Shown piece after piece: positions 1 through 38,979 of a DNA stretch of 38,979 nt. The translations under genes were made by a program, and so were the position numbers. Positions within the stretch are counted from its first letter, which is position 1. Each line of letters begins with the position of its first letter. The stretch covers positions 1-38,979 of the forward strand of contig DZAX01000020.1 in the NCBI GenBank assembly GCA_022729705.1. Direction: 5' to 3'. The DNA comes from Helicobacter cetorum. GTDB taxonomy: Bacteria > Campylobacterota > Campylobacteria > Campylobacterales > UBA6016. The notes under the pieces are model-generated. The model worked only from the letters and a program-made list of their open reading frames with translations. It had not been told where the DNA came from and did not search any database.

Positions 1-49
1 GTTAAAGGGAATAAGATTTTTTAGAATGTTGTCTTGACAATTTGGGGGA

Positions 50-475
50 TTGTACGCTTCATTGGATACAAAGACCTATACGACAGCCAAAAAAGTACTG
101 CAAACGATAGAGGTGTATAGCGAGACTTACGGTCTCGGTGGCAAGATAGATGCTTACGATAGCACCAAAAAGCTCCTCACAGAGCGCAAAAAGAAGATAA
201 AGGTCATCTATGACGGTTATATCTATCAGCTCTATGCTCAATATCACTGCCTTACAGAGATGGACTACAAGGTCAAATCTATGAAGTTATACAGCCTAGA
301 TGACAACAAAAGCTATCCAATAGCCTTGCCGCATGACGACCCGCAAAGACAGATGGGTTTTGAACAGCTCATATATGAGTTAAAGACCTTTGATTTGAGC
401 ACCCCTTTTGTCGCCAATCCAAACAAATGCGCCCACTGCATCTATAGCCCGTTATGCGATGTTGCCGCATGTTGA
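50..475 (+). CDS. cas4: CRISPR-associated Cas4, N-terminally truncated
   Basis: Cas4 is a RecB-like Fe-S nuclease that helps select and trim PAM-containing prespacers for Cas1-Cas2. The 141 residues match the middle and end of type V-A Cas4: GGKIDAYD (nuclease Asp), then LLTERKKKIK (Glu/Lys of the active site), IYQLYAQY, and a C-terminal CAHCIYSPLC cluster that supplies three of the four Fe-S cysteines. The first part of the family, with the leading Cys and about 40-50 residues, is missing. The only usable start is TTG at 50, and an in-frame TGA lies at 35-37. It overlaps cas1 by 7 bases. Either the gene is broken just upstream or a frameshift joins it to sequence outside the window. The identity is secure; the functional state is doubtful. 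Confidence 0.85.
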   Translation: MYASLDTKTYTTAKKVLQTIEVYSETYGLGGKIDAYDSTKKLLTERKKKIKVIYDGYIYQLYAQYHCLTEMDYKVKSMKLYSLDDNKSYPIALPHDDPQRQMGFEQLIYELKTFDLSTPFVANPNKCAHCIYSPLCDVAAC

Positions 476-1443
476 GCCTGCCTGATTTCAAACACAAGCA
501 AATTATTATTGCGCTACTTAGTCACGGCGAGAAGCTTAGCTTCAAAAACGATAATATAGTCGTCACTGACATTGACGGCAAGATAAAATACCAATCCACC
601 TGCTACCGTCTTTTTGCACTTTTTATCGTTGGACACATGAGCATCACGACGGGGCTTTTGCAAAGAGCAAAAAAATTTGGTTTTAGTATCACATTTTTGA
701 CCTACGGGCTTAGCCCATATGGGAGTTGGCAATATCGTATTGAGGGCAATGTGCTTTTGCGCCAAAAGCAGTACGCTTATAATGGAACGGCTATCGCTCA
801 ACATATCGTAAAAAACAAAATTGCACAGCAAATCGCTTTTTTACAAAAACGACGAGAGAAATCCGCAAAACTAAAAGATGCGATACTAAAACTTCACGAA
901 TACAATGAGCGTATGCCCGATGAGACGCTATCCACTCAGGAGATATTGGGCTTGGAGGGCGTGTCTTCAAGGCTTTATTTTTCGCATATGTTTGATAATA
1001 TGGAGTGGAATGGGCGAACGCCTAGAACAAAGAAAGACGCTACAAATTTACTGCTAGATATAGGCTATATGCAACTGTTTCATCTTGTGGATGCAATGCT
1101 AAATCTCTACGGTTTTGATACATACAAAGGGGTTTATCACAAAGAGTTTTACCAGCGAAAATCATTAGTAGCGGATATAGTGGAGCCGTTTCGTCCGATT
1201 GTTGATTATCGCATACGCAAAGCTTACAATCTAGGGCAGATAAACATAAACGACTTTGATATTATCGACGGTCAATACCGCCTTTTTGGTAAAAACGCAA
1301 AGCCATACGTCACATGGCTTTTGGAGGCGATAATGGAACATAAAAACGAGATGTTTATATATATCCAACGCTACTACAGAGCTTTTATCCAAGACAAGCC
1401 GATTGAGGATTACCCAATTTTTAGCACGGAGGTGACAACATGA
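469..1443 (+). CDS. cas1: CRISPR-associated endonuclease Cas1 (type V-A)
   Basis: Cas1 is the integrase that, with Cas2, inserts new spacers at the leader end of the array. An upstream ATG at 454 also exists, but starting at 469 gives MLSLPDFKHKQI, the usual beta-strand opening of this subgroup, about 324 residues and a 7-base overlap with cas4. The metal-binding residues are visible: Glu in LEGVSSRLYF (about residue 163), His in GVYHKEF (about 224) and Asp/Glu in VADIVEPFRPIVD (about 236-239). Length is normal and no frameshift is seen. It is translationally coupled to cas2, whose ATG overlaps its stop by 4 bases. The order cas4-cas1-cas2-array is that of type V-A loci. Confidence 0.96.
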   Translation: MLSLPDFKHKQIIIALLSHGEKLSFKNDNIVVTDIDGKIKYQSTCYRLFALFIVGHMSITTGLLQRAKKFGFSITFLTYGLSPYGSWQYRIEGNVLLRQKQYAYNGTAIAQHIVKNKIAQQIAFLQKRREKSAKLKDAILKLHEYNERMPDETLSTQEILGLEGVSSRLYFSHMFDNMEWNGRTPRTKKDATNLLLDIGYMQLFHLVDAMLNLYGFDTYKGVYHKEFYQRKSLVADIVEPFRPIVDYRIRKAYNLGQININDFDIIDGQYRLFGKNAKPYVTWLLEAIMEHKNEMFIYIQRYYRAFIQDKPIEDYPIFSTEVTT

Positions 1444-1715
1444 TTATAGTCTCGTATGATATTAGCGATGACAAGTTACGGACACGGTTTGCAAAGTATC
1501 TATCAAAACACGGTTTTAGACTGCAATACTCGATGTTTCAAATCAAAAACAGCAAACGGATTTTATCGCTAGTCTCTTCTGATATAAAAAACAATTTTGA
1601 AAAACTATTTTCACAAACAGACAGCATAATAATATTGGATCTAAGCGAGCAGTGCAAGATAACAAGGTATGGCTATGCCAAAAACGACGAGTCGGATTTG
1701 ATAGTGATAGACTAA
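1440..1715 (+). CDS. cas2: CRISPR-associated Cas2
   Basis: Cas2 forms the central dimer of the Cas1-Cas2 integration complex. The 91-residue protein begins with the ferredoxin-like strand MIIVSYDIS carrying the conserved Asp at residue 7, followed by the KYLSKHGFRLQYSMFQ segment typical of the family. The ATG overlaps the cas1 stop (ATGA), so the two are co-translated. The leader and array follow directly downstream on the same strand. Complete, with no oddity. Confidence 0.96.
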   Translation: MIIVSYDISDDKLRTRFAKYLSKHGFRLQYSMFQIKNSKRILSLVSSDIKNNFEKLFSQTDSIIILDLSEQCKITRYGYAKNDESDLIVID

Positions 1716-1832
1716 ATTTTGCAAACCTCGGTCTTTATGAAAAAATAAGCCGATTTTTTGGCAAAAATAGCGTTTTTTTGTGCCAAAATAGGCTAAAATA
1801 CCGCCTATGGTAGCCAAAAAAGCAGTTTATCT
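1716..1832 (+). promoter_or_regulatory. CRISPR leader with long imperfect hairpin
   Basis: The AT-rich 117 bases between cas2 and the first repeat occupy the leader position. They contain an inverted repeat TTTTGGCA (1756-1763) / TGCCAAAA (1781-1788), extended inside by CAAAAA / TTTTTTG, so the whole can fold into one long hairpin. A TAAAAT box near 1793-1798, about 35 bases before the first repeat, could be the -10 of the array promoter. Whether the hairpin ends cas2 transcription or guides spacer integration cannot be told from sequence. Confidence 0.6.
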
Positions 1833-2820
1833 GTCTAAAGGCACCAATAAATTTCTACTGTTGTAGATCGGCGGGCTCCTTTGGGGTAAGTAAGAGTCTA
1901 AAGGCACCAATAAATTTCTACTGTTGTAGATCTGCTACCGGAGAAGCGGACATCATCTATGTCTAAAGGCACCAATAAATTTCTACTGTTGTAGATTGTT
2001 TTGTGAAGAGTGTAAAAACTATTGTCTAAAGGCACCAATAAATTTCTACTGTTGTAGATATACATCCTCTATTGTTATCTGTATGCCGTCTAAAGGCACC
2101 AATAAATTTCTACTGTTGTAGATTTGTCTACAACTGTATCTATTAATAATAAGTCTAAAGGCACCAATAAATTTCTACTGTTGTAGATACCTATTCACCA
2201 TCCCGTAAGATAGTCGTCTAAAGGCACCAATAAATTTCTACTGTTGTAGATCCAATGCCCCATTCCGTCCGACAATAAGTCTAAAGGCACCAATAAATTT
2301 CTACTGTTGTAGATGATAGCCTGATGTCGTTTCACTCGCTGGGGTCTAAAGGCACCAATAAATTTCTACTGTTGTAGATAGACTATCCGGGCTTATAATC
2401 ATTTTAAGTCTAAAGGCACCAATAAATTTCTACTGTTGTAGATACACCAATGCAAAAAGGGCGCCTTGATGTCTAAAGGCACCAATAAATTTCTACTGTT
2501 GTAGATTTTTTTTCAGCCTCGGTATTTGATAGAGTCTAAAGGCACCAATAAATTTCTACTGTTGTAGATCCCCAGCCTCGCTACTCTCCGCATTTGTCTA
2601 AAGGCACCAATAAATTTCTACTGTTGTAGATGCGTATTCTCTTATGCCTGGACACAAAGTCTAAAGGCACCAATAAATTTCTACTGTTGTAGATGGGTGA
2701 TGTGCCGATGACCATGCATGATGTCTAAAGGCACCAATAAATTTCTACTGTTGTAGATACGGTGACTGTGTGATAATCTTTGGAGTCTAAAGGCACCAAT
2801 AAATTTCTACTGTTGTAGAT
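1833..2820 (+). CRISPR. Type V-A CRISPR array, 16 repeats and 15 spacers
   Basis: Sixteen copies of a 36-base repeat were read at 1833, 1896, 1961, 2024, 2088, 2153, 2216, 2279, 2344, 2408, 2471, 2534, 2596, 2659, 2723 and 2785. All appear identical, including the last. The repeat opens with GTCTAAAGGCACCAAT and ends with AATTTCTACTGTTGTAGAT, the Cas12a handle with stem TCTAC/GTAGA around a TGTT loop. Spacers are 26-29 bases (27,29,27,28,29,27,27,29,28,27,27,26,27,28,26). The handle lies 5' of each spacer on the plus strand, so the array is transcribed with the cas genes. No degenerate terminal repeat marks the distal end. Confidence 0.99.
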
Positions 2821-2914
2821 TTTGAGTAGCAGGGTTGATATTTCAGATAAGAGGGGTATCTGGATAAGTACTCTTTGGATGAGCTAAACGGGTAGCTAGA
2901 TTTTTATAGTGAGA

Positions 2915-2940
2915 GCTATTATAGTATTTGCTATAATAGC
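2915..2940 (+). promoter_or_regulatory. Palindromic promoter/operator before the ATPase gene
   Basis: A perfect 10-base inverted repeat, GCTATTATAG (2915-2924) and CTATAATAGC (2931-2940), is separated by six bases. The right arm contains TATAAT (2932-2937), placed as a -10 box about 30 bases before the ATG at 2967. A palindrome that includes the -10 box suggests an operator for a repressor, possibly the ATPase itself; a transcript hairpin is the alternative. No clear -35 is present. Confidence 0.5.
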
Positions 2941-2966
2941 AAACGATATAAAATAAAGGCGCCAAA

Positions 2967-4082
2967 ATGCAAAACCCTTTTTATTATGGCAATGAAGTAT
3001 CCGGCGAAGATTTTTGCAACCGCGCCTTGGAGTTATCAGAGCTACAAAAAGACGTAAGCGGCGGACTAAATATTTTGCTATACGCCCCGAGACGGTTTGG
3101 CAAAACATCGCTTCTAAAAAAACTAAAAGAGCGATTACAAAAAGATGGGGCAAAAGTAGTCTATTTTGACTTTTTTAGCGTCGCAAGTCGCGAGGAGTTT
3201 ATCCAAAAGTATTTTGACGCTACGACTAGGGCGCTGGAGTCAAACGGCGACAAGGCGCTAAATCTGCTCAAAAATATACTAAAAATAAAGCCATCAATAA
3301 GCATAAAAGCCAATCAAAACGGTGAAATATCGTACGGCGTCACATTTGCAAAAAGCGAGACAAACGCAACGCTAGAGGAGGTCTTAAATATCCCGTTTGC
3401 TTTTGCCGTTCACTCAAAACAGACGGTTGTGGTGATATTTGACGAGTTTCAGGAGATAGAGCAGTTTGAGCTTGAAAAAAAATTTAGAAGCGTTATACAG
3501 GCTCATAGCCGCAATGTCTCCTACATCTTTTGCGGCAGTAAAAAATCGATAATGAACGCAATGTTTAGCGACGAAAATAGGGCTTTTTATAAGTCTGTCA
3601 AGCGAATGAGTATAGGCGAAATCTCGCTTGAGGATTGGAGCGTTTTTGCGGATGATAAATTTAAAGCTACGAAAAAAACTATTTTACCTTCACATATAAA
3701 ACAGATTTTTGATTTGACTTTGGGGTTTCCATACTATATGCAACAACTTTTGTTTACCGTATGGGATATGTGCGACGACGAAGTGAATGACGAGATTGTC
3801 GCAAAGGCGCTAAAGCTGATGCTTGAGCGAGAATATGACCTATATAGCCTCATTTGGACAAACCTCACCCCTAATCAAAAAAAAGCGCTAAAGTATATTA
3901 TCCAAAACGACGGGCTGAGTCTGTATGCAAACGAGGCTCTGCAAGACGGCGGCTTTAGCTCTACCACCCTCAAAAGCGCCCTTGATTCGCTCGTCAAAAA
4001 AGATATATGCGATAAAAAAAACGAGCGGATTTATCTAACTGACCCGTTTATGAGAGAGTGGATAAAGAGGGTTTTTGGGTAA
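2967..4082 (+). CDS. AAA ATPase of the archaeal-ATPase (STAND-like) family
   Basis: A 371-residue P-loop ATPase. The Walker A APRRFGKTS is at about residues 40-48 and Walker B VVVIFDEFQE at about 153-162. A FCGSKKS sensor-like strand follows near 187, and a C-terminal winged-helix region (about 300-371, NQKKALKYIIQNDG...) comes last. This is the layout of PF01637-type ATPases, often found as lone accessory genes with unknown partners. No signal peptide or membrane segment is seen. It follows the CRISPR array on the same strand but has its own palindromic promoter, so it is probably not a cas gene. The family is clear; its target is unknown. Confidence 0.85.
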   Translation: MQNPFYYGNEVSGEDFCNRALELSELQKDVSGGLNILLYAPRRFGKTSLLKKLKERLQKDGAKVVYFDFFSVASREEFIQKYFDATTRALESNGDKALNLLKNILKIKPSISIKANQNGEISYGVTFAKSETNATLEEVLNIPFAFAVHSKQTVVVIFDEFQEIEQFELEKKFRSVIQAHSRNVSYIFCGSKKSIMNAMFSDENRAFYKSVKRMSIGEISLEDWSVFADDKFKATKKTILPSHIKQIFDLTLGFPYYMQQLLFTVWDMCDDEVNDEIVAKALKLMLEREYDLYSLIWTNLTPNQKKALKYIIQNDGLSLYANEALQDGGFSSTTLKSALDSLVKKDICDKKNERIYLTDPFMREWIKRVFG

Positions 4083-4229
4083 ATGTAAGAATTATCAGAC
4101 TGTTCAATCTTTGTCTTGAAACTAGGCGGTTCTCAGGGCTTTATCGACCTTTTTTGTAGAGGTCAGCTTCTTATTGAACGCTAAAGCCTTAGCGGAGATT
4201 TTAAAGTTTTTGTTGCCTGTCCCCGTTTT
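4083..4229. other. Hairpin-rich junction between ATPase gene and rsmE fragment
   Basis: About 147 bases without a convincing gene. They hold GACCT...AGGTC (around 4148-4166), a near-palindrome CGCTAA-agcc-TTAGCG (around 4180-4196) and the phrase TTGCCTGTCCCCGTTTTATGA ending at the rsmE break. That phrase is like the TGTCAGGCAC...TTTTATG repeats at 36.4 kb. A minus-strand stretch of about 35 codons (KTGTGNKNFKISAKALAF...) is open but has no start. This looks like debris of a mobile repeat at the breakpoint. Confidence 0.35.
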
Positions 4230-4487
4230 ATGAATATCTCTATTTTTAAAAGCCTAGAGGAGTTTTGTGAAGAACAAAAAGAGTTTTACGCACTTGATTT
4301 TGATGGAAAACCAATCACCAAAGAGGATAATGGAGTATGGTTAATAGGTCCAGAGGGCGGCTTTAGCGAAGACGAGCGCAACTTACTAAGCACAAAAACA
4401 AAAAAAATACTCTCTTTTGGCGGCGCCAATATTTTAAAAAGCGAAACAGCCATCATTGCAGGAGCAGCGTTGCTATCGGAGCTCTAA
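4230..4487 (+). pseudogene. rsmE: C-terminal fragment of RsmE (16S rRNA m3U1498 methyltransferase)
   Basis: Eighty-five codons match only the last third of RsmE, the SPOUT methyltransferase that methylates U1498 of 16S rRNA. The knot region is plain: IGPEGGFSEDER followed by ILSFGGANILKSETA, where the usual motif is LG..ILR.ETA. Intact RsmE is about 225 residues; the N-terminal PUA-like part and about 140 residues are absent, and nothing resembling them lies in the 147 bases upstream. This is a relic left by deletion or insertion at about 4230. A working rsmE should exist elsewhere in the genome. It lacks a ribosome binding site. Confidence 0.8.
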
Positions 4488-4587
4488 AATAGAGCGGTGA
4501 TTGTGCGCTACCCCTATTTCCAAAATCCAAAAAAAAAGCAAAATATTGCCCTCTCTTTGCCCGCACTCAAAGACTCACCCCAATAGC

Positions 4588-4621
4588 CTTTTCTATAATT
4601 GCGGCGTATTGCATAGAAAAG
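4588..4621 (-). terminator. Inverted repeat after the type III mod gene
   Basis: A perfect 9-base inverted repeat, CTTTTCTAT (4588-4596) / ATAGAAAAG (4613-4621), with a 16-base loop lies just past the stop codon of the minus-strand methyltransferase gene. It may act as a transcript-ending or stabilising hairpin, but there is no clean T-tract, so termination is uncertain. Confidence 0.35.
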
Positions 4622-4628
4622 TATTTGG

Positions 4629-6554
4629 TTAAATCTTTGGCGCTAGCCTTAACGCAGTTTCATCTCCTGCAATATTTCTAATTTTTAGCCTTTTTGGGGC
4701 TGTCTCAAAAGATATTGTGCCATCCCAAAACTCTTTTGTTTTCACGCCGTTTCTGATAACAAAACCATTTTTGTCTATCTTGATTTCATTGTCACTGTGC
4801 CACTGCCCACTTGCATTTTTGCAGTCTAGCCCGATAAGTTCTATCAGCTCCAAACCGTCATCAGATATGATGATAGGGCTATTTTTTCCGTTTAGTGTTC
4901 GTTTTTGATTGTAGTCGTCTATTTTTTGGTTAAGCCTATCGCTCACAAAAGAGGTGATGCGAATCGAATTTTCACATATTTCATACTCTACCTCATCGTT
5001 TATCACAACATCATCCAGTAGGACTTTGAGGTCTCTTAGCTCTATTTGTATATTTGCAGGAGCGTACTCTTTGATGAACTCATACACATCAGTTTCATCA
5101 CTGATGTCAACATAATACACAATGACTTTTTTGGTCTCGTCTGGCAAATCTGGCATAGCTTCATTGATTATGCGGTTCATCATGGGTGTGTCAAGGATCT
5201 TTGTACTATGGTCTAGCAGATTTGGGATATATACAGGCACCAGCCCTAGCTTGCTATCATGAATAGAGCCTTCCCAGAAGGCATCCAGTGCGTCTTCATT
5301 TCGCAAACCTACTATCATAGATTTCATCTTGTCCATCGTCTGGATAGGATTTCTAAATAGGCTCACACCGTCCTTGACATCAAGTATCGAGAAGCTGGCA
5401 CCATTTGCCACAAGCCTATCTCGTACTGTCTGGATGCTATTTATCCCGACATCAACATGGAAGAAGTTTCGCCCCAAATCATTTGCCACCTTTGCTGTGA
5501 CACCTGAACCACCAAAAAAGTCGGCTACAACCATGCCATCATTTGATGAAGCTTTGATAATTCGTTCCAATAGAGCTTCTGGTTTTTGAGTTGTGTAGCC
5601 TACATTGTCTTTTTCAGTAAATGCGTATGTTCCCACGCCGTAATCATTATTAAATACTTTTGCTGGTTCATCTTTGCCCATCCACACACTCCAAGCTGGT
5701 TGAGGCTTATTCTTACTGGCTTCCTGTATAGCTTCATCTTTTGTTAAGTTAGGATTTGTTGAAATATAGGTTTTTAAGCTATTTTTGCCACCGCTGCTTT
5801 CTTGCCTTCTTGTGTAGTACCATCCATCCTCATCTTTTTGCAATGACTTAACTACATATTCACCATAGCCTTTCCTTGCTGGCGGCATAAAAAATGAATC
5901 CTCTTTCTTGTAAACTAAAATTGTTTCATGAGCTTTTGGGTAATAATCACCAGCACCCATCAAGCCGCAAGCCCAAATAATTTCTGAAAACTCATATCCG
6001 ATAAAAACTTCATCCATGAGCACTTTTACATAATGAACAATATTCCAGTCTAAGTGCAGATAAATTGAAGCATTTGAATTCATTATACTCTTAATAGCCA
6101 TCAGATTTTCATACATCCAAGAGAGATAATCCTCTTTGTTCCAGATGTCACCATACATCTTTTCTTCAAATACTTTTAGCTCTTCCAAGTCCATCTGTGC
6201 TTCGGCTTCAGCGATTTTGGCGGCTAGGTTTGGATTTTTGCGGATATAAACTTTTTTGGCATAATCAGCGCCGCTAGCAAAAGGCGGGTCGATATAGACA
6301 AGGTCAACCATCACGCCTTGCTCTTTGAGATATGCGCAAGCAGATATACACTCGCCTCTGATGACCATATTTTGGCTATTCTCACCGACTTGTTCCATCT
6401 TCTCTACTTCATAGTACGGCATGCCTCTTTTGATGCGGTCATAGACTTTGTCACCGTCTCTATATCTAATAGCTCTTTTTGTGCGGACGAGATTGTCTAG
6501 TATGGCTTGACCAGCTACGGTGTCTGGATAGTATGGGATGAATTTTTTTGGCAT
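4629..6554 (-). CDS. mod: Type III restriction-modification methyltransferase (Mod)
   Basis: A 641-residue beta-class adenine-N6 DNA methyltransferase that also supplies target recognition for the type III enzyme. The catalytic motif IV, YIDPPFASGADY, is at about residue 88-98. The SAM-binding motif I, VADFFGGSG, comes later at about 343-351, the order that defines the beta class. The stretch between them, about 110-320, is where the target recognition domain sits. The start codon overlaps the res stop by one base (TAATG), so res and mod are one minus-strand operon with res first; many type III operons have mod first. No simple-sequence repeat that would make the gene phase-variable was seen. 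Length is normal. Confidence 0.92.
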   Translation of the reverse strand: MPKKFIPYYPDTVAGQAILDNLVRTKRAIRYRDGDKVYDRIKRGMPYYEVEKMEQVGENSQNMVIRGECISACAYLKEQGVMVDLVYIDPPFASGADYAKKVYIRKNPNLAAKIAEAEAQMDLEELKVFEEKMYGDIWNKEDYLSWMYENLMAIKSIMNSNASIYLHLDWNIVHYVKVLMDEVFIGYEFSEIIWACGLMGAGDYYPKAHETILVYKKEDSFFMPPARKGYGEYVVKSLQKDEDGWYYTRRQESSGGKNSLKTYISTNPNLTKDEAIQEASKNKPQPAWSVWMGKDEPAKVFNNDYGVGTYAFTEKDNVGYTTQKPEALLERIIKASSNDGMVVADFFGGSGVTAKVANDLGRNFFHVDVGINSIQTVRDRLVANGASFSILDVKDGVSLFRNPIQTMDKMKSMIVGLRNEDALDAFWEGSIHDSKLGLVPVYIPNLLDHSTKILDTPMMNRIINEAMPDLPDETKKVIVYYVDISDETDVYEFIKEYAPANIQIELRDLKVLLDDVVINDEVEYEICENSIRITSFVSDRLNQKIDDYNQKRTLNGKNSPIIISDDGLELIELIGLDCKNASGQWHSDNEIKIDKNGFVIRNGVKTKEFWDGTISFETAPKRLKIRNIAGDETALRLAPKI

Positions 6555-9439
6555 TAGCTTTTAGCCCCTTTGAAAAAGTCTATAATTTTTTGTTCTGCTT
6601 TTGCTAGAAACTCTTTGTCATCATCTTGTATATAGAGATAATCAAATCGCTTGTAGCCAAATTTGTCGTTGTTTAGCGGTATAAAGTGGTCTTTTGTAAA
6701 TTTCATTTTTTTGATAAAAACTTCTTGTGATGCGTAACCTTCGCCTTTTGTTTCTACTATGAGGATTTTTGCTATTTTTTCACTATCTCTTTTGATGACC
6801 AAAAAGTCAGGTGTATATTTACCGACTCGTTTCCAGCCTTTTGACGTTTTTTCATAACAGTTTATCTTGAATTCCGTCAAAGCCTTGTCGCCGTTGTAGT
6901 AAATCTCCAAAGCCTCATTTTTGAATATTTCTAGTGACATCACTTGGGTCAAAAAATGTTGTTCAAATCCACTTTGGGTGAAATCGTATGGTAGATAATG
7001 AAATGCTTTGTCTCTATTTTTTATAGCATCAGTGTGCCCATGCTGTTTTGCAAAATCACTAAAAGGCATTACAAAATTTGCCATACCCTGCGATGACAGT
7101 GTTTGTTTTAATAACTCGTATGCTTTTAGCATTTCATCTTGATTAACATCTGTAGATAGTCCACTGCTATCGAGTTCTAATATTTTTTCACATTCATCTT
7201 TAGTTGGATAGATTTTGTCATGTTCTAGTATTGGTTGCAACTTATCTATCTTTAGTAGCTCAACACTCTGAGGAATAATCTCTTCAATCATCTTGAGTGT
7301 TCTATCGGAGTGAAAAGCTAGGCGAACTTTTGATTTGATGGCTTCAATGTCAAAAACAGCATTAAAGTGCAATATGTCGTCATGCTCAACAGTGATAGCA
7401 TTGAATAGCTTTTCAAGTATTTCACTGTGCTTTTTTAACATTTGGCGTGTCACATCGCCAAAACTTTCTTTTGAAATATCAAAAAGCCATTTCTCAAACG
7501 AAGCCACTTCACCGAGAACAGTTTTTTCAAAATGAGTTGTGCCAATATCATTTGCATCAAGCGTTTTTGTGGTTATTTGAACAGTTTTTTCAAAATCTTG
7601 TTTTTGTATTTCGTTGATTTTTTTCTCTGGTTTTGTATTTTCCACGACAACAGTTGAAGACTCTATTTGCATTTTGTAGAAGTCTATTTTTGGTAGTTTT
7701 AAATGTTCAATCCTAGAAAATCTTTCGACTTGTTTTTCACCAGTTTTTGTTAGGTTGTTTATCTCGTTGATACTTGTGTGTTGTTCTTCCCTTAGTTGTT
7801 TATCTAGTATTTTTGCATTGTCATCATTTAGATAAATCAGTGCCGTTTCATCATCTTCACCATCCATTTGCCTAAGACATCTGCATGATGTTTGAAGTAT
7901 CATATTTGGTGGGCAGTCGCCTTTTTGAGAGAGTATCACACCCGTTAAGCTTTTGCAATCCCAGCCCTCTTTGCCTATTTGAACCAACAATATAATTTGT
8001 TTTTTTGACAATGGAGTATCGAGTGACAAAAATTCTGTTTCATTTTGTTTTGGGAGTTTGTATTTGGTATTACCCTTGTGATATTTGAGTATTTTTAATG
8101 CGTCTATGCCTGTTTTAAGCAGATGAGGATATATCTCTTCTTCTAATCTCTCAATGCTTCCACAGTAGATGACCGTTTTAGCACACGTACCGTTTGAATA
8201 TACCTTGTCTCCATAGGTGTCCAAAAAGTGCTTAACACCCTTGGAAACAATCTCTATAGGCTCTAATCCTCTAACCTGTTCAACTCTAGGTTTTTTGAGA
8301 AACTTTTGAATTGCCGTAGTGAGTGGATAGTAATAAACGGTATTGCTTATTTGTGTTGATTTTAGCTTGAGACTATCTGATATAGAGATAGATTCAGCAC
8401 TTGACAAATAGGGAGTACCAGAGAATCCAAGAACAGAATTTATAGTACCATTTGCACTCCATTTATTGACTACTTGACGCAGTTTAATATCATCTGTAGC
8501 GGCATGATGCACTTCATCTATGTATATCTGTAGATTTGGGATTTTGCCTATGATATTTCGTAACTCATTTGCCAGTCTATCTTTTTCGTCTTCTGTTTTT
8601 TCGATAACATTAAGTAAATTATCAATCTCCAAACGATCGAGAATGACTTTTTCTGCATTAACTATAAGAACCAAGCCCATTAAGCTATCAAAAGGCTGAT
8701 AGCTTGCAACCTTTTGAGCATTTGGATTTTGTGTACGATTACTTTTTTTGGCAGATTTTGCTTCATCAAGTATTTCAAAGCTAATCATTTTTTTTATGTT
8801 CAATGCGGCATTTTCTGGCAAAATCCAAGTCGGGTCAAAATTTAAAATACTCTTTAGACTTGGACCAATTGAGCTTTTGAGACCAGATGGAATCATCACA
8901 AGGAAGTTATGAGCAAAAACTTTGTTGTCAGGTTCATTAAGGGCAAAGTACAAGTCAAGATATATTAGTGACGCCATAAGATAAGTCTTGCCGGCTCCCA
9001 TTGGTAAGCTGAAAAGATAATCTGTATAGCTAATGTCATAAAAAAGTTTTTTGATAATTTGCAAAGCGTCAATATCGCCATGCTTGTCTTTTATATGTTG
9101 TTCAAGCTCTGGAAATAGTGTTTTGCCGTCGGGAAGTTTTTGTCTAGTAAGGTCAAATAAACCCTGCAAGACAGTATCTGCTCTTAGTTTTACTCTAAGT
9201 TCATGAGATATTTGCAAGGTATCAAGGTTTTCATTTTTAGCAAAAAAACCTTCTGATATTAGTTTCCATAGTGGTTTATTTTCGGCTTTTATCTTTAGAA
9301 AAAAATAAATTTCTATAGCTTCAACTTGTGAAGCACGCAAACAGTCTTTTTGTTTTATATAAGCAACAGTGTCTTTTATATTACATTCGATTGAGTGAAG
9401 CCAAGTATGCGATAAATTTTTTAAAACAGACCAAATCAT
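6554..9439 (-). CDS. res: Type III restriction endonuclease (Res helicase-nuclease)
   Basis: The 961-residue Res subunit uses ATP to signal along DNA between two unmethylated sites and then cuts. Superfamily 2 helicase motifs appear in order: Walker A PMGAGKTY (about 146-153), DEVHH box (about 308-312), GFSGTPYLS (motif III-like) and QTSCRCLRQ (motif VI). The C-terminal PD-(D/E)XK nuclease is visible as PDFLVIK (about 877) followed by the ETKG motif (about 896). Length agrees with EcoP1I/EcoP15I-type Res. It is first in the operon with mod. The upstream region is AT-rich, but no definite promoter could be placed. It appears fully intact, unlike neighbouring accessory genes. Confidence 0.92.
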   Translation of the reverse strand: MIWSVLKNLSHTWLHSIECNIKDTVAYIKQKDCLRASQVEAIEIYFFLKIKAENKPLWKLISEGFFAKNENLDTLQISHELRVKLRADTVLQGLFDLTRQKLPDGKTLFPELEQHIKDKHGDIDALQIIKKLFYDISYTDYLFSLPMGAGKTYLMASLIYLDLYFALNEPDNKVFAHNFLVMIPSGLKSSIGPSLKSILNFDPTWILPENAALNIKKMISFEILDEAKSAKKSNRTQNPNAQKVASYQPFDSLMGLVLIVNAEKVILDRLEIDNLLNVIEKTEDEKDRLANELRNIIGKIPNLQIYIDEVHHAATDDIKLRQVVNKWSANGTINSVLGFSGTPYLSSAESISISDSLKLKSTQISNTVYYYPLTTAIQKFLKKPRVEQVRGLEPIEIVSKGVKHFLDTYGDKVYSNGTCAKTVIYCGSIERLEEEIYPHLLKTGIDALKILKYHKGNTKYKLPKQNETEFLSLDTPLSKKQIILLVQIGKEGWDCKSLTGVILSQKGDCPPNMILQTSCRCLRQMDGEDDETALIYLNDDNAKILDKQLREEQHTSINEINNLTKTGEKQVERFSRIEHLKLPKIDFYKMQIESSTVVVENTKPEKKINEIQKQDFEKTVQITTKTLDANDIGTTHFEKTVLGEVASFEKWLFDISKESFGDVTRQMLKKHSEILEKLFNAITVEHDDILHFNAVFDIEAIKSKVRLAFHSDRTLKMIEEIIPQSVELLKIDKLQPILEHDKIYPTKDECEKILELDSSGLSTDVNQDEMLKAYELLKQTLSSQGMANFVMPFSDFAKQHGHTDAIKNRDKAFHYLPYDFTQSGFEQHFLTQVMSLEIFKNEALEIYYNGDKALTEFKINCYEKTSKGWKRVGKYTPDFLVIKRDSEKIAKILIVETKGEGYASQEVFIKKMKFTKDHFIPLNNDKFGYKRFDYLYIQDDDKEFLAKAEQKIIDFFKGAKS

Positions 9440-9697
9440 TAAAATTAAAACCTTGCATAATTATAAATACTACTAATGCGCAATTATACTAAAGAACCTC
9501 TTGTAAATCTCAAAATCAGCCTTATAATAGGGCACAAAAAAAAGACACTTCAAAAGAGAGGGCTTGAAAAATAGGAACAAGCTAATTTTTATATCAAAAT
9601 TAACCACAAATGGGGTATGCTAGAATAAATCAAAAAAGAGGTTTCGATACTTGATTTTTACTTTTGAAAAACAATCAATAACAGAGATTTTGAAGCT

Positions 9698-9988
9698 TTA
9701 AATTTTATATATCTCGTCAAACCAAAATATCTCTTTTTTCCACGCATGACATCCCGGGGGCAAATCATAAATACCGATATAAAACAGATGCATATTCTCG
9801 CTACCAGACCCATTATCTACGCCGTAGCCTACATAGTTTTTTGGCTTTTTAAGTTGATATTTTTTAGAGGCTCTTTTTACTTCATACGATAAAATTAAAA
9901 AAAATTCGGGGATAGTTAGATGCCCGAGATAAGCCGTTTTTACGGCATTAGAGTAATGATGTTTTATGACAAACACAACCCGCCGCAT
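9698..9988 (-). CDS. Hypothetical protein, start uncertain
   Basis: An unrecognised 96-codon frame. The C-terminal two thirds look protein-like (KNYVGYGVDNG, HLFYIGIYDLPPGC, FWFDEIYKI; rich in Tyr and aromatic residues). The first 23 codons lie antisense to the recognisable DUF4160 relic at 9920, so the real start may be missing or this may be the tail of a broken gene. No ribosome binding site was found and no domain is recognised. Confidence 0.35.
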   Translation of the reverse strand: MRRVVFVIKHHYSNAVKTAYLGHLTIPEFFLILSYEVKRASKKYQLKKPKNYVGYGVDNGSGSENMHLFYIGIYDLPPGCHAWKKEIFWFDEIYKI

Positions 9989-10070
9989 TTTCTATGTGGA
10001 ATATAACGAATTTAATGCGGTAATGAAGGGAAGTCTTCCGCTAAAACAAAAGGAACGATGTGCATTATAG
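9920..10070 (+). pseudogene. DUF4160 protein gene, frameshifted
   Basis: Reading from ATG 9920, preceded by a GGGGATAG ribosome-binding-like stretch, gives MPEISRFYGIRVMMFYDKH then NPPHF, the signature opening of DUF4160. The frame then breaks near 9996-10000, where CATTTTC-T-ATGTGG carries one extra T. The next frame resumes with VEYNEFNAVMKGSLPLKQKE, the expected continuation (PHFHVEY...). Removing one T restores a continuous reading to the stop at 10068-10070. It overlaps the DUF2442 start at 10060, so the two formed an operon. A second, intact DUF4160-DUF2442 pair occurs at 36.7-37.2 kb. A sequencing error in the T-run is the main alternative. Confidence 0.7.
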
Positions 10071-10179
10071 AGTAGTTGACGCTAAATATCTAGACGGTCA
10101 TAGAGTGGCAATATCATTTCAAGACGGTAAAAACGGTGTTGTAGATTTTAAAGAGTCCGAGGCGGAGATCAATGTCTAA
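10060..10179 (+). CDS. DUF2442 protein, short form
   Basis: A 39-codon gene starting GTG at 10060 with AGGA seven bases before it. The product VHYRVVDAKYLDGHRVAISF followed by DGKNGVVDFKESEAEI matches the N-terminal half of DUF2442, which normally runs 75-90 residues, so it may be truncated by the stop at 10177-10179. It overlaps the broken DUF4160 gene. The DUF4160-DUF2442 pairing is recurrent in bacterial genomes; its function is not established to my knowledge, although a toxin-antitoxin-like role is a reasonable guess. Confidence 0.6.
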   Translation: MHYRVVDAKYLDGHRVAISFQDGKNGVVDFKESEAEINV

Positions 10180-10244
10180 AAGCGCATTGACAAACTATAA
10201 TCAGCGAGATACAATCAATCAAAAATACGACAAAGGCGCAAAAA

Positions 10245-10537
10245 ATGACAACTACCGTTGAAATAAGCGATGTTGTAGAAAATATAAATTTATTACAAAA
10301 ATATGATTATATCGACATAGAAGATAAAAAACGCATGAATACAAAGGACTTTTTGTATCGGCAAAATATGCAAAAGAGTACAAAGATTTTTTGGACTCAA
10401 TGCAACAATCTCAAAAACAAGCAACGCTAGAAAAATTTAAACCTTTTTTGGGAAAGCTAAAACCTGAGGAAAGGTTTGCGGGACTTGAAGGTAAAGAGCT
10501 GCTTATCGAAGTCGCAAAGGCAAAATGTGAGTTATAG
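10245..10537 (+). pseudogene. Antitoxin of a PIN-type toxin-antitoxin pair, frameshifted
   Basis: ATG 10245 opens MTTTVEISDVVENINLLQKY, which keeps its frame to about 10355 and then runs into nonsense. A shift near TATCGGCAAAAT (about 10357-10368) picks up AKYAKEYKDFLDSMQQSQKQ and continues to GLEGKELLIEVAKAKCEL, ending at 10537. The two halves together make a plausible antitoxin of about 97 residues. Its end overlaps the GTG of the PIN gene (10527), as in many two-gene toxin-antitoxin operons. The N-terminal DNA-binding type cannot be assigned with certainty. Confidence 0.55.
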
Positions 10538-10721
10538 GCGGTTGTTTTTGGATACGAATATTGTTTTAGATTTGCTTGACAACGGTCGAAAAAATCATTT
10601 GTATGCCGTTGAGATTTTAGACTATGCCATATCGAATTGTTTGGAGATTTTGATTAGCGAGGATATGTTAACTACAATCTATTATATCAATGAAACTCAT
10701 CTTTCGCATCTAATTAAATAG
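10527..10721 (+). pseudogene. PIN-domain toxin, C-terminally truncated
   Basis: GTG 10527 gives SYRRLFLDTNIVLDLLD, the PIN signature with its first catalytic Asp in DTNIVLDLL, followed by the helix ISNCLEILISEDMLTTIYYI. PIN toxins are metal-dependent ribonucleases of about 130-140 residues. This one ends after 64 codons and lacks the later acidic residues, so it is very probably inactive. With the antitoxin also broken, the whole pair is decaying. An upstream in-frame start at 10476 would lie inside the antitoxin and is not favoured. Confidence 0.6.
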
Positions 10722-11033
10722 CGTTATATTCGACAGCATAGGCATTTTATGAGTATTTACCATATCTATTGACAGCTGTTTTTCTCTCTTTTTAAAGCCT
10801 TTAAATAGGGGTTTGAAAAAAGTTAGTATCTAGTGTCAAGTAGTATTGAATATATTTCTATAATGCCCTACTTAACTGCGACTTCGCAAGACATACCGCT
10901 TAAAATTAGGCGCAAAAGGATGAGTTAATAGTTGTTTTGTTGATTTTGGAGCTTTATGTTGGAAAAACTGATTAGAACTTAGTGCGGAGTCTCTTTATCG
11001 CAAACCGCAAGAACGGGGTTTGTTGAGGATGCG
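10722..11033. other. Gene-free 312-base gap after the PIN relic
   Basis: Both strands were read and no coding stretch, RNA gene or strong inverted repeat could be supported. It lies between the truncated PIN gene and the bioC stop and is probably decayed accessory DNA. Confidence 0.5.
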
Positions 11034-11744
11034 TCAAAACGTCGCATAAGACCTAAAGCTTCCGATTAGATAGATCGCTTCAAACTCAAGCTCTTTTGGA
11101 CCCCCCTCGTACAGCTCTTTTGCTTTGCGGTACCCAATTTGTAGTCCGCCGCGAGATACACCTGTTTGTTTAATATACTGCATAGCCTCTTTTGGGGTTT
11201 CAAAACTTTTTTTTACATTGTATATTTCAAATTTTGAGACGCAAAACGGCGCAAAAGCGGCTTTAGCTTCTTCTATGGTCGGTAAAAAAGTTTTTAATTC
11301 CAAAAAATTGTACAAAGACGCAAAAGAGCCGCTTGTAAATAGACTAATGGCAAAATAATCAGATAGCGTTGAAATTTCTGCTATGAGGGCTTTTAAATCC
11401 TTTGACCATTGAAGTGCCGACGAGGATAAAAGAAGATCAAATCTCCCAAACTCATCTTCTATCTTCTTTGCAAAAAAAGGCTCGTCAAAATTAGCGTTTA
11501 CGACTATACAACCACTGCGATTTCTATGCAGTTCGCACATCTTTTGGCTTGCGTCTACGCCGACAAACAAACCATCTTTTTTTTCTATCTTCTCAAAAAG
11601 AGCTCCGTCGCCGCATCCTATATCTAAAATCTTTTTGTATACGCCGACATTTGCGGCTAAAAGCAGTTTTTGCGCAATCTCGTCCTGAATCTCTCTATTT
11701 TTGGAGTAGCTTGTCGCATATCTATCAAACTGGTTTATTCTCAT
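11034..11744 (-). CDS. bioC: Malonyl-ACP O-methyltransferase BioC
   Basis: BioC methylates malonyl-ACP (or -CoA) so that fatty-acid synthesis can build the pimelate part of biotin. The 236-residue protein has class I SAM motifs: ILDIGCGDGALFE (motif I, about 39-51), a VGVDASQKM acidic strand, and the BioC-like LLLSSSALQWSKD (about 104-116). The family's C-terminal AMQYIKQTGVSRG is also present. The N-terminal FDRYATSYSKNREIQDEIA is typical. No other bio genes are near, which is common in Campylobacterota. It is the last recognisable housekeeping gene before the decayed zone at 9.7-11 kb. Confidence 0.88.
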   Translation of the reverse strand: MRINQFDRYATSYSKNREIQDEIAQKLLLAANVGVYKKILDIGCGDGALFEKIEKKDGLFVGVDASQKMCELHRNRSGCIVVNANFDEPFFAKKIEDEFGRFDLLLSSSALQWSKDLKALIAEISTLSDYFAISLFTSGSFASLYNFLELKTFLPTIEEAKAAFAPFCVSKFEIYNVKKSFETPKEAMQYIKQTGVSRGGLQIGYRKAKELYEGGPKELEFEAIYLIGSFRSYATF

Positions 11745-11784
11745 TTGTCTCTTTCGAATAGAATGGTAGGTTATTAAAAAAAGA

Positions 11785-11846
11785 GCGGCAAGCCGCGAGA
11801 GCCCTCACGATGAAGACCTCGTTTTGGGCTTTGCCCAAAATGTGAG
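11785..11846. repeat. Palindromic element between bioC and secG
   Basis: Nested inverted repeats: GCGGC-aa-GCCGC (11785-11796), CTCAC (11804-11808) pairing with GTGAG (11842-11846), and inside it a perfect TTTTGGGC-ttt-GCCCAAAA (11822-11840). The GGGCTTTGCCC centre recurs in similar form at 16.04 kb and inside metH. It could be a dispersed palindromic repeat or structured leader DNA of the divergent genes. Confidence 0.6.
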
Positions 11847-11937
11847 AATCAATCAAATAGTCAATAATTAAAACTTTTTTAGCTATTATTTCAGACTAAT
11901 TATAGCTTTTTATAGCGCCTCAAGGAAATTAAAAAAA

Positions 11938-12228
11938 ATGATAAGTTTTGCCATTGCCATACAGTTTGTTTTAGCGGTTACTCTAACTATCGCCGTGTTG
12001 CTTCAAAAGAGTTCCTCTATTGGTCTTGGTGCGTATAGCGGAAGTAACGAATCTGTTTTTGGAGCTAAGGGTCCGGCTGGATTTTTGACAAAAGCTACGT
12101 TTGCCGTAGCTGTTTTGTTTATAGTAAACACAGTGTTTTTGACATACTCATTTAATAAAGATAAAAATAAATCCGTAGTAGATACGGTGAAAATTCTCAC
12201 TCCTACACAAAATATACCGGTAAAATGA
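11938..12228 (+). CDS. secG: Preprotein translocase subunit SecG
   Basis: SecG assists the SecYEG channel in the inner membrane. The 96-residue protein has two membrane helices (about 3-20 and 52-70) around the conserved cytoplasmic loop LLQKSSSIGLGAYSGS followed by FGAKGPAGFLTKAT. AAGGAAATT lies before the ATG. It begins a plus-strand operon; its stop overlaps the next start (ATGA). Confidence 0.93.
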   Translation: MISFAIAIQFVLAVTLTIAVLLQKSSSIGLGAYSGSNESVFGAKGPAGFLTKATFAVAVLFIVNTVFLTYSFNKDKNKSVVDTVKILTPTQNIPVK

Positions 12229-13169
12229 GATATTTCTTATCGCTTCTTCTCTTTTGCGCTTCGCTATTTGCGGATGCGCATATCTTTTGTTACCATGGAT
12301 TTGACGACCCAAGAGTAAAATACCAACACACAAACGTCTCCGCCAAAACATTTTTAAACCAACTTAATACAATGAAAGCGGAAGGTAAAAAAATTGTGCC
12401 TCTATCCTCTATAGTATCAGCCCTAAAAACCTCAAAACCATTGGAGCAAAATATCGTCTCTCTCACCATAGACGACGCTTTTAAGAGTTTTTACGAGGTT
12501 GGATTTCCGATTCTTAGAGACGCAAAAATACCTTTTACTCTACTTGTATATGTTGAGGCTGTGGATAGTAGATTTGGCGATTATATGACATGGGATCAGG
12601 TAAGAGAGGTTGCAAAGTACGGCGAAGTGGCGCTTCACTCATACTCGCACAAAGACTTGACAAAGCTTGCAAAAGCTCAATTGATAGACGATACGCTCCT
12701 AGCTTTTAAGAAGTTTGAAAAAGAGCTTGGCATGAGACCAAAATATTATGCTTATCCGTTTGGTTTTTATAATTTAGAGACCAAAAACACTCTAAAGGCG
12801 TTTGGCTTTGACGCTATTCTTACGGTTGACGGCGGAGCGGTCAATGAGTTTAGCGATGTATTTTCGCTAGAGAGGGTGCCAACGAGCGAAAATGCGAGTA
12901 TCAAAGCTGCGCTAAGCCTAAAACCTCTTGATATAATTATCGAAAAGCAGAGCGGAAACGAGCTTAGGAGTATTGGCGGTAGGGTAAAAAATTTTGACGG
13001 TACTCAGATAAAGATGTTTACGGCAAAGGGCAACGTCAAAACTTTGGAACTTGATAAAAACGGGGCGTTTGAGACGCAAGTAGATATGAAAAAAATCAAC
13101 GCTAGGCGCAGACTGGTTTTTAAAGCTGACAACAATAGATATAGAACTAAACTTATAGAAAAGGATTAA
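12225..13169 (+). CDS. Secreted polysaccharide deacetylase family protein
   Basis: A 314-residue NodB-fold carbohydrate esterase, probably periplasmic. A signal peptide (MRYFLSLLLFCASLFADA) is followed by IFCYHGFDD, the metal-binding TIDDAF motif (about 85) and the HSYSHKDL motif (H...H, about 142-149), which bind the catalytic metal. The YAYPFGFYN strand (about 185) is also typical. A beta-rich tail of about 80 residues with no known domain follows. The substrate (peptidoglycan or exopolysaccharide) cannot be told. It sits between secG and frr with a 4-base overlap and a 3-base gap, so it is co-transcribed with core genes. Confidence 0.85.
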   Translation: MRYFLSLLLFCASLFADAHIFCYHGFDDPRVKYQHTNVSAKTFLNQLNTMKAEGKKIVPLSSIVSALKTSKPLEQNIVSLTIDDAFKSFYEVGFPILRDAKIPFTLLVYVEAVDSRFGDYMTWDQVREVAKYGEVALHSYSHKDLTKLAKAQLIDDTLLAFKKFEKELGMRPKYYAYPFGFYNLETKNTLKAFGFDAILTVDGGAVNEFSDVFSLERVPTSENASIKAALSLKPLDIIIEKQSGNELRSIGGRVKNFDGTQIKMFTAKGNVKTLELDKNGAFETQVDMKKINARRRLVFKADNNRYRTKLIEKD

Positions 13170-13172
13170 TCG

Positions 13173-13730
13173 ATGTTAGAAGAAGTTTATGCGTTTGCAA
13201 ATGAGGGAATGAATAGGGCGATTGAAGCCTTAAAAAGAGATTTTGGAAGCATCAGAAGCGGCAAAGTAGGGCTTTCAATACTAGATAATATTAAAGTAGA
13301 CTATTACGGTGCGCCTACAAGCCTAAGCGGCGTGGCAAACCTGGCTACTCCAGACGCTACGACGATTACGATAGCTCCGTGGGAAAAATCTATGCTAAAA
13401 GAGATAGAAAAAGCTATCCAAATAGCAAATATAGGCGTAAATCCAGGTAATAACGGCGAATATGTAATGCTCTCTTTTCCAGCGATGACGACAGAGCAGA
13501 GAAAAGAGAACGTAAAAAAATCTAAAGCATTTGGAGAGCACGCAAAAGTCGCCGTTAGAAATGTAAGAAAAGATGCAAACGACAAAGTAAAAAAACTAGA
13601 AAAAGATAAAGCGATAAGCGAAGACGACTCAAAAAGAGCGCATGAAAAAATACAAAAAATAACAGATGAGTTTGTCGCAAAAGTAGATGTATTATGTGAT
13701 CAAAAAGAAGCTGAACTATTGAAAGTATAA
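13173..13730 (+). CDS. frr: Ribosome recycling factor
   Basis: RRF splits post-termination ribosomes together with EF-G. The 185-residue protein is complete and shows family hallmarks: [20 protein letters not shown] near the start, [20 protein letters not shown], the [15 protein letters not shown] segment, and the long helical [15 protein letters not shown]-like region at about 125-140. Its stop overlaps the pyrE ATG (TAATG). Confidence 0.97.
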
Positions 13731-14341
13731 TGATGGATGTAGCGCAAATTTATAAAGACGCAAACGCTCTTTTAGAGGGGCATTTTCTTCTTTCATCAGG
13801 CAACCATTCGCAGTTTTATCTTCAATCGGCAAAAGTATTGGAAGACCCAAAAATAGCCGCTTTGCTGGCGGATGAGCTTGCAAAACAGATAAAGTCAAGC
13901 GGCGTTGTGGTCGATACCGTGTGCTCTCCGGCTCTTGGCGGAATACTCGCAGGCTATGAGCTTGCTCGCGCTCTTGGAGTTAGGTTTATTTTTACGGAGA
14001 GAGTCGGCGGCGTTATGAGTCTTAGAAGAGGCTTTGAGGTTAGAGCGGGCGAAAAACTTCTTATTTGTGAAGATATTATCACAACAGGTGGAAGTGCCGT
14101 TGAGGCGATGGCGGCGGTTGAAGCTCTCGGCGGTGAGGTTGTCGCTTTTGCGGCTTTGGCGAATAGAGGTTTTTGCCAAAGAGTTGGCGGAGCGGCGATA
14201 AGCAAGCCAGAGGCAAAACTTCCTTCAAATAAGCCGTTTTTTGCGTTAACAGACTTTGATTTTGAGATGTATTCACCGGATGCTTGCCCGCTTTGCAAAG
14301 ACGGAAGCGTTGCTGTTAAGCCCGGAAGCAGAGGAAATTAA
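13730..14341 (+). CDS. pyrE: Orotate phosphoribosyltransferase
   Basis: PyrE joins orotate to PRPP to give OMP in pyrimidine synthesis. The 203-residue protein carries the opening [20 protein letters not shown] and the PRPP-binding loop [17 protein letters not shown] (about 104-120). Two consecutive ATGs (13730, 13733) are possible; the second aligns with the usual start. The C-terminal CPLCKDG pair of cysteines is typical of the epsilon version. The next gene starts two bases after its stop. Confidence 0.96.
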
Positions 14342-14343
14342 GA

Positions 14344-14799
14344 GTGTATTTGGACAAAAATAGGAGGTTTGTGTATCCAAACCCTTTTTTGCGTCTAAGC
14401 GCTTTTTTGCTTGACTCTTTTATAATTGTTACGCCGATAGCGATGCTTTGGGGTATTTTGTTTGGTTATCACGAGATGAAGACTGACAACCCAAAGCCGT
14501 ATCTTTTGGCTGTAGAGATTACGGCGGTATGGCTTGTTACATGCTATCTTTTATCCACGAAAGCGCAAACGCCGGGTAAGAGGGCTTTTGGTATGTATGT
14601 GGTCTCCGTTGGGACGTTTGAGAAAATCAGTTTTATGAGGGCAACTTTTCGTTTTTTGCTTTGGACGCTCTGCTGGCTTAGCCTTGGGATAGGATTTTTT
14701 GCGGCGTTTTTGAGCCCTATAAGGCAGACGTTGGCGGATAAATTCTCAGGCGTGGTGGTGGTTCGCGACATAGGCGAAAAACAAGCAAAGGATGCCTAG
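14344..14799 (+). CDS. RDD family membrane protein
   Basis: A 151-residue protein with three membrane segments (about 15-38, 55-70 and 98-122) and the RDD pattern: FLRLSAFLLDSFII at the start and TPGKRAFGMYVV, then RQTLADKFSGVVVV near the end. The function of the family is poorly defined; some members are linked to ion transport. The start is GTG 14344. It lies in the secG-frr-pyrE operon and overlaps the MFS gene by 8 bases. Confidence 0.85.
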   Translation: MYLDKNRRFVYPNPFLRLSAFLLDSFIIVTPIAMLWGILFGYHEMKTDNPKPYLLAVEITAVWLVTCYLLSTKAQTPGKRAFGMYVVSVGTFEKISFMRATFRFLLWTLCWLSLGIGFFAAFLSPIRQTLADKFSGVVVVRDIGEKQAKDA

Positions 14800-15901
14800 C
14801 TCTTTTAGTAGTCTAACCGCTCTTTTTTATTTTTTTTACTTTTGGGCGACGGGCGTTTTTATTATTTTTGTACCCAAGACGCTTGTGGATATCGGGTATT
14901 CGGCGGCGGAAGTTGGAGCGCTTCTCTCTGTTATGCCTCTTATAAGGTTTATAACCCCTTTTTTACTCTCTTCAAAACTCAAACTCACGAAGCGGGTTTT
15001 TCTTTACTCCCTAGCTCTCTCTACGCTATTTTTTATCGCTTTTGCATTTAGCTATCACAACTTCTGGCTTTTGTTTGTTAACACTGTTTTGTATGGATTA
15101 TGTATTACGGTGTCTCTGCCGTACGTCGATACAATCGCCCTAAAAGCCATACCAAAAGAGAAATATGGACTTGTGCGACTCTATGGTTCTATCGGCTTCA
15201 TGGGAGCCGGAATTGTGCTTGGCAAAATGGCTCTTGGCGAGGAGGGCGTATTTTGGCACCATTTTGTCTCTGTGGCCTTGATGTCTTTGTTTGGAGCAGT
15301 ACTCGCTTTGCGCGGCGAGGCAAAAGAGTCGGCGGATGAGAGCGCACATGTAGATGGCGAGCTAAAAAAATATATCAAAGACTCCCCTTTTTGGCTCTCT
15401 ATGATATTTATGCAGCTCAGTTTTGGTGCGTTTTATGGATTTTTCACGCTTTTTGAATCAGAGCGCGGCATAAGCCTTGAAAATATCACATATCTTTGGA
15501 GTATAGGGGTTTTAGCGGAGATATTTATGTTTGCGTTTCAGGGTAGGTTGATTGATAAGATTAGACCGCTTTTTATTATCAAGCTCTCTATTGCGACGCT
15601 TGTCGTTAGATGGCTTTTGCTTCATTTTTTCCCTGGAAACTTCACCGTCGCTGCGATTGCACAAGTGACGCACGCCGTCAACTTTGCGCTTTTTACGACC
15701 GCCGCATTTTTGTTTATATTTGATAGATACAAAGACAAAAAAAGAGCCCAAATGCACTTTTACGGCTTCTCATACGGGCTGGGGGGCTTTTTTGGCTCTT
15801 TTTTGTCCGGCGCTCTTTATGGCGAAAATATTTTTCTATACGCCGCATTTTTCGCCGCTCTCTCACTATTTTTTATGATGATATTTCGCCCAAGTCATTA
15901 A
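14792..15901 (+). CDS. Major facilitator superfamily transporter
   Basis: A 369-residue polytopic membrane protein with about 11-12 hydrophobic helices, including the MFS half-repeat structure and the LKAIPKEKYGLVRLYGSIGF segment between helices 4 and 5. It resembles the MFS_1-like/3-phenylpropionate-permease-type group (lactose-permease-like fold). The substrate is unknown. Last gene of the secG operon; ATG overlaps the RDD stop. Confidence 0.82.
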   Translation: MPSSFSSLTALFYFFYFWATGVFIIFVPKTLVDIGYSAAEVGALLSVMPLIRFITPFLLSSKLKLTKRVFLYSLALSTLFFIAFAFSYHNFWLLFVNTVLYGLCITVSLPYVDTIALKAIPKEKYGLVRLYGSIGFMGAGIVLGKMALGEEGVFWHHFVSVALMSLFGAVLALRGEAKESADESAHVDGELKKYIKDSPFWLSMIFMQLSFGAFYGFFTLFESERGISLENITYLWSIGVLAEIFMFAFQGRLIDKIRPLFIIKLSIATLVVRWLLLHFFPGNFTVAAIAQVTHAVNFALFTTAAFLFIFDRYKDKKRAQMHFYGFSYGLGGFFGSFLSGALYGENIFLYAAFFAALSLFFMMIFRPSH

Positions 15902-15980
15902 AACTTTTTCCCCTCTCCTGCATTGATGTGTGCAGCTAGAGCCACCCATACCACCCAATATGCGTAAAAAATCTATCTCT

Positions 15981-16059
15981 CCTGCGAAGCAGGTAACTTT
16001 AGGGGGTTGTAGGGACACTTGTGTCCATGCCATGAATACGGGCTTTGCTCATATTCATG
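15981..16059. repeat. Triple hairpin element between converging MFS and nhaD genes
   Basis: Three consecutive palindromes: CCTGC-gaa-GCAGG (15981-15993), GGACAC-tt-GTGTCC (16013-16026) and CATGAATA (16031-16038) / TATTCATG (16052-16059), the last enclosing GGGCTTTGC. No T-tract follows on either strand. It could serve both converging transcripts as a terminator-like block, or be a dispersed repeat. Confidence 0.55.
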
Positions 16060-16066
16060 TTTAACA

Positions 16067-17389
16067 TCAATGAATATTCAAAATAATAAACTGCAAATAC
16101 CAAACCACAAGTGATACAAAATAACCAACCAGCACAGTCCAAGAGAGCTTCATGTGTGACTCAAACGTATATATTCCATGTAGTTTGCCCATGACGCCTA
16201 CCCCAGCGGCGCTTCCAAAGCTGATAAGAGAACCGCCGATTCCAGCTGTCATGGTCACGAGCATCCATTGAGTTATGCTCATATCGGGATTGGCTTTTAG
16301 TATTGCCGACATAACCGGAACATTATCTACAAGAGCTGATAAAAAACCTATGCCGATGTTGACAAGCGTATGGTCAAAAATATCATATAATTTTGCGGCG
16401 TGCGTCAAAAATCCAGCAAAGTGTAGCGCCCCTACGGCGGCTAGAATCCCAAAAAAGAATAGCAGTGTATTATTTTCTATTCTGCTAATCGCTTGAAAAA
16501 TATTAATATTCTGATTGTGTCTCTTTTTTAATGAGTAGATATATAGTTGCAACACCGAAAGCCCAAAGAGCATACCCCACATTGGCGGCAGATGAAGAAC
16601 TTGTTTGCAGACGACGGCTAGGGCTATTGTGGCGGCTCCTATCGCTATAATGGCTTTGCCGCCTTTTAAAATCTCTATATTTTTTGCCACGTCTGGATTG
16701 CCGTCTTTGTAGGGATCAAGGTCTGGTACAGATCTACTAAGCAAAAAAGCCGTCGTAAGCCATCCCAAAAAAGCCGGTGGAAAAAGATATAAGAAGTCCA
16801 TAAAAGCGCCTTTGCCCGCTGTCCATGCCATAAGCGTGGTAATATCTCCAAACGGACTCCATGCGCCGCCCGCATTTGCGGCTACCACGACGTTAATCGC
16901 ACTTGGAACCAAAAACTCTTTATTGTTTTTTTCTATTGTAACTAGCACGGTTGATAATATCAAGGCGGTTGTGAGGTTGTCCGCGACAGGAGAGATAAAA
17001 AACGCCAACGCGCCGGTTATCCAAAAAAGCTCTCGAAAGCTGTATCCTTTTGCAATGAGCTTTGCCTTTAGCGCGTCAAAAACCCCTCTTTCTATAAGGG
17101 CTTCTATAAAGGTCATAGCCACATACAAAAAGAAAAATATCTCAGCAATCTCCAAAATAAGATGCTCTATTTCACGCTCAAAGAGTTTAAAATTTAAGCC
17201 GCTAATAGCGTAGAACACACCCATTAAGACAAACATAAAAGTCCCTATAAAAAGCGCCGGTTTTGCCTTGTCTATGTGATACTTCTCCTCATTGGCAATA
17301 AAGTAGTAGCCAATAATAAAAATAGCGAGCAATACCCATCCAAACGGGTGAAGCGCTAAATCTACGCTTTGTTCTATGGTGTTTGTCAT
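16067..17389 (-). CDS. nhaD: Na+/H+ antiporter NhaD
   Basis: A 440-residue inner-membrane antiporter of the NhaD/ion-transporter superfamily, which expels sodium in exchange for protons. About 11-12 hydrophobic helices are seen. NhaD hallmarks include the SPVADNLTTALILST region (about 133-147), VVAANAGGAWSPFGDITTLM (about 169-188) and SALVDNVPVMSAI (about 350). It starts 11 bases after the ParE-type toxin stop on the same strand, so it may share that transcript. Common in marine and sulfur-oxidising Campylobacterota. Confidence 0.92.
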   Translation of the reverse strand: MTNTIEQSVDLALHPFGWVLLAIFIIGYYFIANEEKYHIDKAKPALFIGTFMFVLMGVFYAISGLNFKLFEREIEHLILEIAEIFFFLYVAMTFIEALIERGVFDALKAKLIAKGYSFRELFWITGALAFFISPVADNLTTALILSTVLVTIEKNNKEFLVPSAINVVVAANAGGAWSPFGDITTLMAWTAGKGAFMDFLYLFPPAFLGWLTTAFLLSRSVPDLDPYKDGNPDVAKNIEILKGGKAIIAIGAATIALAVVCKQVLHLPPMWGMLFGLSVLQLYIYSLKKRHNQNINIFQAISRIENNTLLFFFGILAAVGALHFAGFLTHAAKLYDIFDHTLVNIGIGFLSALVDNVPVMSAILKANPDMSITQWMLVTMTAGIGGSLISFGSAAGVGVMGKLHGIYTFESHMKLSWTVLVGYFVSLVVWYLQFIILNIH

Positions 17390-17400
17390 TTATTGATTCC

Positions 17401-17688
17401 TTAATTTATAGGGCTGTTTTGATATTTAGTAAATCCAAAGACTTCTATCATATCAGCTTGTAAATTTACTTTATAAACTATCACATAGCCTTTAAATATC
17501 AGGTCTCGTATATTTTCGTCATCGAAATATATTGATTTTCTGCAACGAAAAGGCATATCTTTAAGCGTTTCTATCTCTTTTTTTAGTTTGTTCCTGAAAT
17601 TATTAGCAGCCATTTTATTGTTGGCGGAGATATAGTCAAGCTGACTATTAAATCTCTCTTTGAAACCGTCTTTATATATTATCGTCAT
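17401..17688 (-). CDS. RelE/ParE-family toxin
   Basis: A 95-residue member of the RelE/ParE fold, whose members cleave mRNA on the ribosome or poison gyrase. The FKERFNSQLDYISANNKMAA helix pair, LKDMPFRCRKSIY and the terminal strands GYVIVYKVN...IEVFGFTKYQ are typical of ParE-like proteins. It begins immediately after the antitoxin stop with no gap. It appears complete. Which target it attacks cannot be read from sequence. Confidence 0.8.
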   Translation of the reverse strand: MTIIYKDGFKERFNSQLDYISANNKMAANNFRNKLKKEIETLKDMPFRCRKSIYFDDENIRDLIFKGYVIVYKVNLQADMIEVFGFTKYQNSPIN

Positions 17689-17916
17689 CTAGTATTTTGC
17701 CAATACAGCGTCCGTTGACGCCCAAAACTCATCTTCCGACAACATAATCGCCGTGCCGTCTTCAATTTCTTGCAACTCTTTTTTGAGGTAAGTTTTGTTT
17801 TGCTCAAAAAGTTCATTTTCATCTTTGACAAAAGTCTCCAAAAACTCTTTGAGTTTATCAATAGAGTTTGAAAAATAACTCTCTACTTGTGGATTATCTA
17901 TTGTTAAAGCCATCAT
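17689..17916 (-). CDS. Antitoxin of the ParE-type pair
   Basis: A small acidic protein of 75 residues upstream of the toxin, as expected for an antitoxin. AGGAG lies eight bases before the first of two ATGs (17916, 17913). The sequence is helical and charged (DKLKEFLETFVKDENELFEQ) with a C-terminal EDEFWASTDAVLAKY that may clamp the toxin. No confident DNA-binding fold is assigned. The promoter should lie in the 150 bases shared with the divergent mod operon. Confidence 0.7.
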   Translation of the reverse strand: MMALTIDNPQVESYFSNSIDKLKEFLETFVKDENELFEQNKTYLKKELQEIEDGTAIMLSEDEFWASTDAVLAKY

Positions 17917-18008
17917 TTTCTCGACTCCTTTTTTGCTCGAATTTTACTGTGAAATTAATTTAAAACGGTGTCAGCGGCAAAGGCGCTTAAAAAATATACG
18001 CATTTTGG

Positions 18009-18040
18009 TTGAAAAACGTTATATTTTTTAGTATACTTCG
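18009..18040 (+). promoter_or_regulatory. Promoter of the mod operon with ModE-like operator
   Basis: TTGAAA (18009-18014), a 17-base spacer and TATACT (18032-18037) form a good housekeeping promoter 31 bases before modE. Between and over these boxes lies CGTTATAT (18017-18024) opposite GTATACTTCG (18031-18040), an imperfect inverted repeat with CG at both ends and TATA cores. It resembles the ModE box of enterobacteria. Binding of Mo-ModE here would block the promoter, giving repression when molybdate is plentiful. Confidence 0.65.
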
Positions 18041-18067
18041 ATTTAGTATGCTGGGCATTAAGGAGAT

Positions 18068-18850
18068 ATGGTGGAGTTAGAGGGAAGAGTTTGGCTTAAG
18101 ACGAGTGGTAAAAGCTTTCTTGGAAGCGGTAGAGTCCATCTTTTGGAGCTTATCGGCAAGAGTGGTTCAATATCCAAAGCCGCAAAAGAGATGGGTATGA
18201 GCTACAAAGCGGCCTGGGATGCGGTAGATGCTATGAATAATCTCTCCGACGAACCGCTTGTGAGCAGAAATACAGGCGGCAAAGGCGGGGGCGGAACAAC
18301 TTTAACACCTAAAGGCGAAGAGACGATAAAAGTGTTTACGGCGCTTGAAGAAAAATATGAGTTGTTTTTATCTTCAATAGCAAAAAACTCTGAAAATTTT
18401 GACGCTTTATACAAAAACCTACGAAGGATAAATATGAAGACAAGTGCTAGAAATCAACTGTTTGGCAAAATAGATAAAATAACAAAAGGCATCGTAAATA
18501 GCGAAGTGGAGCTTGACATAGGAGACGGCAACAGGATAGTTTCCGTCATCACCAACGATTCCGCCGAGGCTTTGGGGTTTGAGATAGGCGAAGAGGTGTA
18601 TGCGATAGTAAAAGCTAGCTGGATAATACTATCAAAAGAGAAGCCCGCAAAAATTAGCGCTAGAAATATTCTGGAGGCAAAAGTATCGGGCATTATACCG
18701 GGAGCCGTCAATTCGGAGATAAAAATGCACGTTGGAGAAAAGACTCTTGCGTCGGTAATCACCAATGAGGCGCTAGAAGAGTTGCAAATTAAAGAAGGGG
18801 ACGCTGTGTTTGCAATATTTAAAGCTTCAAGCGTTATATTGGGGGCGTAG
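18068..18850 (+). CDS. modE: Molybdate-responsive regulator ModE
   Basis: A 260-residue transcription factor. The N-terminal winged helix (about 1-110) has the ModE pattern LLELIGKSGSISKAAKEMGM followed by SYKAAWDAVDAMNN and the glycine-rich GGKGGGGTTLTPKG wing. Two Mop/TOBE domains follow (about 122-190 and 195-260; SARNQLFGKI..., SARNILEAKV...), which bind molybdate. AAGGAG precedes the ATG. As first gene of the mod operon, behind a ModE-like operator, it probably represses its own operon. Confidence 0.93.
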   Translation: MVELEGRVWLKTSGKSFLGSGRVHLLELIGKSGSISKAAKEMGMSYKAAWDAVDAMNNLSDEPLVSRNTGGKGGGGTTLTPKGEETIKVFTALEEKYELFLSSIAKNSENFDALYKNLRRINMKTSARNQLFGKIDKITKGIVNSEVELDIGDGNRIVSVITNDSAEALGFEIGEEVYAIVKASWIILSKEKPAKISARNILEAKVSGIIPGAVNSEIKMHVGEKTLASVITNEALEELQIKEGDAVFAIFKASSVILGA

Positions 18851-18853
18851 CAG

Positions 18854-19603
18854 ATGATAAGAAAAATCTTAGTCGGGCTCTTGGCGGCAAAATCGCTTAT
18901 TTTTGCCGGTGAGATAAATATCGCAGCGGCGGCGGATTTGAAATTTGCACTTACTGAGATAATAAAGATTTATGAAGCGTCAAACAAAAGCGAAACAGTT
19001 AAAACTACATTTGGCGCAAGCGGGAAATTAACCACTCAAATAACCGAAGGAGCCCCGTTTGATCTCTTCTTTGCCGCAAATATCTCTTATCCTGAAAGGC
19101 TAAAAGCTGTCGGCATGACTTTTGGAGAGATAAAGCCTTATGCGGTAGGTAGACTAGTTATGCTTACAAAAAAAGGAAGCGGCATTGACGTAAAACAAGG
19201 CGCAAATATTTTACTAAGCCCTAAAGTGGAGAAAATAGCCATCGCCAATCCGGATGTAGCGCCGTACGGAAAAGCGGCGGTTAAAGCTCTTAAGAGTTTT
19301 GGCGTTTACGACAAAGTTCAAAACAAAATTGTAAAAGGCGAAAATGTCCAACAAGCCGCCACTTTCGGTATTACAGGCGCAGCGGACGTTGCGATAGTCG
19401 CTCACTCATTGGCTCTTCAGCCGTTAGTCGCAAAAGATACCGAGTCATTTTTGATTCCCGCAAGCACCCATGCAAAAATGGTGCAAGGGTATGTAATGAC
19501 AAAAAAAGGCGCGGATAATCCAAGTTCTAAAAAGTTTCTTACTTTTTTTGAAAGTAAAGACGGCGACGCTATTTTGAAAAAGTATGGGTTTACTCTTGAA
19601 TAG
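18854..19603 (+). CDS. modA: Molybdate ABC transporter substrate-binding protein ModA
   Basis: A 249-residue periplasmic molybdate/tungstate binder. A signal peptide (about 1-18) is followed by INIAAAADLKFAL, the oxyanion-binding TTFGASGKLTTQI (about 51-63) and the APFDLFFAANISYPE segment. IANPDVAPYGKAA (about 133-145) is also characteristic. It starts four bases after modE and overlaps the Mop gene. Confidence 0.95.
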   Translation: MIRKILVGLLAAKSLIFAGEINIAAAADLKFALTEIIKIYEASNKSETVKTTFGASGKLTTQITEGAPFDLFFAANISYPERLKAVGMTFGEIKPYAVGRLVMLTKKGSGIDVKQGANILLSPKVEKIAIANPDVAPYGKAAVKALKSFGVYDKVQNKIVKGENVQQAATFGITGAADVAIVAHSLALQPLVAKDTESFLIPASTHAKMVQGYVMTKKGADNPSSKKFLTFFESKDGDAILKKYGFTLE

Positions 19604-19994
19604 ACTAAAAGCTGTAATTATATCCCAAAAACACGCCAATGGTCTTACTAAAATAGAGGCTCAAAGCGAAAACTGCCTCTTTAAAGCGCTTTTGCTTGAA
19701 GACAAGAGCCTTAGAGAGGTTGGGGCGAGCGTGTATCTGCTCATAAAAGAGAGCGAAATAGCTCTCTCGACCGCCAAGCCGTCTTATATAAGTATTTCAA
19801 ATCAGATAGAGTGCAAAATAAGCAATATTAGAAGAGGAGAAATACTTTGTGAAGTTATTTTGAATTTTGGAGAGCATAGACTATCTAGCATGATAACAAC
19901 CGACTCCGTGAACAGGTTGGCTTTGCAAATAAACGATAGCGTCTACGCTCTTATAAAAGCAAATGAAATCTATTTGGAAAATATAGATGATTGA
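19596..19994 (+). CDS. Mop/TOBE-domain molybdate-binding protein
   Basis: A cytoplasmic protein made of two Mop (molbindin) units, the second clearer (SNQIECKISNIRRGEILCEV...LSSMITTDSV). Mop proteins bind molybdate and may buffer it or serve the transporter. The longest frame starts ATG 19584, but TTG 19596 gives the usual opening NRLKAVI and an 8-base overlap with modA, so TTG is favoured; neither has a strong ribosome binding site. Such a gene between modA and modB is usual in Campylobacterota. It overlaps modB by 8 bases. Confidence 0.8.
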   Translation: MNRLKAVIISQKHANGLTKIEAQSENCLFKALLLEDKSLREVGASVYLLIKESEIALSTAKPSYISISNQIECKISNIRRGEILCEVILNFGEHRLSSMITTDSVNRLALQINDSVYALIKANEIYLENIDD

Positions 19995-20649
19995 TGCGGC
20001 TCCATTTATTTTAACGCTAAAATTAGCCGCCATAACTACCGTGATTTTGCTATTTATTTCCGCTCCGCTTGCATATTTTTTGGCAAATACGAAGTCAAAA
20101 CTAAAACCTATTTTTGAGAGTATCGTAGCTCTTCCACTTGTATTACCGCCATCTGTTCTTGGTTTTTATTTTTTACTTGCGTTTGCAGATAGCGGCTTTA
20201 TGGGTGCGGCGTGGAGTATGTTGTTTGATGCGAAGCTTGCTTTTAGTTTTTCGGGGCTTGTGATAGGTTCTGTTATTTTTAGTTTGCCGTTTATGACGCA
20301 TCCGCTGCTCTCGGGATTTGAAAGCATGGATAAAAATCTAAAAGACGCAGCAAAAACTCTTGGCAAAAGTAGTGTGGAGACTTTTTTTAGGGTTGAGCTG
20401 CCGATTGTTAAAAGCTCGCTTATCACAGGCGTAGTGCTTGCGTTTGCACATACGGTCGGGGAGTTTGGCGTTGTGCTTATGATTGGCGGAAATATAGACG
20501 GGGTAAGCAGAGTGGCGTCTATCGCTATTTATGACAAGGTTGAATCCTTTGAATACGCTGCCGCTCACACTTACTCCGCTATTTTGTTTGTGTTTTCGTT
20601 TTTGACTCTTTTTGTAGTCTATAAGTTTAATAAAAAACGGGTCTGGTAG
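19987..20649 (+). CDS. modB: Molybdate ABC transporter permease ModB
   Basis: A 220-residue inner-membrane permease with five or six helices. The EAA-type coupling motif that docks to ModC is visible as DAAKTLGKSSVETFFRVELP (about 119-138), and LPLVLPPSVLGFYFL (about 49-63) is typical of ModB. TVGEFGVVLMIGGNI follows at about 156-170. Complete. Confidence 0.95.
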   Translation: MIDAAPFILTLKLAAITTVILLFISAPLAYFLANTKSKLKPIFESIVALPLVLPPSVLGFYFLLAFADSGFMGAAWSMLFDAKLAFSFSGLVIGSVIFSLPFMTHPLLSGFESMDKNLKDAAKTLGKSSVETFFRVELPIVKSSLITGVVLAFAHTVGEFGVVLMIGGNIDGVSRVASIAIYDKVESFEYAAAHTYSAILFVFSFLTLFVVYKFNKKRVW

Positions 20650-20652
20650 CGC

Positions 20653-21519
20653 TTGGAAATTAATGTGACAAAAAAACTGCTAGGGCAGGGCGGCGAATTT
20701 GTTTTTTCTTGCGATTTTAAAAATGACGCAAACGAATTAATATCCATCTTTGGCGCATCTGGAAGCGGTAAAAGCACTCTTCTTAGAATGATAGCGGGAT
20801 TAGAAAAACCAGATTCTGGTTATATTAAAGTGGCGGGTGAGACTTGGTTTGACTCTTCTCGTAAAATCGACTTAACGCCTCAGCGACGCAAGGTCGGGTT
20901 TGTGTTTCAGGAGTATTCACTTTTTCCAAATATGAGCGTGCTTGATAATATCCTCTTTGCTCAGCCAAAAAAAAATCTACAAAAAGCCAAAGAGCTACTG
21001 GTGCTTACAGAGCTAACGCAACTGGCAAACTCATACCCCTCTCAAATATCCGGCGGACAAAAACAGAGAGCCGCGATTGCTAGAGCTATAGCGAGAGAAC
21101 CAAATATACTACTGCTTGACGAGCCGTTTTCAGCTCTTGATATAAATGTAAAAAGAAAACTTCAAGACGAGTTGTTGCATTTTAAAACGGCTCTTAAGTT
21201 GCCTATTATATTTGTTTCTCACGATAAAGAGGAGGTGTTTAGGCTTTCAGATAAAGTCGCCATTGTAAAAGATGGTAAAATCTCAAAAATTACGCTTGCC
21301 AATGAAGCATTTTTTGATAGCAAACTTTCAAGTAAGTTTTCATTTTTTGGAACTATACTGGATATTAAAAAAGTAGACGTCGCATATATAGCCTATCTAT
21401 CCATCGGCGGGCAAATAGCGCAGGTATTGCTTAGCGAGAGCGATTTGGAGGAGCTTAAAGTAGGAGATGAGGTTCAGGTGTCTGTAAAAGCGTTTAATCC
21501 TATTTTGCAAAAAATTTAG
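20653..21519 (+). CDS. modC: Molybdate ABC transporter ATPase ModC
   Basis: A 288-residue ABC ATPase driving molybdate import. Walker A GASGSGKST (about 34-42), Q-loop VFQEYSLFPNMSV (about 85-97), signature ISGGQKQRAAIARA (about 134-147), Walker B LLLDEPFSALD (about 154-164) and the H-loop FVSHDKEEV are all present. A single C-terminal TOBE domain (about 230-288) follows, so it is shorter than the 350-residue E. coli protein. The start is TTG 20653, three bases after modB. Last gene of the operon. Confidence 0.95.
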   Translation: MEINVTKKLLGQGGEFVFSCDFKNDANELISIFGASGSGKSTLLRMIAGLEKPDSGYIKVAGETWFDSSRKIDLTPQRRKVGFVFQEYSLFPNMSVLDNILFAQPKKNLQKAKELLVLTELTQLANSYPSQISGGQKQRAAIARAIAREPNILLLDEPFSALDINVKRKLQDELLHFKTALKLPIIFVSHDKEEVFRLSDKVAIVKDGKISKITLANEAFFDSKLSSKFSFFGTILDIKKVDVAYIAYLSIGGQIAQVLLSESDLEELKVGDEVQVSVKAFNPILQKI

Positions 21520-21560
21520 TTGAACCATTTTGTGCGATTGAACCTTTAGTACCCCAATCT

Positions 21561-21581
21561 TGCGGTATAATGCCGCTTTTC
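21561..21581 (+). terminator. Weak hairpin with T-run after modC
   Basis: GCGG (21562-21565) and CCGC (21573-21576) enclose seven bases and are followed by TTTT. This could end the mod transcript, but the stem is short and the loop holds TATAAT (21566-21571), which could instead be the -10 box for ridA. Confidence 0.35.
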
Positions 21582-21658
21582 AATATTTCTCTTCCGATTA
21601 TAAATACAAATAAATAGAACCTTAGATAAAATCCAAAAAAAATTTAAGAGGAGAAAAT

Positions 21659-22030
21659 ATGCAACCAATATCCACACTTACGGCTCCGCAAGCGATAGGA
21701 CCTTATTCGCAAGCCATAAAGGTAAACGGTATGGTATTTACATCTGGTCAAATCGCACTAAGAGCGGATGGAAGCTTTAATGAGGGCGATATAACAGAGC
21801 AGACTACGCAAGTATTTAACAATCTCTCAGAGGTGTTAAAAGCGGCGGAAAGCGGACTTGAAAAAGTAGTAAAGACAACCGTATTTTTATCAGATATGGA
21901 CAACTTTGCGCCAATGAACGAAGTGTACGCAAAGTACTTTGGCGACCACAAACCATCACGAAGTACGGTAGCCGTAAAAACGCTTCCGAAAAACGCTCTT
22001 GTTGAGATAGAGTGTATAGCGCTAGCCTAA
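21659..22030 (+). CDS. ridA: RidA family enamine/imine deaminase
   Basis: A 123-residue RidA (YjgF/YER057c/UK114) protein that hydrolyses reactive 2-aminoacrylate-type intermediates from PLP enzymes. APQAIGPYSQAIKVNGMVFT at about 9-28, followed by SGQIAL, is characteristic. GGAGAAAAT (AGGAGAAAAT) precedes the ATG. The catalytic-site Arg (SRSTVAV, about 101) and the terminal ALVEIECIA are present. A strong hairpin overlaps its stop. Confidence 0.95.
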   Translation: MQPISTLTAPQAIGPYSQAIKVNGMVFTSGQIALRADGSFNEGDITEQTTQVFNNLSEVLKAAESGLEKVVKTTVFLSDMDNFAPMNEVYAKYFGDHKPSRSTVAVKTLPKNALVEIECIALA

Positions 22031-22050
22031 AAACTAGCGCCAAGGTTTTT
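22019..22050 (+). terminator. Terminator at the end of ridA
   Basis: A perfect 7-base stem GCGCTAG (22019-22025) / CTAGCGC (22034-22040) with the ridA stop codon in its loop is followed, four bases later, by TTTTT. It separates ridA from the converging thiL and may serve both strands. Confidence 0.65.
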
Positions 22051-22062
22051 ACACTATATATC

Positions 22063-22887
22063 TCACCCAAAATGCCAATCTCTGCATCCGGAGACAAAAA
22101 CCCCTTTAACCGCTCTAGCAAAAACTGTTACTTTTGTCTTCGTCTCTTTTGAAATCTCCATAATGCGCTCCAAATCCGCCTCGTCAAAACCAAAAAGCAG
22201 CTCATACTCCTCGCCGCTCTCGCCCTGCTCTTTTGGGATTTTGCACAAAAACTCGTACCCCAGTCTATTTACCTCGCTAACCCTCTCAAGCTCCTTGAAA
22301 AGACCGTCTGAAATATCCATGCAAAAGCTCATGTAAGTAGCCGCCGCATACATAAAATCACTCTTTAATTTTGGAGCGTAAAATCTGGAGTTGGCGGCTA
22401 TCTTTTCGCCCGCAAAAAGACGGTTGAGGTCTCGAAGAGAGTCGCCCAATTTTCCGGTATAGGCTAGCAGATGACCTTTTTTTAGTCCTTTTCTATACAC
22501 TGGATTGTCTGTTTTGGAGATTATCGTGATTGAGAGATCTAGTTTTGTGTTTGCTATCGTGTCACCGCCTATTATCTCTACATTATGTTTTTTTGCCGCT
22601 TTTTTGAGACCTTTTTGGAGTTGTAAAATCTCATTTTCACTCATTGACGGCGGTATTGCGGCGGTTATGAGAGCGTAAAGCGGCTTTGCGTTCATCGAAA
22701 CAGCGTCAGAGATGTTTACAACCATCGCTTTGTTACCAATCTGCTCATAACTCATCCACTCTCTTTTGAAATGCACGCCCTCAAAAAAAGCGTCCGCAGA
22801 GTACACAAACCCGTCCACAAAAGCCCCGTCGTCCCCTATAAACTTTGAGTTTGATATGTTTTTTATAAAAAAATTTTCTTTGTTCAT
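22063..22887 (-). CDS. thiL: Thiamine-monophosphate kinase
   Basis: ThiL phosphorylates thiamine monophosphate to the active cofactor thiamine pyrophosphate. The 274-residue protein (shorter than the 325 of E. coli, as usual here) shows GDDGAFVDGFVYSADAFFEG at the start, the metal-binding MVVNISDAVSMNAKP (about 54-68), EIIGGDTIA (about 106) and FCMDISDGL (about 186). No thiamine-synthesis neighbours are in the window. Confidence 0.93.
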   Translation of the reverse strand: MNKENFFIKNISNSKFIGDDGAFVDGFVYSADAFFEGVHFKREWMSYEQIGNKAMVVNISDAVSMNAKPLYALITAAIPPSMSENEILQLQKGLKKAAKKHNVEIIGGDTIANTKLDLSITIISKTDNPVYRKGLKKGHLLAYTGKLGDSLRDLNRLFAGEKIAANSRFYAPKLKSDFMYAAATYMSFCMDISDGLFKELERVSEVNRLGYEFLCKIPKEQGESGEEYELLFGFDEADLERIMEISKETKTKVTVFARAVKGVFVSGCRDWHFG

Positions 22888-22978
22888 TTGGCTTTTACCA
22901 TGCGCCTTTTTGTAACGCTATTGCGCCAAGCCTTGCAACTATCAATGCGCTTGTCCTGTTTTAAAAATATTAAGATGA

Positions 22979-22984
22979 TATAAT
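22979..22984 (+). promoter_or_regulatory. Probable -10 box of sdhA
   Basis: A perfect TATAAT 41 bases before the sdhA ATG, in the AT-rich gap between divergent thiL and sdhA. No matching -35 at the right distance is evident, which is common for sigma-70 promoters of Campylobacterota. Confidence 0.5.
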
Positions 22985-23024
22985 TTGAGCAACTTAAGCG
23001 TAATGCTAACGGATAGAGGTTTAA

Positions 23025-24731
23025 ATGAGTATAAAAATAGAAACATACGACGTTGTCATCGTAGGCGCTGGGCTTGCCGGATGTGCGGCGGCTAGAGAGT
23101 GCCAAAAAGCCGGACTGAAAACAGTGACGCTAACAAAGCTTCATCCGCTAAGAAGCCACTCAGGCGCAGCGCAAGGTGGTATTAATGCCGCACTAAACGA
23201 AGATGATACGACTCTTCATGAGTTTGACACGGTAAAAGGAAGCGACTATATCGGCGACCAAGACGCTATTGAGCTAATGTGTAAAGGTGCGCCTGAGACT
23301 ATCAGGTGGATAGAGAGAATGGGGGCTGTGTTTTCAAGAACCGACGAGGGCAAAATAGCGCAAAGACCTTTTGGGGGTCAGAGCAAGCCAAGAGCGTGTT
23401 ACGCAAAAGATAGAACGGGGCTTACGCTGCTTCAGACGATTTACGAGCAAGCTAGACGTGAGGGCGCATTGTTTTTGGATGAGTGGTATGTGTGCGATTT
23501 GTTATACAAAGACGGCAAAGTAAGCGGCGTAACGGCTTACAACCTAAGAGACATGGAGTTTAGAATTTTTAACGCAAAAGCGGTGATGTTTGCCACAGGC
23601 GGATACGCAAGGTCTTTTAAAATCAATTCAAACGCTCTTGCAAACACAGGCGACGGTCTAGCTATAGTCGCAAGACACGGCTTGCCGCTTGAAGATATGG
23701 AGTTTGTGCAGTTTCACCCGACCGGACTATCCGGCACAGGTATACTTATCTCCGAAGCGGCGAGGGGCGAGGGCGGACTGCTATACAATAGCCTAAATGA
23801 AAGATTTATGAGCAAATACGCCCCTGAAAAGATGGAGCTTGCTTCACGTGACGTGGTAAGCCGCGCCATCACAAAAGAGGTCATGGAAGGTAGAGGCGTA
23901 GGATCAAACAAAGACTCTGTATTTATCGACCTAACGCACCTTGGCGAAGAGCTAATCAACGCAAAGCTTCCTGAACTTAGAGATCTAGCAATCACTTTCC
24001 TCGGTCTTGACATGGTAAAAGAGCCTATCCTTATTCAAGCGACGGCTCACTACTCAATGGGCGGCATACCAACAGACATCAACGGTCATGTCAAAAAAAC
24101 TCCAACAGAGCTAGTCGAGGGCTTCTACGCCGCCGGAGAGTGTGCGTGCGTGAGCGTACACGGCGCAAATAGACTAGGCGCAAACTCTGTGCTTGAAGCG
24201 CTATTTTTTGGAAGACACGTTGGCAAACAAATAGCCGCTGAAGCCGGACGTATTCCGCTTAGAGCCGCAAGAGCAGACGATGCGAAAGCGGCGATGGAAA
24301 AAGTTGACTCCGTACTACACTCAAAAGGTCAAGCAAGCGTCACAAAACTAAGAAACGAGCTACAAGAGAGTATGACGCTAAACGCAGGAGTGTTTAGAAC
24401 GCAAACATCGCTAGAGGAGCAAAAAGAGAAGTTAAAAGCTCTTAGAGCGGAGTACAAAAATATAGCCATATTCGACAAATCAAAAACATTCAACACAGAG
24501 CTTCAAGAGGCGATAGAGCTTGGGCATATGCTTGACTTTTCGGCGTTTATCGTAGAGGGTGCTCTAAATAGAAAAGAGAGCAGAGGCGCGCATTTTAGAG
24601 AAGACTACACGACAAGAGATGATGAAAACTTCCTAAAACACACTTTTGCGTATATGCAAGATGACGGAATAAAACTAGAGTTGGCTCCTGTGACGATGGG
24701 CAAATTTGCTCCTGAGGTTAGAAGTTACTAA
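23025..24731 (+). CDS. sdhA: Succinate dehydrogenase/fumarate reductase flavoprotein subunit
   Basis: A 568-residue FAD subunit that interconverts succinate and fumarate. The dinucleotide fold VVIVGAGLAGCAAARE (about 10-25) comes first, then HSGAAQGGINAAL with the His that covalently holds FAD (about 45). The substrate loop QFHPTGLSGTGILISEAARG (about 229-248), the catalytic Arg region and the C-terminal GANRLGANSVLEALFFGRHV are present. No iron-sulfur or membrane-anchor subunit gene lies on either side, so partners must be elsewhere or different. No twin-arginine signal is seen; it acts in the cytoplasm. Ribosome binding AGAGG precedes the ATG. Confidence 0.92.
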   Translation: MSIKIETYDVVIVGAGLAGCAAARECQKAGLKTVTLTKLHPLRSHSGAAQGGINAALNEDDTTLHEFDTVKGSDYIGDQDAIELMCKGAPETIRWIERMGAVFSRTDEGKIAQRPFGGQSKPRACYAKDRTGLTLLQTIYEQARREGALFLDEWYVCDLLYKDGKVSGVTAYNLRDMEFRIFNAKAVMFATGGYARSFKINSNALANTGDGLAIVARHGLPLEDMEFVQFHPTGLSGTGILISEAARGEGGLLYNSLNERFMSKYAPEKMELASRDVVSRAITKEVMEGRGVGSNKDSVFIDLTHLGEELINAKLPELRDLAITFLGLDMVKEPILIQATAHYSMGGIPTDINGHVKKTPTELVEGFYAAGECACVSVHGANRLGANSVLEALFFGRHVGKQIAAEAGRIPLRAARADDAKAAMEKVDSVLHSKGQASVTKLRNELQESMTLNAGVFRTQTSLEEQKEKLKALRAEYKNIAIFDKSKTFNTELQEAIELGHMLDFSAFIVEGALNRKESRGAHFREDYTTRDDENFLKHTFAYMQDDGIKLELAPVTMGKFAPEVRSY

Positions 24732-24756
24732 CTGACTTTAAAAACAAGCAACCTAG

Positions 24757-24815
24757 AGCCGCCCGTCACCTATCGGCGATGGGATCCGGGTGCTTTAGTG
24801 AGCGGCTACTTTTTT
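24757..24815 (+). terminator. Structured terminator of sdhA, overlapping the dacA end
   Basis: AGCCGC (24757-24762) pairs with GCGGCT (24802-24807). Inside, TCAC (24766-24769) pairs with GTGA (24798-24801), and an ATCG-g-CGAT mini-palindrome sits in the loop. TTTTTT follows at about 24810. The GC-rich, multi-part stem and T-run fit a terminator for sdhA whose last bases lie within the converging carboxypeptidase gene. Confidence 0.5.
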
Positions 24816-25814
24816 ATCTATTTTTGCCTTATTGGCTATTTTAAGCCTATTTTTTGGCTTAGTCGTTTTTTGAGTGATTATTTTTGCCGCAGAGGTTTTA
24901 TTTTTTACTTTTGCAGTTTTTGTCGATTTTGTAGATTTTGCAGTTTTTGTCGATTTTTTTGTAGTAACTATCGCTTCGTCTACTAGTTCCGGCTCCGGAG
25001 CTTTCATATCAAACGCTTTTTCAAACATATTTTCGGCATCCCCCCATCTATCCGCTTTTGCTTTTAGCATGACAAGCACCATATCTTTGTTGTCTTTTTT
25101 TGCTCTTGCAATTAAGCATTTTCCGGCTTTATTGGTAAAGCCTGTTTTGATGCCGACTGCGTATTTGTATGTGTCTAGGAGTTTGTTGTGTGTTTTGAGG
25201 GAGTATATTTTGCCGCTTTTTTGCTCCTCTACTTCTATACTTTCTAATTTGGCGACTTCGTTAAAAAATCTATTTTTGATGGCGTATTCCGTCAACTTTA
25301 GAAGATCTTTTGCGGTGGAGTAGTGACCTGCGTATGCGCCTCTATCAAATCCGGCGGGATTTGTAAAGTTTGAGTTTTTTAGACCGATTTTTGCGGCTTT
25401 TTGGTTCATTATTTTTGCGAAGTTTTTGACGTTTCCGCCTAGATGGTAAGCTATTGCAAAAGCCGCATCATTGCTTGAGTTTACCATCGCCGCTTTCACC
25501 AAATCTTCTAGTTTTATTTTTTCGCCCGCTCTAAAACCCGCCTTTGACGGCTCTACGCGAGTAGCCTCTTTGGGTATTGTCACGATTTCTTCTAGTTTTC
25601 CGCTCTCTATTGCGATAATGCTTGTAAGTATTTTTGTTAGGCTTGCGGGCTCTACTTTTGCGTCTTTGTTTTTTGCCATAAGCATTTCAGAGCTACCGAC
25701 TTCTTTAACAATATATGAGCTTACTTGAAAAGAAGACTCTATAGGGCTAAGATCCGTTTTTGCAAAAATATTTATACTAAGAGCAAAGCAGACAAGTAGT
25801 CCAATTTTTTTCAT
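24795..25814 (-). CDS. dacA: D-alanyl-D-alanine carboxypeptidase (PBP5/6-like)
   Basis: A 339-residue serine-type enzyme that trims the last D-Ala from peptidoglycan stem peptides in the periplasm. A signal peptide (about 1-18) is followed by the nucleophile motif SLTK (about 58-61), the SSN triad member in AMVNSSNDAAFA (about 112-114) and the KTG-box GIKTGFTNKAGK (about 219). The last 65 residues are unusual: Lys/Thr/Ala-rich, low-complexity repeats (KSTKTAKSTK type) instead of the usual beta domain and amphipathic membrane helix. The tail could bind wall or nucleic acid polyanions; that is inference. Confidence 0.92.
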   Translation of the reverse strand: MKKIGLLVCFALSINIFAKTDLSPIESSFQVSSYIVKEVGSSEMLMAKNKDAKVEPASLTKILTSIIAIESGKLEEIVTIPKEATRVEPSKAGFRAGEKIKLEDLVKAAMVNSSNDAAFAIAYHLGGNVKNFAKIMNQKAAKIGLKNSNFTNPAGFDRGAYAGHYSTAKDLLKLTEYAIKNRFFNEVAKLESIEVEEQKSGKIYSLKTHNKLLDTYKYAVGIKTGFTNKAGKCLIARAKKDNKDMVLVMLKAKADRWGDAENMFEKAFDMKAPEPELVDEAIVTTKKSTKTAKSTKSTKTAKVKNKTSAAKIITQKTTKPKNRLKIANKAKIDKKVAAH

Positions 25815-25895
25815 CTACGCCCTTATAATTATTGAAATGGTTTTAGAAATTTTGCCAAAATATATTTTAAACTTTTATTTGCTATATTCTAATAA

Positions 25896-25914
25896 ATGAC
25901 AGACGGTTGGTCAT
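25896..25914 (+). promoter_or_regulatory. TetR-type operator before the regulator stub
   Basis: A 19-base imperfect palindrome, ATGAC-N2-AC-N-GT-N2-GTCAT, lies 20 bases before the ATG of a TetR-like stub, just after a TATATT box (25883-25888). Its size and symmetry fit the self-operator of a TetR/CmeR-type repressor. Confidence 0.55.
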
Positions 25915-25934
25915 AAGCATTAAGAGGAGCAAAT

Positions 25935-25982
25935 ATGGCGATAATTGTGGGTAAAACGCAAAAAAAAGAAGAGTATGTTTAG
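25935..25982 (+). pseudogene. First 15 codons of a TetR-family regulator
   Basis: AGAGGAG precedes an ATG that opens MAIIVGKTQKKEEYV and then stops. This closely resembles the start of TetR regulators that control efflux pumps in Campylobacterota (MAIIV.K.QK...), before their helix-turn-helix. The operator-like palindrome just upstream supports it. The rest of the gene, and any efflux operon, is gone; an IS481 remnant lies 50 bases downstream, so transposition or deletion is the likely cause. Confidence 0.5.
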
Positions 25983-26031
25983 TCCCCTCAACTGTCGGCA
26001 AGGGTTATCTTTGAAAAAGCTCTATTAATAT

Positions 26032-26265
26032 CTAGCAAACAAATAAAGTTTTTTGTTTGTTTGCAATAATAACCTGTGAAATATCAATACGGACAAAGCC
26101 TATTTCATAATCTTTAAACTTTTTCTTTTCTCTTGGTCTATCTTCATTCTTTGATAATACTGATAAGCCATTACGTTGTAAGCATCTGTGAAGGTTTGAC
26201 CTTGTAAGAGTCGGAATAAAACAATCATCAAGAGGCAACTTTGTAACTCTTCTAAACTCACAAAC
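26032..26265 (-). pseudogene. IS481-family transposase remnant
   Basis: A minus-strand scrap reading CEFRRVTKLPLDDCFIPTLT, then RSNLHRCLQRNGLSVL and KKKFKDYEIGFVRIDIS, matches the N-terminal and early catalytic part of IS481/integrase-type transposases (R..LHRCL.R.G......KKKFK.Y.IGF.HIDI). The first acidic residue of the DDE triad (IDIS) is present. Both ends are missing and the C-terminal half is absent. No terminal inverted repeats were found. It lies between the TetR stub and the pglF-like gene. Confidence 0.75.
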
Positions 26266-26323
26266 AATAAGAAAAATATATAAACAAATAAAAAATATTA
26301 AATGCATTTTAAGAAGGCTGACT

Positions 26324-28117
26324 TTGACAAAATACTTAACGCCGACACAGACCAAAAGAGCTCTGTTTTTTATCTTTTTTGACGCTCTTTTGTCTCTTTT
26401 TAGCTTTTACGCCTCCTACCTTTTGCGTTTCAACTTTGAGATTCCGCCGCTTTTTATGGAGAATTTTTTTAGGGTTTTTGCGGTTTTGATGGCTTTGAAG
26501 CTTGGGGCTTTTTTTGTTTTTAGCGGATACAAAACCCCGTGGAGGTTTTTTTCGGTTCAAAACCTTGTCAATCTCGTACGCACTCATATCTTGACGTATA
26601 CGCTTTTTGGGGTTCTTTTTATCGTTTTTGCCGACGTATTAAATCCGTTTCCGCGTTCTGTCATCTTTATAGATTTTATTTTCTCTGTGTTTTTGCTTGG
26701 CGCTCTTAGGATTTCAAAGCGTATTTATTTGGAGTCAAAGGCTACAAAAAATAGTCTATGCGTGATTGTCGGTGCTACAAACGAGGGTTCTCTTATCGCC
26801 TCGTATCTCAAAAGTCACGATAGCGATTACTATCCGGCGGCTTTTTTGGAAGACGATAAGCATAAGATAGGCGGGGTGATACACGGGTTTCCGGTTGTGG
26901 ATTTGGAGGGGCTTGGCGAGCTTGCCCAAATATGTAAGATAGATTCGGCTCTTATCGCAAAGACGCTAACGCCAAAAGAGCTAACCGCATTGATAGACTC
27001 CTTATCGGCGCTGGGGATACCAAATATCAAAAAAATCAACTTTTTTGAAGACCATACCGACATCAAAGATATATCTATAGAGGAGCTTCTCGCTCGCGCT
27101 CCAAAAGACCTTGACACAAAGACGGTCGCTAGATTTATCTCAGGTAAGACGCTCCTTATCACGGGAGCCGGAGGCAGTATCGGAAGCGAGATAAGCAGAC
27201 AGTGTGCGAAGTTTGGCGCGCAAAAGCTGATTTTGGTGGACAATAGCGAATACAACCTCTACAGGATAAACGAAGAGCTACATGGGCGCAATATCGTAAA
27301 TTGTTTGGTTAACGTAGTAGATAAAAAGAGGTTGGCGAAAATATTTGAGACGCACAAACCGCAAATAGTCATACATGCGGCGGCTTTTAAGCACGTTCCA
27401 CTCGCCGAGGAGAATATCGACGAAGTGGTCGAAAACAATATCTTTGGCACCAAAAACACGCTTGAGTTGGCACTAGAAAACAACGCCGAAAAGTTTGTGC
27501 TAATCTCCACCGACAAAGCGGTTCGCCCGACAAACGTGATGGGCACGACAAAAAGAGTGTGCGAGCTAATAGCCCAAAACATCAAACAAAAATATCCGGA
27601 CTCGCAAACAGAGATAGCCGCCGTAAGATTTGGCAATGTAATAGGCAGTTCCGGCTCTGTAATACCAAAGTTCAAAGAGCAGATAGCCGTGGGAGGACCT
27701 ATTACGGTGACGCATCCCGATATTGAACGCTACTTTATGCTAATAGACGAGGCTTGCTCACTGGTGCTTCAAGCGGCGGCTATTGCAAAGGGAAGCGAGA
27801 TATTTATCCTCGATATGGGGGAGCGCGTCAAGATAGTAGACGTGGCAAAAAAGATGTTGGAACTTACTAATAAGCAAAACGATGTAAAAATAGTCTTTAG
27901 CGGGCTAAGGGCGGGCGAAAAGCTGATAGAGGAGCTTTTGACCGACGATAGCGCCGCAAATACGGAGTACCCGTCTATTACGGTCGCAAAAGAGAGCAAA
28001 TGCGACTTTGAAGCGCTACAAGGGCAGCTATGGGAGCTAAAAAATAGCGAGGATAAGCTAGGCGTTCTAAAAAAAATAGTACCAGAATTTGACCATCAAC
28101 TAAACGGAAAATCATGA
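26324..28117 (+). CDS. pglF: Membrane nucleotide-sugar 4,6-dehydratase (PglF/WbpM-like)
   Basis: A 597-residue inner-membrane enzyme. Four N-terminal helices (about 12-120), a CoA-binding-like domain (about 145-260) and a C-terminal NAD-dependent dehydratase domain follow in order. The NAD site is LLITGAGGSIGSEISRQ (about 275-291). The active site is LISTDKAVRPTNVMGTTKR (about 397-415), with Met in place of the usual Tyr, as in PglF and WbpM. Such enzymes make UDP-4-keto-6-deoxy-GlcNAc for glycans of protein glycosylation or surface polysaccharide. The start is TTG 26324 with AGAAGG ahead. It overlaps metH by 4 bases. The isolation from other pgl genes leaves the pathway open. Confidence 0.88.
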   Translation: MTKYLTPTQTKRALFFIFFDALLSLFSFYASYLLRFNFEIPPLFMENFFRVFAVLMALKLGAFFVFSGYKTPWRFFSVQNLVNLVRTHILTYTLFGVLFIVFADVLNPFPRSVIFIDFIFSVFLLGALRISKRIYLESKATKNSLCVIVGATNEGSLIASYLKSHDSDYYPAAFLEDDKHKIGGVIHGFPVVDLEGLGELAQICKIDSALIAKTLTPKELTALIDSLSALGIPNIKKINFFEDHTDIKDISIEELLARAPKDLDTKTVARFISGKTLLITGAGGSIGSEISRQCAKFGAQKLILVDNSEYNLYRINEELHGRNIVNCLVNVVDKKRLAKIFETHKPQIVIHAAAFKHVPLAEENIDEVVENNIFGTKNTLELALENNAEKFVLISTDKAVRPTNVMGTTKRVCELIAQNIKQKYPDSQTEIAAVRFGNVIGSSGSVIPKFKEQIAVGGPITVTHPDIERYFMLIDEACSLVLQAAAIAKGSEIFILDMGERVKIVDVAKKMLELTNKQNDVKIVFSGLRAGEKLIEELLTDDSAANTEYPSITVAKESKCDFEALQGQLWELKNSEDKLGVLKKIVPEFDHQLNGKS

Positions 28118-31100
28118 AAAATATAGAAAATTTATTAAACGAAAGAGTCGCAGTAATTGACGGCGCAATGGGAACGGAGCTTCAAAAACTAAAAATTTCA
28201 CCTGAGACGTGGATGGCGGTGGGTTTGGGAGTGGATAACTCCCAAGATAAGCCGTCGCAAGCGGCTTTGCCAGTTGCGACAGAGGCAATATCATATGAGG
28301 GTTGCAACGAGTATCTAAATGTGGCGGCAAAAGATGAGATACGCGGCATACATAGGGCGTATTTCAGAGCCGGAGCCGACATATCAAAGGCAAATACGTT
28401 TGGGTGTCTGCCGTGGGTGCTTGATGAGTATGGATTGTCACATAGATGTTGTGAGCTGATAGCCGAGGGGATAGCTCGCGTCAAGGAGGCGGCGGCGGAG
28501 CTTGGGCGCGAGAATGACGCTTATGCGGCGTGCTCTTTTGGTCCCGGCACCAAGCTTCCTAGCCTTGGGCATATTGAGTTTGACGAGATGAAAGACGGTT
28601 ATGAGCTTTCCGTCGGTGCGGCTATTGACGCTGGAGCTGATATTATACTTTTTGAGACGTGCCAAGACCCTTTGCAGATAAAAGCGGCTCTCATAGGGGC
28701 TGAAGACGCATTTACGAGTAGAGGCGCAAGGCTTCCCGTCATGGTCTCCGCCACGATAGAGATGAACGGTTCGATGCTGATAGGCACGGACGCTAAGACG
28801 CTTGCGGCGATACTAAAGCCTTTTAATATCCTATCTCTTGGCTTTAACTGCGGAACGGGTCCCGAAGAGGTGGCAAAGCATGTAAGAGCCATAAGCGAAG
28901 TGTGGGGCGGACGTATTAGCGTTCACGCAAACGCCGGACTGCCGCAAAATAGAGGTGGCTATACGTTTTATCCGATGAGTCCGCAAGAGTTTGCCGCTTT
29001 GCAAAAAGCGTTTTGCGAGGTGGACGGCGTAGCTATTTTGGGCGGGTGTTGTGGGACTACGCCTCAACATATTTTGGAGCTTGTCAAAGAGGTTAAGGGT
29101 ATAAAACCAAAAGCGGCTACAGGCTTTGCGCCAAATTCGCTAACTTCACTATTTGAGAGCGTTGCGCTTGTCCAAGAGCCTTCTCCATTGTATATAGGGG
29201 AGCGCTCAAACGCTACGGGGTCTAAGGCGTTTAGAGAGCTGCTTTTGGCTGAGGATTTTGACGGGGCTATGAGCGTGGCGTATGAGCAGGTGAGGGCGGG
29301 GGCGCATGTGCTGGATGTGAGCGTTGCGTTTGCGGGAAGAGACGAGCGAAAAGATATGAAAGAGGTGGTTTCACGCTACGCCTCAAAGCTTACATTGCCG
29401 CTAATGCCGGACTCTACGCAGATAGGAGCTTTGGAAGTTGCGCTAAAACTCATAGGCGGTCGCGCTATCGTAAACTCTGTAAATCTTGAAGACGGCGTAG
29501 AGAAGTTTGACGCTGTGTGCGCCTTAGCGCGTCGTTTTGGCGCAGCTCTTGTGTGTTTGGTGATAGATGAGCATGGAATGGCAAAGACAAAAGAGCGAAA
29601 GCTTGAAATAGCGGAGCGGATATATGAGAGAGCCACGACGCATTTTGGTTTTGAGCCATCTGACCTTGTGTTTGATATGCTTACCTTTACGGTTGGAAGC
29701 GGCGATGCGGAGTATTTTACGGCGGCTACCGAGACGATAGAGGCTATTGAGGAGTTTCACGCCGCACATCCGGAGGCTGGCTTTACGCTTGGGGTGTCTA
29801 ATATCTCTTTTGGTCTCTCCAAACACTCAAGAGAGGCGCTAAACTCCGTATTTTTGCACCACGCCGTAAAAGCGGGGCTTTCTACCGCCATCGTAAACGT
29901 CAAAAATACTATGGCTTATCACGCTATTTCGGACGAAGAGATTAGGCTATGCGAAGATTTGCTGTTTAACAAAAGGGGCGGCGGGCATGACCCCCTTGGA
30001 GTTTTTATCGACTACTTTGCGGCGCAAGACGGCGGCGGCGGGGCGCGGGTAAGAGATGATTTGGAGGGGCTTAGCGATGAGATAAAAATTCATAAGCTCT
30101 TAATCGCGGGAGATAAAGAGAGATTGTTGGCTCTACTGCCAATCGCCAAAGAGACAATAGCGGCAACAAAAATCGTCAATGAGATTTTGATAGGTGCGAT
30201 GAAAGAGGTCGGGGAGCTGTTTGGCGATGGGCGTATGCAGCTGCCTTTTGTGCTTCAATCGGCGGAGACGATGAAAGCGGCGGTTGACTTTTTGGCGCCA
30301 TACTTGCCAAAGACGGAGAAAACAAGCCAAACCACGCTAATACTAGGCACCGTAAAAGGCGACGTGCACGATGTCGGCAAAAATCTAGTAGACATCATAC
30401 TCTCAAACAACGGCTTTAAAGTCGTAAATATTGGCATCAAAGCGGATATAGATCTATTCGCACAAAAACTAAAAGAGCACAACGCCGATGCAATAGGCAT
30501 GAGTGGGCTACTGGTGAAGTCCACGCAGGTGATGAAAGAAAACCTCGAAGAGTTAAGAAGGCGTGGGATAAATGTACCCGTGCTTCTTGGCGGGGCGGCT
30601 TTAAATATTGAGTTTGTGCATGAGTATTGCAGACCCTTTTATGATGGGGCGGTAATCTACTCGCGAGACGCTTTTGAGGCGATAACGACGCTTTCGCAGA
30701 TAGAAAAGGGCGAAGAGATTACGATTAGCGTACCCTCAAGCGAGAGAGCGGAGGCGAGAGAGAACGCCAAAGATAAAGAAGTCGGCGAAATAGTCAAGCC
30801 GCAAGAACAAAATCCGCCAACCCCGCCGTTTTGGGGCAGGAGCGTATGGAGCTTTGGCGAAGAAGAAAAAGAGACCGCCTTTACCTGGATAAACCACAGA
30901 ATGCTCTTTAAGGAGAGATGGGGATATAAATCCAAAGGGATGGAAAAAGCAGACTATGAAAGACAGCTGCAAGAGGTCGTGAAGCCCGCATATAAGCGGC
31001 TAAAAGAGCAGTTTTTAAACTCTTTATTTGAGCCTGTGGCGATTTACGGCTACTATCCGGCGAGAGGCGAGGGCGACGAACTGCTGATATTTGGCGAAAA

Positions 31101-31650
31101 CGAGGGGTGGAGCAAAGATGCGGACGCAAATCGCGAAGATATACACGCCGTTAGATGTAGGGCAAACAATGTCTTAGGTTTTCCAAGAGCGCTCAAAACC
31201 CCACGCCGCTCGATACCAGACTATTTCAGACACGACAGACACGACGTAATCGCAATGAGCGTGGTAAGCGTGGGCAGCAAAATCGCAGAGTACGAAAAAG
31301 AGCTTTTTGATAGCGGACGCTACACTGAGTATTATCTTGTGCATGGATTGGCTGTAGAGCTTGCGGAGGCGATGGCGGAGATGGTTCACAAAAAAATCCG
31401 CGCGGAGCTTGGCATACTAAGAGGCGAGGGCGCGGCTTTGGATGAGGTAAAAATGAGCGGTTATCACGGATGCAGATACTCTTTTGGTTACCCCTCATGC
31501 CCAGACCTTGAGATGAACAGAACTCTTTTTGAGTTGCTACGCCCCGAAGAATTTGGCGTGACGCTATCAGAGACTTGCCAAATGGCACCGGAGGCTTCGA
31601 CTAGCGCTATTGTCGTTCATCACTCTGATGCGCAGTATTTTACGGTTTGA
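28114..31650 (+). CDS. metH: Cobalamin-dependent methionine synthase
   Basis: A 1178-residue MetH that moves a methyl group from methyltetrahydrofolate via B12 to homocysteine. Domains in order: homocysteine domain (about 1-340; zinc Cys in LGFNCGTG near 246 and GGCCGTTP at 312-313), pterin domain (about 350-620), B12 cap (about 655-735), B12 domain with DVHDVGKN (His 752 ligand) and SAM-binding reactivation domain (about 890-1178; PARGEGDELLIF, SFGYPSCPD). All key residues are present. Residues 34-60 are an extra in-frame segment with strong DNA palindromes (separate entry). ATG overlaps the pglF stop. Confidence 0.97.
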   Translation: MKNIENLLNERVAVIDGAMGTELQKLKISPETWMAVGLGVDNSQDKPSQAALPVATEAISYEGCNEYLNVAAKDEIRGIHRAYFRAGADISKANTFGCLPWVLDEYGLSHRCCELIAEGIARVKEAAAELGRENDAYAACSFGPGTKLPSLGHIEFDEMKDGYELSVGAAIDAGADIILFETCQDPLQIKAALIGAEDAFTSRGARLPVMVSATIEMNGSMLIGTDAKTLAAILKPFNILSLGFNCGTGPEEVAKHVRAISEVWGGRISVHANAGLPQNRGGYTFYPMSPQEFAALQKAFCEVDGVAILGGCCGTTPQHILELVKEVKGIKPKAATGFAPNSLTSLFESVALVQEPSPLYIGERSNATGSKAFRELLLAEDFDGAMSVAYEQVRAGAHVLDVSVAFAGRDERKDMKEVVSRYASKLTLPLMPDSTQIGALEVALKLIGGRAIVNSVNLEDGVEKFDAVCALARRFGAALVCLVIDEHGMAKTKERKLEIAERIYERATTHFGFEPSDLVFDMLTFTVGSGDAEYFTAATETIEAIEEFHAAHPEAGFTLGVSNISFGLSKHSREALNSVFLHHAVKAGLSTAIVNVKNTMAYHAISDEEIRLCEDLLFNKRGGGHDPLGVFIDYFAAQDGGGGARVRDDLEGLSDEIKIHKLLIAGDKERLLALLPIAKETIAATKIVNEILIGAMKEVGELFGDGRMQLPFVLQSAETMKAAVDFLAPYLPKTEKTSQTTLILGTVKGDVHDVGKNLVDIILSNNGFKVVNIGIKADIDLFAQKLKEHNADAIGMSGLLVKSTQVMKENLEELRRRGINVPVLLGGAALNIEFVHEYCRPFYDGAVIYSRDAFEAITTLSQIEKGEEITISVPSSERAEARENAKDKEVGEIVKPQEQNPPTPPFWGRSVWSFGEEEKETAFTWINHRMLFKERWGYKSKGMEKADYERQLQEVVKPAYKRLKEQFLNSLFEPVAIYGYYPARGEGDELLIFGENEGWSKDADANREDIHAVRCRANNVLGFPRALKTPRRSIPDYFRHDRHDVIAMSVVSVGSKIAEYEKELFDSGRYTEYYLVHGLAVELAEAMAEMVHKKIRAELGILRGEGAALDEVKMSGYHGCRYSFGYPSCPDLEMNRTLFELLRPEEFGVTLSETCQMAPEASTSAIVVHHSDAQYFTV
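28213..28293 (+). repeat. In-frame palindromic insertion inside metH
   Basis: 81 bases (27 codons) sit between the MetH segments SPETW and YEGCNEYLNV, which I expect to be adjacent in homologues. They fold into two hairpins: TTGGGAGT (28225-28232) / ACTCCCAA (28238-28245), and GTCGCAA (28254-28260) / TTGCGAC (28274-28280) with GGC-TTT-GCC stacked inside. The encoded stretch is Ala/Ser/Gln-rich and looks like a flexible loop. It behaves like a palindromic element that can land in coding DNA without breaking the frame. Confidence 0.55.
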
Positions 31651-31682
31651 GCGGGCAAACTAAAACAATTGGCGGTATAAAA

Positions 31683-31907
31683 ATGCAAACCATACAAATA
31701 GACAACGCGGAAATAGAAAATTTTATTGATATGAAATACGGCGAGGACAGGACTACTCTTTTGAGTGATTTTGTGGCTTTTGTCAAGACGGAGATAATCG
31801 CTGCCGAAATAAAAAAAGGGCTTGATGAAGTAGAGCAATATCGTCAGGGTCTCAAAGAGCTTGGAAGCGTAGAGGATTTTATCGGCAAGCTAAAAAGTGG
31901 AAATTAA
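31683..31907 (+). CDS. Antitoxin of a RelE-type pair
   Basis: A 74-residue acidic, helical protein (ENFIDMKYGEDRTTLLSDFV then FVKTEIIAAEIKKGLDEVEQ). It starts ATG 31683, 33 bases after metH, and overlaps the toxin start by 11 bases. The position and size indicate the antitoxin; a Phd/ribbon-helix-type DNA-binding fold cannot be confirmed by eye. Only a weak ribosome binding site is seen. Confidence 0.7.
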   Translation: MQTIQIDNAEIENFIDMKYGEDRTTLLSDFVAFVKTEIIAAEIKKGLDEVEQYRQGLKELGSVEDFIGKLKSGN

Positions 31908-32223
31908 AACGACTGAAACTTTTGAAAAAAGCTTCACAAAGCTCTATAAGAAAGATAAGCAACTACTAACTGAGCTTGAGAAGTTGACTGATACGCTACA
32001 AATAAACTCTGATTTTGGAGAAAGCTTGGGTGGCGGTAGATTTAAAATTCGTTTGCGCAATAAGTCTAGCAATAAAGGAAAAAGCGGCGGCTACAGGGTA
32101 ATATCATACAGAAAGATAGAAGACGTTATTTTGCTTGTGCATATATACTCAAAAAGCGACATAGAAAATATATCCGAAGACAAACTAGACGAAATTATAA
32201 AATCTTACAACTATGGGAAATAA
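31897..32223 (+). CDS. RelE/HigB-like toxin
   Basis: A 108-residue protein starting GTG 31897. TETFEKSFTKLYKKDKQLL, GGRFKIRLRNKSSNKGKSGG then YRVISYRKIEDVILLVHIYS match the RelE-superfamily subgroup annotated as 'type II toxin RelE/ParE' with the Lys-Gly-rich loop. Such toxins cut mRNA at the ribosome. Its stop lies within the first codons of recQ (overlap if recQ starts at 32213), so metH, the pair and recQ can be one transcript. Confidence 0.75.
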   Translation: MEIKTTETFEKSFTKLYKKDKQLLTELEKLTDTLQINSDFGESLGGGRFKIRLRNKSSNKGKSGGYRVISYRKIEDVILLVHIYSKSDIENISEDKLDEIIKSYNYGK

Positions 32224-32224
32224 C

Positions 32225-34012
32225 GTGGTTAAAGATAAATACAAAACCCTAAAAACCGTATTCGGTCACGCCGCCTTTAGGAGTTTTCAAGAAGAGGCGG
32301 TAGACGCTATTACGAGCGGGCGGGATGTGATGATGGTGCTTCCCACAGGCGGCGGAAAGTCGCTTTGTTATCAGCTTCCTTCTCTCTTGATGGATGGTGT
32401 GACGGTTGTGGTGTCGCCGCTACTTGCCCTGATGCACGACCAGATAACGGCTCTTGGGGCTTTTGGGATAGAGGCGGCTATGGTCTCTTCTATGCAGTCG
32501 GCTCGCGAGATAGGCGGCGTGATGCAAAGGGCGAAAGACTCAAAGCTAAAGCTTTTGTACGTCGCACCTGAGAGGCTCAAAAATGATGGTTTTTTGAGGT
32601 TTTTGTAAAGCGTAAAGATAAACTTTTTTGTTGTTGACGAGGCGCACTGTGTGAGTGAGTGGGGGCATGAGTTTAGAGAGGATTATCGGCGGCTTCATCT
32701 ACTCAAAGAGCTTTTTGGCGACACTCCGATAGCGGCTTTTACGGCGACGGCGACGCGCCCCGTGGAGGAGGATATAAGAGGTCAACTAAGACTCAAAAAT
32801 CCCGTGACGATAAGAGCCAAAATCTCCAGAGACAACCTTGTAGTGCAGTCGGCGTATCGGGTGGGCAACGGGCGTGCGCAACTGCTGGAGTTTATCGACA
32901 AATTCAAAAACGAAAGCGGCATAGTCTACACGTTTACCCGCAAGGAAGCGGAGAGTATAGCGGAGTTTCTCACCTCCAAAAACATCCTCTCAAAACCATA
33001 TCACGCCGGACTTCCGACAAGTGAAAAAAACAACGCATACAAAGCTTTTCTAAACGACGAAATCCGCGTAGTAGTCGCCACGATCGCTTTTGGTATGGGA
33101 ATCGACAAGAGCAATATCCGCTTTGTGGCGCACACTTCACTACCAAAAACGATAGAAAACTACTACCAAGAGATAGGAAGGGCAGGGCGCGACGGGTTAG
33201 CCGCACAAACGCTACTGCTTTTCTCCTCCTCAGACATCGCCGAACGTAAAAGTATGATAGAGTCGCAACCAGACTCTGCGTACAAAAAAATGGCGTTTGA
33301 AAAGCTAGAGTCCATGGCAAAATTCGCCTCCTCTCAAAGCTGCCGCCACGCTCTTATTTCAGAGTATTTTGGAGATGAGGGCGTGCCATGCGGCTCTTTG
33401 TGCGACAACTGCTTGGAGCCCGACAAAGAGAGCGTGGATATATCACAGGATTCACTAAAACTGCTATCGGCGGTGTATCGCAGCGGACAGAGATTTGGTC
33501 TGCAATACGTCGTGGATATACTGCTAGGCCTAAAAAACCAAAAAATAGAGCAAAACGGACATCAAAACCTATCAGTATACGGTATAGGCAAAGACAAAAG
33601 CCGCAAACAGTGGCTCTCAATCGGAGATAGACTACTAGAGCTAAAAGCAATAAGACAGGGCGAGTACAGGGTGGCGTCACTAGACGAATACGGCATGGAG
33701 ATTATCAAAAACAAACCAACAGTCACAATAAGAAAAGAGAGACTAGAAGACAAAAAACCAAAAACAACCTTGCGCAAAGAGATATACAAACCAGTCTACG
33801 ACAACGACATCTTCGAAAAACTAAGAGCCCTCAGAGCAAGACTAGCAAAAGATAGCGGCGTACCGCCGTATGTGGTATTTAGCGACAAAACACTCAAAGA
33901 GATGGCGGACAAACTACCGCAAACAAAAGACGAAATATTACAAGTGGGCGGAGTGGGCGAGGTGAAGTTTGAACGGTATGGACGGGAGTTTTTGGAGGTT
34001 TTGGGGGAGTAA
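32225..34012 (+). pseudogene. recQ: ATP-dependent DNA helicase RecQ, interrupted by one in-frame stop
   Basis: The same frame runs through all RecQ parts: Walker A LPTGGGKSLCYQLPSLL, VSPLLALMHDQ, YVAPERL, DEAH box VDEAHCVSEWGHEFREDYR, TATRPVEEDI, motif VI GRAGRDG, the zinc cysteines (SCRHALISEYFG...CGSLCDNC) and a C-terminal HRDC-like domain. It is broken only by TAA at 32606-32608, between LRFL and SVKINFFVVDEAH. CAA to TAA, one transition, would explain it. A GTG at 32651 could restart translation but would lack the ATP-binding motif. GTG 32225 with GGGA ahead is the favoured start; ATG 32213 is possible. No other decay is visible, so the stop is recent, a sequencing error, or read through. 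Confidence 0.85.
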
Positions 34013-34170
34013 AATACCTAAATACACCAATCTGACGACTTTTGATCTTTATCGTTTTTATCGGTTTGAAATAAGTGAATTTTTGTTTTAAATTCTGTAC
34101 TAATCGGAATCATTGAAATTAAGATTTAGAAAAAGTTGTATAGTTTTCTTGTGGTATTACACCATGCCCG

Positions 34171-34198
34171 CTCTCCCGCATTTATACGGGAGAGTTTT
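34171..34198 (+). terminator. Rho-independent terminator downstream of recQ
   Basis: A perfect 8-base stem CTCTCCCG (34171-34178) / CGGGAGAG (34187-34194) with an 8-base loop is followed by TTTTAT. It is 160 bases past the recQ stop, on the plus strand; the space between holds no recognisable gene. Confidence 0.75.
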
Positions 34199-34211
34199 AT
34201 AGACGCAGTCG

Positions 34212-35081
34212 TTAATATGCTTTCAATCCGCTAAAGCTTACCGCCAGCTTCGAGGCGGTTTCCGCAACAAGTCTTTCAAGAAATTGATCCATCTTTGTCT
34301 TTTCAAGCCAAATAGGCTCTTTTACATTGGCTAGTTTTGCAAGGGTGCTCTCTGCGTCGCGCCTAGTTCCAAGCTCGTCTATAAGCCCCGCTTTTTGGGC
34401 TAGTCTTGCTGTGAATACTTTTGCGTTGGCAAAAGAGTCTGTTTTGTTTATATCCAAGCCTCTTGCACTCGCCACGTCTTCTGTAAACATCTTGTATGTG
34501 TCGTCTATCAAAGAGCCGATTTGCTCTCTCTCTTTTGGCGTCCATTTGCGAAACATCGTACCCGCTTCTTTGTACTCTCCGGCTTTGATTACTTGACTCT
34601 CTACGCCAAGCTTTTTCATCAGCCCTTCGACGTTTGCGCCCTCAAACAAGACTCCGATGGAGCCTATCGCACTTCCGGGATTCGCAACTATTTTATTTGA
34701 CCATATAGCGGCGTAGTAGCTTCCGCTTGCCATTGTACCCGCCGCATATGTGACCACGGGCATTTTTGCTTTTAGTCTTTTGATTGTTAGAGCCATTTCT
34801 ACCGAGGGCGCAACTGCTCCGCCGGGTGAGTCTACTATGACCAAAAGACCTTTTACTTTTGCATCTTCAATCTCTTTTATATCTTCCAAAAACTTATCAG
34901 CGGACATAATTGAACCACTGATATAGACTTTTGCAAGATTTGGGTGTGTTATCTTGTCCTCCGAGGAAGAGTAGAAAATTACAAAGACAATAAGCAAAAA
35001 CAAGAGTGCCTTAAAGTTGTTTTGTATAAAACTTATCGGAGCTGTTATTGGCCAAAACGCTCTGCTTACTATTTCATTCAT
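34212..35081 (-). CDS. sppA: Signal peptide peptidase SppA (S49 family)
   Basis: A 289-residue membrane-anchored protease that degrades cleaved signal peptides. One N-terminal membrane helix (about 24-38) is followed by the S49 core: VDSPGGAVAPSVEMA (about 83-97), GTMASGSYYAA with the nucleophile Ser (about 115-125), GSAIGSIGVLFEGANV and the Lys of the dyad in KAGEYKEAGTMF (about 165-176). It is the short, single-domain form. It overlaps the upstream amidohydrolase gene by 8 bases, forming a two-gene operon. Confidence 0.93.
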   Translation of the reverse strand: MNEIVSRAFWPITAPISFIQNNFKALLFLLIVFVIFYSSSEDKITHPNLAKVYISGSIMSADKFLEDIKEIEDAKVKGLLVIVDSPGGAVAPSVEMALTIKRLKAKMPVVTYAAGTMASGSYYAAIWSNKIVANPGSAIGSIGVLFEGANVEGLMKKLGVESQVIKAGEYKEAGTMFRKWTPKEREQIGSLIDDTYKMFTEDVASARGLDINKTDSFANAKVFTARLAQKAGLIDELGTRRDAESTLAKLANVKEPIWLEKTKMDQFLERLVAETASKLAVSFSGLKAY

Positions 35082-36312
35082 CTGTTTGTATTCCGTTTAT
35101 AATCAATTTATCAACCTTATTTGTGTGTAAAACTACTTGAAGAGCCAATTGCTCGTCATTTTCGACGCTTCCAGGTAGACAAAAGCCGATAATATCGGCG
35201 TTTGCGCCCTCTCTTAGGATTCCGCTATTTAGCCCAAGAGCTTTTGCCGCATTAAGCGTGACGCTTTTTAGGAGTTCGCCGCTGAGCGCCTCAAGATTGC
35301 GACCAGCATAGCCAAAAAGCGCACATCTCATCTCATTCCACAGATTAAGCGAGAAGTTTGAGCTTAGCCCGTCTGTTGCGGTGATATACGCTACGCCAAT
35401 TTGATTGGCGGTTTCAACGTCAAAATATTTACCGCCAAGCAGTCTATTTGACACGGGGCAGTGTATCGCAAAAAAACCCTCTTTTTGCATATACTCCAAC
35501 TCATTTTTTGCCGCGTGTGTACAGTGTACAAAGATGGCGGAGAGCGAGTCAAACTTTTTTAGAAAATCGATTGGTTTTATGACGCTTTTTTCAACTCCAA
35601 AGCGACTCTTAAAAAACGCCCCCAGCTCCCCTTTGCTCTCTTCAAGCCAAAGTCGTTCCGCTTCGCTCTCCATAAAATGGGAGCATATCTTAAGTCTGTT
35701 TTCTTTTGCAAAGTCCGCCGCAAAATCCATAAGCCCCAAAGAGCAAGAGTATGTCGAATGCAACGAAACGGCGGGAGTAAACATATCAGACGAGTGTCTT
35801 TGCGAGCCTATAAAACGCCTTAGAAAGTCTGATTTTACAGCGTCCGCTCTCTCTTCTCTTATCCCCAAAATCTCGTTAAATAGAGTAACTCTAAGCCCGC
35901 TTTTTGCCAAAGTCTCTATATCTTTGGCAAAAGAGCTAATCGCACCTATAGCCCCTATACCGCTTTTTTTCATTTGCGCTATAGCCTTTTGCATTGAGCT
36001 TTCAAGGTTGGCGTCAGATGTTAACTCTTTTGAGTCTATGACGCTTTGTAGCCAGCTTGCAAAGTTGCCGTATATTAAAGAGGTTTTGTTTTTACTAAAT
36101 TCTAAATGGGTGTGGGCGTTAATGAGAGAGGGCATGATAACAGAATTTTTGCCGATGTAGCTAAATTCCGCCTTCGGGTATCTTTGGCGAGCCAACTCTT
36201 TACTAAAGCTTATTTCTACAATTTTGGAGTCGTCATAAATAACCGCCCCACCCCTAATAATATCGCAACTTTTATCCATCGTCAAAAGATAATCGGCCGC
36301 CAAAATCTTCAT
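35074..36312 (-). CDS. Amidohydrolase, aminofutalosine deaminase family
   Basis: A 412-residue metal-dependent hydrolase of the cytosine/adenosine-deaminase type. The metal ligands are visible in LINAHTHLEFSK (HxH, about 65-76), CSHFMESEAERLW (about 214), FVHCTHAAKNE (about 250) and TATDGLSSN (Asp, about 305). Members in Campylobacterota are annotated as aminofutalosine deaminases of the futalosine menaquinone route, though some act as adenosine deaminases, so the substrate is not settled. First gene of an operon with sppA. Confidence 0.82.
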   Translation of the reverse strand: MKILAADYLLTMDKSCDIIRGGAVIYDDSKIVEISFSKELARQRYPKAEFSYIGKNSVIMPSLINAHTHLEFSKNKTSLIYGNFASWLQSVIDSKELTSDANLESSMQKAIAQMKKSGIGAIGAISSFAKDIETLAKSGLRVTLFNEILGIREERADAVKSDFLRRFIGSQRHSSDMFTPAVSLHSTYSCSLGLMDFAADFAKENRLKICSHFMESEAERLWLEESKGELGAFFKSRFGVEKSVIKPIDFLKKFDSLSAIFVHCTHAAKNELEYMQKEGFFAIHCPVSNRLLGGKYFDVETANQIGVAYITATDGLSSNFSLNLWNEMRCALFGYAGRNLEALSGELLKSVTLNAAKALGLNSGILREGANADIIGFCLPGSVENDEQLALQVVLHTNKVDKLIINGIQTDE

Positions 36313-36677
36313 TAGCTACATCCTAAATTTTTATGAGCAAATTTTACCTGTTTAGCGTTTATAGTTTTTGATCCAAGCTATTTGCGAGTTTGTAGCTATT
36401 TTTTCCGGAGTGTTTTGCGACGTACGTCGCCTCGTCTCTAAAGGAAATAGGTGTCAGGCACTCTTTTATGCATTTTCTTATTTTTTTCTTAAATAAAGGG
36501 GAAATGCAAAGGGTGTCAGGCACTCTTTTATGACCCACAAGCTAATTAAAATTCACTAATGAAAACTAACCGCTCCGACACCTTTTAACCAATATGTTGT
36601 TACTTTAAAACTCTGTTTTTATTATAGCTGGTTTGCTTGTTGGTATCATACGAGACCCCTATATTTCCAATATTTTA
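36313..36677. repeat. Gene-free 365 bases with TGTCAGGCAC repeats
   Basis: Two direct copies of a 20-base unit (GTGTCAGGCACTCTTTTATG at 36451 and 36513) are separated by 42 bases. An inverted, degenerate third copy (AAAGGTGTCGGAGC read on the minus strand) lies at about 36572-36588. The unit is itself nearly palindromic (AAAGgGTG....CACtCTTT), and TGCATTTTC/GAAATGCA flanks the space between copies. No coding frame is seen. It resembles the short repeats found beside REP-associated transposases; none is present here. Confidence 0.6.
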
Positions 36678-36938
36678 CTATGCCGAAACCTGCTGAACGG
36701 AAATCCCTTGTAAAAATCCCCTAACGCTCAAATCTTCATCTATACTATCCCAATGCACACCCTCGCCGTCGCCTAGTATCTCAAAATCGTTGCGCTGTGT
36801 CGGTGTAGCGCGCAGTAGTTTCGGAAACCAAGAAAGCGGTAGATGAAGCGCTCTGCCGTCTTTTAGCGATACGATTAGCTCATCTTCAGTGCATTGAATC
36901 TCGCTTGCTAGCGGATTATTTACTGCCAAAGTATTCAT
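36678..36938 (-). CDS. DUF2442 domain protein
   Basis: An 86-residue intact DUF2442 protein (VSLKDGRALHLPLSWFPKLL at about 30-49, then GEGVHWDSIDEDLSVRGFLQ at about 58-77). It overlaps the upstream DUF4160 gene by 23 bases and is certainly co-translated with it. The fold is small and its role is not established; the pairing suggests a two-component conflict module. The homologue at 10060 is half this length. Confidence 0.85.
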   Translation of the reverse strand: MNTLAVNNPLASEIQCTEDELIVSLKDGRALHLPLSWFPKLLRATPTQRNDFEILGDGEGVHWDSIDEDLSVRGFLQGISVQQVSA

Positions 36939-37155
36939 TCCAAGCCCCCATAAATTGTTTTTCGTGTTTTTGTACTAGTTTTTCAAGCTCGTTTAGTTCA
37001 TGTGCTTTGAAGTTTGTGAAACTTGCTAGCACTATTTCGCCAAGCCAAAATTTTGCAAGTTTTTTGCCGTCTTGCACATGAATATGCGGAGGTTCGCCAA
37101 GTTCATTGCTAAAAAAGAAAAACCTAAAAGCTCCAATTTTCAAAACGGTAGGCAT
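36916..37155 (-). CDS. DUF4160 domain protein
   Basis: A 79-residue DUF4160 protein. MPTVLKIGAFRFFFFSNELG then EPPHIHVQDGKKLAKFWLG carries the PPHIHV signature; the second half (AHELNELEKLVQKHEKQFMG) is helical. The favoured start is ATG 37155; TTG just before it is less likely. It is first in the two-gene operon with DUF2442. The fs-broken copy at 9920 keeps the same gene order. Confidence 0.85.
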   Translation of the reverse strand: MPTVLKIGAFRFFFFSNELGEPPHIHVQDGKKLAKFWLGEIVLASFTNFKAHELNELEKLVQKHEKQFMGAWNEYFGSK

Positions 37156-37168
37156 CAAAAACTTTAAT

Positions 37169-37516
37169 CTAAAAATTTAAATCTATTCTATTAAAAGAGT
37201 TATAAGTTTTGACTTTTGACGCCTCGTTTTCAGTCATGCAAGCCTCAAAATAGCTTTGTGCCTCTATTAAAAAAGCGTTACTAAGGCCATCCTCTCCATA
37301 TGAGCCAAATCTTCATTTTTGACTTATAACCGCATAGTTTCCGCTAGCCACAGCGATAAGAGAGTCGCAATCGTCAAATAGCTTTATCTCTACACACAAA
37401 ACCAAGATGTTGAAGATGAAACTCTTTTATCAAAAGCTCAGTTTCGGCATATCCGCCGCTAATATGCCTTAGCGTTGCGCCAACGTGTTCAAAAATGGGA
37501 ATTTGATATTTTGCAT
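37169..37516 (-). pseudogene. Unrecognised gene broken by several frameshifts
   Basis: On the minus strand, successive frames join into one protein-like text of about 115 codons: MQNIKFPF, EHVGATLRHISGGYAETELL...LQHLGF, CVEIKLFDDCDSLIAVASGN, NEDLAHMERMALVTL, then EAQSYFEACMTENEASKVKT...DLNF. At least three single-base shifts, mostly at A or T runs, break it, while the total length stays a multiple of three. I do not recognise the family. It lies between the DUF4160 gene and the TOPRIM gene and may be a lost third member of either group. Confidence 0.5.
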
Positions 37517-37530
37517 TGTTCGTTTTCTTT

Positions 37531-38181
37531 TTATGAAAATAGTCTTAGGAACTCTTTTAACTCGCTCACAAGAGGGTTTTCAAAATCCCAAATATCTTTT
37601 TTTAGGCTCTTTTCGCCTTTGCAGTTTTCGTCCGCCTTGCTCTCGTTTTCTTTGCAGTTGTCGTATCTTTGGTATATGTCTACCCAAAATTTATCAAAGG
37701 TCTTATCTTTTACTTTTTTGTCGTTTTCTTGTAAGCATTTGCGCCATGCTTCTAGGCAATCGGCGTATGTGGAGTCTTTTGATTTTATCTTTTTGAGAAG
37801 CGTTTCAAGCTCGCCGTTGCCATTGACGTTCATGATGTAGCAGGCAAACTTAATATCAAGTTTATCGCTTTTTTTCACTTGATTTACGCCGTCAAGTTTT
37901 AGATTATCGTCAAACTTTTCTAGGGCTCTGTTTATAAGTTCGACGCGCTTTTGTACACCCTCGTTATCAGCGTCTATAATAATCCCTATTTTTTGGTACT
38001 TTTCAAATTTAATCTCGTTTAGACACTCAAAAAGTTTTTTCTCGGATAACCCATTTAAGCATTCAAAATCGTCTATTTGACATATGGGAGGGTTGATTTT
38101 TGGCGTAATATTTAAAAAGGCGCTTAAGCCCTCTATAAAATACTGGTCATTATGGCTCTCGACTATAATAAGACTACTCAC
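37531..38181 (-). CDS. DUF3226 TOPRIM-like protein, partner of the AAA15 ATPase
   Basis: A 216-residue protein. LIIVESHNDQYFIEGL has the TOPRIM Glu (residue 8) and KIGIIIDADNEGVQKR the DxD pair (70, 72), the metal site of TOPRIM nucleases and primases. The rest (about 100-216) is helical and charged. Its start overlaps the ATPase stop by 8 bases. ATPase-TOPRIM gene pairs of this form (PARIS AriA-AriB, AbiL, OLD-like) are known anti-phage systems; membership here is inferred from architecture, since those use DUF4435 or other TOPRIM types. Confidence 0.75.
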   Translation of the reverse strand: MSSLIIVESHNDQYFIEGLSAFLNITPKINPPICQIDDFECLNGLSEKKLFECLNEIKFEKYQKIGIIIDADNEGVQKRVELINRALEKFDDNLKLDGVNQVKKSDKLDIKFACYIMNVNGNGELETLLKKIKSKDSTYADCLEAWRKCLQENDKKVKDKTFDKFWVDIYQRYDNCKENESKADENCKGEKSLKKDIWDFENPLVSELKEFLRLFS

Positions 38182-38880
38182 CCCTAAACTCTCCCGAATG
38201 CGAAAGCGAATAAGCTAGCTGTTCGCTGTCTCTTGGTTTGACTTTTATCGAATTGTCTTTTGGGTTTCTGTAAAACTCAAGATATACACCCTCGTCATCT
38301 GTATTTGCCGCATTGAAAGCCTCTATACACTCTCTTGAATGCGTCGTGGCAAATACTTGACAATTAGTCTCTTTGGATATGTCAAAAATCAGTTTCCAGA
38401 TATTTTGTAGCTGTGTATAGTGAATGCCGTTGTCTATCTCGTCGATAAAAAGCTGACCGTCTTCGCAAGCGTGAAGCATACAGATGATGGAGATATAATG
38501 CTTTAGTCCGTCGCCAAACTCTGTTAGGTCTATGTATTTACCGTTAAATTTGCATTGCGGTTTATCACGTCCTATTACTTTGAATGATTCTATTGTTGAG
38601 TCGAATTTTTGTATTAGGGCGTTTAGTTCTTGTTCTTTATCTTTTGTTTGGATTGTTTCATATGTTTTTATAAGATGATTATTTGATAATCCAAAGTTAT
38701 CGATAAAGCCTATATTTGACGCAATAAACTTAATAGAAAAGTTATTTGCATTGACTATTTTTTCTTCTCCGTTGGCGACAAAAATATACTCTTTTATGCC
38801 ATCCTTCTGGCTTAGTTGAAATTTAATATCTCTTTTGCTGGAAAAACTATGATAAATAGACGTCGCTTCTAAAAAAAAAT
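38174..38880 (-). pseudogene. AAA15/OLD-like ATPase, 5' part cut off by an IS66 element
   Basis: Coding on the minus strand shows the C-terminal half of an AAA15-type ATPase: FIASNIGFIDNFGL, the signature-like LTEFGDGLKHYISIICMLHA, Walker B LFIDEIDNGIHY and the QVFATTHSRECIEAF switch region. The Walker A half is missing. The frame runs on to 38917 with an ATG, but bases from 38881 belong to the IS, so that start is artificial. The true 5' half should lie beyond the IS, outside the window. With its TOPRIM partner it forms a probable, now disabled, defence module. Confidence 0.75.
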
Positions 38881-38979
38881 GTAACCATTCACCACCCCAA
38901 AACAACAAAGGAACCAAAGTTGCTTAATAAACACTATTATGACAGAACAAGAAGCAAGAGATATTTACCATCAGGGTGA
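38881..38979 (+). mobile_element. Left end of an IS66-family insertion sequence
   Basis: The sequence starting GTAACCATTCACCACCCC at 38881 begins with GTAA, as IS66 ends do. It abuts a run of nine A bases in the ATPase gene, and a transposase-like start follows 58 bases in. The right end and the expected 8-base target duplication are outside the window. Confidence 0.6.
38939..38979 (+). CDS. Start of IS66-family transposase (partial)
   Basis: ATG 38939 opens MTEQEARDIYHQG, and the last two bases (GA) are likely the start of a Glu codon. This matches the usual opening of IS66 TnpC transposases in this phylum (MTE.EAR.IY.QGEE...). The reading continues past the window edge, so the apparent TGA at 38977-38979 is out of frame. 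No accessory tnpA/tnpB genes precede it. Confidence 0.55.
   Translation, partial: MTEQEARDIYHQG

Follow-up and report, generated by a model that had tools for sequence, protein, structure and literature searches.

The metH gene of the Helicobacter cetorum DNA analyzed here (contig DZAX01000020.1, 38,979 nucleotides, hereafter the window) carries, in frame, a 75-bp unit of two hairpins. We consider it highly likely that this unit is a mobile palindromic element which enters genes and, once there, is translated into 24 or 25 extra residues, as Rickettsia palindromic elements (RPEs) are. Support comes from the existence of a repeat family, from filled and unfilled sites, from a unit length divisible by three and from the scarcity of stop codons in most frames, with insertions present both in genes of Mu-like phages and in two species of bacteria. 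The features of the window are listed in Table 1.

Table 1. Positions of metH, the inserted unit, its hairpins and one intergenic repeat in the window
Feature	Coordinates	Strand	Basis
metH, cobalamin-dependent methionine synthase, intact, 1178 aa	28114..31650	+	ORF; NCBIfam TIGR02082, 1056 bits, above cut-off
75-bp element, 25 codons, AVGLGVDNSQDKPSQAALPVATEAI, codon phase 0	28216..28290	+	25 codons more than G002; copies; L053 period; model R1, 97.1 bits
Hairpin 1, TTGGGAGT-GGATA-ACTCCCAA	28225..28245	+	Inverted-repeat search, fold, copies; U-A/C-G compensatory change
Hairpin 2, GCC-GTCGCAA-G-CGGC-TTT-GCCA-G-TTGCGAC-AGA-GGC, outer GCC/GGC clamp	28251..28286	+	Inverted-repeat search, fold; 4 pairs changed on both sides, 5 sites
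Intergenic three-hairpin repeat of the cousin family, separate from the element	15977..16073	+	Model R2, 92.1 bits

A 25-codon unit lies in frame in metH

In the window MetH, 27 residues separate W33 from YEGCNE, whereas the congener G002 (84% MetH identity) reads W-GE-YEGCNE, with two residues at the same place. Since these two residues are already present in G002, the net gain is 25 codons and not 27, and the flanks left once the 75-bp unit is removed, W-M-S-Y-E-G, have the G002 length. The ends of the unit were set from its copies and from the 75-bp tandem period seen in phage contig L053. An earlier note on this DNA had described a hairpin element lying in frame in metH with the catalytic residues retained; we confirmed the element, as an exact 75-bp, 25-codon double-hairpin unit, and found the MetH motifs DGAMGT, FNCGTGP and GGCCGT all intact despite the insert. 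The two strong palindromes that the note had placed at 28213-28293 also stood, but the size given there, 27 codons or 81 bases, had to be reduced to 25 codons and 75 bp.

A MetH match was found in 43 of the 60 relatives searched. We fetched 29 relative metH loci, of which 27 were readable at the site (L029 and L042 escaped the pattern), and all 27 displayed only 4 to 9 residues between W and GCNE, versus 29 here. The alignment with relatives suggested by the earlier note thus showed the insert to be absent from every readable MetH rather than a conserved segment. According to matches with PDB sequences, the insert would fall between residues aligned to positions 70 and 74 of 8g3h, just past the first barrel motif, DGAMGT. 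The homocysteine-domain model, a single-sequence prediction, had a mean pLDDT of 48 and of about 30 at the insert, values too low for it to support a surface-loop position; viral_contigs yielded no sequences with which to deepen the alignment.

Single-base changes on the own branch of metH were counted among 462 comparable codons, only where the codons of G001 and G002 are the same; 64 were synonymous and 4 nonsynonymous, giving a site-corrected ratio of about 0.02. Being branch-wide, this count cannot date the insertion. metH is under strong purifying selection, which makes it very probable that the cell uses the enzyme in spite of the insert.

The two-hairpin structure is kept among copies

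The inverted repeats of the metH segment, at 28225-28245 and 28254-28280, comprise the palindromes GTCGCAAGCGGC/GCCAGTTGCGAC (12 nt, 83%) and TTGGGAGT/ACTCCCAA (8 nt, 100%). The segment folded with -33.9 kcal/mol (z = -4.0), and none of 200 shuffles was as good. Common to the copies are hairpin 1, hairpin 2 with its GCC/GGC clamp, an inner CGGC-NNN-GCCG stem and one mismatch. In alignment A3, which held six copies (the G001 copy was left out owing to a MAFFT misalignment, as was the first L053 copy, identical across the unit to that of C46), 98.5% of the cells were paired and 11 changes were both-sided, a number reached by none of 500 shuffles. Alignment A6, with one copy for each of five sites, including G001 and excluding the second tolC copy and L053, gave 97.2% paired cells and 9 both-sided changes (0 of 500 shuffles); these shuffle counts are not probabilities, because A6 was fitted to a structure drawn from these related copies. 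In controls in which the structure was slid, the paired fraction dropped to 25 to 49%. The two-hairpin structure is thus kept among the copies, with compensatory changes in both stems.

On the sense strand, six of the A3 cells form G-U pairs and two are unpaired. As a G-U pair is an A-C mismatch on the other strand, the sense strand would be the one that folds. The portal gene copies of L053 are antisense to their gene, which points, in this small sample, to folding of single-stranded DNA rather than of mRNA. Rfam covariance models run on L125, L006, L007 and L061 returned only a tRNA and no family for the element.

Five copies occupy four sites in the source genome

A whole-genome search recovered four further copies, 84 to 89% identical to the metH unit (E values of 1e-13 to 1e-17), and covariance model R1 found the same five copies in this genome with no additional strong one. 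For an exact 17-mer, the number of matches expected by chance in this genome is about 0.0003, and five copies have its central 15-mer exactly in common. The search for a second copy proposed by the earlier note thus yielded four, most of which lie in other genes and share one reading frame. The four sites are metH, tolC (a tandem pair), a small gene of a Mu-like phage and one spacer, the latter between an ABC ATPase and its permease (macAB-type).

The tandem pair lies within a gene on contig C24 that was assigned to the TolC family by profile match. Both G001 and G002 have tolC orthologs without the element, with 56 query residues facing 5 in each; identities were 65 to 67% and 73% in pieces for G001 and 64 to 65% for G002, and the unfilled site was read in the sequence for G002 and from match coordinates for G001. 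The G001 ortholog (L098, G001:C95:1698-2297) has one TAA stop inside the matched stretch.

The phage copy follows the putative capsid gene of a probable Mu-like prophage on contig C46 (L007); the labels Mu-like, portal and capsid come from our reading of the proteins, for two of which NCBIfam gave no family. In phage L080, about 96 to 99% identical to C46 over most pieces, the unfilled small gene begins MRRVFEITVLRDGKQ. Its C46 counterpart reads MR-LEGSGVDNSRLLPSLAALPVVTEAI-LDIYTK, so that 29 codons are replaced by 25 and 93 bp by 81 bp, in frame. Because this ORF is short, the case is weaker than those at the other sites. C46 also contains near-identical repeats of several hundred bases (L007:1179-1993), with duplicated ORFs ATHTRHYK... 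and QHYIKKGD.../QNYIKKGD....

Copies occur in a second species and in phage genes

An exact 17-mer scan of a species-level genome collection returned 13 stretches, only two of which, L053 and L061, held the whole element. L061 is a contig of Helicobacteraceae bacterium UBA6016 and is the same stretch as G001:C100, from the same genus as the window. Its metH carries a copy after residue 969 (numbering of the window MetH), reading QFLK-AEGLGVDNSQDSHLARSAEETVAM-SLF versus QFLN-SLF in the window. This unit is three bases shorter, adding 72 bp with the frame kept; the 5' end of the G001 gene is missing, the contig starting at about residue 152. metH was therefore hit at different sites in two species of one genus. 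The chance that a single random G001 insertion would strike one of the three genic targets of the source genome (about 6 kb of 2.2 Mb) is about 0.003, by after-the-fact arithmetic; the repeated targeting of metH might be explained by local hopping, by tolerance of the gene or by a second copy already present in the ancestor.

L053, filed as Sulfurovum sp., is a phage contig whose main pieces are about 98% identical to C46. Within its portal gene, two units follow each other head to tail at a 75-bp period, antisense to that gene, whose reading frame stays open; the same portal is without units in C46 and L080. L053 may be a mis-binned contig. Near-identical Mu-like phages that differ by the element thus appear in the source genome (L007/C46), in a Sulfurovum-named MAG (L053) and in an IMG/VR contig (L080), being either host-crossing phages or mis-binned contigs.

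Over 398 genomes of the order, R1 gave strong scores in G000 and G001 only. Matches in G121 and G276 were weak, and G394 was rejected as a carrier since its match looks like the intergenic cousin family instead. Two matches in viral_contigs were both without the rest of the element, no match was found in plasmids, and four 23-nt matches in Salmonella phages (E of 0.7) were taken as chance. In total, eight copies were found at six sites in three records, seven of them (five sites) in open frames and one in a spacer.

The host frame stays open through every in-gene copy

Every in-gene copy is open in the frame of its host gene, and every length change is a multiple of three. One and the same frame is used at the four sense-oriented genic sites (4 of 4). 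The number of stop-free frames out of six was five for the metH, macAB and G001 copies, four for tolC and three for the phage copy; about 1% of random 75-mers reach five or more. As the metH, tolC, macAB and G001 copies are likewise open in frame +1, the shared sense frame is suggestive rather than proof.

An intergenic three-hairpin family is present in the same genomes

A cousin repeat of about 98 bp with three hairpins, with a consensus like ...GCGGGTAGCTTYAGGGGGTTGCAAGGGACATTTATGTCCCTGCCGCCAATACGGGCTTTGCCCGTATTGGCGTATAACATCA, was found in at least 147 copies in the source genome (of 150 candidates scored), 20 in G001 and 14 in G002. With model R2, built from 21 copies of this family, at least one copy was detected at E <= 1e-4 in 58 of 298 Campylobacterales genomes, representing 22 of 81 genera, and 12 of 24 predicted pairs displayed both-sided changes. 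In sampled stretches, most copies lay between ORFs, and overlaps with ORFs were mostly below 10 bases; the larger overlaps, at L111, L114 and L120, may reflect wrong starts. There was no Rfam match for the cousin repeat in locus L125, which holds one.

A third hairpin-rich repeat, CTCGCCGCTAGGCGTAGCTTTAGGGGTTTGGGATGAAATCCCAA, was observed on the phage and macAB contigs (L007:5241-5366, L007:8017-8084 and, on the minus strand, L006:1543-1590); its layout is related to that of the intergenic family, and at L006 it directly adjoins the 75-bp element.

Possible routes of movement and alternative explanations

Mobility was deduced from the comparison of filled and unfilled sites, the copy number in the source genome being low (5). 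Unfilled counterparts are metH in G002, the second metH site in the source genome, tolC in G001 and G002, and the portal gene in C46 and L080. Since filled and unfilled alleles exist at multiple unrelated sites and in both orientations, movement is likely. In the mechanism that we propose, the folded single strand would be recognized by a mobilizing enzyme, most likely a Y1 transposase (IS200/IS605- or RAYT-like) acting in trans, and insertion would make no visible target duplication. The copies that survive would be those landing in a tolerant loop with the frame kept, and phages could ferry the element between hosts. We propose the Y1 route itself only tentatively. Transposition of the IS200/IS605 type, via a single strand, leaves no target duplication, and none was visible at the 75- and 72-bp additions, which therefore fit this type of transposition. 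The source genome has three Y1_Tnp matches (C17, C72 and C48). The C17 and C72 proteins look RAYT-like, with scores of 72 and 61 bits, under the 80-bit RAYT cut-off, while the C48 gene has an internal stop and adjoins an ORF that, from its sequence, appears TnpB-like. The roughly 3.3-kb loci of these three genes (L122-L124) contain neither the element nor the cousin repeat, and G001, which carries the element, had no NF047646 (RAYT) match at E <= 0.001 in a genome that is 84% complete. RAYT matches and the cousin family were weakly associated (33 of 58 genomes with the family versus 100 of 240; P = 0.04, uncorrected for relatedness). With no repeat at the Y1 loci and an association this weak, we rejected linkage to RAYT as proof of the mechanism.

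The element could also have spread with no transposase, by phage recombination or by polymerase template switching at short homologies, which we regard as rather unlikely. AGAGGCAATAT, with which the unit ends, is already present in the unfilled portal of C46 and L080, so that insertion there may also have been guided by homology, or the sequence may be an old scar, and in the phage small gene the element took the place of existing sequence instead of merely splitting it; the metH additions, however, look clean (75 and 72 bp), and neither G002 nor the source genome shows an evident homology of this kind. Two further explanations do without insertion of a translated mobile unit. Strong hairpins within a coding region might be skipped, through removal at the RNA level or ribosome hopping, like the bypassed palindromes of yeast mitochondria, for which Magnusiomyces provides the precedent (PMC6649704). 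Skipping needs neither an open frame nor a length divisible by three, yet the in-gene copies have both, and the G001 copy lost three bases in total with the frame still kept, which makes this very improbable. We give equally little credence to the view that the unit is nonmobile and serves metH as a regulatory structure or as a useful loop of the protein: the compensatory changes do show that the fold is maintained among copies, but the unit also lies in unrelated genes and in a spacer, the portal gene copies are on the opposite strand, metH is occupied at different sites in the two species, and the MetH of relatives lacks the unit.

An additional reading, which concerns origin and is compatible with a mobile element, is that the unit is an offshoot of the intergenic three-hairpin family, moved by the same mover in a REPIN-like manner, the in-gene copies being rare accidents. 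We see this as a real possibility, falling somewhat short of probable. The five next-best matches of R1 in the source genome (L075-L079) are all cousin-family members, and R2, run over 68 kb, in turn weakly finds the coding copies (L006:1464, E of 0.001; L053, 0.03; L007:9893, 0.05; window 28197, 0.06). Both families have the order GGGGGTT or GGAGGGTT, GGGAn..nTCCC, GCC and GGCTTTGCC in common. These cross-family scores are nevertheless weak and could be explained by convergence of G+C-rich hairpins, and the cousin family seems confined to spacers, whereas the element is mostly in genes. A common origin of the two is plausible.

Relation to known palindromic elements

RPEs are palindromic elements of 105 to 146 bp that lie in frame in 19 Rickettsia ORFs, one host enzyme having been shown to be active (PMC2229807). 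The element resembles the Rickettsia and Wolbachia palindromic elements in that short palindromic units lie in frame in conserved protein genes and also in spacers: the repeat is in frame in metH, tolC, the phage small gene, the G001 metH and the portal gene, orthologs without the unit exist in relatives (metH, tolC and portal), and stable stem-loops are kept among copies. The RPE-like behavior suspected in the earlier note is thus borne out by a repeat family in several genes and by its absence in relatives. Unlike RPEs, with their terminal inverted repeats and greater length, the element has 75 bp and two separate hairpins, and it occurs in a different phylum and in genes of phages as well. 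Outside its own group and its phages no sequence match was found, and the 13 stretches returned by the exact 17-mer scan included no Rickettsia record.

Intragenic REPs of several bacteria encode 20 to 30 residues, often as dimers, and are tagged by GTAG or CGTC, RPE-4 and RPE-6 being of the CGTC type; Sulfurovum sp. NBC37-1, a member of the Campylobacterota, has GTAG and CGTC repeats, while the section of that article on intragenic REPs names no Campylobacterota genes in its text (PMC3733652). The element is like these REPs in being a palindrome that codes for 20 to 30 residues within ORFs and in forming tandem pairs, but it has no fixed end tag: the base of hairpin 2 reads CGTC, CGTT, CGTC, CGTC and CATC in five distinct copies, and GTAG is at neither end. 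With REPINs, RAYT MITEs and IS200/IS605 derivatives it shares paired hairpins, the lack of transposase coding and the lack of a visible target duplication, and, as in REPIN/RAYT hosts, Y1 transposases are present in the genome. In contrast to REPIN/RAYT systems, no RAYT gene is flanked by the element, its copy number is low and it is mostly in genes. Contrary to a classical MITE, its hairpins are internal and not terminal, with no target-site duplication visible. Because a defining feature of each is lacking, we did not file the element as a GTAG/CGTC REP, a REPIN or a MITE. We describe it as RPE-like in its manner of working and do not place it among the Rickettsia RPE families.

Coding palindromes are already known as a kind, as are REPs in Campylobacterota; within the open-licence literature searched, no coding palindromes were reported in Campylobacterota. 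It is conceivable, though we would not call it probable, that the Campylobacterales harbor an order-wide superfamily of multihairpin repeats, of which a stop-poor two-hairpin branch in one lineage jumps into genes, those of bacteria and of Mu-like phages alike, in either orientation and as an exact 25-codon cassette, traveling between species with phage. If true, the Rickettsia elements would have a phage-borne counterpart whose insertion can be traced via filled and unfilled alleles. Coding palindromes are best known from Rickettsia, where obligate intracellular life hampers the study of their movement, and we know of no mobilizing enzyme for RPE-1. A Campylobacterota family present in Mu-like phages with near-identical unfilled alleles would allow the insertion step to be defined base by base, and it shows a repeat lengthening conserved enzymes without breaking them.

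Neighborhood of metH

Between metH and recQ, the window contains two small ORFs (31647-32223) that resemble a toxin-antitoxin pair; in G001, recQ directly follows metH. The window recQ (32213-34012) has an apparent single in-frame TAA at about 32606-32608, where the G001 recQ (L061) reads through.

What the first reader, a model, noticed from the sequence alone, without database searches (positions are those of the whole stretch)
37531..38880. AAA15 ATPase plus DUF3226 TOPRIM pair: candidate PARIS/AbiL-like defence module
Two overlapping genes encode an OLD-like ATPase (Walker B LFIDEIDNG, THSRE switch) and a protein with a TOPRIM metal site (Glu8; Asp70, Asp72). Known anti-phage systems PARIS (AAA15 + DUF4435) and AbiL share this build but use other TOPRIM types. 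If it is a defence system, this is a variant with DUF3226. Its place beside repeats, an unknown broken gene and an IS fits a defence island.
Basis: partly seen in the sequence, partly recalled or inferred. Interest (0 to 1): 0.72.

Follow-up and report, generated by a model that had tools for sequence, protein, structure and literature searches.

The report
Broken ATPase–nuclease phage-defence gene pair
Two overlapping genes encode an OLD-type ATPase and a TOPRIM nuclease of the AbiL/PDC-M38 phage-defence type; in this copy the ATPase is cut in two by an insertion sequence, but relatives, including tandem arrays and minimal plasmids, show that the pair is a widespread, mobile, probably abortive-infection module.

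Summary
Window 37531-38181 (-) is an intact DUF3226 protein (PF11536, E 5e-23). 38174-38880 (-) is the C-terminal part of an OLD/AAA15 ATPase. The ATPase is broken: an insertion sequence enters at 38881 with an 8-bp target duplication, and its Walker-A half lies on contig C61. Three other pairs exist in the genome, none visibly interrupted. In relatives, 53 of 56 DUF3226 ORFs directly follow such an ATPase; the other three are cut or broken. The nuclease keeps the OLD-type two-metal residues (E8, D12, D70, D72, E126, K164). The pair is already catalogued: PADLOC calls it PDC-M38, and its ATPase fits AbiLi best. PARIS membership fails: no AriB/DUF4435 match. Most copies are not in defence islands but inside housekeeping operons (U32|purE, beside hisA, after ccoS, in pgl); at U32|purE sister genomes are empty. 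Unexpected: tandem arrays of four or more pairs with conserved ATPase ends and very variable middles, and about 140 mostly Klebsiella plasmids, many of 4.2 kb, carrying the pair. New member of a known kind; defence function inferred, not tested.

The parts
37531..38181 (-). DUF3226 TOPRIM protein, 216 aa, GTG start, intact; predicted nuclease effector. Predicted catalytic residues E8, D12, D70, D72, E126, K164.
   Evidence: Pfam PF11536 E 5.3e-23; residues conserved in 46-48 of 48 full relatives; same set as the class 2 OLD two-metal site (PMC6755086); PADLOC PDC-M38B E 1.9e-10
38174..38880 (-). C-terminal part of OLD-type (AAA15) ATPase; Walker B and H-loop (THSRE) present, Walker A and about 80 N-terminal residues missing; overlaps the DUF3226 gene by 8 bp
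   Evidence: PADLOC AbiLi E 4e-33, PDC-M38A E 8e-32; alignment with intact relatives; N-terminal half on contig C61
38873..38880 (.). 8-bp target duplication AAAAAAAT, window-side copy (other copy at C61:107-114)
38881..38979 (+). End of an insertion sequence (TIR GTAACCATTCACCACC..., 18 of 20 positions match the other end) running into the contig end; interrupts the ATPase gene
   Evidence: nine further matches to this stretch in the genome; TIRs and target duplication

Best explanation
The pair is a two-gene immune module of the AbiL/PDC-M38 type. An OLD-family ABC ATPase acts as sensor and gate, probably through its variable middle segment. When a phage trigger arrives, it switches on or releases a DUF3226 TOPRIM nuclease. 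The nuclease uses a two-metal active site (E8, D12, D70, D72, E126, helped by K164) to cut a nucleic acid the cell needs, most likely RNA such as tRNA as in PARIS, less likely DNA as in OLD/Gabija, so that infection aborts. In this window the module is disabled: an insertion sequence with an 8-bp target duplication splits the ATPase between its Walker A and Walker B halves. Shown here: the two proteins and their motifs, near-universal pairing and overlap, residue conservation, IS disruption, presence/absence between close genomes, carriage on plasmids. Inferred: nuclease activity, the substrate, phage sensing, abortive infection.
For: Pairing: 53 of 56 DUF3226 ORFs directly follow an ATPase, 45 of 53 overlapping; the three exceptions are cut by contig ends or broken. 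Coevolution: ATPase and TOPRIM distances correlate, r 0.68, 2000 shuffles reach at most 0.15. Active site: E8 48/48, D12 46/48, D71 48/48, D73 47/48, E127 46/48 (others D), K165 47/48 (C58 numbering), matching BpOLD E400, E404, D455, D457, E508, K562 (PMC6755086). ATPase: Walker A G38/K39, Walker B D276/E277 and H310 in 48/48; Foldseek finds Rad50/SMC heads, retron ATPases and the AriA-AriB complex at E about 1e-6. Defence profiles: AbiLi, PDC-M38A/B. Accessory behaviour: 42 of 399 Campylobacterales genomes above cut-off; empty U32|purE site in both sister genomes; 144 plasmid records, mostly Klebsiella, many of them 4167-bp plasmids. Variable middle of the ATPase, 16% median identity against 38% and 30% in the ends. 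Literature: AAA-neutralised TOPRIM_OLD toxins from C. algidicarnis and S. agalactiae, and AbiL as abortive infection (PMC10440598); F. nucleatum AbiLii toxic in E. coli (PMC3985639); AriB two-metal tRNase (PMC12409363).
Against: No phage test of any DUF3226 pair was found; the term DUF3226 is in no held paper. The TOPRIM assignment by sequence is below Pfam's cut-off, and the Foldseek matches of the AlphaFold model are weak (best E 0.014, retron Eco2; model pLDDT 75). Most neighbours are housekeeping genes, unlike typical defence islands. An OLD-family protein of archaea works in the cell cycle, not defence (PMC12796447). No IMG/VR contig was found to carry it. F. nucleatum AbiLi did not neutralise its AbiLii in E. 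coli (PMC3985639). In the window an intact nuclease gene survives without an intact ATPase, so the nuclease is either silent or not toxic by itself.
Confidence: 0.72

Rival explanations
1. A toxin-antitoxin or addiction module with no special role against phages: the TOPRIM protein is a toxin, the ATPase its neutraliser, and the pair persists by addiction, for example on small plasmids.
For: AAA proteins neutralise TOPRIM_OLD toxins in E. coli (PMC10440598); plasmids with little else besides replication genes; overlapping two-gene build.
Against: Here the toxin gene is intact while the ATPase is IS-split, which a strong constitutive toxin would hardly allow; a strongly variable middle in the ATPase suggests a sensor; AbiL, the closest tested relative, is reported as phage abortive infection.
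Confidence: 0.15
2. A DNA repair or nucleic-acid maintenance ATPase-nuclease (as for the archaeal OLD protein Cran1) that rides in housekeeping operons for expression.
For: Housekeeping neighbours, recurrent sites at U32|purE and beside hisA; OLD-family ATPase with a cell-cycle role (PMC12796447).
Against: Patchy: above cut-off in about 1 in 10 genomes, absent in both sister genomes, four divergent copies in one genome, sometimes broken (L059, L066, window), plasmid-borne.
Confidence: 0.08
3. A guard of restriction systems, PARIS-like: it senses anti-restriction proteins and backs up an R-M system. This is a special case of the defence reading, so its confidence overlaps with the best explanation.
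For: In L067 the pair follows type III res-mod directly, 9 bp behind mod, before lpxB; L074 has a type III res gene with the pair 13 bp behind the next gene, and L070 has the same gene sizes; the window's own contig has type III-like R-M genes at 4629-8998. PARIS senses Ocr and T5 proteins (PMC12409363).
Against: Only a minority of pairs lie by R-M genes; the window pair is some 30 kb from the R-M genes.
Confidence: 0.2

Closest known systems
PADLOC PDC-M38 (PDC-M38A ATPase + PDC-M38B), phage-defence candidate, PADLOC-DB 2.0
   Same: Same two proteins in the same order; both window proteins hit (8e-32 and 1.9e-10); the C19 pair of this genome hits at 2.8e-274 and 4.4e-70.
   Different: Window nuclease matches PDC-M38B only over residues 2-150; ATPase IS-split here; the models miss some relatives (C38 and L085 nucleases no hit).
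AbiL (AbiLi + AbiLii), Lactococcus abortive infection
   Same: The ATPase's best PADLOC model is AbiLi (window 4e-33, intact C58 4.7e-52); AbiLii models hit DUF3226 relatives L077 (3e-19), L082 (1.3e-12), L067 (2e-10).
   Different: AbiLii is described as an RloB-type TOPRIM (PMC10440598); the window and C58 nucleases do not hit AbiLii models.
PARIS (AriA + AriB)
   Same: Separate OLD-ABC ATPase and TOPRIM genes; the ATPase has weaker AriA hits (1.2e-14 window, 4.5e-22 C58).
   Different: Nuclease is DUF3226, no AriB or DUF4435 hit.
OLD class 2 nucleases (BpOLD, GajA)
   Same: Same predicted two-metal residue set.
   Different: ATPase and TOPRIM are separate genes here; no UvrD-type helicase beside the window pair.

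Membership tests
PDC-M38 | PDC-M38A ATPase | tested here: met
   E 8.3e-32 window, 1.2e-49 C58
PDC-M38 | PDC-M38B adjacent | tested here: met
   E 1.9e-10, overlaps the ATPase by 8 bp
PDC-M38 | Both genes intact | tested here: not met
   ATPase split by an IS at 38881; C58 and two other pairs show no interruption. So: a disabled member
AbiL | AbiLi ATPase | tested here: met
   best PADLOC hit, E 4e-33
AbiL | AbiLii nuclease | tested here: inconclusive
   window and C58 proteins: no hit; other DUF3226 proteins hit AbiLii
AbiL | Abortive infection phenotype | not testable with these tools
   needs phage assay
PARIS | AriA ATPase | tested here: inconclusive
   hit at 1.2e-14, far weaker than AbiLi and PDC-M38A
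PARIS | AriB (DUF4435) nuclease | tested here: not met
   no AriB or DUF4435 match at E up to 1
OLD/TOPRIM two-metal nuclease | E, +4 acidic, DxD, E, K active site | tested here: met
   46-48 of 48 relatives and the window protein
OLD/TOPRIM two-metal nuclease | TOPRIM fold | tested here: inconclusive
   Pfam Toprim E 8.6e-4 below cut-off; Foldseek best hit retron Eco2 at E 0.014
OLD/TOPRIM two-metal nuclease | Nuclease activity | not testable with these tools
   needs biochemistry

The most novel reading that the evidence does not exclude
DUF3226-ATPase pairs form recombining multi-sensor arrays. In some Campylobacterales, complete pairs stand head to tail (four pairs plus the start of a fifth ATPase at a contig end in L085, four in L087, two in L091 and L073). 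Their ATPases have similar ends and unlike middles; L085 pairs 2 and 4 carry 79% identical nucleases but ATPase middles only 21% identical. This would be a bank of different phage sensors wired to similar killers, embedded in housekeeping operons that supply expression.
Probability: 0.3. Interest if true: 0.72.

Novelty: new member of a known kind. Interest (0 to 1): 0.45.

Why it matters
The pair is a catalogued candidate for which no experimental test was found. The data here make it testable: uninterrupted copies in the same genome, small plasmids that carry a natural version, a predicted active site, and arrays with unlike sensor segments. They also link DUF3226 with AbiLii, and suggest that defence searches keyed to defence islands will miss modules that sit inside housekeeping operons.

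Tried and rejected
PARIS membership: rejected, no AriB/DUF4435. Defence-island context: rejected as a general rule; among 134 nearest neighbours 148 Pfam families, mostly housekeeping, PADLOC hits few and scattered against a far-gene control; not tested statistically, and only the first 25 families are shown. Repeats as part of the system: rejected, they are REP elements with a RAYT-like transposase on C17. Phage or virus carriage: none in IMG/VR; two GenBank 'phage' records look like bacterial contigs (glyQ/glyS beside the pair). Solved-structure relatives by sequence: none convincing. Plasmid searches with the L067/L077 nucleases: no match. Papers on DUF3226 or PDC-M38: none held. The 2020 classification of ABC ATPases and conflict systems by Aravind and colleagues is not held, so a prior description of DUF3226 dyads there cannot be excluded. 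A second, degraded stretch (37159-37530) was read in all frames and not identified.

Full report
What is there. The window is the whole of contig C55 of a 2.19-Mb genome in 75 contigs. Its order is inferred to be Campylobacterales from related loci. At 37531-38181 (-) lies a complete 216-aa DUF3226 protein (E 5.3e-23). Overlapping it by 8 bp, 38174-38880 (-) encodes the C-terminal part of an AAA15/OLD ATPase.

The ATPase is broken. An insertion sequence begins at 38881. This stretch has nine further matches in the genome. The eight bases before it, AAAAAAAT, are repeated after the other IS end at C61:107-114, and the TIRs agree in 18 of 20 positions. C61 carries the N-terminal half, with GGKNNIGKT, in a compatible frame. 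The link between the two contigs is an inference from the target duplication, the frame and homology. On C61 the ATPase start overlaps the reading frame that ends ccoS. The nuclease gene is intact.

The family. The genome holds four pairs: C55 (broken), C58 (364 + 228 aa, nuclease 53% identical to the window's), C19 (718 + 295 aa, inside a pgl glycosylation operon just before pglB), and C38 (318 + 207 aa, between a U32 peptidase and purE). Gene names such as pgl, ccoS, hisA and purE are my readings of the translations, apart from those covered by Pfam. Among 399 Campylobacterales genomes 42 have DUF3226 above cut-off. In fetched loci 53 of 56 DUF3226 ORFs follow an ATPase directly; the other three are at contig ends or broken. 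Distances in the two proteins correlate (r 0.68).

Mechanism. In 48 full pairs the nuclease keeps E8, D12, D71, D73, E127 and K165. This matches the residues shown to matter in BpOLD: E400, E404, D455, D457, E508 and K562 (PMC6755086). The match of residues is by order and spacing in the sequence, not by superposed structures. The ATPase keeps Walker A, Walker B and the H-loop in all 48, while its middle (residues 70-216) has 16% median identity against 38% and 30% in the flanking parts. A sensor segment between conserved ATPase lobes is the simplest reading. The AlphaFold model of the nuclease is middling (pLDDT 75) and its Foldseek matches weak: retron Eco2 at 0.014, a chain of the PARIS complex at 0.11 (chain identity not checked). 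The ATPase model finds Rad50/SMC heads, retron ATPases and the AriA-AriB complex. Related TOPRIM partners are toxic and neutralised by their AAA partner in E. coli (PMC10440598), AbiLii of F. nucleatum is toxic (PMC3985639), and AriB is a tRNase (PMC12409363). A gated suicidal nuclease is therefore most likely; the substrate is open.

Relation to known systems. PADLOC already lists the pair as PDC-M38; the ATPase's best model is AbiLi. Three DUF3226 proteins (L067, L077, L082) also match AbiLii, so DUF3226 and AbiLii overlap as families. PARIS is not met, because AriB/DUF4435 is absent.

Context. Neighbours are mostly housekeeping genes: U32|purE, hisA, ccoS, pgl. At U32|purE both sister genomes are empty, the two genes lying within 7 bp of each other, whereas two genomes of another family carry a homologous pair there, and the three nucleases form one clade. 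Five loci from four families carry a pair or array directly beside hisA. In L067 the pair directly follows a type III res-mod operon; L074 and L070 look alike.

Plasmids. 144 plasmid records, 138 of them Klebsiella, hold a close DUF3226. In the 4167-bp ColRNAI plasmid read here, the pair makes up two of four listed genes, beside an HTH protein and Rop. In E. coli it occurs in 9 of 5426 genomes, always on plasmids.

Arrays. L085 has four pairs in a row and the start of a fifth ATPase at the contig end; L087 has four; L091 and L073 two each. In L085 the 200-nt stretches at the starts of ATPase copies 3 to 5 are 96% identical to the reference copy, while ATPase middles within arrays are 12-42% identical. 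I found no report of such arrays in the papers read; the held library is partial.

Verdict. A real, IS-disabled member of a known candidate kind. Defence is likely but untested. The arrays, the minimal plasmids and the operon sites are what deserve follow-up.

Noticed in passing
L085:4178-10581, L087:6515-12536, L091:5800-8904, L073:8311-11451: Tandem arrays of two to four or more complete ATPase + DUF3226 pairs with alike ends and unlike middles of the ATPases.
   Followed up: partly
L084, L091, L093, L096, L073 (hisA side); L026, L126, L127 (U32|purE): Recurrent insertion sites of the pair inside housekeeping operons: beside hisA in five loci, between U32 peptidase and purE in three genomes of two families.
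   Followed up: partly
L130 (NZ_CP076014.1) and related records: About 140 plasmid records, mostly Klebsiella and many of 4167 bp, that carry the ATPase + DUF3226 pair with little besides replication genes.
   Followed up: partly
window 36450-36470 and 36512-36532; L146:107-8042: REP-like repeat GGTGTCAGGCACTCTTTTATG, 47 copies in the genome (up to one mismatch), most in one orientation and many on C17, with a RAYT-like transposase ORF at L146:7113-7856.
   Followed up: partly
window 454-2820: Cas1 (PREFRAN subtype), Cas2 and a CRISPR array of at least 16 repeats GTCTAAAGGCACCAATAAATTTCTACTGTTGTAGAT, which looks like type V-A (Cas12a).
   Followed up: partly
window 4629-8998: Type III-like methyltransferase (641 aa) and a large adjacent ORF (814 aa or more), a likely R-M system.
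   Followed up: partly
L104:4922-6834 (G000:C58): A Septu-like PtuA + PtuB pair elsewhere in this genome (PtuA E 1e-134, PtuB E 3e-69).
   Followed up: partly
window 36678-37158 and 37159-37530: DUF4160 + DUF2442 pair, and beside it a stretch without an intact gene, perhaps a degraded one.
   Followed up: no
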